The translations under genes were made by a program, and so were the position numbers. This document shows, piece by piece, positions 1 through 45,224 of a stretch of 45,224 nt of DNA (the stretch's first letter is position 1; each line of letters begins with the position of its first letter). The notes under the pieces were generated by a model. That model ran no database searches, had not been told where the DNA came from, and saw only the letters and a program-made list of their open reading frames with translations. This DNA comes from Alienimonas chondri (GTDB lineage Bacteria; Planctomycetota; Planctomycetia; Planctomycetales; Planctomycetaceae). The stretch is taken from contig NZ_WTPX01000023.1 in the NCBI RefSeq assembly GCF_013036045.1, positions 1 to 45,224 on the forward strand, read 5' to 3'.

Positions 1-60
1 GGCGTCCGGTGCGGGGGGCAGGGGGAGGGGCGTCGATGCCGAAGGCGACGATTCCGACAT
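1..60 (-). CDS. 5' end of an unidentified gene leaving the window
   Basis: Reading leftwards from an ATG at 60 there is an open frame of 20 codons to the window edge, MSESSPSASTPLPLPPAPDA. It is rich in Ser and Pro, as an N-terminal linker would be, and no family can be named from it. A -10-like TAGAAC lies about 37 bases upstream on the same strand, inside a motif shared with dnaB, which is the main reason to believe it. There is no Shine-Dalgarno site. It could be a chance frame. Confidence 0.3.
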   Translation of the reverse strand, partial: MSESSPSASTPLPLPPAPDA

Positions 61-92
61 GCGGCGACGCGCCGCGGGACAAGAACCGTCCG

Positions 93-104
93 ATTCGTTC
101 TAGG
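93..104 (-). promoter_or_regulatory. -10-like CCTAGAACGAAT motif
   Basis: On the minus strand this reads CCTAGAACGAAT. The same 12-mer occurs at 44093-44104 upstream of dnaB, and a one-mismatch version of its core is at 12517-12526 upstream of the polyprenyl synthase. TAGAAC fits a -10 hexamer at 4 of 6 positions and would place a transcript start about 30 bases before the ATG at 60. No good -35 is visible. Confidence 0.35.
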
Positions 105-212
105 GCAACCATCTTACGCGAGCAAGACGGCCGGTGTTGGCGCCTTTACCCGACGGGCGTCCGCCGCCGGCGGGAAATCGTCCGCGCGAAGTCGTCCTCA
201 CACCGGGGACCG

Positions 213-1556
213 CTACCGCCAGCGGACCGCATCCAGCAGGGGAAAGGCCAGTTCGCCGACGTCCGCTTCCTTCTCCGGCGGATAGGAGAAGACAATTTCC
301 GCCCGCTTCGTTCCGTCCGCCAGCAGGTAATAATCGCGGACCTCCGCCTCGCCGTCGGCGTTCTGACCGAGGACTCGCACCAGCAACAACGCGCGACCGG
401 CGTCCGCCTCGTCCGGCACGTCGAGGGTGGCGGTGGTGTCGATCTTGCCCGGCGTTTTCTCCAGCGTCAGGCGGACACGGCGTTCAAACGCCCCGGCGTC
501 CGGTTCCTCGCCTTTCTCTCCGTCCGGCAATGGCCGGAGCGTGGCGGCGATCACGGGAACGCCGCGTTCCATCTGCACGACGACCGCTGCCTGGGCGGTC
601 TGATTGACGAACCGCCAATCCCGATCCAGCGTTGCCCGAGCGTCCCACGGGGTAATCAACTCAACCTGCTGGGCGGCCTTGATAGACTCCGGCGTGCGTA
701 CTTCCTCGCGGGCGAGCTGCAACGCGTCGTCGTCCAGCGGGCCGGCGGCGGCCTCCGGGGTGCGGCTGAGGTCCGCAGTGAACGTCAGACGCGGGCCGGG
801 CGAGATCGGCCCCGGGCTGCTTTCCACTTTTTGGGTCAGCGTGGCTTTCGTGATGATCTTGGCGTCGCGTGCGAACGTGAACGTGCCCGAAAGGGTGACG
901 GTCAACGGGGCGCCGTCCGTTTCACCGGCGACCTTACCGCGGAATGAACCTTCGGCCGTCTTGTCCGTGAGAGCCGTCAGGCGACAGCGAAGCTCGTTCT
1001 CGCCGATGGCCTCCACGCTGGCCAATGCGGGTCCGACCCAATCGGGCGGCGTCCAGTCGTCGCCGACGGAGACGCTGCCCGCGGGCAGCAGGCCGCCGAT
1101 CAGCAGCGGATCGAGAGGCGTGTCGAGCAAATCCAATTCCCCAAATCGCATCGGGCCGCCGGGTGAAAGCACAGTTACTCCGGTCGGCACGCCGGTGGCG
1201 ACGACAATCCGCCGGGAGCCCCGGAGCCTCGCGTAGGTCGATTCCGGGCCGACTTTCCATTCGAGGCCGGCAGCGTCGTAGTAGCGGACAGCCCGTCGCC
1301 CGGTCGGCCCCTCGCCTTCGACCGGAAGGGGACTGGTGCGGAATCGGTACGTCGCCCGCATCTCGGCGGCCAGCGGCTCGTCACCGACCCGGGGCGTGAT
1401 CGTGCCCTCCGCGGAGACCGTCAGCACGACGGCATGCGTTCCGGCGGGGGACTCCGTCAGCACCGCCCTTTCCTGCGCCGCCGATTCGCGGGCGAAGTGG
1501 GTGAGGGCGGGGACGAGCAGCAGCGCCGCGACGGCGGAACGAGCGGACGGAAACAC
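213..1556 (-). CDS. secreted protein of unknown function
   Basis: This is a 447-residue protein with a signal peptide (residues 1-28: short charged start, then AVAALLLVPAL, probable cleavage after SAAQ). I chose the GTG at 1556 because a perfect AAGGAGG sits 7 bases upstream; the frame stays open to an ATG at 1673, but those 39 extra residues are Arg-rich and precede the signal peptide. The mature part is beta-rich in appearance, with two similar-looking halves and no catalytic motif I recognise. A segment with 'LLPAGSVSVGDDW' resembles text seen in planctomycete secreted proteins of unknown function. It is monocistronic as far as can be seen. Probably periplasmic or exported; the role is unknown. 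Confidence 0.75.
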   Translation of the reverse strand: MFPSARSAVAALLLVPALTHFARESAAQERAVLTESPAGTHAVVLTVSAEGTITPRVGDEPLAAEMRATYRFRTSPLPVEGEGPTGRRAVRYYDAAGLEWKVGPESTYARLRGSRRIVVATGVPTGVTVLSPGGPMRFGELDLLDTPLDPLLIGGLLPAGSVSVGDDWTPPDWVGPALASVEAIGENELRCRLTALTDKTAEGSFRGKVAGETDGAPLTVTLSGTFTFARDAKIITKATLTQKVESSPGPISPGPRLTFTADLSRTPEAAAGPLDDDALQLAREEVRTPESIKAAQQVELITPWDARATLDRDWRFVNQTAQAAVVVQMERGVPVIAATLRPLPDGEKGEEPDAGAFERRVRLTLEKTPGKIDTTATLDVPDEADAGRALLLVRVLGQNADGEAEVRDYYLLADGTKRAEIVFSYPPEKEADVGELAFPLLDAVRWR

Positions 1557-1563
1557 GCGGGAA

Positions 1564-1570
1564 CCTCCTT
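1564..1570 (-). promoter_or_regulatory. strong Shine-Dalgarno site setting a GTG start
   Basis: On the minus strand AAGGAGG is followed after 7 bases by the GTG at 1556. It is the strongest ribosome binding site in the window, where most genes have weak or no site, and it fixes the start of the secreted protein after its Arg-rich upstream frame. Confidence 0.8.
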
Positions 1571-1709
1571 GGGTGGGTGCGGTCGGCATCGTAGCGACGA
1601 GCGAACCCCGCCGGCGCCGTCCTCCTTTGGGACGGAAAGGCCGGGCGGACTCGCTCGACCGTCTTCGCGTCATCGGTTCGTGACGCGGGGAATCTGTCCC
1701 TTGTCGGCT

Positions 1710-2909
1710 CTACTCCGTATCGCCGTCGCCCTTGGCGGTTTTGATCAACGTGATGGCGTTTCCCTTGGCGTTATGGGTCGCCTCATCCATGAAGGTCCGC
1801 ACGAGCAGCAGGCCGCGGCCGTGGGCCTTCATCAGGTTCTCCGGATCGGTCGGGTCCGGCAGGGACGCGGGATCGAAGCCGGCGCCCTGATCTTCGACGT
1901 AGAAACGCAGGTTCGGCCCTGAGGGGGGGCGGCGAAGCACGTCCAGATCGTCCGCGCCGGCCTGACAGGGGTCGCCGGTGCGGGCGACCGTCAGTTCGAT
2001 GCGGACTCGACGCTGGCTATAGGGACGCAGCAGGGCGCGCTCTCGCGCGAGGCTGTAGTACCGAGCCTCGTCGTGGTCCCGCATCTCCGAATCGAGTTCG
2101 AGGTTCCCGTGGTACACCGCGTTGGTGAGGGCTTCCTCCAGGGCGACCCCGATCCGTAGCCGGTCAGTCTCGCTGAAGCCGATCAGCTCCGGTTCGTACT
2201 CCTGCTTGTCGAGTCCGCGCGGCCCGGCGGGGACGGCGGCGGTTTCCTCCACCATCCGCTTCGCCAGCCGAACGGTGGGACCGATGATGTCCGGATCGGT
2301 CGGCAGGTCCAGCACGCGGTGCTGGCGGGTGTGACAGCGGGCCAGACGATCCTGCCGGCGTCGTTCGACGGCGACGACGATCATCTGCATGACCGTCAGC
2401 TTGAGCTGACTCTTTAGGTCTTTCTTGAGCACGAAACTGGCGGCGCCCGCCTTCAACGCGGCGACCGCTTCGTCCTTCAAACCGTGCCGGGTCATCAGGA
2501 CCACGGGCACGTACGGACACCGTTCGCACACCGCCTCCACCACGGACGGGCCGTCGATGTCGGGCAGGTGAAGATCCGTCAGGACGATGTCCGGCGGATT
2601 CTCGAGCGCGGCGAGGAAGGAATCCCGATCGCTCGCTTCCTCGATCGTCACGTCCGGCAGATCGACCAGCAGGCGGGCGACCTTCTGGCGATCGCTTTCA
2701 CGATCGTCCACGACGAGCAAACGGGGCACGGCGGGCTCGACGGGCAGGGAAGCGGACGGTCGCCGCGGGAAACGCCTCCCGAAGCGGACTGCACGATCCG
2801 TTCGCGGCCCGGCTGCGTCAATCGGAGCCGCGTCGATTGCGGCCTGACTCCCCCAGTTCGCGGGGTTATCGTCCGGTCTACGTCGTTCGACTCGCCTCTG
2901 ATCCGCCAT
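1710..2909 (-). CDS. response-regulator receiver fused to an RsbW-like HATPase
   Basis: This 399-residue cytoplasmic regulator has a charged, low-complexity N-terminus (1-60). A CheY-like receiver follows at about 62-180, with acidic pair D68-D69, phospho-acceptor D112 (VLTDLHLPD), T140 and K162. A GHKL ATPase domain lies at about 205-395, with N box EEALTNAVYHGN (258-269), G1 box DQGAGF (340-345) and G2 box GRGLLLV (364-370). There is no DNA-binding or dimerisation/His domain. The ATPase resembles anti-sigma serine kinases of partner switching (RsbW/SpoIIAB), so phosphorylation probably gates an anti-sigma or kinase activity; that is inferred. The ATG at 2909 has GAGGGG 5 bases upstream and overlaps the start codon of the divergent neighbour. 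An in-frame ATG at 2924 is the alternative. Confidence 0.85.
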   Translation of the reverse strand: MADQRRVERRRPDDNPANWGSQAAIDAAPIDAAGPRTDRAVRFGRRFPRRPSASLPVEPAVPRLLVVDDRESDRQKVARLLVDLPDVTIEEASDRDSFLAALENPPDIVLTDLHLPDIDGPSVVEAVCERCPYVPVVLMTRHGLKDEAVAALKAGAASFVLKKDLKSQLKLTVMQMIVVAVERRRQDRLARCHTRQHRVLDLPTDPDIIGPTVRLAKRMVEETAAVPAGPRGLDKQEYEPELIGFSETDRLRIGVALEEALTNAVYHGNLELDSEMRDHDEARYYSLARERALLRPYSQRRVRIELTVARTGDPCQAGADDLDVLRRPPSGPNLRFYVEDQGAGFDPASLPDPTDPENLMKAHGRGLLLVRTFMDEATHNAKGNAITLIKTAKGDGDTE

Positions 2910-3429
2910 GGACGCCCCTCGCACGCTTACGTTCGCCTCCGTCTCCGAGGCCGTCGCCGAAGTCGATCGACTTCGCGAGCGGGGCTACCGCTCACTGGGA
3001 AATTGGGATCTCCGTCAGAGCTGCGAACACCTCGCCGATTGGCTCGGCTTTGCGATCGACGGTTTCCCGCCGCAACCGCTGCTGGCGAGGCCGGCGTTCT
3101 GGTTGATCAGGAACACGCTCGCCCCGCGGATGATGCGGAAGACGTTGGCCAAAGGCCGGATGTCCGCGGGGCTGCCGACTGCTCCGAGCACGGTGCACCC
3201 GCCCCTCGAAGCGGGCGCCGGCGACGAACGGGCGGCGGAGGAAGCCGCGATCGAGCGATTCCAAGCGACCGTGGCCCGGTTCGTCGCTCATCAAGGCGAG
3301 TACGCCCCGAGTCCGATGTTCGGGCAGGCCACCCGGGACGAAGTCCAGCAGATGCACGCGTTGCATTGCGCCCTGCACCTCGGGTTCCTCGAACCGATCG
3401 ATTCGACCGAGGAGGCGGACGTTACGTGA
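2908..3429 (+). CDS. DUF1569 (DinB-like) protein
   Basis: The 173-residue product matches the DUF1569 pattern: an N-terminal 'RTLTFASVSEAVAEVDRL' helix, then 'LGNWDLRQSCEHLADWL', where the His lies at the metal-like position of the DinB/YfiT four-helix bundle, and a late 'HALHCALHLGFL' helix with further His residues. Members are small cytoplasmic proteins of unknown substrate, often in planctomycetes. The family normally begins directly at this helix, which supports the ATG at 2908 even though the opposite-strand gene starts at 2909. No Shine-Dalgarno site. Its 3' end overlaps that of the next, convergent gene by 8 bases (3422-3429). Confidence 0.8.
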   Translation: MDAPRTLTFASVSEAVAEVDRLRERGYRSLGNWDLRQSCEHLADWLGFAIDGFPPQPLLARPAFWLIRNTLAPRMMRKTLAKGRMSAGLPTAPSTVHPPLEAGAGDERAAEEAAIERFQATVARFVAHQGEYAPSPMFGQATRDEVQQMHALHCALHLGFLEPIDSTEEADVT

Positions 3430-3700
3430 GTACGTCCTCCAAACGGCTGATGCCGACGACGGCGTCGCGACGCACCAGCGCCTGTTTGCGATTCGGAGCG
3501 ACGCCGTAGCGGGCCGCTTCGAGAACGTATAACTCCCGCGTGGTGGAAGTGTCCCGCAGGTCGTGGGCGTCGGCGTCGCTCAGCACCAGATGGACTTCGT
3601 CCCAAGACTTCAGCGTGCCCAGATAGACCCACTGCGCGGCGAGATCCAGCACTACCGGCTCGCCCCGAAGCGCTTCGAGGGAAGCGTCGGCTTCAGTCAT
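3422..3700 (-). CDS. small Sm-like conserved protein
   Basis: This 92-residue protein starts at the ATG at 3700 with GGAG 6 bases upstream; the open frame continues to 3835 but without protein-like sequence. The core (about 14-60) reads as a run of short beta strands, 'VVLDLAAQWVYLGTL' then 'VHLVLSDADAHDLRD', and ends 'LVRRDAVVGISRLEDVL'. The pattern resembles an Sm/LSm-like barrel, and I have an impression of similar planctomycete small proteins, but I cannot name a family. An RNA-related role would be inference only. It overlaps the convergent DUF1569 gene at its 3' end. Confidence 0.65.
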   Translation of the reverse strand: MTEADASLEALRGEPVVLDLAAQWVYLGTLKSWDEVHLVLSDADAHDLRDTSTTRELYVLEAARYGVAPNRKQALVRRDAVVGISRLEDVLT

Positions 3701-3770
3701 GACGAACTCCGTGCGTGAGGCGAACCGCCCCATTGCACGCCGCGATCGCCGCGGCGTCCAGTGGGGATCT

Positions 3771-4163
3771 TCAACGGGTCTGATGCTCGAACCCCCACAG
3801 CGCGGCCGCGGCGCCGAGGGTTGCCCCGAAAGCAAATGTCGCCCCGAAAACCGCGACTTGGTCGAGCGGGATCTCCGCCGGTTCGGCGTACTCTGCCAGC
3901 CAAAGCGTCGGCCATGGGAGCCAAGAGATCAGGCCGCCGACCGAGAACGCGATCCAGCGGCGCCGCGGTCCGAGCCACAGGAATGGGCCGCAGATTGCAA
4001 TTGCGTAACTGCCGATTGGGACCGCGGCGAACCCGGCGACGATGAGCGCGGCCGGGATCGTTTCCACGTCGGTCGACGCAGTGACAGTCGCGCCGAACCC
4101 GGCCGCGACGAGTGCCGCAACGCATTTCCACAGAAGGGAGAGGTTCGCGGCGGGCGGCGTCAT
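3771..4163 (-). CDS. small integral membrane protein, unknown
   Basis: The 130-residue product has about four hydrophobic segments: LLWKCVAALVAAGFGATVTA (9-28), AALIVAGFAAVPIGSYAIAI (about 38-57), a Trp-rich segment around WIAFSVGGLISWLPWPTLWL, and VAVFGATFAFGATLGAAAAL near the C-terminus. Short loops hold the charged residues (GPRRR). No catalytic or transport motif is visible. It lies 70 bases upstream of the Sm-like gene on the same strand and about 39 bases from the end of aspS, so co-transcription with aspS is possible. Confidence 0.6.
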   Translation of the reverse strand: MTPPAANLSLLWKCVAALVAAGFGATVTASTDVETIPAALIVAGFAAVPIGSYAIAICGPFLWLGPRRRWIAFSVGGLISWLPWPTLWLAEYAEPAEIPLDQVAVFGATFAFGATLGAAAALWGFEHQTR

Positions 4164-4202
4164 TGTTCGTGAGAGCCCGCCGCGGTTGCCCGAGACCGGC
4201 CC

Positions 4203-6062
4203 CTACTTCGGCGGCGCAACCGTGCGGATGTGCAGTTCTTCGAGCTGCTTGCCGTCTACTTCGCCGGGGGCGCCGGTCATCAGGTCGGCGGCCTTCTGCG
4301 TTTTGGGGAACGCGATCACGTCGCGGATGTTGTCCAACTGGGCGAGGATCATCACCCAGCGGTCCAGTCCCAACGCGATGCCCGCGTGCGGGGGGGCGCC
4401 GTACTTGAGGGCGTCCAGCAGGAAGCCGAAGCGCCGCTCCGCTTCTTCCGCGTCCATGCCGATCAGGTCGAAAACCGCCTGCTGCACCCCCGGATCGTGG
4501 ATTCGGACGCTGCCGCTGGCCGCTTCATAGCCGTTGCAAACGAGGTCGTAACTCTCCGCCCGCACGGCGCCGGGATCGGACTTCAGCTTCTCTTCGTCGT
4601 CGGGGTGCACCGCGCAGAACGGGTGGTGCTCCGCCTCCCAGCGGTTCTCCTCCTCGTTCCGCGTGACGAGCGGGAACTCCAGCACCCACAGCGCCGCCAG
4701 CTCGGCGGGGTCGTACAGCTCCAACTCCTTGCCGAGCCGGTTCCGCAGGTTCGCCAGCGCCGCGTTGACGACGGACGGCTTGTCCGCAACGAACAGCAAC
4801 AGGTCGCCGGGCTTGGCGGACAGTCGCTCGATGATCTGCGTCTGCTGTTCCGCGGTGAAGAACTTTGCCGTCGGCGCCTGCAGTTTGACGGCGCCGTCCT
4901 CTTCGATCACCCGGAACCAGGCGAGGCCGCGGGCGCCCCATTCGCCGACGAACGCCGTAAGTCCGTCGAGATCCTTGCGGCTGTACTTCGCCGCGGCGTC
5001 GGGGGCGCACAACCCGCGGACCTTCCCGCCGGAAGCGGTCGTCTTGTTGAACACGCCGAACTCGCACGCGGCGGCGACGTCGGAGATATCCTTCAATTCG
5101 AGGCCGAATCGCGTGTCCGGCTTGTCGGAGCCGAAGCGATCGAGGGCTTCCGCGTGCGTGAGCCGGGGCAGGGGCAGGGAAATCTCTTTGCCCAGCAACT
5201 CCGTGGAAAACGCCGCGATCAGCCCGTCGATCGCGTTCAGCACGTCCTCGCGGCCGACGAAGCTCATCTCGATGTCGATCTGCGAGAACTCCGGCTGCCG
5301 ATCGCTGCGGAGGTCTTCGTCGCGGAAACAGCGGGCGATCTGGAAGTACCGGTCGGTCCCGCCGACCATCAGGATCTGCTTGTAGAGCTGCGGGCTCTGC
5401 GGCAGGGCGTAGAACTCGCCCGGATGCACGCGGCTGGGAACGAGGTAGTCGCGGGCGCCCTCCGGCGTGCTCCGGCCGAGGATCGGCGTCTCGACTTCCA
5501 GGAAGCCGTGCTCATCGAAGTAGTCCCGCGTGACCTTCGAGAGCCGGTGCCGGAGTTCCATGATCTTCTGCAACGCCGGCCGTCGCAGATCGAGGTAGCG
5601 ATATTTCAGTCGCAGCTCCTCGCCCGGCAGTTGGTCGGCGCCCGGCTCGAACGGCGGGGTGACCGCTTTGTTGAGAACCGTCAAGCCCGAGGCGCGCATT
5701 TCGATGGCGCCGGTGCTCAGCTTCGGATTGACGAGCCCTTCCCCGCGGGCATGAACCGTCCCGGTGACTTTGACGACGTCTTCCCCCCGCAGGCCGCGGG
5801 CGAGTTCGTGCGTCGCGGCGTTCAAACCGTCGCCGGACAGCTTCTCCCCGGCGTCCGGGTCGAACACCAGCTGCGTCAGCCCGTACCGATCCCGCAGATC
5901 GATGAAGACGACGCCCCCGTGGTCGCGATATTTCGCCACCCAGCCGCAGAGGGTGACCGTTTGGCCGACATGCTCCTCCCGCAGCTCCCCGCAGGTGTGA
6001 GTACGCAGGGAGGTCGACAGAGTGGAGGTCGACCGGGAGGAAGTCGACGAGGGACCGGGCAT
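4203..6062 (-). CDS. aspS: aspartyl-tRNA synthetase, bacterial type
   Basis: AspRS charges tRNA-Asp with aspartate in the cytoplasm. The 619-residue product has the full bacterial layout: an OB-fold anticodon domain ('[16 protein letters not shown]', '[15 protein letters not shown]'), class II motif 2 ([14 protein letters not shown]), the GAD insertion domain typical of bacterial enzymes, and motif 3 (GIALGLDRW). His48 and Gly109 lie where non-discriminating AspRS enzymes carry His and Gly, so this enzyme may also charge tRNA-Asn for GatCAB amidation. That is inference from the Pseudomonas aeruginosa enzyme. The first 18 residues are a Ser/Thr-rich extension; the ATG at 6062 is the only ATG before the conserved start. 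The minus-strand TTAAAGT at 6144-6150 may be its -10. Confidence 0.97.
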
Positions 6063-6143
6063 CAGGCGGGGCGGCGGGGGCAGGATCGCGACGGGCGGGG
6101 CGCGGGATGGTAAGGAGGCCCGCGTCGTGCGTGAACCGACCCG

Positions 6144-6150
6144 ACTTTAA
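6144..6150 (-). promoter_or_regulatory. possible -10 box of aspS
   Basis: On the minus strand this reads TTAAAGT, one of seven TTANANT sites seen upstream of genes in this window. It would give a leader of about 75 bases. No clear -35 is seen. Confidence 0.3.
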
Positions 6151-6251
6151 CGGCGGGAGAAGCGGCCCGGACCGCACGGGTCGCGGGTGGTCGGTCGATG
6201 GCCGCGTTGGTGTCGAGACGACCGGTCATGGCTTGGCAAAAACTGATCCTT

Positions 6252-6303
6252 GGGGTGCAAACCCCTGTGAACCGGCTTCGGCATGCAGCGTGCATGTTAG
6301 AAT
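6252..6303 (+). promoter_or_regulatory. probable promoter with palindromes, extended -10
   Basis: TGT-TAGAAT at 6295-6303 is an extended -10 element about 60 bases before the lipoprotein ATG. Directly upstream and overlapping it is a perfect inverted repeat, CATGCA-GCG-TGCATG (6282-6296), which could be an operator. Further upstream GGGGT-GCAA-ACCCC (6252-6265) is a second inverted repeat. A TTGGCA at 6233-6238 lies too far from the -10 to be its -35. Confidence 0.5.
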
Positions 6304-6363
6304 CCCAGCTCAACGGCCGCGCCGCCGTTGGGCCTCCAACCCCTACCAATCCCAATCGAAACC

Positions 6364-7059
6364 ATGAAACGCCTGACTCTATTCGTCCCCGCGGCTCTGT
6401 GCGTCGGTCTCGTCGTCGGCTGCGAGGAGAGCGTCGAGGACGCCCGTGAAGACGTCGTCGAAGCGCAGCAGGATCTCAACGAAGAGATCGTCGATGCCGA
6501 CGAGGAGCTCGCCGAGGAGCGGATGGAACAACGCGACAACATCGCGGACGCCTACAACGAGGCGGACGAAGAGATGGCCGAAGAGAGAGCGGAAGAAGGG
6601 GCCGACATCGCAGAAGCGATGGAAGAGCTGACCGAGGAACAGCGTGAGTTGGCGGAAGCCGCAGCCCGCGAACGAGCCGAACTCCTCGAAGAGCAGGCCG
6701 AAGAGATGGAAGAACGCGAAACCGCTCGCCCCGTGGTTCCGGTCGTCCCCGTCGATCCCGCTGACGACCCGGTCGATCTGGACGCCGCCGAAGCCGAAGC
6801 GAACCTCGATGCGGCCGCCGACGCCCTCGCCGCCGACGCCGCTGAGATGAAGGCCGAGACCGAAGCCGCAGGCGACGAAGCGGCCGCTGAGCTGGAAGGC
6901 GCCGCTGACAAGGTCGCCCAAGAGGTTGAAGAGGCCGGCGACGCCGTCGAGGAAGAAGCTGCCGAGGCTGAAGCCGAGATGAAGGAAGAAGCCGCCGAAG
7001 CCGAAGCGGAACTCGAGGACGAAGAGCAGCCGTCCGAAGAGTTGGAAGACGAGGAGTAA
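6364..7059 (+). CDS. highly acidic coiled-coil lipoprotein
   Basis: The 231-residue protein starts at the ATG at 6364 (MKRLTLFVPAALCVGLVVGC); the signal peptide ends in the lipobox VVGC, with Cys20 as the lipidated residue. Nearly everything after is Glu/Ala/Asp-rich heptad-like sequence. A first coiled coil spans about 25-118, a short Pro/Val hinge (PVVPVVPVDPADDP) about 122-136, and a second Ala/Glu coiled coil runs to the acidic tail ELEDEE. It is extremely acidic. The design recalls envelope spacer lipoproteins such as Lpp, but no homology is claimed. A strong terminator follows at 7101 and a probable promoter precedes it, so it is a single-gene unit. Confidence 0.8.
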   Translation: MKRLTLFVPAALCVGLVVGCEESVEDAREDVVEAQQDLNEEIVDADEELAEERMEQRDNIADAYNEADEEMAEERAEEGADIAEAMEELTEEQRELAEAAARERAELLEEQAEEMEERETARPVVPVVPVDPADDPVDLDAAEAEANLDAAADALAADAAEMKAETEAAGDEAAAELEGAADKVAQEVEEAGDAVEEEAAEAEAEMKEEAAEAEAELEDEEQPSEELEDEE

Positions 7060-7100
7060 TTCGTCTCCCGTTCCGCTGATGCAGCACGACTGCCTGCCCA

Positions 7101-7130
7101 CGCCCGCCCCGACCGGGGGCGGGCGTTTTT
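7101..7130 (+). terminator. Rho-independent terminator
   Basis: CGCCCGCCCC pairs with GGGGCGGGCG around a 5-base loop (stem 10 bp), followed directly by TTTTT at 7126-7130. It ends the coiled-coil lipoprotein transcript, 41 bases after the stop codon. Confidence 0.9.
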
Positions 7131-7161
7131 CGTGCGCCCGTCCCCGCTCGACGTTGACCCC

Positions 7162-7923
7162 TTAGTCCCGCTGACCGAACCGCAGGGGATTGCTGAACCG
7201 GCTGAGAGCGGCTTTCCAGCCCGCAGTCCGCGGGGCTTCCTCGGCGTCGGCGCTCTCATGAGAAACGAGCTGCGCCGGAGCGGTGGATTCCGATTTCTTG
7301 CCGAGCGGCGAGAAGTCAGAGACCCGTTTCCACAGCGAAGCCATGGGGCCGCGGTTCTTTCCGACCGGATAGTAGGCGCTCGGGTCTTCCGGCGCGGAGG
7401 CCGGGGCCGGCGGAGCGGGAGCGCCCTCGGCCGGATCGGCGGGCGGCGCGATCAACTGGTCCGACGGACTGCGGTCCGGCGTCGGCGACATGATTCGCGT
7501 CGGCCGACGGGCGCCGCCGGGCAGGGGGTTCGGCGTGGGCGGAGTCGGATTCGGCGGCGGCGTCGCCGACTCCAGTTCCGGCGGGCCGGCGAACGGGTCG
7601 ACCGGCATCCGATCCCATTCACGGGACAGCTCCGACCGCGGCACGGAATCCATGCGGGGCGGGGGCGGAGACGACTGCGACGGCGGAGGAGCGTGCAGCA
7701 CGCGGGCCGGTTGGGGCGTTGCCGGGACGAAGCGTTTCACCACCGGGACCGATCGCATCACTCCCGTCACCGGACGCATCACCCGCTGGCGGGTCGTTCC
7801 GCATCCGCCTGCGGACAGGGTCAGCCCGCACCCGAGCGCCGCGGCGACCGTAAGTCGCCCCAGCCGCTGTCGTGTCGTCCGCGGTCGGCAGGATGGGATC
7901 GCAGGAGGGAGCGGGCGGGGCAC
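7162..7923 (-). CDS. proline-rich lipoprotein-like protein, unknown
   Basis: The 253-residue product starts at the GTG at 7923, chosen because AAGGA lies 7 bases upstream and a signal peptide follows (RLGRLTVAAALGCGLTLSAGGC). Cys at the end of SAGGC is the likely lipidation site, although the lipobox is not ideal. The frame is open to 8232 but that part is Arg-rich and not protein-like. The mature protein is dominated by Pro, with stretches such as 'PPPNPTPPTPNPLPGG', and ends in a less biased region (about 190-253) with Lys, Ser and Phe. No domain is recognised. Its 3' end faces the terminator of the preceding plus-strand gene. Confidence 0.6.
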   Translation of the reverse strand: MPRPLPPAIPSCRPRTTRQRLGRLTVAAALGCGLTLSAGGCGTTRQRVMRPVTGVMRSVPVVKRFVPATPQPARVLHAPPPSQSSPPPPRMDSVPRSELSREWDRMPVDPFAGPPELESATPPPNPTPPTPNPLPGGARRPTRIMSPTPDRSPSDQLIAPPADPAEGAPAPPAPASAPEDPSAYYPVGKNRGPMASLWKRVSDFSPLGKKSESTAPAQLVSHESADAEEAPRTAGWKAALSRFSNPLRFGQRD

Positions 7924-8214
7924 GGGTGAATCCTTCCGGGTGGTGAACGTTCCCCGCAGGCCGCGGGGGGATCGCCCGCACCTCCGCGCGGGACGCCCGA
8001 CGATGCGGACCGGATTCCACCGGACTCGTCCCATCGGTGTGAAGGAGGTCGTCCTGCTCGCCGCCCTCACGCAACGTGTGGCCCCTTCGTCCGGCGATCT
8101 GGACGCCGAGCCGCGACGGTGATGCGCGAACGGCCGGTCGTGCGGGGGCCGTACGTGCGGAGTCATCCGGTCGGTCCGATCCACCGTTACGACCCATTCC
8201 TCCCGGCGTCGTCC

Positions 8215-8232
8215 GTGAGGGGTGCCCCTCAC
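8215..8232. repeat. perfect inverted repeat in divergent intergenic region
   Basis: GTGAGGGGTGCCCCTCAC has 8-base perfect arms around TG. It lies in the 372-base space (7924-8295) between two divergent genes, about 63 bases before the GTG at 8296, a position suited to an operator. The rest of that space holds no gene I can support; the open frames in it are Arg-rich upstream extensions. A weaker GC hairpin is at about 7952-7969. Confidence 0.45.
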
Positions 8233-8295
8233 CGTCGCTCACGAACGGCAGGGCGGATAGGGTCGTTCGCCCATCCTCATTTTGTAGAGACCGCC

Positions 8296-9291
8296 GTGCG
8301 CGCCGCTGTTTTTACTTCGCCCGGTTCGCCCGCCGTGCTCCAGGTACGCGAGCGTCCCGATCCCGGCGAACCCGGAGAGAACGAAGTGCGGGTGAAGGTC
8401 GGCGCGGTCGGCGTGAACCCGATCGACACGTACGTCCGCTCCGGCGCCGTCTCCGCCGGTCCTCGTGCCTCGGAGGAACGGCCCCGCGTCATCGGCTGCG
8501 ACTGGGCGGGAACGGTCGAGGCCGTCGGCGCCGGCGTGACGAAACTGGCCGTCGGCGATCGGGTGTGGGGCGTCAGCCGCGGGATCAGTCGGGACGGATC
8601 GGCCGCTGAGGTCATTTGCGAACCGGCGGAGCAGTGTTTCCCCGTGCCGCCGAAGGGGGCCCTACTCAACGCGGCGGCGTGCGGGCTGGCCGCGGTCACC
8701 GCGCACCTCGGCCTGTTTCGCACGGGAGCGCTGGGCGAGATCGGCTCCGGCGATGAGGAGTCCTCGGTGTTCGTGCAGGGCGGCAGCGGCGGGGTCGGTT
8801 CGATCGCCATTGAGTTGGCACGAAGAGCCGGATACCGCGTCGCCACGACCGCCGGATCCGACGAGAAGCGACAGGAGTGCCTCCGCCGCGGAGCCGAAGA
8901 AGCGTTCGACTACCGCGACCCGGAGCTGATCCCGCGGCTCAACCGCTTCGACCCCGGTGGGTTCGAAGTCTGGCTGGAGACGCACCGCGACCCGAACGTG
9001 CCGAACGCGATGTCGCTGATGCGAGTCGGCGGGCGGATCGTGCTGCTGGCCGGCCGCGACGCGGTTCTGACCGTGCCGCTGGGCCAACTGTATCCACGCG
9101 ACCTCTCCCTACGCGGCTTTGCAATGTTCAACGCCTCGCCGGCCGAATTGCAGACCGCCACCGCGGGCGTCGCCGGGATCGAACCGCTGATCGCCCGCAC
9201 CTATCCGCTGTCGGAGATCGCCCGGGCGCACGCCGATCTGGAGGCGGGCGACACCGGCGACCGTGGCGGGAAGCTCGTGATCGAACTGTAG
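8296..9291 (+). CDS. zinc-independent MDR-type quinone oxidoreductase
   Basis: This is a 331-residue medium-chain dehydrogenase/reductase of the NADPH:quinone reductase (QOR) group. It opens 'RAAVFTSPGSPAVLQVRERPDP', carries 'VKVGAVGVNPIDTYVRSG' and 'GCDWAGTVEAVGAGV', and has a nucleotide-binding loop VQGGSGGVGSIAIELARRAG. The usual QOR pattern of dinucleotide binding is present, and the structural zinc Cys cluster of alcohol dehydrogenases is absent. It likely reduces quinones or enones with NADPH in the cytoplasm; the true substrate is not deducible. The GTG at 8296 was chosen because the family begins exactly here; the frame upstream to 8119 is not protein-like. The ribosome site is weak. 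Confidence 0.85.
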   Translation: MRAAVFTSPGSPAVLQVRERPDPGEPGENEVRVKVGAVGVNPIDTYVRSGAVSAGPRASEERPRVIGCDWAGTVEAVGAGVTKLAVGDRVWGVSRGISRDGSAAEVICEPAEQCFPVPPKGALLNAAACGLAAVTAHLGLFRTGALGEIGSGDEESSVFVQGGSGGVGSIAIELARRAGYRVATTAGSDEKRQECLRRGAEEAFDYRDPELIPRLNRFDPGGFEVWLETHRDPNVPNAMSLMRVGGRIVLLAGRDAVLTVPLGQLYPRDLSLRGFAMFNASPAELQTATAGVAGIEPLIARTYPLSEIARAHADLEAGDTGDRGGKLVIEL

Positions 9292-9360
9292 GGTCCGCTC
9301 CGCGGACCGTTGGTAAGGAGACTTGGTCGCTTCAGGAAACGGTCCGCGGAGCGAACCCTA
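9289..9360. terminator. long inverted repeat joining two convergent gene ends
   Basis: Arms at 9289-9311 and 9338-9360 match at 22 of 23 positions, around a 26-base loop. The left arm begins with the TAG stop of the quinone reductase and the right arm ends with the stop of dxs on the other strand, so both stop codons form the base of the hairpin. There is no T run. It probably acts as a bidirectional terminator or RNA stabiliser and looks like a REP-type element. Confidence 0.75.
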
Positions 9361-11307
9361 CGCGGCCGTGACGCCGCGGTCGGCGAGGCTCAACGCGGTA
9401 TTCCGCAGGCCGTCGGCGTCGAGACCGAAGTCGGCGAGGATCTCGTCTCGCGGACCGTGTTCAATGAACTCATCCGGCAGGGCGACGATGCGAACGTGAT
9501 CGGTCCGCACGCCGCGGGCGTTCGCCGCTTCCAACAGGGCGCTGCCGAACCCGCCGGTGACGACGTTCTCCTCCGCGGTGATGACGAAGGGGGCTTCGTC
9601 CATCAGCGGGCCGAGGGTCTCCATGTCGATCGGCTTGATGAATCGCGGGTTCACAACCGTCACGTCGAGGCCCTCTTCACGCAGCTTCTCGGCGGCGGCG
9701 ACCGCGACGGGGAACATGATGCCGCAGCCGATCAGCAGGCCGTCCGGGCCGTTTTCGTAGACTTCCGCCTTGCCGTGCTCGATCGGCGGAGCATGGCGAT
9801 CGACGGTCACCGCGGCGGTCTTGGGATATCGCAGGCTGCACGGACCGTCGTGTTGCAGGCTGAAGTCGAGCATCGCTTTGATCTCCCCGGCGTCGCCGGG
9901 GGCCATGACGGTCATGTTCGGGAAAACTCGCATGTACGAGTTATCGAACACGCCGTGATGCGTCGCCCCGTCCGGTCCGCACAGGCCGGCCCGGTCCAGC
10001 ATAAAGGTGACCGGCAGGTTCTGCAGGGCGACCTCCTGGAAGATGTGGTCGAAGCTGCGCTGGAGGAACGTGGAGTAGATGTCCACGATCGGCCGGGCGC
10101 CGGCTTTGGCCATCCCGCCGGCAAACGCCACGGCGTGGCCCTCGCAGATGCCGGTGTCGAAGAAGCGATCGGGGAAGTCCGCCCGCACCTTCTCCAGCTT
10201 GTTTCCCTGACACATCGCCGCCGTCATCACGGCGACCCGGTCGTCCCGGGAGAGCGCGGCGTGAATCGCGTCGGCGGCGTAGTTCGTATACGCCTTCGTG
10301 GAACTGGTGCGGATCTCCGCGACTTCCTGCCCGCTGTCGTCCCGCTGGAACGGGGCGGGGGTGTGGAAGGTGACCGGGTCGCTCGCCGCGGGGGCGAAGC
10401 CGTGGCCTTTCTCGGTCAAAACGTGCAGCAGCACCGGCCCGCGAACGTGCTTCACGCGCTCAAGGGCGGCGGTCAGCGTTTTCAGATCGTGGCCGTCGAC
10501 CGGGCCGATGTAGCGGAACCCGAGTTCCTCAAACAGCATCCCGCCGTGCAGGAAGTGCTTGAGCGCGTCTTTGCCCTGCGACAGCAGCTTGGTGGACTGC
10601 TCCCCGACGACCGGAATCTTGTTCAGCAGCCAGGCGACGTCCTTCTTGAGTCCGTCGTAATAGGGGGCCGTGCGGGCGGAATCGAGATAGCTGGCCAACC
10701 CGCCGACCCGCGGGCAGATGCCCATTTCGTTGTCGTTGAGGATGACAAGCAGGTCTTTTTGCAGCCCCGCCGCGTTGTTGAACGCCTCGAAGACCACGCC
10801 GCTGGGCAGGGCGCCGTCGCCGATGACGGCGACGCTCTTGCGGTCCTCGCCCTTGTGGACGAGATCGTCGCCGGCCTTCAAGCCGAGGCTGGTCGAGACG
10901 CTGGAGCCGGCGTGCCCGGTGACGAACAGGTCGTAGTCGCTCTCCTCCGGGTTCGGATAACCCATCAACCCGCCGCGTTCGCGGAGAGTCTCGAACTGAG
11001 GGAAGCGGCCCGTCAGCAGCTTGTGAGGATAGATCTGGTGACCGGTGTCCCAGATCAGGCGGTCGGTCTTGAAATCGAAGACCTTGTGCAGGGCGATCGC
11101 CAGCTCGACCACGCCGAGGTTACTGGCAAAGTGGGCCGCCCGGTCGGAGACGATGCTGCACAGCCGTTCCCGGATCTCCGCCGCGAGCTGTTCGAGCTGC
11201 GCGTCGGTCAGCCCATCCAGATCCCGCGGGTCGTGAATGCGGGGGAGGATGTCGTACGGCACGGGGCGGGGCTGCACGGAGAGGGGCGAGCGGGAAAGGG
11301 CGTGCAT
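9358..11307 (-). CDS. dxs: 1-deoxy-D-xylulose-5-phosphate synthase
   Basis: DXS condenses pyruvate and glyceraldehyde 3-phosphate to DXP, the first step of the MEP isoprenoid pathway, using thiamine diphosphate. The 649-residue product has 'IWDTGHQIYPHKLLTGR', 'TGHAGSSVSTSLGL', the ThDP/Mg motif GDG...NDN (VIGDGALPSGVVFEAFNNAA, ILNDNEMG), and the transketolase pyrimidine domain 'FLQRSFDHIFQEVALQNLPV' with 'DRAGLCGPDGATHHG'. A C-terminal transketolase domain ends the protein. It is slightly longer than the usual 620 or so. The ATG at 11307 is taken; a GTG 18 codons later, just before the conserved 'LPRIHDPRDL', is a real alternative. It follows the polyprenyl synthase gene by 81 bases on the same strand, a common pairing. 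Confidence 0.95.
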   Translation of the reverse strand: MHALSRSPLSVQPRPVPYDILPRIHDPRDLDGLTDAQLEQLAAEIRERLCSIVSDRAAHFASNLGVVELAIALHKVFDFKTDRLIWDTGHQIYPHKLLTGRFPQFETLRERGGLMGYPNPEESDYDLFVTGHAGSSVSTSLGLKAGDDLVHKGEDRKSVAVIGDGALPSGVVFEAFNNAAGLQKDLLVILNDNEMGICPRVGGLASYLDSARTAPYYDGLKKDVAWLLNKIPVVGEQSTKLLSQGKDALKHFLHGGMLFEELGFRYIGPVDGHDLKTLTAALERVKHVRGPVLLHVLTEKGHGFAPAASDPVTFHTPAPFQRDDSGQEVAEIRTSSTKAYTNYAADAIHAALSRDDRVAVMTAAMCQGNKLEKVRADFPDRFFDTGICEGHAVAFAGGMAKAGARPIVDIYSTFLQRSFDHIFQEVALQNLPVTFMLDRAGLCGPDGATHHGVFDNSYMRVFPNMTVMAPGDAGEIKAMLDFSLQHDGPCSLRYPKTAAVTVDRHAPPIEHGKAEVYENGPDGLLIGCGIMFPVAVAAAEKLREEGLDVTVVNPRFIKPIDMETLGPLMDEAPFVITAEENVVTGGFGSALLEAANARGVRTDHVRIVALPDEFIEHGPRDEILADFGLDADGLRNTALSLADRGVTAA

Positions 11308-11388
11308 CAAACCGAGAATGTCGGTTCAGGCTAACGCGGAGGGGCAATCGGTGACGTGATTGTGACGGGTGTGGGCGGGTTGGGGAAC

Positions 11389-12375
11389 CTACCGATCCCG
11401 TTCGACCGCATACCGGGCCAACGCTCGTAACGGTTCGGCTGCTTCGCCCAGCGATTCGAGCGCCGCGATCGCTTCCCCCGCGACCGTCTCCGCCATCCGC
11501 CGGCTCCCCGCTTCGCCGTGCAGGGCGGGGTAAGTGAGCTTGCCCGCAGCGACGTCCTTGCCCGCCGTTTTGCCGAGCGCCGCGGTGTCTGCAGAGAGGT
11601 CCAGCAGATCGTCGGCGATCTGAAACGCGAGACCGAGGCGCTCGCCGTAACGCTTCAAGGCCGCGCGAGTTCCACGGTCGGCGCCGGCGACGATCCCGCC
11701 CATCTCGCAGGACGCGGCGATGAGAGCGCCCGTTTTTCGGCGATGGATCGACTGGAGATGCGCTCCGGCAGAGAGCCGGTCGACGTCGTTCGTCGGCGGC
11801 GGGCCGTCCGCTTCGGCTTCCAAATCCGCCATTTGACCGGCGACCATCCCCACGGCCCCGGCGGCGCGGGCCAACGTGACGACGCAACCCGCGACGGCTC
11901 CCGGCGGGTCCAACTCTGCGAGCGTCTGAAAGGCCAGCGTCAGCAGCGCGTCCCCCGCCAACACCGCGGTCGCCTCATCGAAGGCGACGTGACAGGTCGG
12001 CCGCCCCCGCCGCAGATCGTCGTCGTCCATGCAGGGCAGGTCGTCGTGCACGAGGCTGTAAGTGTGCACCAGTTCCACCGCGACCGCGGCCCGCAGGGCG
12101 TTGTCATCGCCGTGCCTGTCGGCGCCCGATCCCGCCTCGTTCGCTCGACAGGCTTGGTCACAGGCAAGCGTCAGCACGGGGCGCAACCGCTTCCCGCCGG
12201 CCAGAAGGCTGTGCCGCATCGCCTCGCGGAGGCGATCCGGGCAGTCGGCGTCGAGGCCTGCGAACGGGCCGCTCTGCTGAGGCGGCGAGAGAACCTCCCG
12301 CAACGCCCTCTCCACCCGGTCCCGCAGCACCTCGAAGCCGGGAAACAGTTCGGCGTGATCCGCTGGTGAGGACAT
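11389..12375 (-). CDS. ispA: polyprenyl (farnesyl/geranylgeranyl) diphosphate synthase
   Basis: This 328-residue trans-isoprenyl diphosphate synthase joins C5 units to an allylic diphosphate. The first Asp-rich motif is [10 protein letters not shown] and the second FQIADDLLD. '[14 protein letters not shown]' is the IPP-binding Lys/Arg region, and the six-residue spacing in motif 1 fits bacterial farnesyl/geranylgeranyl synthases. Exact chain length cannot be read off. The ATG at 12375 was chosen because the upstream frame, open to 12594, runs across the divergent promoter region. With dxs just downstream it forms a two-gene isoprenoid unit. The minus-strand CTATAAC at 12521-12527 may be its -10, giving a long leader. 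Confidence 0.92.
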
Positions 12376-12490
12376 GAAGAACGGGGCGAGACTGGCCGGC
12401 GGCCGAGAGCCGATGCGGCAGGAAGGGGGCGACCCGGAAGTCTCCCGCCGCTCGCCCCGGGCCGTCAACGTCGTCGCCGTCCCCTCCGAA

Positions 12491-12527
12491 AACGAACGCG
12501 GCGCCGCCGGCGGGCGTTCGTTATAGT
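12491..12527. promoter_or_regulatory. bidirectional promoter patch with inverted repeat
   Basis: AACGAACGC (12491-12499) and GCGTTCGTT (12514-12522) are perfect 9-base inverted arms around a GC-rich 14-base loop. The right arm runs into TTATAGT (12521-12527), a -10-like box for the plus-strand acyltransferase; the same bases read CTATAAC on the minus strand, facing the polyprenyl synthase. One AT-rich patch could thus serve both divergent genes and be controlled through the repeat. Confidence 0.45.
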
Positions 12528-12588
12528 TCGCCGCGCCCGGACGGGATTCCCGTGGCTCCGTTCGTCTCCCGTGGGCTCCACAGGTCTT

Positions 12589-13854
12589 ATGCAAAAACTG
12601 GTCGTCGAGGAACCGTACGAATTCATTCCCCCCAAGCGGGGGACATTCTGGGTGAAGGTCTTCGACCCGTTCCTACCGACGTTTCTGCGGCATTCGTACG
12701 GCATCGCGGACGTGCAGGTCACCGGCGGGGAGGCCTTGCAGGCCAGCGTGAAGCGGGGCGCCGGCGTGCTGCTCACGCCCAATCACGTGCGCCTATCGGA
12801 CCCGATGACGTTGGGCGTGATGCAGACCCATCTCGGTCTGCCCACCTATAGCATGGCGAGCTGGCACCTCTTCAAACAGGACGGATTCGGCGGCAAGCTG
12901 AACGCCTGGATGATGCGGAACCTCGGCGCCTTCAGCGTGTTCCGCGAGGGCAACGACCGGACGGCGCTCAGTTGCGCGATGGATGCGTTGATCGACGGCG
13001 ACCGGCCGCTTGTGCTCTTCCCGGAGGGCGTCGTCAGCGTCGCCAACGACCGCCCCAGCCCCTTATTGGACGGCACCGCGGTCATCGCCCGGTCCGCGGC
13101 GAAACGTCGGGCCAAGCAGGCGGAGAAGGACGGCCGGGCCGACTCCGACGCCGGCGTGGTCATTCACCCGATCGGCCTGCGATATGAATTTCTGGACGAC
13201 CCGGAAGCCGCCGCGGAGCCGGTCGTGCGTCGGTTGGAGGAACGCTTCGGGAAATGGCCGGACCCGCGGGTTCCAATGATCGACCGGGTCCGTTCACTCC
13301 GCGACGCCCTGTTGGCGCTGCGTGAAGTGCAATTCGCCGGCGGCGCCTCCTCCGGCGATCGCACCCAGCGAGCGGCGACCTTGATTGAGACGATCCTCCG
13401 GCCGGTCGAGGAACGCGGGGGACTCAGCAGCGAGGGCACGACGATCACCCGTGTGAAAGCCATTCGAACCAAATTGCTGCCGTCGTTGATCGCGGACGAT
13501 GTTTCCGAAGCCGAGAAGACCCGAATGCGGCGAGAGCTGTATGCGGCATTCTTTGCCCAACAGGTGCACTTTCTCTATCCGCCGAATTATCTCACCGACG
13601 ACGCTCCGCCGGAGCGGATGCTCGAAACGCTGGAGCGAATTGACGAGGATCTCAACGACGCCTCCCAAATCCTCGGCCGCTGGCGGGTGCGGGTGAACGT
13701 CGGCGAGGCGATCCCCGTGGACGGCAATCGCCCGCGCGGCGGCCCGGATCCGTTATTGGGCGACGTCGAAGCGGCGATTTACAAGCTGATCGGCCTCAAC
13801 CCGCCGAACGCGACGGACGTGGAATCCGGCGTGCCGGCAATCGCGGAGGCATAA
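12589..13854 (+). CDS. PlsC-type phospholipid/glycerol acyltransferase
   Basis: The 421-residue product has the acyltransferase signatures: HX4D in '[11 protein letters not shown]' and FPEG in 'LFPEGVVSV', about 80 residues apart, as in 1-acylglycerol-3-phosphate acyltransferases. The C-terminal half (about 190-400) is a long extra region with charged helices not found in simple PlsC (about 240 residues), typical of longer planctomycete relatives. It probably acylates a lysophospholipid or related lipid at the inner membrane, although no strong transmembrane segment is visible. The ATG at 12589 was chosen; a GTG 18 bases earlier is less likely. Being divergent from an isoprenoid gene, both may serve membrane lipid supply. 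Confidence 0.85.
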
Positions 13855-13985
13855 GACTTCGTCGGCCGCTGCGAAGCATTGAAGTCCCGTGCCGGAGATC
13901 GACTGTAAGGGAGGCGCCTTCTTGGGGGGCAAGTCGCGCGACTGAGGAGTAAGTCACGCGGCGGACGGTCTCGGGATCAAAAGAA

Positions 13986-14024
13986 AAACCGCCCCCGGCC
14001 GCGATGGGCGGCCGGGGGCGGTTT
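13986..14024 (-). terminator. strong hairpin terminator, T run on the minus strand
   Basis: Perfect 17-base arms (13986-14002 and 14008-14024) surround the loop GATGG. On the minus strand the stem is followed by TTTTTCTTTT, so it terminates the DNA-binding protein gene at 14075. On the plus strand it ends in only TTT and could weakly stop the acyltransferase transcript. The rest of 13855-14074 shows nothing else. Confidence 0.9.
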
Positions 14025-14074
14025 GATGCGGGCCATGAACGCGCTAGCGCTCGGCCGTAGCGGACGTCTCGGGG

Positions 14075-14542
14075 TTACGGCTTGTAGACCCAGTTGCCGT
14101 CGCCGGACTTGGTGAACTCGTCCTTGTTGTACAGATTCTGATAGATGACGTTCTTGAAGTTCTTCGAGGACGTCTTGTAGCCGGTGTCCACGACGGCTTC
14201 GTGGATGTCGTCCAGCGACATGCCGCTGCTCTTGCCGGTCAGCACGTCGGCGAGGACGGCGGGCAGCGGTTTATCGTTCTTGGGCCGCTTGCGACCGGCG
14301 GACGGTTTGGCGGCGCTGGCGGCCTTCGGCTTATTCTTGGAGCCGGGCGGACGACCGCGGCGCTTCTTGGGGGCTTCGCTCTTCGCGTCGCCTTTGGTGC
14401 CGCCGGCGGCGATCTGCTCGTTCACTTCCTTGAGCTTGGACTCGAGCTCATCGCGCTCCTCGTACAGCCCGGACAGCGCCCCTTCGCGCTGCTCGAGTTC
14501 GCGTTTGAGTTCTTCGATGGAAAGTTCGGACAGTTTTGCCAT
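14075..14542 (-). CDS. AT-hook protein with coiled coil and winged-helix-like C-terminus
   Basis: The 155-residue product has three parts. The N-terminal coiled coil (about 1-47, 'LSELSIEELKRELEQREG') has an Ala/Gly linker after it. A basic segment with the AT-hook KKRRGRPPGSKNKP (about 60-74) continues through a Lys/Ala-rich stretch to about 95. The C-terminal domain (about 97-155, 'LPAVLADVLTGKSSGMSLDDIHEAV' to 'GDGNWVYKP') resembles a winged helix of the HARE-HTH kind. It should bind AT-rich minor grooves, possibly as a dimer, and may be a nucleoid or chromatin-like protein; this is inferred. The ATG at 14542 is preceded by non-protein-like frame. It has its own strong terminator at 13986. 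Confidence 0.75.
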   Translation of the reverse strand: MAKLSELSIEELKRELEQREGALSGLYEERDELESKLKEVNEQIAAGGTKGDAKSEAPKKRRGRPPGSKNKPKAASAAKPSAGRKRPKNDKPLPAVLADVLTGKSSGMSLDDIHEAVVDTGYKTSSKNFKNVIYQNLYNKDEFTKSGDGNWVYKP

Positions 14543-14657
14543 GTGCGTCTGGAGCGGGCTGTATAGCCCGAATGCGTAGTGGGAAGGGAGAAAGGAAGCG
14601 TACCGGGCGACGCCGTAGTTCATTTGACGTCGAGGCCCGCGTCGAGGCGGCGGGCCG

Positions 14658-14705
14658 TCTTCATTTAGACTCGTCGTTAGAGTCGAGTTAATAGATATCC
14701 GTCGC
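14658..14705 (+). promoter_or_regulatory. AT-rich promoter-like patch
   Basis: In an otherwise GC-rich region this stretch contains TTAGACTCG and TTAGAGTCG, a near-perfect direct repeat 12 bases apart, followed by TTAATAGATATCC. TTAGAC (14665-14670) and TTAATA (14688-14693) are 17 bases apart but match the consensus poorly. It lies about 60 bases upstream of a small open frame with a good ribosome site. It could also drive the minus-strand gene at 14542. Confidence 0.35.
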
Positions 14706-14763
14706 TATTCTTCCCGTCAATGTCGCGGAGCCGGCCGCGCTCAAACTTTAGGAGAACCTTTCA

Positions 14764-14895
14764 ATGAATCCGATCGGTCAGCGCGATCGTTATGAATTGG
14801 GAAGCGTTGCGGAGCCGTCACCGGCGAAGGTGCGGCCGGACGAGGTTGCTGCGAAACGAGGCTTCGAACGGTCCTGTGAGCTGCCGCGATTCTGA
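14764..14895 (+). CDS. 43-residue small open reading frame with good Shine-Dalgarno
   Basis: The ATG at 14764 is preceded by TTTAGGAGAACCTTTCA, that is AGGAGA 8 bases upstream, a better ribosome site than most genes here. The frame encodes MNPIGQRDRYELGSVAEPSP and on to a TGA at 14893, 43 residues in all. It is charged, without a membrane segment, and has a single Cys near the end. No family is recognised. An AT-rich promoter-like patch lies upstream. It may be a real small protein, a leader peptide for the SGNH-like gene at 15060, or a frame whose downstream part is damaged. Confidence 0.35.
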   Translation: MNPIGQRDRYELGSVAEPSPAKVRPDEVAAKRGFERSCELPRF

Positions 14896-14975
14896 TCGCG
14901 GGGCCGGCGTTGGCCGGCGGACGGGAACGTCGGGGAGGCGGGCGGGGTTGAGTCGTTCGCCGTCGCTGAACTATC

Positions 14976-14992
14976 ACCGGCGGTCCGCCGGT
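14976..14992. repeat. short perfect inverted repeat
   Basis: ACCGGCGG-T-CCGCCGGT lies between the small frame and the SGNH-like gene, 67 bases before its ATG. No T run follows, so it is either a weak hairpin in the leader or an operator. Confidence 0.3.
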
Positions 14993-15059
14993 CCGCCCGC
15001 CGGCGCTCGATGCGTTTCCGTCCCCGTCCGCTTCCTCCCGGCCCGCGAACTCGACCGCG

Positions 15060-16193
15060 ATGCCGATTCGCCCGCCCCGACTGCGGCCTCTGCTGTTGGC
15101 CGTCGGGTTGCTGCCGATCGGATTTGCAGCCGTGGAGTTGGCCGTCCGGGCCGCCGACAGTTATTCCGACGGAGCGCTGTCGCGACCGCCCTGTCCCACG
15201 ACAGACGCCGTCCCGTGCCCGCTGGCCCGGCATGCGTTGCCGTCCTTCGGTCAGGTCGCCGGGATCGACCCGGACACCGGCGCGCCGCACGTCCTCCTGT
15301 TAAATAGTCTGGGTCTGCGAGGCGGGGAGGCCGCGGTGCCCAAGCCGGAAGGCCTGCGACGGGTGTTGCTCCTGGGGGACGAAGCCGTCTTGGCGGCCGG
15401 TCTCCCGGATGAGGACACGTTTGCCGGACGACTGGCGCCGACGCTCTCCGCCGCGGCGGGGCGGGTCGAGCCGGGAACCTGGGCGGAGGTGGTCAACGCC
15501 GCCATCCCCGGCGACTGTCCCCTGCTGAGCGTGCTGCGACTTCGTCGCCTGAGCGCGTTGCAGCCGGACCTGATTCTCCTCTGCGTGCGGCCGTCCGATC
15601 TGGTGGAAGATGCGTTGTATCGACGCGATCTGCTCACGGATGCCGACGGCCGCCCCGTCGCTTGCCCGCATCCCGCGGTGGTGCGCGGCGAGACGGTCGA
15701 AGCCGGACCGCGCCCCGAATGGTGGCAGGAATCGCTGGCGGTGCGACTCGCCGGCCGCGCACTGGCCGGCCCGGAGCGGTGCCCGTTGAGCGGGGAGCGT
15801 CTTTCTCCGGCGGCGGACGTGACGGTCGGCGACCCCCGGGCGGCGCTCGCGGCGGAACAGGCGCTCGCGCCGCTCGCGGAATTGGTCCGAATCGCGGAGG
15901 GACTACACGTTCGGGCGGCCGTGATCGTGCTGCCCGATCGGGCGGCCGGAACGCATGCGGATCAGTCGTCGGCCGTGTCGCTGGTCCTCGCCGCCGCGGC
16001 CGATGCCGGGCTGCGGACCTGCAACGCCGCCGCAGCGCTGCACGCCCACGAAGAAGGCGCGGGAGACTCGTCGGAGGCCGGGCCGTCGCTGACGCCGACG
16101 GGGGAGCTGACCCGGGCCGGGCACGTCCGGCTCGCGGAGACGCTGGGCCGGTTTCTGCTGTCGGCGCCGTCGGAGTCGGGGGCGGCGGGCTAA
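15060..16193 (+). CDS. membrane-anchored SGNH/GDSL-like protein lacking the catalytic Ser
   Basis: This 377-residue protein has an N-terminal signal anchor ([20 protein letters not shown], about 10-29). The SGNH blocks are recognisable: block I '[14 protein letters not shown]', where the GDS serine is replaced by Glu; block II '[17 protein letters not shown]'; block III 'LLCVRPSD' in place of GxND; and block V '[12 protein letters not shown]' with the His. Many planctomycetes carry SGNH-like proteins with a similar layout. Without the nucleophile this copy may be a binding protein or an inactive paralogue. It probably faces the periplasm. The ATG at 15060 has no Shine-Dalgarno site. gdhA follows 61 bases later. 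Confidence 0.6.
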
Positions 16194-16208
16194 ACCCGGC
16201 GTCGCTCT

Positions 16209-16215
16209 TTACACT
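16209..16215 (+). promoter_or_regulatory. possible -10 box of gdhA
   Basis: TTACACT ends 39 bases before the GTG at 16255, giving a leader of about 30 bases. The identical heptamer occurs before argC and putA. No -35 of note. Confidence 0.4.
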
Positions 16216-16254
16216 GGGTTTCCGCTCGTCCGCTCACTCATCAGGCTCTTTGAC

Positions 16255-17484
16255 GTGACTGCTTACGCCGCGACCGTTCGCTACTTCAACGAAGCGGCGG
16301 ACCTGATGGGCTTGTCGCAAAATATGCGAACGCTGCTGCTGACTCCGCAGCGAGAAGTGAAGTGCCAGGTCGCCGTTCAGAAGGACGACGGGCAGATCGC
16401 GACGTACATCGGCTATCGGATGCAGCACGACCGCGCCCGCGGTCCGATGAAGGGGGGGTTGCGGTTCGACGCGGCCGTCGACGCCGACGAGGTGCTGGCC
16501 CTCGCCACGTTGATGACGTGGAAGACCGCCGTCGTCAATATTCCCTACGGCGGCGCCAAGGGCGGCATCGCGGTGGACGTGAAGTCCCTGTCTCATTCGG
16601 AACTGGAACGCGTCACGCGTGGTTTCGTGGACGCGATCCATGACGTGATCGGCCCCGATAAAGATATCCCGGCCCCCGACATGGGCACGAACGCCCAGGT
16701 GATGGCGTGGATCATGAGTCAGTATCAAAAATACCACGGTTTCAACCCGGCTTGCGTGACCGGCAAACCCGTCGAATTACATGGCGCCGACGGACGTGAG
16801 GAAGCGACCGGCCGCGGCGTCGCCAAGGTCGCGCTGGCGTTGTTGAAGAAGGAGAACCGTCCGCCGGAAGAAACGACCGCGGCGATTCAGGGGTTCGGTA
16901 ACGTCGGAACGTTCACCGCGGAATTCTTACACGAGGACGGCGTCAAGATCCGCGCCGTCTCCGACGCGTACGGAGCCGTCTGGAACGACGACGGCCTCGA
17001 TATCCCCGCTTTGCTGGCCCACAGTCGCGAGACCGGCGGCGTAAAAGGGTTCGCCGGCGCAGACGCGTTGGACGGCGGCGCCGTGCTCACCAGCGACGTC
17101 GATCTGTTGATCCCCGCGGCGATCGGCGGCGTGCTGACCAAGGAGAACGCCGGCGACGTGCGGGCGAAGTACGTCGTCGAGGCCGCCAACAACCCCACCC
17201 GGCCGGAAGCGGACGAGATTTTTCATCGCAACGATGTGTTGGTCGTGCCCGACATTCTGGCAAACGCCGGCGGGGTGACCGTCAGTTACTTTGAATGGGT
17301 CCAGAACCGACAGCACTTCAAGTGGGACAAGTCGCGCGTGCGGAACGAACTGGACAAGATTATGTCCAACAGCTTCGAGGCGGTCTGGAACAAGGCGCAG
17401 GAGAAAAAGGTGCCGCTGCGGACCGCCGCGTATCTCGTCGGGATCGGCCGGGTCGGCCGGGCGACGGTGCTCGCCGGGATTTAG
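16255..17484 (+). CDS. gdhA: glutamate dehydrogenase (Glu/Leu/Phe/Val family)
   Basis: GDH interconverts glutamate with 2-oxoglutarate and ammonia in the cytoplasm. The 409-residue product has substrate-binding 'GPMKGGLRF', the catalytic Lys region 'PYGGAKGGI', the catalytic Asp region '[19 protein letters not shown]' and the Rossmann loop GFGNVG. Its length fits the roughly 410-residue hexameric NAD(P)-linked group; cofactor preference is not certain from sequence alone. The start is the GTG at 16255; the next Met is 17 codons inside the conserved N-terminus. With proA about 0.9 kb downstream and argC/argJ/putA further on, the window is rich in glutamate-family genes. Confidence 0.95.
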
Positions 17485-17558
17485 CGCCGCGACGGGAACC
17501 GCCGTCGACCGTCGGGACGCGCGGAGATTTCCGATGACGAGCGGTTCGGAAGGAACTA

Positions 17559-18248
17559 TTGTTCAATCGCTCGTCCCCTCCCGACCCCGCCGCCGACATG
17601 CCCGCGACTTTGTCTTCGCACGCCCGCAAGACCGCTTCGTCGACGACGGCGGAGGCTCCAAATCGCGCGGGCCTTTCTGTCGCGGAACTTGTCGCCATGG
17701 ATCAATCGACCGCCGACGCCCCGCCCGTCTCCCCCGCGGATCTGGAGGTCTGTCCGGCGTTCGCCAAGCTGACGAACTCTCAGCGGCGGGAGTTCCTCGA
17801 CCTCGCCAGCCGGCATCGCTTCAGCGCCGGCGAGACGATCCTGCATGAGGGCCGCGAGACCCGCTGCCTGTGGTTCATCCTGTCCGGCTCCTGCGAGGTG
17901 GTGAAGGCTCGGCCGGACGGCGGCGACCGCGTGCTGGCCACGTTGGATGCCGGGGCGCTGTTCGGGGAGATGAGCTTCTTCAGCCCGGCTCCGCACTCCG
18001 CGGACGTCCGGGCGACCGGCGAATGCGTCGTGCTGCGAATGAGCGCGGAGAACTGGGAGGTGCTCGAGCAAATCGGTCTCCGTCCGGCGTTTCACATCGC
18101 CCGGCAGACCGCCGCGGTGATGAGCGATCGTCTCCGCTGCATGGATGAATGGATCACCCGCGTCCTCGCCGAGACCTCAGACCCGACCGATCGGGCCAAG
18201 CGGACGGACGAATGGAACGAGTTCCGCAGCAAGCTGTTCGGCGCCTGA
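17559..18248 (+). CDS. cyclic nucleotide-binding domain protein without HTH
   Basis: The 229-residue product has a cNMP-binding beta-roll at about 63-175 ('FSAGETILHEGRETRCLWFILSGSCEVV' is spread over two lines of strands; 'LFGEMSFFSPAPHSADV' is the phosphate-binding cassette with the expected G-E and S/A-D residues). A C-terminal helical part (about 178-229) follows, with no helix-turn-helix, so it is not a CRP-type repressor/activator. It may respond to cAMP or another ligand and act by protein contact. The start is uncertain: the TTG at 17559 has AAGGA 4 bases upstream, while the ATGs at 17598 and 17698 have none. The first 50 residues are low-complexity. Confidence 0.8.
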   Translation: MFNRSSPPDPAADMPATLSSHARKTASSTTAEAPNRAGLSVAELVAMDQSTADAPPVSPADLEVCPAFAKLTNSQRREFLDLASRHRFSAGETILHEGRETRCLWFILSGSCEVVKARPDGGDRVLATLDAGALFGEMSFFSPAPHSADVRATGECVVLRMSAENWEVLEQIGLRPAFHIARQTAAVMSDRLRCMDEWITRVLAETSDPTDRAKRTDEWNEFRSKLFGA

Positions 18249-18350
18249 GACCCCGCCGGCGGAACCGCGTTTTCGGCTCGTTTGGAGGGTGGGCTGACAG
18301 AACGGGGGAGGGACGCGAGGATGGGAGGGCCTTTCCTTGAGTCTGCCCCC

Positions 18351-19610
18351 ATGTCTGATCACGCCGCCCTCGCCGCCGAACTCTCCCGCGATGCGAAGCG
18401 GGCCAGTCGCGAACTGGCCCTCGCCTCCACTGCCGTCAAAAACGCCTGGCTCCGTGGCTGTGCCGCGGCGGTGCGGGCGAACGCGGAACGTCTCGCCTCC
18501 GAAAACGAGCGCGATCTCGCCGCCGCCCCGGACTACGGTCTGAGCGAGGCACAGGTCGATCGCCTGCGTTTGACGCCTGATCGACTGGAGTCCGTCGCCG
18601 TCGGCCTGGAAGAAGTGGCCAGCCTGCCGGACCCGGTCGGCGAGGTCATCGACGGCTCCCGTCGCCCCAGCGGCATTGAACTGACCCGGGTCCGCGTGCC
18701 GCTGGGCGTCGTCTTCTTCATCTATGAGAGCCGCCCGAACGTCACGGCGGACGCCGCGGCGCTCTGCGTGAAAAGCGGGAACGCGGTCATCCTGCGGGGC
18801 GGCAAAGAAGCGTTTCACAGCAACACGGCGCTCCACGCCCTGCTGGCCGATCAGCTCGAAGAGCACGGCCTGCCGCGGGCCACGGTGCAGTTGGTGCCGA
18901 CCACCGACCGGGCGATGGTCGGCGAATTCCTCAAGCGGCGCGGCGACATCGACGTCGCCATTCCCCGCGGCGGGAAGGGCTTGATCGAACGCGTGACCCG
19001 CGAAGCGGCCATGCCGGTCATCAAGCACTTCGACGGCATCTGTCACCTCTTCGCCGATGCCTCCGCCGACTTCGACATGGCCGCCGACTTGACCGTGAAC
19101 GGCAAGGTCCAGCGGCCGGGCGTGTGCAACGCCCTCGAAACGTTGCTCGTGCACCGCGACGTCGCCGAGACCTTCCTGCCGAAGGTCGCCGCGGCGCTGA
19201 CGGAGCAGGGCGTCGAATTGCGCGGCTGCGAGCGCACCTGTGCGATTCTGTCCGACGCCAAGCCGGCGACCGCCGAAGATTGGGACACGGAATATCTCGC
19301 GTTGATCCTCAGCGTGAAGGTCGTGGACGATCTGGACGCCGCGGTCGACCACGTCGCCGCTCACGGCAGCGGGCACACGGAGGTGATCGTGACGAAAGAT
19401 CTCGCCGCCGCCCGCCGGTGGGAGGCGGCCGTGGATGCCGCGGCGGTGATGGTGAACTGCTCCAGCCGCTTCCACGACGGCAGCGAGTTCGGGCTGGGCG
19501 CCGAGATCGGCATTTCGACCGACAAGCTGCACGCCCGCGGCCCCTGCGGCCTGCAGGAACTCACCAGCTACAAGTATATCGTCCGCGGCGAAGGGCAGGT
19601 TCGCGGCTAG
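18351..19610 (+). CDS. proA: gamma-glutamyl phosphate reductase
   Basis: ProA reduces gamma-glutamyl phosphate to glutamate 5-semialdehyde with NADPH in proline synthesis. The 419-residue product fits the family length and has '[32 protein letters not shown]' across the cofactor region, the catalytic Cys in '[14 protein letters not shown]', and '[21 protein letters not shown]' at the C-terminus. The ATG at 18351 matches the usual N-terminus; the frame upstream to 18282 does not look like protein. proB, its usual partner, is not in the window. No obvious promoter or ribosome site precedes it; the spacing from the cNMP gene is 102 bases. Confidence 0.96.
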
Positions 19611-19657
19611 GGGAGCCGTTCGTCGAGCGGCGGGCGTCCGCCCGCTGAATGATCCGC

Positions 19658-19727
19658 ATGCCGGATGAGAAATGCGGCGGGAAGGGGGCGACGCGGTTGC
19701 CCTCTCTCGGCATTCCTCATCCGGCAT
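19658..19727. repeat. imperfect inverted repeat, dispersed repeat family
   Basis: Arms at 19658-19675 and 19710-19727 match at 17 of 18 positions around a 34-base loop and carry the phrase GCCGGATGAG. Flanking text (GGCATTCGTCATTC) resembles the run AATGTCGAATGAGGAAT at about 33719-33735 between two other genes. It probably belongs to a REP-like family. It fills most of the 170-base gap between proA and fliM. Confidence 0.6.
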
Positions 19728-19780
19728 TCGTCATTCTGCCGAGGTAGCCTACAACCGCCGGGCACCCTCAAGCCGCCCCC

Positions 19781-20872
19781 ATGCCCGACGTTCTCACAGA
19801 GTCCGAAGTCGAGTCGTTGCTCGCGGCGCTGGAGCCGGACGGCCCCGTCGCGCCGGCGCCGGCGGGCCGTGCATCGATGGATGCCGACGGCGTCGCCCTG
19901 TACGACTTCAAACGCCCGGAACGCGTTTCCAAGGAGCAGATTCGGGCGCTGCGCGGCCTGCACGAAGGCTTCAGTCGGGAGTTCGGCGCCGGGCTGTCGA
20001 ACCTCATGCGGACGATCGTGGAGGTGAAGCTCGTCGCGGTCGATCAACTGACCTACGGCGAGTTCGTCTTCAGCTTGGAGAATCCGACCTGCTTCAATCT
20101 GCTGCGGGCAGAGGGGCTGGACGGGCACATGGTGCTGGAACTGAGTCCGGCGGTCGTCTTTCCGCTGGTCGATCGACTGCTGGGCGGGGGCCGCAGCACC
20201 GCCGCCGGCGATCCTCCGCCGGATCGACCGCTGACGGAGATCGAAAGCCGGCTGGTCGGGCGGATGACGACGTTGGCGATCTCTTCGCTCAGCCGAACCT
20301 GGGAATCGCTGATCGAGTTGCAGCTCTCGCTGGTGCAAACGGAGAGCAACCCGCAGTTGGTGCAGGTCGTACCGCCGAACGAAGTCGTCGTGCTGGTCGC
20401 CTTCGAACTGACGCTGGGCGAAGCGCGGGGGATGATGAATCTGTGTATTCCGTTCAACACGCTCGAACCCGTCGCCGGCCAGTTCAGCGGAGACGCCTGG
20501 AGCACCTACGGCAAACGCAGCTCCGACCCGCGTGAGAAAGTCGTGTTGGATCGCGGCGTCAGTCGGGCCCGGGTGCCGTTGGACGTCACGCTGGCCGTGA
20601 CCACGCTGACGGCCCGCGATCTGGCAGAGTTGGCGCCGGGAGACGTGATCCTGACGGAGTGCGACAGCCGCGAAGGGCTGGAGTTGCGAGTCGGCGAGAA
20701 GCCGGCCTTCCGCTGTCGTCCCGGCTCGCTGCGGGGCCACAAAGCGGTGCGGGTGACGGGGCCGGTGTTGAAGCCCGTCGACCCCCGCCTCACCCCGTCC
20801 GCCGCCGAGGAGGAGCGGGCGAAGCCACCCGCCCAGCCGGCGTCGGACCCATCAACAGCGGCCAGTTCTTGA
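19781..20872 (+). CDS. fliM: flagellar motor switch protein FliM
   Basis: FliM is the C-ring protein that receives phospho-CheY and sets rotation direction. The 363-residue product has the N-terminal CheY-binding motif 'LTESEVESLLAAL' (compare LSQxEIDALL), a linker, the CheC-like middle domain ('SREFGAGLSNLMRTIVEVKL', then 'FPLVDRLLGGG' as the GGxG motif) and a C-terminal SpoA/FliN-like domain (about 260-335, 'LDVTLAVTTLTARDLAELAP' onward), plus a Pro/Ala tail. All parts are present, so it should be functional. It stands alone here, with no other flagellar genes, as is common in planctomycetes. TACAAC at 19750-19755 could be its -10. Confidence 0.93.
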   Translation: MPDVLTESEVESLLAALEPDGPVAPAPAGRASMDADGVALYDFKRPERVSKEQIRALRGLHEGFSREFGAGLSNLMRTIVEVKLVAVDQLTYGEFVFSLENPTCFNLLRAEGLDGHMVLELSPAVVFPLVDRLLGGGRSTAAGDPPPDRPLTEIESRLVGRMTTLAISSLSRTWESLIELQLSLVQTESNPQLVQVVPPNEVVVLVAFELTLGEARGMMNLCIPFNTLEPVAGQFSGDAWSTYGKRSSDPREKVVLDRGVSRARVPLDVTLAVTTLTARDLAELAPGDVILTECDSREGLELRVGEKPAFRCRPGSLRGHKAVRVTGPVLKPVDPRLTPSAAEEERAKPPAQPASDPSTAASS

Positions 20873-20928
20873 CGGAGCGGCGCCGGACGGCTAGATGTTC
20901 GCATAGATGTCCGGGCCGCCTCTCGCCG

Positions 20929-20935
20929 TTACAAT
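20929..20935 (+). promoter_or_regulatory. probable -10 box of the infC operon
   Basis: TTACAAT contains TACAAT, 5 of 6 to the consensus. It lies 60 bases before the ATT start of infC and after the fliM stop. A matching -35 is not obvious. Confidence 0.45.
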
Positions 20936-20995
20936 AGGCGTGCGTCCCCGTGTCGCCTCATTCCCGACCCCTCGTCCGACCGCAAGGCACCTCCC

Positions 20996-21538
20996 ATTCG
21001 TCGTCCCCCCCGCGAAGACCGCACCGCTACCGATAAAGACGCCCAGCGGATCAACGAACAGATCCGTCTCACCCCCGTCCGCGTCGTCGATCAGGACGGC
21101 GAGATGCTCGGGGTGATCCCGACCGAGGAGGCGATGGAGACCGCCCGCAACGCCGGGATGGATCTCGTCGAAGTGGCCCCTAACGAGCGGCCCCCGGTCT
21201 GCCGGATCATGGACTACGGCAAGTTTAAGTATCAGCAGAAGAAGCGGTCCCAGAAGGGCAAGGGCGGCCATCACGGCCAGATCAAGGAGGTTCGCCTCCG
21301 GCCCAAGACGGGCGATCACGACATCGAATTTAAGATGAAGAAGGCCCGGGAGTTCCTGGGCCACCGCGACAAGGTGAAGGTGAACATCCTGTTCCGCGGT
21401 CGCGAGAACGCTCACCACGAGCGGGGCCGCGAGATCCTGTTCAAGGTGATCGAAGACATGGATGACATCGCCAAGGTCGAGAAGCCGCCGGGCATGGAAG
21501 GCGGTCGGATTATGTCGACCGTCCTCGCCCCCAAGTAG
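20996..21538 (+). CDS. infC: translation initiation factor IF-3, ATT start
   Basis: IF-3 binds the 30S subunit, checks the start codon and prevents 50S joining. The conserved N-terminus ([15 protein letters not shown]) lies upstream of the first ATG (21104) in the same frame. No ATG, GTG or TTG precedes it, but an ATT does at 20996 (ATTCGTCGTCCC), with AAGG 8 bases before it. AUU initiation with autoregulation is the known pattern for infC in Escherichia coli and others, so I place the start there: 180 residues. Both domains are complete: the N-domain to about residue 80, a Lys-rich linker ([16 protein letters not shown]), and the C-domain '[20 protein letters not shown]' to the end. First gene of infC-rpmI-rplT-pheS. 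Confidence 0.93.
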
Positions 21539-21591
21539 ATCGCAGCTGCGAGAGTCGCGATGGACCGGCGCCCTTTGGCGTACGGTCGGCG

Positions 21592-21610
21592 GGGAAGCGC
21601 TTCGCTTCCC
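21592..21610 (+). other. hairpin in the infC-rpmI spacer
   Basis: GGGAAGCG-CTT-CGCTTCCC is a perfect 8-bp stem with a 3-base loop in the 180-base gap between infC and rpmI. There is no T run, so it is more likely an mRNA processing or regulatory element than a terminator. Confidence 0.5.
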
Positions 21611-21718
21611 TCGATCGTGAATCTCGTTCTGTTCGTGGGCTGGACCGCCCGGCGCTTGATCGCTACCGTTCCCGACCCTCCTTTTCCGCAAGAGTTCCTC
21701 TAGACCGCCGCCCCCGCC

Positions 21719-21919
21719 ATGCCCAAGCAAAAGACCCACAAGGGCATGAAGAAGCGGTTCAAGATCACCGCATCCGGCAAGGCCACGCACCGTAGCTCGA
21801 ACCGCGGGCACAAGCTGTCCGGCAAGTCGGCGTCCCGCAAACGGGATCTGCGGACGGAAGGCATCATCTGCGGCACCGAGGCCAAGAAGATCGCCAAGGC
21901 GATCGCTCCCGGTAAGTAG
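21719..21919 (+). CDS. rpmI: 50S ribosomal protein L35
   Basis: The 66-residue basic protein is typical L35: it begins [20 protein letters not shown], with conserved '[19 protein letters not shown]' in the middle, and ends in a short Lys-rich tail. It sits in the standard place between infC and rplT. The ATG at 21719 matches the family start. There is no clear ribosome site; it is about 180 bases from infC and could be translated independently. Confidence 0.96.
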
Positions 21920-21931
21920 TCTTCGTTTTGT

Positions 21932-21958
21932 TAGCCGCTCTCTTCAAGAGAGCGGCTA
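21932..21958 (+). other. strong hairpin between rpmI and rplT
   Basis: TAGCCGCTCTCTT and AAGAGAGCGGCTA are perfect 13-base arms around a single C, so about a 12-bp stem with a tight loop. It starts 12 bases after the rpmI stop and is followed by GCCCTTTCT. It could be an attenuator, a processing site or part of an L20 autoregulatory structure. Complete termination is unlikely because rplT follows without an obvious promoter. Confidence 0.6.
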
Positions 21959-22041
21959 GCCCTTTCTCCAACCCCCCGCTGGGGCTTCGGGCGTAAGTCG
22001 GCTTCGTGCCGCCCCGGGTTCCGCACAACGGCACAAGTTCA

Positions 22042-22404
22042 ATGCGCGTTCGTATCGGGTCCGCCCGGAACAAGAAGAAGAACCGTCTGTTCCGCGAGGC
22101 GCGGGGCTTCCGCGGCGGTCGCAGCAAGCTGCTGCGGACGATGAAGGAGTCGGTCATCCGCGCCCGGGCCTACGCCTACCGCGACCGGAAGACCAAGAAG
22201 CGAGTCTTCCGCCGGCTGTGGATCACCCGTCTGTCCGCCGCCTGCCGCGTCCGTGGACTGCGGTACAGCGAGTTCATCTTCGGCCTGAAGCACGCCGGGA
22301 TCGAACTGGACCGCAAGTCGCTCTCCGAGCTGGCGATCCACGAGCCCGCCGTGTTCGATGAAGTGTTCGAGCAGGCCAAGAACGCGATCCCGTCCGCGGC
22401 CTGA
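22042..22404 (+). CDS. rplT: 50S ribosomal protein L20
   Basis: The 120-residue basic protein shows the L20 pattern: [20 protein letters not shown] at the start, then '[20 protein letters not shown]', '[20 protein letters not shown]' and '[20 protein letters not shown]'. L20 is an assembly protein and in several bacteria represses its own rpmI-rplT messenger. The ATG at 22042 matches the family; the frame upstream to 22006 is not conserved-looking. It is third in infC-rpmI-rplT-pheS. Confidence 0.97.
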
Positions 22405-22429
22405 TCGCGAAGCATCACGGACCAGAAAC

Positions 22430-22488
22430 TCAAGAACCAAGTCGGGTCGCGGAGCTTGATGCTGTCGACGGCCCGCTTTGGTTCTTGA
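22430..22488 (+). other. imperfect inverted repeat between rplT and pheS, followed by TCTTTT
   Basis: Arms at 22430-22446 and 22472-22488 match at 15 of 17 positions (core TCAAGAACCAA / TTGGTTCTTGA) around a 25-base loop. Pairing extends weakly outward towards 22421 and 22497. TCTTTTGG follows. It may be an attenuator that sets how much pheS is made relative to the ribosomal genes, or a repeat element. I see no T-box. Confidence 0.5.
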
Positions 22489-22512
22489 TCTTTTGGTAGT
22501 TGGAGCTTCCCC

Positions 22513-23562
22513 ATGTCCGACCCCACTGCCGCGTTCGCCGATTACGAACGCGAAGCGACCGCCGCTCTCGCCGCCGCGGCGACTCCGGACGATCTCGAAG
22601 CCGCTCGCATCGAGTTCCTCGGTAAAAAGCAGGGGCGACTGCGCGACCTCCAGAAGTCCCTCGGGTCGGTCCCGAAGGAGGACAAGCCGGCGGTCGGCAA
22701 GGCGTTCAATGAGGTGAAGACGCGGGTGCAGGCCGCGCTCGATGCGCGGCAGGCGGAGCTGGAATCCGCGAGGGCCGGGGCCGCCGTGGACGCGCTGGAC
22801 GTGACGCTCCCCGGGCGCGCTCCGCACCGGATTGGGGCGGTGCACCCTTTGACCCGCACGATCGCGGAGTTCAAGGGCATTCTCGGCCGGCTCGGCTTCA
22901 CGGCCGTCGACGGGCCCGAGGTAGAGGACGAGCGGCACAACTTCAACGCGCTCAATATCCCGGACGATCACCCCGCCCGCGATCCGCTCGAGAATTTCTA
23001 CCTTTCCGCCGCGAGCGTGGGGAAGGGCGAAGGGCCGCTGCTGCTGCGATCGCAGACCAGCACGGTGCAAATCCGCGTGATGGAGCAGACCCCGCCGCCG
23101 GTGCGGGTCATCTCCATCGGCCGCGTCTATCGGCCGGACACAATCGACGCCACGCACCATTGTCAGTTCCATCAAATGGAGGGGCTGATGGTGGGCGAGG
23201 GCGTGACGATGGCTCACCTCAAAACGGTCCTCACCCTGTTCTGCCGGGCGTATCTGGGCGAGGGGACGAAGGTGCGGTTCCGGCCGAGCTTCTTCCCCTT
23301 CACCGAACCCAGCGTCGAGGCCGACGCGTTGTGGCACGGGGCCGGCACCGGCGACGGCGGGGCGGAGGGCCGCTGGTTGGAACTCGGCGGCGCCGGGATG
23401 GTCGATCCGAACGTCCTCGAAGCCGTCGGCTACGACCCGGAGAAGGTCAGCGGATTCGCCTTCGGTTTCGGGATGGAACGCTTCTGCATGATGCGGCACG
23501 GCATCAGCGACATCCGCCTGCTCACCGAGAACGACGTCCGATTCCTGCGGCAGTTCGGCTAA
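22513..23562 (+). CDS. pheS: phenylalanyl-tRNA synthetase alpha subunit
   Basis: PheS is the catalytic subunit of the alpha2-beta2 PheRS. The 349-residue product has the N-terminal coiled-coil region ('[20 protein letters not shown]'), class II motifs 'FHQMEGLMV' and '[15 protein letters not shown]', and motif 3 '[18 protein letters not shown]'. The length is normal. The ATG at 22513 has GGAG 8 bases upstream, a usable ribosome site. pheT does not follow; instead the next gene is convergent and overlaps the pheS stop region by 4 bases, so the beta subunit must be encoded elsewhere. Confidence 0.97.
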
Positions 23563-23987
23563 CTGGCGGCACGCTCCGAGACCGTCAGTTCGCCCTCGCA
23601 GAACTTGCATTGGACGCGCTGCCCGACGTACTTGATCCCCACGCGGATCTCCTTCTGACAGTGCGGGCAATCCGCAAGATAGGCGACGCGATGTTCTGAG
23701 GTGCCGGCCGTCATCGGCTCGCCGCATTTCTTGCAGGCGACGGGCACCCCGACGTACTTGGCGGCGACCCGCAACTCCTCTCCGCAGCCCGGGCAGCGCG
23801 ATCGTTCGCCTTTGGGCCGCACGATCGTCGGTCCGTCCACCTCAGCCAGGGGGGTGAACTCCGGCGGGTTGAACTCATGCTCGGACAACTCCGGGGCCAG
23901 CAACGTCCGACAACTCGGACACCGCAACACCCGCGGGGGCACCTCCTCCTGACAACCGGGGCAAGGCCCCCCCGTCCATGCCGGCAT
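23559..23987 (-). CDS. triple zinc-ribbon protein, unknown
   Basis: This 142-residue cytoplasmic protein has three Cys-pair modules: CPGC (9-12) with CPSC (23-26); CPGC with CKKC about 18 residues later; and CPHC with CKFC in the C-terminal third. The spacing within modules 2 and 3 (CPxC...V.C..C, with '[10 protein letters not shown]' and '[10 protein letters not shown]' parallel) shows they are repeats of one domain. Such modules usually bind zinc and mediate contact with nucleic acid or protein. The start is the ATG at 23987. Its 3' end overlaps that of pheS by 4 bases. Confidence 0.75.
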
Positions 23988-24051
23988 CGGTCAGAATCCC
24001 ATCAGGGGGTGCGGTAAACCGCGTTCAGTGTACTGCTCATCGCGGTTCACA

Positions 24052-25386
24052 TCAGAGGGCGGCGGTCGGTTCCAGCGGGAGGCAGATCAACCGATCTTCC
24101 AGCCGGAAGAACGCTCGGCCGCCGGCGACGGCGGGTGTCGCCTGGGTGTCCGCCCCCAGCGGGGACGTGCCCCGCAGACGGTATTTCCGAGCGGCGTCCA
24201 GCGCCGTCACGACGCCGTCCATGGTCACGCAGACTACGGCGTCGCCGACGACGATCGGGGAGCCGCTGTAATTGCCGCCGACCCGCTCCGTCCACAGGGC
24301 CTCGCCGTTCTCGGCGTCGAGCACCGTGACCACGCCGCGATCGCCCCAGAGGAACAGCAGCCCGTTCGCGGCCGCGGGCGTCGGGACGTACGGCAGAGAC
24401 CGCGTGTGCTCGACTTCGACGGCGCCGGTCTCGAGATTCGCCCCCACCAACAACTTGCCGGCGCCGCCGGCGCCGCACAGGGCCCACGCTTTCCCGCCGG
24501 CGATCACCGGGGAGGCGACCACCCGGGCCGGCATTTCGCCCGTTCGCCACAGTTCCGCGCCCGTCGCGGCGTCCAACGCCATGATGCCCGCGGAGCCGCT
24601 CGCGGTCACCAACGTCAGCGGCTTGCCGGGGCGACGCAGGACCGTCGGCGTGGCGTAGGCGACCTTCTCGCTCGCGCGTTCCGTGGTCCAAACGGTCTCG
24701 CCGGTCGTCGCATCGAGGGCCAGCACGCCGCCCGCTCCGTCCTGATCGTTCGTCAGCACCAGCAGTTCACGGGCGCTCTCGGCCTCCGGCAGGTCGTCTT
24801 CGGGGAGGTCGACCCGGATCGGACTGGTCCCATGCCCGTGCTGACCGACGAAGGGGCCGAGGTCCCGGCGCCACAATTCTTCACCGCTGTGCGTATAGGC
24901 GTTCAGGACCATGCGTTCGCCGTCGGAGAACAGCGTGAATACGCGCGTGGCGTCCACGGTGGGGGTGGCGGACGCCGGATCGTTGCGGGCGTGCAGACCG
25001 GGCGTGGCGGGGGGACCGTCGGGGTTCACCTGAACGTCCTTCATCCACGCCAAATCGCCGGTCGCGGCGTCGATTCGGTACAGCAATCGACGGGGACCGT
25101 CCGCGGAGGTGACGAACACCGCATCGCCCCAGACCGCCGGGCTGGAAGAACCCGTTCCCAGCAGGGGAGCGCTCCAGGAGAGCGCCTTGGCGTCGAACGT
25201 ATCCGGAAAGGCGCCCTCCGCGACGGCTGTGCCGTCCGGCCCGCGGAACCGGGGCCACTGATCGGAGGCGTTCGCATCGGCGGTCGCGGCGCCGGCGGGC
25301 GCCAGGCAGGCGAGTGCCGCGAGGAGCAGGGGGGCGGCGGGCACGGGGCGTTCCGGTGTGGGAGTTCGAGGGGCGAGACGACGCAC
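24052..25386 (-). CDS. secreted PQQ-binding-like beta-propeller protein
   Basis: The 444-residue product has a signal peptide (VRRL...[20 protein letters not shown]) and then repeated propeller blades of the PQQ-like type, each with 'ALDAATGE..W' ([36 protein letters not shown]). The mature protein begins '[16 protein letters not shown]', the W-P-x-F-R-G-P-D signature common in planctomycete outer proteins. These propellers rarely bind PQQ itself; a scaffold or binding role is likely. I chose the GTG at 25386, preceded by GGGGGA; another GTG 14 codons on leaves a signal peptide with no basic residues. It is divergent from the sigma-54 activator, 88 bases away, and similar in layout to the gene at 29318. 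Confidence 0.85.
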
Positions 25387-25474
25387 CTTCTTCCCCCGCT
25401 CGCCCGTTCGCAACTGGCGACGTGCCGGGGTCGTCCGGGACGAGCCGGACGTCGTCGCGGTAGACTCGTTTCCG

Positions 25475-27679
25475 ATGAGCGCCGCCCCCCGCACGCAGCC
25501 CGCCTATCTCGCCACCCGCGGCGGGTCCGGCTGGCGAGATCTGTACCGCCTGGACCCGGCGGTCTCCACGACGATCGGTCGGGCGATGGACTGCCGCGTC
25601 ACGCTCTCCGACGAACGGGCCAGTCGCAGCCACGCGGAGTTATTCGTGCCGACCTCCGGCGAACATGCCGGCGAGTGGCACGTCCGCGATCTGAACAGCC
25701 GCAACGGCACGACGTTGAACGGCGACCCCGTGCCGCCGGAGACTCCCCAAGCGTTGGCCGAGGGCGACGAGCTGTCAGTCGGCGAGAGCCGGCTGATCTT
25801 TACGCACGATCCCGCCGCCCCGTTGCCGGACGGCGACGACGGATTGGAGGGCGAAACCCGCGGCGGAGTCCTCCCGAAGGAAGGGGGAGCTGGGACGCCC
25901 GAGGAGCCGAAGATCCTCGATCGGCGCCGCGATACCCGTCTGTCGGGCCGTTCGCCGGACGGCCCCGCCGCCGGAGATCGCCGGGCCGCCACGCTGTACC
26001 GGTTGGCTTTGGCGCTCGGTTCGGCCGCCGATGCGACCGCCGCCGGCGAGGCGGCGCTGGACGTGCTGCTCGATCGCACCCCCGCCGACATCGCCGCCGT
26101 CCTCTTGCTCGCCGGCGATCAAGCCAGCGGCGAGTCGACCAGCAAGGCCGCAGACGAAGATCCGGACGCCCACCGTCGCGCCGCCCGCACCGTGCGGCAT
26201 CTGAGCCTCGTCGCCCACCGGGCTCGCACCGACGGGCCGTACCGCCTCGTCAGCGAGAGCCTCTCCCGGGCCGTGCTGGCCGGCGGCGAGGCCGTCTTGG
26301 CCGAGGATGTGGACGACGACGATCGTCTGGCGGGCCGCGACAGTCTCGGGCAATTGCGTGCCGAGAGTTTGATCTGCGCCCCGCTTCGTCCCTTGGCGGA
26401 GCGGCCGGGCGGGGAGGGGATCGAAGAGGGGGCCGAGCGCATCATCGGACTGGTGCACCTGTACTCGCTGGATCCGGGAAACCCGCTGGATTCCAGCGAC
26501 CTGGACTTCACCCTCGCCGTGGCGGATCAGCTCGCCCTGGCGCTGGCCAACCTGCGGGATCGGGACGACCTCGCCCATGACCGGGAGGAACTGGCCAAGC
26601 AGACCGAATCGCTGGCGGCCGGGTTGTCGAAGGCGGAGCAGGTCAACGCGACGTTGCGTCGTTCGCTGTTCGACGGCGATGCGCTGGGCGGGGAGATGAT
26701 CGGCGAGAGCGGTCCGACGATCGCCCTTCGCGAGGAACTCCGGCGGATCGCCCCGACCGATGCGACCGTGCTGGTTCGCGGGGAGAGCGGCGTGGGGAAG
26801 GAGCTGGTCGCTCGGGCGTTGCATCGACACGGCTCGCGCTCCGCGGGGCCGTTGGTCACGATGAACTGTGCAGCGCTGAGCGAATCGTTGCTCGAAAGCG
26901 AATTATTCGGCCACGAGAAGGGCGCCTTCACCGGAGCGACGGCCAAGACCGTGGGGAAGTTCGAGGCGGCCGACGGCGGAACGCTGTTTCTGGACGAGGT
27001 CGGCGAGATGAGCCCCGCGATTCAGGCCAAGTTCCTGCGTGTGCTGGAGGGTCACGCATTCGAGCGGGTCGGCGGTCGCGAACAGATCCGCTGCGACGTC
27101 CGAGTCGTCGCCGCGACGAATCGCGATCTGGAAGCCGCGGTGGAGAAGGGCGCCTTCCGTCGAGACCTCTACTACCGACTGCACGTCGTCGTTCTGACGG
27201 TCGAGCCGCTGCGGAATCGGCCGGAGGACGTGCCGGTCCTCGCGGAACATTTCCTCCGAGTCAGCGCCGCCCGGGCCGGCCGCGAGATCGAGGGATTTAC
27301 CCCGGCCGCCGAGCAGTTGCTTATGGAGTATCGCTGGCCCGGGAACGTGCGGGAGTTGAAGAACGCCGTGGAGCGGGCCGTCGTCCTGTGCCGCGGCAGT
27401 CATGTCGAACCGGCGGACCTGCGCCTCACCGCGTTCGCTCCGCCTGTGGGGCAATCGGAGCTCGACGGCACGTCGACCGGGGCGGACGACCCTTCGCGGG
27501 TGGGGGGGCGTTATCGGTCCATCTCGTTGGAGGTCCTGGAGCGGGAGCACATCCTGGCGACGCTCAGTCACACGGGTTGGAACAAATCGAAAGCGGCGTC
27601 GATCCTCGGAATCGAACGCAGCACTCTGGACCGCAAACTGAAGAAATACGGCGTGGAACGGCCCGGCGCGGACGTTTGA
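25475..27679 (+). CDS. FHA-GAF sigma-54-dependent transcriptional activator
   Basis: The 734-residue bacterial enhancer-binding protein has an FHA phosphothreonine-binding domain (about 20-110: 'TTIGRAMDC', '[10 protein letters not shown]', '[10 protein letters not shown]') and a GAF-like sensor (about 165-355). A short coiled coil follows, then a sigma-54 AAA+ domain (about 410-650) with Walker A GESGVGKE (about 435-442), GAFTGA (483-488) and Walker [10 protein letters not shown] Fis-type helix-turn-helix ('[20 protein letters not shown]') is at the end. GAFTGA shows it can contact sigma-54. The FHA input implies control by a Ser/Thr kinase instead of a two-component receiver. The start is the ATG at 25475; TAGACT at 25461-25466 is 8 bases upstream. 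Confidence 0.95.
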
Positions 27680-28279
27680 CTCGGCCGGAGGCTCCGTCAA
27701 CCCGGCGTCGATGAGCTGCCCGCTGGAGGCCTGACCTCATTCATCCGTCCAAAGCGGGACGTTGCGTTCAAGTCGCCACTCAATTTTGGTCGATCGGGGC
27801 GTTGCCTGCCCGCGACCGGGGGTGTTGCCGATCCGGTTCCGATTGCGGGCTGAAGAGGGGTGGAATGACTCGGATCGACTAAGATTTTGTTGACAGGACG
27901 CGGCGCGGGCGGAGAATCAGCTCTCCCGGCCCCCTGAATTGCCTCGGGATATTCCCTTCCGTTATGGAAAGGCCCGGCAACTCGGCCGGCGGTGTCTGTC
28001 GACCGGTCTGCACGATGCGGCCGCCCGGACTCCTTCCGCCATCCCGCCGCCCGACGGTTCGATCGCCCGCAGAGTGGGGATCGCTTCGTCCGTCCCGCCC
28101 CGTCATCCATGACGGTCGGGATCGCCCGCTTTCGCGGCGGGGTTCACACGACACTTTCAAACCTTCCTTAACTCGACACCGGGGTTCCGCCCCCGGTTCG
28201 CCGTGACGACCGCCGACGTCCTCCGCTTCGTGCCTCTTGTATGAAGCCGCGGCTCGGCCTGAATTCAAAGAAACCGCCC
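27680..28279. other. 600-base region with no supported gene; promoter at 27890
   Basis: No open frame here has protein-like composition. The one strong signal is TTGACA at 27890-27895 (perfect -35) with GAGAAT at 27912-27917, a 16-base spacer, pointing towards the small protein at 28280 and implying a leader of about 350 bases. The leader has several small inverted repeats around 27950-28000 (for example CCTTCC-GTTAT-GGAAAGG). It could hold a regulatory RNA or an unrecognised short gene. Confidence 0.4.
27890..27917 (+). promoter_or_regulatory. candidate sigma-70 promoter (TTGACA, 16 bp, GAGAAT)
   Basis: A consensus -35 hexamer is unusual in this GC-rich window. The -10 matches at 4 of 6 positions. 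The nearest downstream gene on the strand is the small protein at 28280. Confidence 0.5.
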
Positions 28280-28582
28280 ATGTCGCTGCAGTTTTCCGCT
28301 CCCACCTTCGCTGATGACGGTTTGGCCGTCGACGATATGCCCATGGAGGGCTTTCAGGAAATGGGGGGCGTCGGCGACGGCTTCACGGACGAGGCGGATT
28401 TCCTGGCGATGGGCATCGACCCGTCCCGCCCCACCGAAGCCAAACCCGGTAGCGAAGACAAAGTGCTGGTATTGGCGGCCCGCTATGCGGCCGGTTTGCC
28501 GCTGTGGCACAACGACGATTGTTGCGATCACGCCCCGGACCGGTTCGCCGGCATCCTCGCCGGCTTCGGCGTCGGCAACTGA
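28280..28582 (+). CDS. small conserved-looking protein, unknown
   Basis: The 100-residue acidic protein has an N-terminal half with many Asp, Gly and Met residues and a C-terminal core 'DKVLVLAARYAAGLPLWHND' followed by DCCDHAPDRF. The two adjacent Cys residues and nearby His and Asp could bind metal, but this is not shown. The C-terminal helix reminds me of small planctomycete proteins of unknown function. The ATG at 28280 is preferred over 28241 because the extra 13 residues look like leader. No Shine-Dalgarno site. A perfect hairpin follows at 28606. Confidence 0.55.
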   Translation: MSLQFSAPTFADDGLAVDDMPMEGFQEMGGVGDGFTDEADFLAMGIDPSRPTEAKPGSEDKVLVLAARYAAGLPLWHNDDCCDHAPDRFAGILAGFGVGN

Positions 28583-28605
28583 GCGGCGATCGACCGCCTG
28601 ATTCT

Positions 28606-28640
28606 CAACGACCCGGACGCTCTCAGCGTCCGGGTCGTTG
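28606..28640. terminator. bidirectional terminator-like hairpin between convergent genes
   Basis: Perfect 16-base arms, 28606-28621 and 28625-28640 (CAACGACCCGGACGCT and its complement), with loop CTC. It lies between the ends of the small-protein gene and the Doc-type toxin gene. T runs are weak on both sides. Confidence 0.7.
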
Positions 28641-28652
28641 CTTGCGCGGTCG

Positions 28653-29045
28653 TCAGTCCGCGGCGTGCGGGACCGCATGATCTCGAACCCACACGGTCAG
28701 TTCCTCCCGTGGAAGCGTCCCCGCGGCGAGGGCGAGAATCGTCGCTTCGGCATCGTCGATTTCAGCACGCAACTCGAAGCCGTTGAGCTTCAGAAACAAC
28801 GCGGCGGCGCCGTGCCCGGTGCGCTTGTTGCCGTCGACGAAGGGATGCCCGCGGACGATCGTGTAGCAAATGCACGCCGCCTTCTCTTCCAGCGACGGAT
28901 ACAGATCCTTTCCGCCGAAGGCCGCGAACGGCTGGGACAACGCGGAATGCACCGTCCCCGGATCTCTCAGTCCGGTCGATCCGCCCGATGTCGCCAGAAT
29001 CGCCTCGTGAAGCTCAAGCAGGTCGTCGAGGGTCAGTCGCTCCAT
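28653..29045 (-). CDS. doc: Doc-type (Fic family) toxin
   Basis: The 130-residue product fits the Doc branch of the Fic superfamily, which phosphorylates EF-Tu and stops translation (P1 Doc). The Fic active-site loop is HPFVDGNKRTG with the key His, Asp, Asn, Lys and Arg. The N-terminal 'LTLDDLLELHEAIL' and 'GLRDPGTVHSALSQP' match the family. It is complete. Its ATG shares one base with the stop of the upstream antitoxin gene (TGATG), so the two are translationally coupled. Confidence 0.92.
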   Translation of the reverse strand: MERLTLDDLLELHEAILATSGGSTGLRDPGTVHSALSQPFAAFGGKDLYPSLEEKAACICYTIVRGHPFVDGNKRTGHGAAALFLKLNGFELRAEIDDAEATILALAAGTLPREELTVWVRDHAVPHAAD

Positions 29046-29248
29046 CAGGACAGCCTTCGATACAACTCAGCGTTGTCGGTCACGATCTCCTGAATGGCTG
29101 TCGAGACCCGGCGACTGCGTTCCGCGGCGGCTTCGACGGCCCCACGAACGATCTCCTCCTCGCCGACCGTTCGTCTCGCGGCTTCCGCCTTCACCCATTC
29201 GGTGAGTGCGGCAGGAAGCTCAACGGTCAGCGTGGCGGGGGCGTTCAT
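29045..29248 (-). CDS. antitoxin of the Doc pair
   Basis: The 67-residue protein is predicted mostly helical after a short strand ('ATLTVELPAALTEWVKAEA' then 'EEEIVRGAVEAAAERS'), the layout of a ribbon-helix-helix-like antitoxin. It does not look like Phd. It would bind DNA and the toxin; that is inferred from position, upstream and overlapping by one base. TAAACT on the minus strand (29283-29288) could be the -10, 34 bases before the ATG. Confidence 0.75.
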   Translation of the reverse strand: MNAPATLTVELPAALTEWVKAEAARRTVGEEEIVRGAVEAAAERSRRVSTAIQEIVTDNAELYRRLS

Positions 29249-29317
29249 GGTCGACCAGACAACATGCGGGAAGGAGCGGTTCAGTTTACCGGCCCGTGCC
29301 GCTCGAGGGCCGCGGCG

Positions 29318-30643
29318 TCACTTCGCCAGTTTGAACAGCTTGGAGTCCGTTCGCAGATAGATCGCCCCGCCGCTAACCGCGGGGGAGGCGAGGGTGCGGC
29401 CGGGCAGTTCGTTCACCGCCAACTCGCGGTACTCGCGGCCGGGGGCGGAAACGGTGCACTTGCCGTCCTCGTCCAGCCAGTAAATCCGGCCGTCGGCGTA
29501 GGTCGGGGAGGCGGAGAAGTTCCCGCCCAATCGTTCGTTCCAGACGACTTCGCCGCTGTCGGCCTCGACGCAGGAGGCGACGCCGTTGTCGCTGACGAAG
29601 TACAGCAGCCCGTCGATGAGCAGCAGGCTCGGGGTGGTCGGGCCGCCGCGGGAGAGGTCCCACACAATCGCGTCCCCCGCAGCGTCGACCGGGCCGTCCG
29701 CGCGGGGCGGCCCCGCGGCGGCGGCTTGCTGGAGGTCGATCGCCATCACCGTCGGTCGCATGAAGCCGGTGGAGAGAAAGAGATTGCCGTCGCCCACGAC
29801 CGGGCGGGGCGTCACGCTAAAGCCTTCGTACGGCACAGCCCACAGAGCATCGCCCGTCGCGGCGTCGTAAGCGACGACCTGATTCGTCGCCTGACTGAGG
29901 ATCTGCGTCGGGGCGGGACCGGGTCCGTCTGCGTCGAACAGCAGCGGCGTGGCGAAGGAGAAGGTCTTCGACGCGCCGACGTCCGGCCGATCCTTCTTCC
30001 AGCGGGTCTCGCCGGTCCTTGCGTCGAGAGCGATGACGAAGGGATCTTCGCCCCCGTCGCAGGGGAAGAACAGAATCGGGCCGCCCGGGAGATCGTGCAC
30101 GAGCACGGGCGACGGCCCGCCGCCGTGAACGGGCGGGTAATCGATGTCGTCCCGCGTCCAGACGACCGACCCGTCGTCGGCCTTCAGTCGGGCCGTGGCG
30201 CCGGGGCCGAAGTGAACGAATAACGCTCCGTCTTCCGCAGATCCGTCGCTGAGCCGGGCGAAGATCGGCGTCGGCGAGGCCCGGCTGTTCTTCTTATGCA
30301 TCCGCTCCTCGGTCGATTTCTCGAACAGATCGTTCTCCCAGATCACCGATCCGTCCGCGGTTGACAGGCACAAAGCCGAGAGCGTGACCTCGCCGCCCTG
30401 CGGTTCGGACGCCGCGGTGAGATAAACACGGTCGCCGACGACCACCGGCGAGGACCACCCCGGCGGGGTGTCGACCGCCCAGGCGACGTTCTTCGTCTCG
30501 CTCCACTCGACCGGCAGACCGGTTTCGTCAACGGGTGCGTGACCCTGAGCGTCCGGCCCGCGGAACTGCGGCCAGTCGGCGGCGGACGCGGTCGTCGCGA
30601 GGAGGGCGGCGAGGGCCGCAGAGTGCAAAGCGAAGCGGATCAC
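29318..30643 (-). CDS. second secreted PQQ-like beta-propeller protein
   Basis: The 441-residue product has a clean signal peptide (MIRFALHSAALAALLATTAS, cleavage near SAA) and the mature start 'DWPQFRGPDAQGHAPV', again W-P-x-F-R-G-P-D. Blades carry 'ALDARTGETRW', 'AYDAATGDALW', 'CVEADSGEVVW' and similar. Phe/Gly-rich turns and acidic loops are typical of this planctomycete family. It is probably periplasmic or outer-membrane associated; ligand unknown. It resembles the gene at 24052 in layout and may be a distant paralogue. It is on the same strand as and follows greA by 81 bases. Confidence 0.88.
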   Translation of the reverse strand: MIRFALHSAALAALLATTASAADWPQFRGPDAQGHAPVDETGLPVEWSETKNVAWAVDTPPGWSSPVVVGDRVYLTAASEPQGGEVTLSALCLSTADGSVIWENDLFEKSTEERMHKKNSRASPTPIFARLSDGSAEDGALFVHFGPGATARLKADDGSVVWTRDDIDYPPVHGGGPSPVLVHDLPGGPILFFPCDGGEDPFVIALDARTGETRWKKDRPDVGASKTFSFATPLLFDADGPGPAPTQILSQATNQVVAYDAATGDALWAVPYEGFSVTPRPVVGDGNLFLSTGFMRPTVMAIDLQQAAAAGPPRADGPVDAAGDAIVWDLSRGGPTTPSLLLIDGLLYFVSDNGVASCVEADSGEVVWNERLGGNFSASPTYADGRIYWLDEDGKCTVSAPGREYRELAVNELPGRTLASPAVSGGAIYLRTDSKLFKLAK

Positions 30644-30702
30644 GGCGGGTCTTCGTGGAGGCGGGGCCGTGATCGTACCCCGCGCCCTCCGCTGTCGCCC
30701 CT

Positions 30703-30728
30703 GTTCAGCACTCAGGTTCAGCGCTCAG
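30703..30728. repeat. tandem 13-base direct repeat at the end of greA
   Basis: GTTCAGCACTCAG (30703-30715) and GTTCAGCGCTCAG (30716-30728) differ at one base. The second copy covers the greA stop codon. It is probably a small local duplication. Confidence 0.7.
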
Positions 30729-31204
30729 GCCGGGGCTTCGACCTTCACGACGGTCAGGGTGACGGTTCCCGCCGGCTTCTCAACCTTGGTTTTCTGGCCC
30801 ACTTTTTTCCCGATCAAGGCTTCGCCGACGGGGCTGGCCGTGAGGATCTTCATCGGTTCGGCCATGTAGTCATCCTCGCCGGGACCGACCAATTCGTAGC
30901 GGCTCTCCTCGCCGTCGCCGTCCTTCACGGTGACGATGCAGCCGAACGCGACTTTGTCGGTCGGCAGGTCGCTGACGTCGGTGATCTGGGAGTTCGCCAG
31001 CTTCGTTTTGATCTGGGCGGCCTTGGCGTTGAGCATCGCCTGGGTCTCCCGCTGGCTGTGATACTCCGTGTTCTCGGACAGGTCGCCCTCCTCGCGGGCC
31101 GTCTTGATCGCCTCGCGGCAGCGGGGAAGCAGAACGGTCTCGATCTCGTGAACCTCCGCCTTTAGCTTGTCGTACCCTTCGCGGGTGATCGGTTGGCGGT
31201 CCAT
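30725..31204 (-). CDS. greA: transcription elongation factor GreA
   Basis: GreA enters the RNA polymerase secondary channel and stimulates cleavage of backtracked RNA. The 159-residue product has the N-terminal coiled coil ('[20 protein letters not shown]', '[20 protein letters not shown]' with the acidic tip D-L-S-E-N) and the C-terminal FKBP-like domain ('[20 protein letters not shown]', '[19 protein letters not shown]'). The ATG at 31204 fits the family start. A TATTAT lies 2 bases before the ATG, too close to serve as a -10. A long hairpin lies 80 bases upstream. Confidence 0.96.
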
Positions 31205-31283
31205 GGATAATACCCAGCAGGGAAAGCGAGAATCTGAACCGCCGACGGCGCTGACGCGACGTCGCAAGCGAGACGGCGCAAAC

Positions 31284-31317
31284 GACCGGGGGACGCCACG
31301 GTGGGCGTCCCCCGGTC
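31284..31317. terminator. long perfect hairpin before greA
   Basis: GACCGGGGGACGCC and GGCGTCCCCCGGTC are 14-base arms around ACGGTG. It lies between the stop of the oxidoreductase gene and greA, on the transcript of both. No clear T run; on the minus strand GTTTGCG follows. Probably a terminator for the upstream gene. Confidence 0.65.
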
Positions 31318-31394
31318 GGTACGGCGGTCGGCGGGAAGACCGCATCATAGACGAGCGACCTTCGCCCGTCAGGTGTCCTATTCAGTTCCGTCGC

Positions 31395-32546
<1,152 letters not shown>

Positions 32547-32577
32547 GATTCGAGCGGTATTGCGGTAATGAGGTACT

Positions 32578-32641
32578 AACCCGAAGCGTCAGCGAGGGCT
32601 GCGGGTGGATGAGCGATCGTCCCTCGCTGACGCGTCGGGTT
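32578..32641. repeat. REP-like inverted repeat between operon genes
   Basis: Arms at 32578-32598 and 32621-32641 match at 20 of 21 positions; the right arm contains CCCTCGCTGACGCG. I recall near-identical phrases repeated between genes in other planctomycete genomes, so this is probably a dispersed family. It sits inside the 127-base gap between two genes of one operon, where it would shape the mRNA. Confidence 0.75.
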
Positions 32642-32673
32642 GGGAAAGCGACGGCGACGACCCGTCCCGCCGG

Positions 32674-33705
<1,032 letters not shown>

Positions 33706-33745
33706 GAGCGGTTGCGGAAATGTCGAATGAGGAATATCGAAGCGC

Positions 33746-33766
33746 CGGCGGGGCCGTACCCCGCCG
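33746..33766. other. hairpin in the cupin to TIM-barrel gap
   Basis: CGGCGGGG-CCGTA-CCCCGCCG has an 8-bp perfect stem. Next to it (about 33719-33735) is AATGTCGAATGAGGAAT, which resembles the repeat between proA and fliM. This is a small repeat-derived spacer in an operon. Confidence 0.5.
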
Positions 33767-33788
33767 ACGCCGTCGCGGATTGCGGGAC

Positions 33789-35006
33789 TCAGGCCGTGTG
33801 AGCCCCGACGTCCGGGGCGTTCACCTGGGCTTCCGGGCCGAAGTAGCGGAGGCCGACGAGCGGCTCGGTGCCGGTGTTGATCACTTCGACGCCCTTGCCG
33901 GCGGTCGGAGCGGTGACGAAGACCTCGTCCATCGTCATGTCGCCGAACTTAATCATCGCGGGGGTTTGCAGTTCCACGCCGCCGATGCTGCCGCAGCCCT
34001 GCACGGTGATCCAGCCGTAGGCGCCGCCGTCGGTGATGGTGCAGCGGGCGCCCGGTTCGACCGTCAGTTCCTTCGCCGTGAACAGCTGGGCGCCTTCGAT
34101 ACGGCCGTAGACGACCCAGCGGTCGGCGTAGCCTTCGCCCTCGTCGGCGACGATCGGCTCCAGGTAGTTGTTTGCCTTGAAGTTCGGGTCGACGTTCTTG
34201 TCCCAATCGAGCGCGTCGACGAGGTACGCGTTGTCGTCGTGGTGTTCTTCGGGGAAGTCTTTCGTCAGCAGGCTGCGCGGGACGCTGCGGCCTTCCACGA
34301 GGCTCTGGTACATGCCGAAGACGTCGCTGCCCCACTGGGGTTCGTAGGTCACCAGCGAGCCCGGGGCGTGCAGCACGCAGGGCGGGATCAGCCAGCCGGT
34401 GCCCGGCTTCAGCCGATAGGCCTTGGACAGATCAAGGATGCCGTTGTCGCCCTCGTTCCAGCGATCGAGGCAGTCGATTACGTCCTGCCTCGAAGTGCCG
34501 GGTTCTAATCCCATGAACGTGTAGGGAAAATTGTTCCCGATGGCGTTCATCTGCGGGGGGAAGTAGTAGCTCTCCGGCTTGCCTTCCAGACCGAGCAGTT
34601 CCGCCTGCTCCTGGCTCTGGTGCATGTGATGGGGGATCGGCCCCATGTTGTCGAAGAACTTGCTGTAGACCGGCCAGCGGTCGTACTTGTTCCAGATGCT
34701 TTCGCCGATCGCATCGGCCTTCAGCTCCGCGATCACGTCCCGCAACGTGAGGCGATCGCCGTCGTGCACGACGTAGGAGAGACCCTCGTCCGGCGGGGCG
34801 CCTTCGTTGGCCGCCGGCGTGGTGCTGGCGAACCAGCGTTCGTCGATTCCGCCGCGCTCTTTGCCCAGCGCGTAGTAATCCTGGGGACGCAGCTTCAGAC
34901 GACGCCCCGGCTGCAGGAACGACCGCGGCACCCAGGTGGGCGACAGTCGAAGAATGCCGTTCCCGGCTTTGAGGGCGGCGGCGGCGAAGGACGAAGCGTC
35001 AGGCAT
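33789..35006 (-). CDS. cupin-type sugar isomerase-like protein
   Basis: The 405-residue product has a double cupin look: '[18 protein letters not shown]' with a His cluster and Glu in cupin motif 1 style, and a second beta-rich half ('[20 protein letters not shown]'). The layout resembles mannose-6-phosphate isomerase relatives and sugar-acid isomerases, but I do not recognise a named family. Metal would be bound by the HxH...E set. It is the first gene of the three-gene group and is divergent from argC by 125 bases. Confidence 0.65.
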
Positions 35007-35117
35007 TGGTGGGGAAAGATCGGCGTGGCAACGGATCGGCCCCGGATGATGCCCTTTCCGCGGTCCATGTGAAACCGACCGCGGACCAATCTCGGGAGGT
35101 TCCCCGAAGCCGCGGCG

Positions 35118-35124
35118 TTACACT
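35118..35124 (+). promoter_or_regulatory. possible -10 box of argC, 7 bases from the ATG
   Basis: TTACACT ends at 35124 and the argC ATG is at 35132. The distance suits a transcript that starts at or next to the start codon (leaderless). The same heptamer occurs before gdhA and putA. Confidence 0.4.
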
Positions 35125-35131
35125 TCCGGCC

Positions 35132-36166
35132 ATGTCCGACGCCAGAACCACCGTCGCCGTTCACGGCGCGACCGGGTACGCCGCCCGCGAACTGCTCACC
35201 ATCCTCGCTCGCCACCCGGGGGCGGAGGTGACTGCGCTCACCACCCGCCGAGACGACGCTCCCCACGTCGCCGACGTGCACCCGTCGCTCCGCGGGCGGC
35301 TTGATCTTCACTGCGAGAACCTATCCCCGCAGCAACTCGCCGAGCGGGCCGAGATCGTCTTCCTGTGCACGCCCCACGGCGCCAGCATGGCCGTCGTGCC
35401 GGCGCTGTTGGACGCCGGGGCGAAAGTGGTCGACCTCTCCGCCGACTACCGCCTGAACGATCCCGCGGTCTACGCGGAGTGGTACAAGCTCGACCACGTC
35501 GACGCCGCCCGCCTGCCGGAGACGGTCTACGGCTTGCCGGAATTGCTTCGGACGCAGATCCCCGGCGCCCGGCTCGTCGCTAACCCCGGGTGCTACACCA
35601 GCACCACGATCCTCGCTCTCGCCCCGTTGCTGGCCGGCGGCTACATCGAGCCGACCGGGATCATCGTGGACGCCAAGAGCGGCACGAGCGGCGCCGGTCG
35701 GAACCCGAAGCTCGGCACGTTGTTCTGCGAGGTCAACGAGAACCTCGCCGCCTACGCCGTCGGCGACCATCGCCATCAGCCGGAGATCGAGCAGGTGCTC
35801 TCCGATGTGGCCCAGAAGCCGGTCGACGTGTTGTTCACCCCGCACCTCGTGCCGATGGATCGGGGGATTCTCGCCACGATCTATGCGACGCCCGCCGAGC
35901 CTTTGACCGCCGAGGCGGCCCGGGAGGCGCTGTCGATGTTCTACGCGAACAGCCCGTTCGTCCGCGTGTTGGACGGTCTGCCGGGGACGAAAGCGACCGT
36001 CGGCACGAACTTCTGCGACCTGACGGTCCGCGTCGCGAAGGGGAAGGTGGTCGTCCTCGCCGCGTTGGACAATCTGGTCAAAGGCGCCGCGGGCGTCGCC
36101 GTGCAGAACTTCAATCTGATCACCGGCCGCCCGGAGATCACCGGCTTCCCGGAAGTGGGCGGGTAA
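35132..36166 (+). CDS. argC: N-acetyl-gamma-glutamyl-phosphate reductase
   Basis: ArgC reduces N-acetylglutamyl phosphate to the semialdehyde with NADPH in arginine synthesis. The 344-residue product starts '[20 protein letters not shown]' (Rossmann loop G-A-T-G-Y), has the catalytic Cys in '[13 protein letters not shown]', '[10 protein letters not shown]' and the C-terminal '[15 protein letters not shown]'. The ATG at 35132 fits the family start; the frame upstream to 35006 is not protein-like. No Shine-Dalgarno site. argJ follows on the same strand but about 680 bases away, because a toxin-antitoxin pair on the other strand separates them. Confidence 0.97.
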
Positions 36167-36173
36167 ACAACCT

Positions 36174-36488
36174 CTACGTGCGCCTTTCGGCCGCGGAGAG
36201 TCGAGAAGGGCCGGCCGACTCGTGCAAGACCGCCAACACGACGACTCCACCTGGATTGACCGTCGTGAACAGAACCAGATACGGGAACCCGTCGATCCGC
36301 TTGAAGCGTGTTTCGTCGGACGCAGCTTCGTGGTGCCAAGGAAGCGATGTCGGGTCGGCCGCGATGCGGGCGATCGCCGTATCGTAAGCCCGGCGGAACC
36401 GATGACCGGTCCGCCAGTCCTGCGACGCATAGTAACGGAGCGTTTCGAGGAACTCGTCTTCCGCTTCGTCGAGCGTCTTAAGCGGCAC
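36174..36488 (-). CDS. RelE/ParE-family toxin
   Basis: The 104-residue product has the ParE layout: an N-terminal helical hairpin ('LDEAEDEFLETLRYYASQDW' and 'AYDTAIARIAADPTSL') and a C-terminal beta sheet with 'RFKRIDGFPYLVLFTTV' and 'VVVLAVLHESAGP', where the family usually has a basic residue after H. ParE toxins poison DNA gyrase and RelE toxins cut mRNA; which applies here is not clear. It ends 7 bases from the argC stop, convergent. The antitoxin gene lies upstream and overlaps by 11 bases. Confidence 0.85.
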   Translation of the reverse strand: MPLKTLDEAEDEFLETLRYYASQDWRTGHRFRRAYDTAIARIAADPTSLPWHHEAASDETRFKRIDGFPYLVLFTTVNPGGVVVLAVLHESAGPSRLSAAERRT

Positions 36489-36762
36489 GGGCAGCTTCCT
36501 GCTCGCGTCGTGCGGCTTCGAGGACGGCGTCCGCCTTCCGCATCACCTCCTCATGAGGGACGGCCTTCAACTCGCCCCGACGATACGCCTCCAACCGTCG
36601 CTCCGCTGCGCGGACGCCCTCCGCGTCCGCGGCGAGAATGCCCGGCGGGGGGGCGTCGGGCGAATCGACTGCCGCCCCTTCGACGAGCCGGCGGCCCAAC
36701 TCGACGCGGTCTTCTTCCGGCAACGCAAACGCGGCGGCTTCGATCTCGGCGAGGGTGGTCAT
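36478..36762 (-). CDS. antitoxin of the ParE pair (addiction-module component)
   Basis: The 94-residue product resembles the short 'putative addiction module component' family: 'AAFALPEEDRVELGRRLVEG' matches the LPxxERxELAxxL pattern. The C-terminal half is a charged helix ('RKADAVLEAARREQEAARAA'). It would bind and neutralise the toxin encoded downstream, and probably repress the pair. The ATG at 36762 lies 80 bases from the argJ ATG, in opposite orientation. Confidence 0.8.
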   Translation of the reverse strand: MTTLAEIEAAAFALPEEDRVELGRRLVEGAAVDSPDAPPPGILAADAEGVRAAERRLEAYRRGELKAVPHEEVMRKADAVLEAARREQEAARAA

Positions 36763-36842
36763 CGGAGAAGGCTCACGGGACGGGGCGAAGTGGGAACGTT
36801 ACTGTACCGCCGTCCCCCGACCGACCGAAGATCGAAGCTGCG

Positions 36843-38033
36843 ATGCCCGCTGAGTCCGTTCCGCTCCCCGTTGGGTTCTCCGCCGCGGGGGTGAATTGCG
36901 GCGTCAAATCCGACCCCGCGAAGCGGGATCTGGCGTTGTTCGTGTCGGATCGCCCGGCGACCGCGGCGGGGGTGTTCACTCAGAACGTGGTCGTCGGGGC
37001 GCCGGTGCAGGTCAGCCGGGAGCGCGTGCCGAGCGACGCCGCGCGAGCGGTCGTGATGAACAGCGGATGTTCGAACGTCTCGACCGGCGCCCGCGGCCTC
37101 GCCGACGCCCGCGAGATGACCGCCGCGATCGCCGCCGCGCTCGGCTGCGACGACGAGGCGGTGACGATCTGCTCGACCGGGGTGATCGGGCACTTCCTCA
37201 ACATGGACGCGATTCGCCCCGGCCTGCCGAAGCTCGCCGCGGCGCTGGGCGAGACGCCGAACGATCTGCATGCCGCCGCGGAGGGGATGCGGACCACGGA
37301 CACCTTCGCGAAACTTTCGACTCGCACCCTCCAAACGGAGCAGGGCGGCGAAGCGAGACTCAGCGGGGCGGCGAAGGGCGCCGCGATGATCGCGCCGAAC
37401 ATGGCGACGATGTTGGGCGTCGTCTTGACGGACGCCGCGGTCACGCCTTCAGACGCCGATCGATTGCTGCGGGCCGCGGTGGATCGGTCCTTTAACCGGA
37501 TCAGCGTCGACGGGCACATGTCGACCAGCGACACGGTCCTGCTGCTCGCCAACGGCGCCGCGGGGCCGTGCGATGAGGAGGCCTTCGCCGCGGCGTTGAA
37601 CGAGGTGTGCGAAGACCTCGCCACAGACATCATTCGCGACGCCGAAGGCGCGACGCATTTCGTCACCATCGACGTGACCGGGCTGCCCAGCGACGAGGAC
37701 GCCGCCACGATCGCCCGCACCGTCGCGGACAGTCCGCTGGTGAAAACGGCGATCCACGGCGCCGACCCGAACTGGGGCCGGATCAAATCGGCTGCGGGTT
37801 ACGCCGGGGTGCCGTTTGAACCGAGTCGGTTCGATCTCGACATCAACGGCCAGGCGGTTTGCCGAAGCGGGGTGCCGGTCGAGTTCGACGAGGCGACGCT
37901 CAGCGACTCGATTCGCTCCCACCGGGACTGTTCGCTCCGATTGAACTTCGGCGACGGCCCGGGGATCTGCCGGTTCTGGACCTGCGACCTGACGGCGGAG
38001 TACGTCCGTCTGAACGCCGACTACACGACGTAG
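36843..38033 (+). CDS. argJ: bifunctional ornithine acetyltransferase / N-acetylglutamate synthase
   Basis: ArgJ moves the acetyl group from N-acetylornithine to glutamate, recycling acetyl in arginine synthesis. The 396-residue product is full length: 'GFSAAGVNCGVKSDP', 'MNSGCSNVSTGARGLADARE', the autoproteolysis site Ala-Thr in 'APNMATMLGVVL', and 'ADPNWGRIKSAAGYAG' plus a C-terminal 'LRLNFGDG' strand. Whether it can use acetyl-CoA (bifunctional) is not decided by sequence alone. The ATG at 36843 fits the family start. It is separated from argC by the inserted toxin-antitoxin pair. Confidence 0.96.
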   Translation: MPAESVPLPVGFSAAGVNCGVKSDPAKRDLALFVSDRPATAAGVFTQNVVVGAPVQVSRERVPSDAARAVVMNSGCSNVSTGARGLADAREMTAAIAAALGCDDEAVTICSTGVIGHFLNMDAIRPGLPKLAAALGETPNDLHAAAEGMRTTDTFAKLSTRTLQTEQGGEARLSGAAKGAAMIAPNMATMLGVVLTDAAVTPSDADRLLRAAVDRSFNRISVDGHMSTSDTVLLLANGAAGPCDEEAFAAALNEVCEDLATDIIRDAEGATHFVTIDVTGLPSDEDAATIARTVADSPLVKTAIHGADPNWGRIKSAAGYAGVPFEPSRFDLDINGQAVCRSGVPVEFDEATLSDSIRSHRDCSLRLNFGDGPGICRFWTCDLTAEYVRLNADYTT

Positions 38034-38125
38034 TCGCGCTGCTCCTGCTCGCGCTCGTCGAGTGCTGCGGGAGCGAGAGATCCGTCTCATCGGAGGATGC
38101 CGACGAGACCTTTTGGGCCGCGATG

Positions 38126-38160
38126 TTACACTCCCTCGCTTCGCTCCGCCCCACGGAAGG
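38126..38160 (+). promoter_or_regulatory. putA promoter and ribosome site
   Basis: TTACACT at 38126-38132 is a -10-like box. It lies downstream of the ATG at 38097 in the same frame, which therefore cannot be the main start if the box is real. GGAAGG at 38155-38160 is a possible ribosome site 11 bases before the TTG at 38172. Confidence 0.4.
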
Positions 38161-38171
38161 TACAACCCGCT

Positions 38172-41100
38172 TTGGCGATCGCCACGCCTCCTGCTCCAGA
38201 AGCCCCAGCCTCCGCCGTTCGGCCCGACCGACCGGACGCCGTCGCTGCGCTCGATCTCGACGCCCTCGATGCGGCCGCGATCCGCACCGCGACCGCTCAC
38301 TGGACGCGGCGGGGACGGCGGGGGGCGTCGATGTTCTCCAAGCGGTTCTGGGACGACCGCCTGATGGAGTGGGCGATGGGGGACGAAGCCCTCAAGGTGC
38401 AGGCGTTCCGCTTTGTCGACGTGCTGCCCACGCTCCGCACGCACCGGGCGGTCACGAAGCATCTCCGGGAATACTTCACGGACGTCTCCCGGCTGCCGGC
38501 CCCGGCTCGGCTGGCCCTCAACGGCGACCCGAACAGCATGGTCGGCAAAGCGCTGGCGGTGGGCGCTCGCTGGAACGCCCGCCAGATGGCCGAACGGTTC
38601 ATCGCCGGGGAGACCGTCCCGGAGGTGTTGAAGACGGTTCGCCAACTGCGGCGCGAAGGCTTCGCCTTCACGCTCGACCTGCTGGGCGAAGCGGTGGTCT
38701 CCGACATCGAGGCCGACCAGTATCAGCAGCAGTACCTCGATCTGATCGAAGGTCTCTCCGAGGCCGTCAACGCCTGGCCGGAGAACGAACCGACCGATAC
38801 CGACCACGTCGGTCCGATTCCGCGGGTGAACGTCTCGCTGAAGCTCTCGGCGTTGTTTCCGCGGTTCAATCCGGCGGATCCGTCGGGCACCTACGACGGC
38901 GTCACGGAGCGTCTCCGCCCGATTCTGCGGCTGGCGAAGGAACGTGGGGCGTTCGTGAACTTCGACATGGAGCAGTACGACTTCAAAGCGATCACGCTGG
39001 AGATCGCCAAACGGGTGCTGATCGAAGAGGAGTTCCGCGACTGGCCGGACGCCGGTTTGGTCATTCAGGCGTACCTCCGCGATGCGGAGCAGGATCTGGA
39101 AGATCTGAATCGCTGGGCGAACGACCGCGGCACGCCGATCACCGTGCGGCTGGTGAAGGGCGCCTACTGGGACTACGAAACCGTCACCGCCGCGGCCCGC
39201 GGCTGGCCGGTGCCGGTCTACACGCGGAAGCCGGACAGCGACGCCTGCTTTGAGCGGTGCACGCGGTTCCTGATGGCGAACCACGAGACGCTTCGCCCGG
39301 CGATCGCCTCGCATAACCTCCGCAGCCTCGCCCACGCCGAAGCCGTTGCCGAGGCGCTCGAGGTGCCGGACGGCGCCTGGGAGGTGCAGATGCTGTACGG
39401 CATGGCGGGGGAGCAGGCCGAATTGCTCCGCGACGCCGGCCGCCGCGTCCGCATCTACACGCCGTTCGGGGAGCCGATCCCCGGGATGGCGTATCTCGTC
39501 CGCCGATTGCTTGAAAACAGTTCGAACGATTCGTTCGTCCGCCACGCCCACGACCCCGACGCCGACCCCGCCGAACTGTTCATGAATCCCGTCACCGCCG
39601 GCGACGCCGAACCCCCCGAACAGCTTGAAACGAACCCGCCGCACGGCGGCTTCGCCAACGAACCGCTGACCGACTTCGCGATTGCGGAGAACCGCGACGC
39701 GATGCTCGCCGCGCTTGAGCAGGTCGAAGGGGAACTGGGCGGGGAGTACTCACTGGTGATCGACGGCCGCAGCGTGCAGCCGAACCTGAACCTCGTCTCC
39801 CGCGATCCGGCCGACGGCGTGACGGTCATCGGCAAGGCGCCCGCGGCCACCCCCCGCGACGCGGACTCCGCCGTCGCCGCGGCGAAGAAGGCGTTCCCGG
39901 CTTGGATGCGCACCGGCCCCGAGCATCGCTGCGAATACCTCGAACTCGCCGCGGACGGCCTGCGGCACCGCCGGTTCGAGCTGTCCGCCTGGATCGTCCG
40001 CGAGGTCGGCAAGAGCTGGGGCGAGGCCGATGCGGACGTCGCCGAGGCGATCGACTTCCTCAACTACTACGCCCAGCAGATGCGGGATCTCGCCGCGGGC
40101 CGCGTCGTCGACGTGCCCGGCGAGCACAACGTGCTGAGCTATCGCCCCCGGGGCGTCGCGGTGGTCATCGCGCCGTGGAACTTCCCCCTCGCGATCCTGA
40201 CCGGCATGACGGCCGCCGCGCTGGTGACCGGCAACACCGTCGTGATGAAGCCGGCGGAGCAAAGCCCCGTCATCGGCGCCTTGCTGATGGACGTGCTGCG
40301 GGACGCGGGCATTCCGGACGGCGTGGTGAACTATCTGCCCGGCGACGGCGAACTGATCGGCCCGCCGCTGGTCAAGCACCCGGACGTCTCCCTCGTCGCC
40401 TTCACCGGCAGCCGCGAGGTCGGTCTGAGCATCAACGCCGAGGCCGCGAAGACTCCTCCGGGTCAGGATCACGTCAAAACCGTCCTCGCGGAGATGGGCG
40501 GCAAGAATGCGGTGATCGTCGACGCCGACGCCGACCTCGACGAAGCCGTTCTCGGCGTGCTGCACAGCGCGTTCGATTACGCCGGCCAGAAGTGCAGCGC
40601 GTGCAGTCGCGCCGTCGTGTTGGCCGACTGCCACGATGAGTTCATGAAACGGCTCAAAGGGGCCGTCGAGAGCTTGGAAATCGGCGAGCCGAAGCGCCCC
40701 GGCGTGCAGGTCGGCCCGGTGATCGATGCGGACTCCAAGGCCCGCATCGAGAAGGCTCTGAAGAACCTTGGCGAGGAGGTCGAATTGGCCGCGACGCTCG
40801 ACTTGTCGGACTTCGATCTGCCCGCCAAGGGGCACTACGTCCCCCCGCGCGTCTTCACCGGCGTGACGCAAGATGATCCGTTGGCGAACGACGAACTCTT
40901 CGGCCCGGTGCTGGCGGTCCTCAAGGTGAAGACCTTCGCCGAGGCGATCGAGGTGGCGAACGCGACCGACTACGCCCTGACCGCCGGCGTGTTCAGCCGC
41001 TCGCCGGAGAACCTCGAAACCGCCCGTCGCGAGTTAGTCGCCGGGAATATCTACCTGAACCGGGGATGCACCGGAGCGTTGGTCAACCGGCAGCCGTTCG

Positions 41101-41252
41101 GCGGTTACAAGCTGTCCGGCGTCGGCACGAAAGCCGGCGGGCCGGACTACCTGCACCAGTTCCTCGTCCCGGTCAACGTGACGGAGAACACCATGCGACG
41201 CGGCTTCGCCCCCGGCGCCGCAAAGCCGTCCGCCCCCCAGAAGGGCGAGTGA
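38172..41252 (+). CDS. putA: bifunctional proline dehydrogenase / P5C dehydrogenase
   Basis: PutA oxidises proline to glutamate in two steps: FAD proline dehydrogenase, then NAD P5C dehydrogenase. From the TTG at 38172 it has 1026 residues: PRODH barrel in the N-terminal half ('VSLKLSALFPRFN', 'FVNFDMEQYDFKAITLEI', 'VRLVKGAYWDYE') and an aldehyde dehydrogenase in the C-terminal half ('VVIAPWNFPLAILTGMTAAA', catalytic Glu in 'EMGGKNAVIVD', catalytic Cys in 'AGQKCSACSRAVV'). No ribbon-helix-helix domain, so it is bifunctional and not a repressor. The start is uncertain; the ATG at 38097 adds 25 poorly protein-like residues and overlaps a promoter box. It links to proA and gdhA in glutamate metabolism. 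Confidence 0.93.
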   Translation: MAIATPPAPEAPASAVRPDRPDAVAALDLDALDAAAIRTATAHWTRRGRRGASMFSKRFWDDRLMEWAMGDEALKVQAFRFVDVLPTLRTHRAVTKHLREYFTDVSRLPAPARLALNGDPNSMVGKALAVGARWNARQMAERFIAGETVPEVLKTVRQLRREGFAFTLDLLGEAVVSDIEADQYQQQYLDLIEGLSEAVNAWPENEPTDTDHVGPIPRVNVSLKLSALFPRFNPADPSGTYDGVTERLRPILRLAKERGAFVNFDMEQYDFKAITLEIAKRVLIEEEFRDWPDAGLVIQAYLRDAEQDLEDLNRWANDRGTPITVRLVKGAYWDYETVTAAARGWPVPVYTRKPDSDACFERCTRFLMANHETLRPAIASHNLRSLAHAEAVAEALEVPDGAWEVQMLYGMAGEQAELLRDAGRRVRIYTPFGEPIPGMAYLVRRLLENSSNDSFVRHAHDPDADPAELFMNPVTAGDAEPPEQLETNPPHGGFANEPLTDFAIAENRDAMLAALEQVEGELGGEYSLVIDGRSVQPNLNLVSRDPADGVTVIGKAPAATPRDADSAVAAAKKAFPAWMRTGPEHRCEYLELAADGLRHRRFELSAWIVREVGKSWGEADADVAEAIDFLNYYAQQMRDLAAGRVVDVPGEHNVLSYRPRGVAVVIAPWNFPLAILTGMTAAALVTGNTVVMKPAEQSPVIGALLMDVLRDAGIPDGVVNYLPGDGELIGPPLVKHPDVSLVAFTGSREVGLSINAEAAKTPPGQDHVKTVLAEMGGKNAVIVDADADLDEAVLGVLHSAFDYAGQKCSACSRAVVLADCHDEFMKRLKGAVESLEIGEPKRPGVQVGPVIDADSKARIEKALKNLGEEVELAATLDLSDFDLPAKGHYVPPRVFTGVTQDDPLANDELFGPVLAVLKVKTFAEAIEVANATDYALTAGVFSRSPENLETARRELVAGNIYLNRGCTGALVNRQPFGGYKLSGVGTKAGGPDYLHQFLVPVNVTENTMRRGFAPGAAKPSAPQKGE

Positions 41253-41259
41253 GCGAACC

Positions 41260-41294
41260 CCTCCAGGCCGGACGCATGCGTCCGGCTTGGGAGG
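41260..41294. other. perfect 20-base palindrome with outer stem
   Basis: GCCGGACGCATGCGTCCGGC (41267-41286) is an exact palindrome; outside it CCTCC (41260-41264) can pair with GGAGG (41290-41294). No T run follows. It lies just after putA and 40 bases before the epimerase gene. Confidence 0.6.
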
Positions 41295-41334
41295 TGGCTA
41301 CGGTGACGCGGTTCGCCCATTCGGAACCGCCGTT

Positions 41335-42534
41335 ATGTTCGCCCGATCATTTCTCGCCGCCGTGTCCTTCGCAGCGGCTGTCTCCCCAGCGCCCGCCCAG
41401 ACCGTGACCTCCGAACCCGCCGACGCCTTCCGCGTCTACACGCTGGACGGCGGCGCCGGGGTGACGGTCAAGGTGACGAATTACGGCGCTCGCATCCTCT
41501 CGATCGATTGCCCGGACCGGGAGGGGAACCGAACGAACGTTGCCCTCGGCCACGGGCCGGAGTTGTCGGACTGGATCGACGACGTGCAGAGCGGGCGGAA
41601 TCCGTACTTCGGGGCCGTCGTCGGCCGCTACGGCAACCGCATCGCCGGGGCGACGTTCGAGTTGGACGGCAAGAGCTACGAGTTGCCCGCGAACAACGGC
41701 CTGAACAGCCTGCACGGCGGCGACGTCGGATTTGATTCAGTCCGGTGGGAGACGATCCTTTCTCAAGACCCCCGCCGCCCCGGGAAACGCTCTGACGACT
41801 ACGGTGCCCTCCTCAAAATGGAGATGCCGCCGGTGGCCGGCAACACCGTCGCCTTCCGCTACGTCAGTCCCGACGGCGAGGAAGGCTATCCCGGCGAACT
41901 GACCGCAATCGTCGTCTACGGCCTTTTTGGAGACACGCTGACAGTCCATTACGGCGCACAGACCACCAAACCCACCCCGGTGAACCTCACCCAACACACC
42001 TACTTCAACTTGAAGGGGGAGGGTGCCGGCGACGTGCTCGGGCATGAACTGACGCTGAACGCCGATCGTTTCACCCCCGTCGACGACACGCTGATTCCCA
42101 CCGGCGAACTGGCCCCGGTCGAGGGGACGCCGTTCGACTTCCGGGCGGCGACGCCGATCGGGGGACGCATCGACGCCGAAAACGAACAACTTGAAATCGG
42201 CGGTGGCTACGACCACAACCTCGTGTTGAACCGCGGCGATGCGGGAGCGGAGGAACCGACCCTCGCGGCCCGCGTCCATGAACCGCTGACCGGTCGAATC
42301 TTAGAGGTGAGGACGACCGAACCCGGCGTACAGCTCTACACCGGCAACTTCCTCAACGGCTCGATCGTCGGCACGTCCGGCCGGCCGTACACGAAGCGGG
42401 GGGCCTTCTGTCTGGAGACGCAGCACTTCCCGGACAGCCCCAATCAGCCGGCCTTCCCGTCCACGATCCTGCGGCCCGGCGAGACGATGCGAAGCACGAC
42501 GACCTTCCGCTTCACCACCGACGCCGCGGAGTGA
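41335..42534 (+). CDS. galM: secreted aldose 1-epimerase
   Basis: The epimerase interconverts alpha and beta anomers of aldoses. The 399-residue product has a signal peptide (MFARSFLAAVSFAAAVSPAP) and is therefore probably periplasmic. Family motifs are 'GAVVGRYGNRIAGATFELDG', 'NNGLNSLHGGDVGFDSVRW', 'TQHTYFNLKGEGAGDVLGHE', 'GYDHNLVL' and 'CLETQHFPDSPNQPAFPSTI', including the His and Glu of the active site. The ATG at 41335 follows the usual start; a GTG-type extension to 41287 is not protein-like. Its end faces dnaB across a hairpin. Confidence 0.95.
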   Translation: MFARSFLAAVSFAAAVSPAPAQTVTSEPADAFRVYTLDGGAGVTVKVTNYGARILSIDCPDREGNRTNVALGHGPELSDWIDDVQSGRNPYFGAVVGRYGNRIAGATFELDGKSYELPANNGLNSLHGGDVGFDSVRWETILSQDPRRPGKRSDDYGALLKMEMPPVAGNTVAFRYVSPDGEEGYPGELTAIVVYGLFGDTLTVHYGAQTTKPTPVNLTQHTYFNLKGEGAGDVLGHELTLNADRFTPVDDTLIPTGELAPVEGTPFDFRAATPIGGRIDAENEQLEIGGGYDHNLVLNRGDAGAEEPTLAARVHEPLTGRILEVRTTEPGVQLYTGNFLNGSIVGTSGRPYTKRGAFCLETQHFPDSPNQPAFPSTILRPGETMRSTTTFRFTTDAAE

Positions 42535-42568
42535 GCTGCGACGTGGGTTGCGGAGCCCGCGTCGCAGC
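42535..42568. terminator. bidirectional hairpin between galM and dnaB
   Basis: Arms 42535-42547 and 42556-42568 match at 12 of 13 positions around an 8-base loop. They start directly after the galM stop and end 3 bases before the dnaB stop, filling the whole gap. No T run on either strand. Confidence 0.7.
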
Positions 42569-42571
42569 CGC

Positions 42572-44041
42572 TCAGAACCCTTCGCTGACCGCGTAGTCCG
42601 GGCCCGCGGTGCCGGCGTAGTCTTCGAACCGCATGCACTCCGCCCGCCACGTGAGGGTGACGATGCCGGTGGGGCCGCTGCGGTGCTTGGCGATCACGAT
42701 CTCCGCTTCGCCCGGGCGATCCTCCGCGTCGTACATCTCCGGGCGGTGCAGGAAGGCGATGAGGTCGGCGTCCTGCTCGATGGCGCCGGACTCACGCAGG
42801 TCCGCCAACCGAGGCCGTTTGTCCTCGCGGAGTTCGACACCGCGGTTCAACTGAGCCAACGCGATCACGGGGATGTCCAGTTCCTTGGCGATGAACTTCA
42901 GTCGCCGGGAGATGAACGCGATCTGCTGCTCGCGGGGCACCTTCTTGTCCTCCGGCTCCACGAGCTGGAGGTAGTCGACGATGATGATGCCCAGGTCGCT
43001 CTGACGCTTCAGCCGTCGTGCGATCGCGGCGATCTGGGAGACCGTCCGGCCCGGCTTGTCGTCGATAAACAGCGGCATCTCGTTCAATTCGCCGCTGGCG
43101 ACCATCAGGCGATGGCGCTCCGCATCGTCGAAGTCCGCGGCCCGCAGCTTGTGCCCGTTGACCCGGGCCCGGATGCAGAGGAATCGCTCCGCGAGTTCCA
43201 GCTTGCTCTGCTCCAGGCTGAATAACAGCACGCCCTTGCCGGTCTTGTCCGCGATCGCCTCGGCGAAGTTACAGACCAGCGCCGTCTTTCCCATCGAAGG
43301 ACGGGCGGCGAGGATGATCAACTCGGCAGGCTGGAAGCCGTTCGTCTTCTGATCGAGGTCGAGGAAGCCGGTCGGCAGGCCGGTGGCGTCGCCGTCGCTG
43401 TTGGCCCGCTCCTCGATCCGGTCCCACGCCATCTGGAGGATCTGATCGATGGCGATTTTCTCGCCGCCGTCCTGCGATTCGGAGATCGCGAAGATCTTCT
43501 GCTCCGCCGAATCGAGCACCTCCTGCACCGGGCGGGAGGAGTCGTAGCACTCCGTCAGCACGTCGGTGCAGGCGTAGATCAGGCTCCGCTGGACCGCCTT
43601 CTCGCGGACGATCTCCGCGTAGTACTTCGCGTGAGCCGCGTGCGGGACGCTGGCGCATACTTCGTCGAGGTAAACCAGCCCCCCGGCCTCCTCCAGCATG
43701 CCCGTCTGAGCAAGCTTGTCGGCGACGGTGACGAGGTCGATCCCGCGAGCGCCGCTCTCAGACAGCTTGAGGATCGCCTCGTAAATCGCCCGGTGGCGAT
43801 CGCTGTAGAAGTGGTCTGCGGTGAGGAACTCGGCGACGTCGTCGATTGCCTCGTTCATCACCAGCAGACTGCCCAGTACGCCGCGTTCGGCGTCCAGGTT
43901 CTGCGGCGGCAGGGCGCCGGTGCGGTCGATCCCGGCCGACCCCTCGCCGCCTTTCTTCCGCTTCGAAAGACCGCGACCCTCGCTCCGACCGCTGTCCGGG
44001 GCGTCCCAGGGGGCGGGGGCGGAATCGAAGCGATCGGACAT
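42572..44041 (-). CDS. dnaB: replicative DNA helicase DnaB
   Basis: DnaB unwinds DNA at the replication fork. The 489-residue product has the N-terminal primase-interacting domain ('PPQNLDAERGVLGSLLVMNE', 'HFYSDRHRAIYEAILKLSES'), the linker, and a RecA-like core with Walker A ARPSMGKTAL, 'LLFSLEQSKLELAERFL', 'IIIVDYLQLV' and 'LAQLNRGVELREDKRPRLAD'. It is full length; the first 45 residues form a charged extension. The ATG at 44041 was chosen because the frame to 44266 covers the upstream gene's promoter region and is not conserved. TAGAAC 55 bases upstream may be its -10. It is the last gene of ssb-rplI-(DUF7660)-dnaB. Confidence 0.97.
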   Translation of the reverse strand: MSDRFDSAPAPWDAPDSGRSEGRGLSKRKKGGEGSAGIDRTGALPPQNLDAERGVLGSLLVMNEAIDDVAEFLTADHFYSDRHRAIYEAILKLSESGARGIDLVTVADKLAQTGMLEEAGGLVYLDEVCASVPHAAHAKYYAEIVREKAVQRSLIYACTDVLTECYDSSRPVQEVLDSAEQKIFAISESQDGGEKIAIDQILQMAWDRIEERANSDGDATGLPTGFLDLDQKTNGFQPAELIILAARPSMGKTALVCNFAEAIADKTGKGVLLFSLEQSKLELAERFLCIRARVNGHKLRAADFDDAERHRLMVASGELNEMPLFIDDKPGRTVSQIAAIARRLKRQSDLGIIIVDYLQLVEPEDKKVPREQQIAFISRRLKFIAKELDIPVIALAQLNRGVELREDKRPRLADLRESGAIEQDADLIAFLHRPEMYDAEDRPGEAEIVIAKHRSGPTGIVTLTWRAECMRFEDYAGTAGPDYAVSEGF

Positions 44042-44092
44042 CAGAGCGGGAAGTCCTGTGGGGAGGCGGGCGAACGACCCGGGGAACGGGTC

Positions 44093-44104
44093 ATTCGTTC
44101 TAGG
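44093..44104 (-). promoter_or_regulatory. -10-like CCTAGAACGAAT motif of dnaB
   Basis: Identical to 93-104 over 12 bases and nearly so to 12517-12526. TAGAAC would give a dnaB leader of about 49 bases. Confidence 0.4.
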
Positions 44105-44201
44105 TCGGTCATCGACCGGCGGGAACGCAAGTTCACTGCCGCCGATCGACCGGAACCGGCGATCCGCCTGTACGACCGCGCCAATCCGCGCCGCCGCGGC
44201 G

Positions 44202-44477
44202 TCACTCGTAATGCGCGGCCGTCGAGACCAACCGTGCGAAGAGCGCCCACGACGGCGATTCGACATCGCTGCATACGCCGTTCTTCACCCAACCGGGGGC
44301 GTCGTGGGCGATGGCGGCGAAGGCTTCGAGGAACGATTCGAGCGTGACGTTCTCCCACTCATCCGGTCGCACTTCCAAGTCGCCTCTGAGTCGCTGAAGA
44401 AACTCCGCGAACTCCGCCCGAGACCGCACCCCCTCAGGATGCGGCAGGGACGACGAACCTGATGACGCGACCGCCAT
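44202..44477 (-). CDS. DUF7660-like small protein
   Basis: The 91-residue product fits a small cytoplasmic family: 'VRSRAEFAEFLQRLRGDLEV', 'EWENVTLESFLEAFAAIAHD', and a Pro-Ser-Trp end 'SPSWALFARLVSTAAHYE'. The motif order matches what I know of DUF7660. Function unknown. It starts 2 bases after the rplI stop, so it is co-transcribed with rplI. Confidence 0.7.
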   Translation of the reverse strand: MAVASSGSSSLPHPEGVRSRAEFAEFLQRLRGDLEVRPDEWENVTLESFLEAFAAIAHDAPGWVKNGVCSDVESPSWALFARLVSTAAHYE

Positions 44478-44479
44478 CG

Positions 44480-45004
44480 TCAGCCCTTGGCAGCGCCCGG
44501 GACGACCCAGACCTTCACGTCGGCCTTGGCCTTCTCGTGCAATTCGATCTTCACGGTGTACATACCGAGTTCCTTCAGCGGACCCTCGAGCTTCACCTGA
44601 TCCGGCTCGACGTTAAAGCTGGCCGCCTTCAGTGCCTTGGAGATGTCCGTCTGCACGATCGAGCCGTACAGGTGGCCTTCCTCGTTGGCGTTGGCTTCGA
44701 GGGTCACGGAGTACCGGCCCAGCGAATCCGCGGTCGTCTTGAGGGTCTTGAGGCGTTCGCCTTCGATCTGGCCGATGCGTTCCTGGTGCTTGGCCACCTG
44801 CCGCCGGTTGTTCTCCGTGGCGATCGTGGCCAGCCCCATCGGCAACAGGTAGTTGCGGGCGTAGCCGGGACGAACGCGGACGATCTCGCCGCGGTTGCCC
44901 TGACCGACGATCGGTTCGGCGAGCAGCACTTCGACGAAGGAGTTGCTGGAACCGCCGACACCTCGGCGGGAAGTGCGGGCGCGCGTCTTGTTGGGGGCGG
45001 TCAT
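44480..45004 (-). CDS. rplI: 50S ribosomal protein L9
   Basis: The 174-residue product has an N-terminal L9 domain ('RGEIVRVRPGYARNYLLPMG', then a charged helix 'ENNRRQVAKHQERIGQIEGE'), the long central helix, and a C-terminal globular domain ('GHLYGSIVQTDISKALKAAS'). The N-terminal extension of about 25 residues (MTAPNKTRARTSRRGVGG) is longer than in most bacteria. The ATG at 45004 fits; a further ATG at 45064 is upstream in a low-quality stretch. L9 follows ssb on the same strand, as in the classical rpsF-ssb-rpsR-rplI-dnaB group; rpsR is not between them here. Confidence 0.95.
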   Translation of the reverse strand: MTAPNKTRARTSRRGVGGSSNSFVEVLLAEPIVGQGNRGEIVRVRPGYARNYLLPMGLATIATENNRRQVAKHQERIGQIEGERLKTLKTTADSLGRYSVTLEANANEEGHLYGSIVQTDISKALKAASFNVEPDQVKLEGPLKELGMYTVKIELHEKAKADVKVWVVPGAAKG

Positions 45005-45078
45005 CGGGGCGTCAGCGGAAAACGGGTGAGTCGTTGATCGGGAAGGGCGAGGCGGTTCGGGCAAACCGCGTCGACCGG

Positions 45079-45224
45079 TCAGAAGGGAACGTCGTCGTCG
45101 CCGAGATCGGACGGGGCGTCCTGATAATAGTCGTCTGCGGGGCTGCCGCCGCTATCCCCGCCGCCGGGGCCGCCGGAGGACTGCTGCGCACCCCCGCCGC
45201 CGCGGCTGCCGCGCTGATAGCCGC
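45079..45224 (-). CDS. ssb: 3' end of single-stranded DNA-binding protein
   Basis: The last 47 residues, reading from the window edge, are a Gly/Ser-rich linker (GGGGAQQSSGGPGGGD) followed by an acidic tail ending DDDVPF and a stop at 45079-45081. This is the SSB C-terminal peptide (consensus DDDIPF) that recruits partner proteins. The OB fold lies outside the window. It is upstream of rplI with a gap of about 74 bases. Confidence 0.93.
   Translation of the reverse strand, partial: GYQRGSRGGGGAQQSSGGPGGGDSGGSPADDYYQDAPSDLGDDDVPF

Follow-up and report, generated by a model that had tools for sequence, protein, structure and literature searches.

A solitary gene and the anatomy of its product

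The window analysed here is the whole stretch of 45,224 nucleotides from Alienimonas chondri (contig NZ_WTPX01000023.1), which has a G+C content of 67%. On its minus strand, read from 14542 to 14075, lies a coding sequence (14075–14542) for a protein of 155 amino acids plus stop, which we call P0001 throughout. The ORF had been picked out from the sequence alone, without a strand; it is supported by the ORF call, the family alignment and an orthologue from the same genus which is 81% identical over its full length, and this identity, together with a clear family beyond the genus, indicates that the ORF is real and not due to chance. Genome G387 carries an orthologue of P0001 (L103:8180–8602, plus strand). 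An in-frame upstream ATG would give a protein of 182 aa; in the family alignment, the region which can be aligned between relatives starts at the 155-aa start.

The gene stands alone, adjoining metabolic genes of no related function. It is flanked by an acyltransferase gene (12571–13854, plus strand) and by a 377-aa ORF with no assigned function (15060–16193, plus strand). About 50 nt past the stop of P0001 we found an intrinsic-terminator-like hairpin on the minus strand (13986–14024) with 17 pairs, 14 of them G-C, and a T-rich tail. This was the longest stem in a consensus scan which returned 5 partly overlapping sites in the region versus 1.6 expected. The hairpin is very strong and GC-rich and could terminate a minus-strand gene, which suggests that the P0001 gene ends its own transcript.

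An AlphaFold2 model of P0001, built from 18 aligned sequences, begins with one long helix at residues 9–47 (14402–14518, minus strand), which is predicted to form a coiled coil. Across 66 family members, heptad positions a and d are 77–78% hydrophobic versus at most 15% at the other five positions (register chosen from P0001), and the heptads are broken by non-hydrophobic residues at positions 19 and 30, which are mostly Arg or Lys in the family alignment. The coiled coil named by the sequence-only reading is thereby supported, and residues 9–47 are likely to be an oligomerisation region. Matches of P0001 to lamin, prefoldin and designed coils were set aside, as they cover only the coil and indicate merely that there is one at the N-terminus.

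The helix is followed by a basic linker of variable length at residues 48–92 (14267–14401, minus strand), which was modelled with low confidence (pLDDT 47–54 for residues 51–80) and is probably flexible. The net charge of P0001 is −6 for residues 1–47, +13 for residues 48–91 and −1 for residues 92–155; the medians over the 66 members are 0 for the N-terminal region, +7 for the linker, +4 for the winged helix and +11 in total. Within the linker, the AT-hook motif RRGRPPGSKNK was found where the sequence had been said to hold it, at residues 61–71 (14330–14362, minus strand), with its RGRP core amid basic residues and DNA binding as a prediction. Nine of the 66 members, a set which includes near relatives, have RGRP in the linker, versus 0.59 on average and 4 at most when the linkers were shuffled 1000 times with their composition preserved; on a tree made without the linker (120 columns, poorly resolved) the trait requires at least 6 changes. 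As a linker feature the AT-hook is both optional and recurrent. This modifies the proposed three-part plan of coil, AT-hook and winged helix: the coil and the winged helix are constant, whereas the AT-hook is not. The idea that AT-hook and wing arginine are mutual replacements was unsupported, since 3 of the 9 rows with RGRP also carry the RGx[YFW] wing described below.

The match of P0001 to the HMG-I/Y chain 2ezd was insignificant (E 1.6). Pfam and NCBIfam profile searches found no ligand or signal domain in P0001, NCBIfam returning nothing relevant, and among the PHROGs the protein matched one family of unknown function, via the linker only.

A predicted winged helix of forkhead, H5 and HARE-HTH type

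The C-terminal part of P0001 (residues 84–155; 14078–14293, minus strand) is predicted to be a winged helix of forkhead/H5/HARE-HTH type, on the basis of the AlphaFold2 model, of fold matches and of HARE-HTH matches in family members. The model places helices at residues 93–101, 110–119 and 129–139 and strands at 143–146 and 150–153, with pLDDT of about 89–96 from residue 91 on (blocks of ten). The third helix (residues 129–139; 14126–14158, minus strand) is the putative recognition helix; the motif GYKTSSKNF, which immediately precedes this helix and runs into its start, ranks with the best-conserved parts of the protein, with conservation over the 66 members of 0.97 for G121, 0.92 for Y122 and 0.94 for F129. 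The winged-helix similarity which had been proposed from the sequence was therefore present in the structure prediction, in the form of a high-confidence helix-helix-helix-strand-strand arrangement.

Structural alignment matched this domain to FOXM1 (Z 9.9, 1.8 Å, 67 residues), to histone H5 (1hst; Z 8.8, 1.9 Å, 65 residues) and to RNA polymerase delta chains (8x6g_E, Z 8.8, 2.5 Å, 68 residues; 9a6y, Z 8.8), with sequence identities in these rows of 12–22%. The best Foldseek match of P0001 was FOXN1 with E 0.0065, none reaching 0.001. The rows are nearly tied (Z within about 1) and winged helices are widespread, so that these matches identify the fold but not what the protein does.

The HMM search for HARE-HTH (PF05066), the domain which the sequence-only reading had named, gave a divided answer. 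P0001 itself scored below the curated cut-off (14.4 versus 25.9 bits, E 0.053), whereas 15 of 53 family members matched at E ≤ 0.01 (best 1.5e−5), and HARE-HTH is the Pfam family which most members match. In a search of the whole genome the P0001 gene was the sole match at E ≤ 1, again below the cut-off (E 0.11, 15.6 bits). The model has the three helices and two-stranded wing of the HARE-HTH fold, and RNA polymerase delta is among its fold matches. Since P0001 falls below the curated cut-off and yet 15 of the 53 members match, we call the domain HARE-HTH-like and not a member of HARE-HTH. The top Pfam row for P0001 was MerR-DNA-bind (E 0.0059), which was rejected as it spans 18 residues and lies below its cut-off.

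The closeness of the delta chains in fold, together with the HARE-HTH matches, raises the question of whether P0001 associates with RNA polymerase in the manner of RpoE, the delta subunit of Bacillota, which binds polymerase by an N-terminal HARE-HTH domain. However, in delta the winged helix comes first and is followed by an acidic tail, whereas in P0001 it comes last and the linker is strongly basic with an AT-hook, so that the order is inverted and the charge opposite; we regard a delta-like role as very unlikely.

HARE-HTH was reportedly described in a paper of 2012. In the open-access literature, and among the matches listed, we found no paper on the P0001 family and none joining HARE-HTH, AT-hook and bacteria. 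Both HARE-HTH and planctomycetes are named in an excerpt of one paper (PMC3482391).

Distribution of the family, its locus and its phage members

The family is conserved far beyond the strain. A search with the single sequence P0001 found matches in 18 of 59 genomes including its own, all in the taxonomic family of the window, and a profile search found full-length copies in 28 of 61 sampled genomes of that family (the tally of 31/61 includes 3 weak matches to the coil region of long ORFs, which we did not count). The other 33 of the 61 gave no full-length match; some of these genomes are incomplete, and among all good-quality genomes of the sample the tally was 26 matching of 53. Across a sample of the phylum, 66 of 392 genomes matched at E ≤ 1e−6, a few of them partially (e.g. 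G356, positions 1–72); at E ≤ 1e−3 the tally was 78 of 392, from which 12 genomes with a best E above 1e−6 were left out. With this first profile, 10 of 28 listed genomes from the window's family matched, and 0 of the 78 matching genomes came from the other families of the class. A broader profile matched 26 of 198 genomes in the class, 18 from the window's family and 8 from other families, several weakly. It should be noted that the phylum and class scans scored at most 10 and at most 20 candidates per genome, respectively, so that copies may be missed. A scan of named genomes with one peptide pattern returned 19 loci, all in planctomycete records (Schlesneria, Planctomyces, Planctomycetaceae and Planctomycetota).

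A separate clade from other planctomycete families holds longer members of 225–256 aa (L064, L065, L066, L067 and L069). Some ORFs of longer members (G308, G413) have a second partial profile match at about positions 66–105, possibly a duplicated winged helix. The genomes G434 and G182 carry 7 and 6 family matches, respectively, weak ones included, an expansion which would be compatible with paralogous regulators or with a silencing of mobile elements.

We also compared the neighbourhoods of family genes. In 14 of 29 neighbourhoods (12 without two duplicate records) the family gene has beside or near it a peptidase from a single similarity cluster (M20/M42-like, as typed on L071), and in 10 of 29 (9 without duplicates), the window included, a polyprenyl synthetase, typed on the window, lies near it. 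The compared part of the window is without the cluster's peptidase. The recurrent neighbours which could be identified are metabolic (peptidase, polyprenyl synthetase and DXP synthase), and several genera share the locus. When 12 relatives which lack the gene were probed for the peptidase, 11 had close copies (55–61% identity) and 1 gave only a weak match. Within about 1.5 kb of the peptidase, no family member was found in any of these 11 (best E 1.3). The peptidase-locus comparison thus indicates that part of the family has the gene at a single chromosomal position, from which it is cleanly missing in the others. Such a pattern is consistent with vertical descent and losses (or with repeated gains), and the clean absence argues against an essential compaction protein.

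These data bear on the earlier suggestion that P0001 is a lineage-specific architectural protein connected with the condensed nucleoids of planctomycetes. The family is indeed spread over Planctomycetota; it is, however, not confined to one lineage, and phage members exist. A role in DNA architecture fits the anatomy of the protein, whereas the link to the condensed nucleoid has become weaker: there is no full-length match in 33 of the 61 genomes of the window's own family, which implies that P0001 is not a core nucleoid protein, the other families of the class are mostly without a match, and the 11 gene-less peptidase loci have no family member nearby. The condensed nucleoid is ascribed, in an excerpt of one paper, to Planctomycetia at large (PMC10632474).

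The same idea can be put more generally, as compaction in the manner of a linker histone or HU, achieved by charge and a globular winged helix with neither AT preference nor silencing. The globular domain of histone H5 is a close fold match, a phage member has a lysine-rich tail, and planctomycete nucleoids are condensed; in the Gemmata draft genome, HU-type proteins alone and no histone homologues were found (PMC3440768). However, the patchy occurrence and the absence at all 11 peptidase loci do not track a trait of Planctomycetia as a whole, and the winged helix of P0001 is not basic, which makes this explanation distinctly unlikely in our judgement.

The family also occurs in large phages. 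With one member as tblastn query, a single phage record was recovered, LR756511.1 (595 kb, E 4e−5), which holds two adjacent diverged members (L109:3427–3918 and 3947–4378, plus strand); nearby ORFs look like PRPP synthetase, FolD and ClpX, an assignment which is ours by inspection. The same query gave no match among plasmids. On a 234-kb IMG/VR contig (L110), a search with the family member A2 found one relative with 39% identity and the lysine-rich tail mentioned above; with P0001 as query, no relative was found on viral contigs. Two of the eight neighbours of the L110 member have PHROG matches, the first to families of unknown function and the second to a PHROG labelled cysteine dioxygenase. 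The same contig carries a tRNA with a CUA anticodon (L110:5677–5751, plus strand), called tRNA-Pyl by ARAGORN, which is a candidate amber-suppressor tRNA. Other xenogeneic silencers are carried by phages and plasmids, according to an excerpt of PMC7074111.

A possible silencer and its known counterparts

We give about an even chance to the reading that P0001 is an AT-preferring architectural silencer of the H-NS/Rok type. The coil at residues 9–47 would pair or multimerise the protein. Attraction to DNA would come from the flexible basic linker, which has an AT-hook in the lineage of P0001 and would enter the minor groove of AT-rich stretches, while the C-terminal winged helix would make the principal contact with DNA. 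By holding two such DNA-binding ends together, the coil could then let the protein bridge or coat DNA, and this might help to fold the chromosome and, in a GC-rich genome, keep DNA that is AT-rich and mostly foreign silent. Such a protein may be abundant in the cell. We also looked at codon bias, by which P0001 scores close to HU and higher than any of the 25 background ORFs (four of the five ribosomal genes were recognised by eye); as a gauge of expression it was dropped, because it has no dynamic range and the five ribosomal genes scatter among the background ORFs.

Several observations point towards this silencing role. The order of parts is that of H-NS, MvaT, Lsr2 and Rok, with an acidic N-terminus (−6) and a basic linker (+13; family median +7) in P0001; the winged helix matches DNA-binding folds including that of histone H5; and RGRP is enriched in the linkers. 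A more distant clade has the RGx[YFW] wing, and one of its members a fold match to Rok; the best WH_Rok match in the family has E 0.013. The window is 67% G+C, and by profile the genome has a single HU and none of H-NS, Lsr2 and Rok. Next to metabolic genes unrelated to it, and at a locus common to several genera, the gene is followed by a terminator-like hairpin of its own, and phage contigs carry the family, as mobile DNA carries other xenogeneic silencers. Against the silencing role stand the net charge of −1 of the winged helix of P0001 together with an Asp at the place of Rok R174, the neutral N-terminal median over the 66 members, the weak profile comparison with a Rok homologue and the absence of Rok from most fold lists, the 33 of 61 genomes of the window's taxonomic family which gave no full-length match, and the lack of a WH_Rok match at E ≤ 1 in the genome itself, a threshold at which controls matched in 10 of 14 genomes.

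An ordinary transcription regulator would share much of this anatomy: it would dimerise through the coil and use its winged helices to recognise a specific site at a single promoter or a few, the basic tail contributing no more than affinity. Sequence-specific regulators are numerous among the fold neighbours (forkhead and other winged helices), conservation is strong in the GYKTxSxNF region, and up to 7 matches per genome in the phylum sample, weak ones included, are as one sees in regulator families. On the other hand, the recurrent neighbours which were identified are metabolic with no evident regulon, P0001 is without a detected ligand or signal domain, and a long, variable, lysine-rich linker with AT-hook cores better suits non-specific attraction. 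We therefore consider a promoter-specific regulator rather unlikely.

The silencing role can be extended to the family, in that it may represent phylum-wide xenogeneic silencers or chromatin proteins of planctomycetes, in which an H-NS-type plan was assembled independently from a coil, a disordered linker which repeatedly gained or lost AT-hooks, and a forkhead/H5-like winged helix; this we put forward only tentatively and with some doubt. A small protein found in many planctomycetes and built like DNA-bridging silencers may be one of several means by which this group packs or silences its DNA. The P0001 family appears to be absent from the literature we found, while its overall plan, that of a bridging silencer, would be familiar from other bacteria. 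We know of no earlier nucleoid protein of Planctomycetota dedicated to silencing or bridging; if the reading is true, this would be the first, and large phages would carry their own copies. DNA condensation in planctomycetes is an old question, for which the family offers a concrete candidate. Genome-wide transposon mutagenesis works in Planctopirus limnophila, as an excerpt of PMC10632474 states.

Profile searches of the genome were used to look for known nucleoid proteins. H-NS (PF00816) and Lsr2 (PF11774) gave no match at E ≤ 0.001 in the genome, while the E. coli and C. glutamicum controls matched. P0001 did not match the HU/IHF profile (PF00216); at E ≤ 0.001 this profile has a single match in the genome, at another place (G000:C308). 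This only HU match (L121:1991–2359, plus strand) carries an N-terminal extension rich in lysine, KKAPKKTPAKKAAAAKP, and reaches no more than 34.9 bits. WH_Rok (PF23159) gave no match at E ≤ 1 in the genome, controls matching in 10 of 14 genomes and exceeding the cut-off in 1; among family members, 2 of 18 matched at E ≤ 1.

AT-hook-like motifs are present in H-NS and Lsr2, and the DNA-binding domains of H-NS, MvaT and Lsr2 have folds other than the winged helix of P0001. These three proteins resemble P0001 in the order of their parts, in a negative N-terminus with a positive linker, and in Arg-Gly motifs for the minor groove. An N-terminal oligomerisation region, a linker and a C-terminal DNA-binding domain with asymmetric charge are described for H-NS, MvaT, Lsr2 and Rok in an excerpt of PMC6936261; P0001 shows this order of parts and charge by prediction, the N-terminal median of the 66 members being neutral. 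The HARE-HTH domain of RpoE delta, ASXL and restriction enzymes has the winged-helix fold in common with the P0001 family, although P0001 scores under its curated Pfam cut-off. Linker histones H1/H5 and forkhead proteins likewise share the fold (best rows Z 8.8–9.9) and have basic flanks, but they are eukaryotic and of low identity (12–22%), and their matched domains are without the coiled coil of P0001. Sso10a and Sul12a (aDCP1) of Sulfolobales are small DNA-bridging chromatin proteins with a winged helix and a coiled-coil helix (excerpt of PMC11894785); going by their description they are set apart from P0001, being archaeal and having the winged helix at the N-terminus and the coil at the C-terminus, the reverse of its order.

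A close counterpart in plan is the xenogeneic silencer Rok of Bacillus subtilis (PDB 5ZUX/5ZUZ), with an N-terminal oligomerisation region, a linker and a C-terminal winged helix, as predicted for P0001. In Rok, both R174 and an Arg-Gly stretch which immediately precedes the winged helix insert into the minor groove (excerpt of PMC6212790), and this Arg-rich stretch can be likened to the linker of P0001. The RGx[YFW] wing occurs in 19 of the 66 members, a more distant clade lying entirely outside the window's taxonomic family, and lines up by eye with RGQY of Rok; P0001, also aligned by eye, has Asp (GDGNW) in place of R174. For one member of this clade (L054, model pLDDT 83.2), Foldseek ranked Rok 5zuz 6th (E 0.021, prob 0.99, 24% identity, rmsd 3.9), while Rok was absent from the 50 best rows of the second aligner. 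Neither aligner listed Rok among the best rows for P0001, an absence which excludes nothing. The sequence link is weak: comparison of the family profile with a Rok homologue gave a probability of 19.5% (E 0.0012), and 9.1% with a narrower alignment. The linker, moreover, is strongly basic in P0001 and neutral in Rok (excerpt of PMC6936261). Although identity with Rok would go beyond the evidence given, the P0001 family may work like Rok, whose RGxY wing is common to the distant planctomycete clade, one member of which is weakly Rok-like in its fold.
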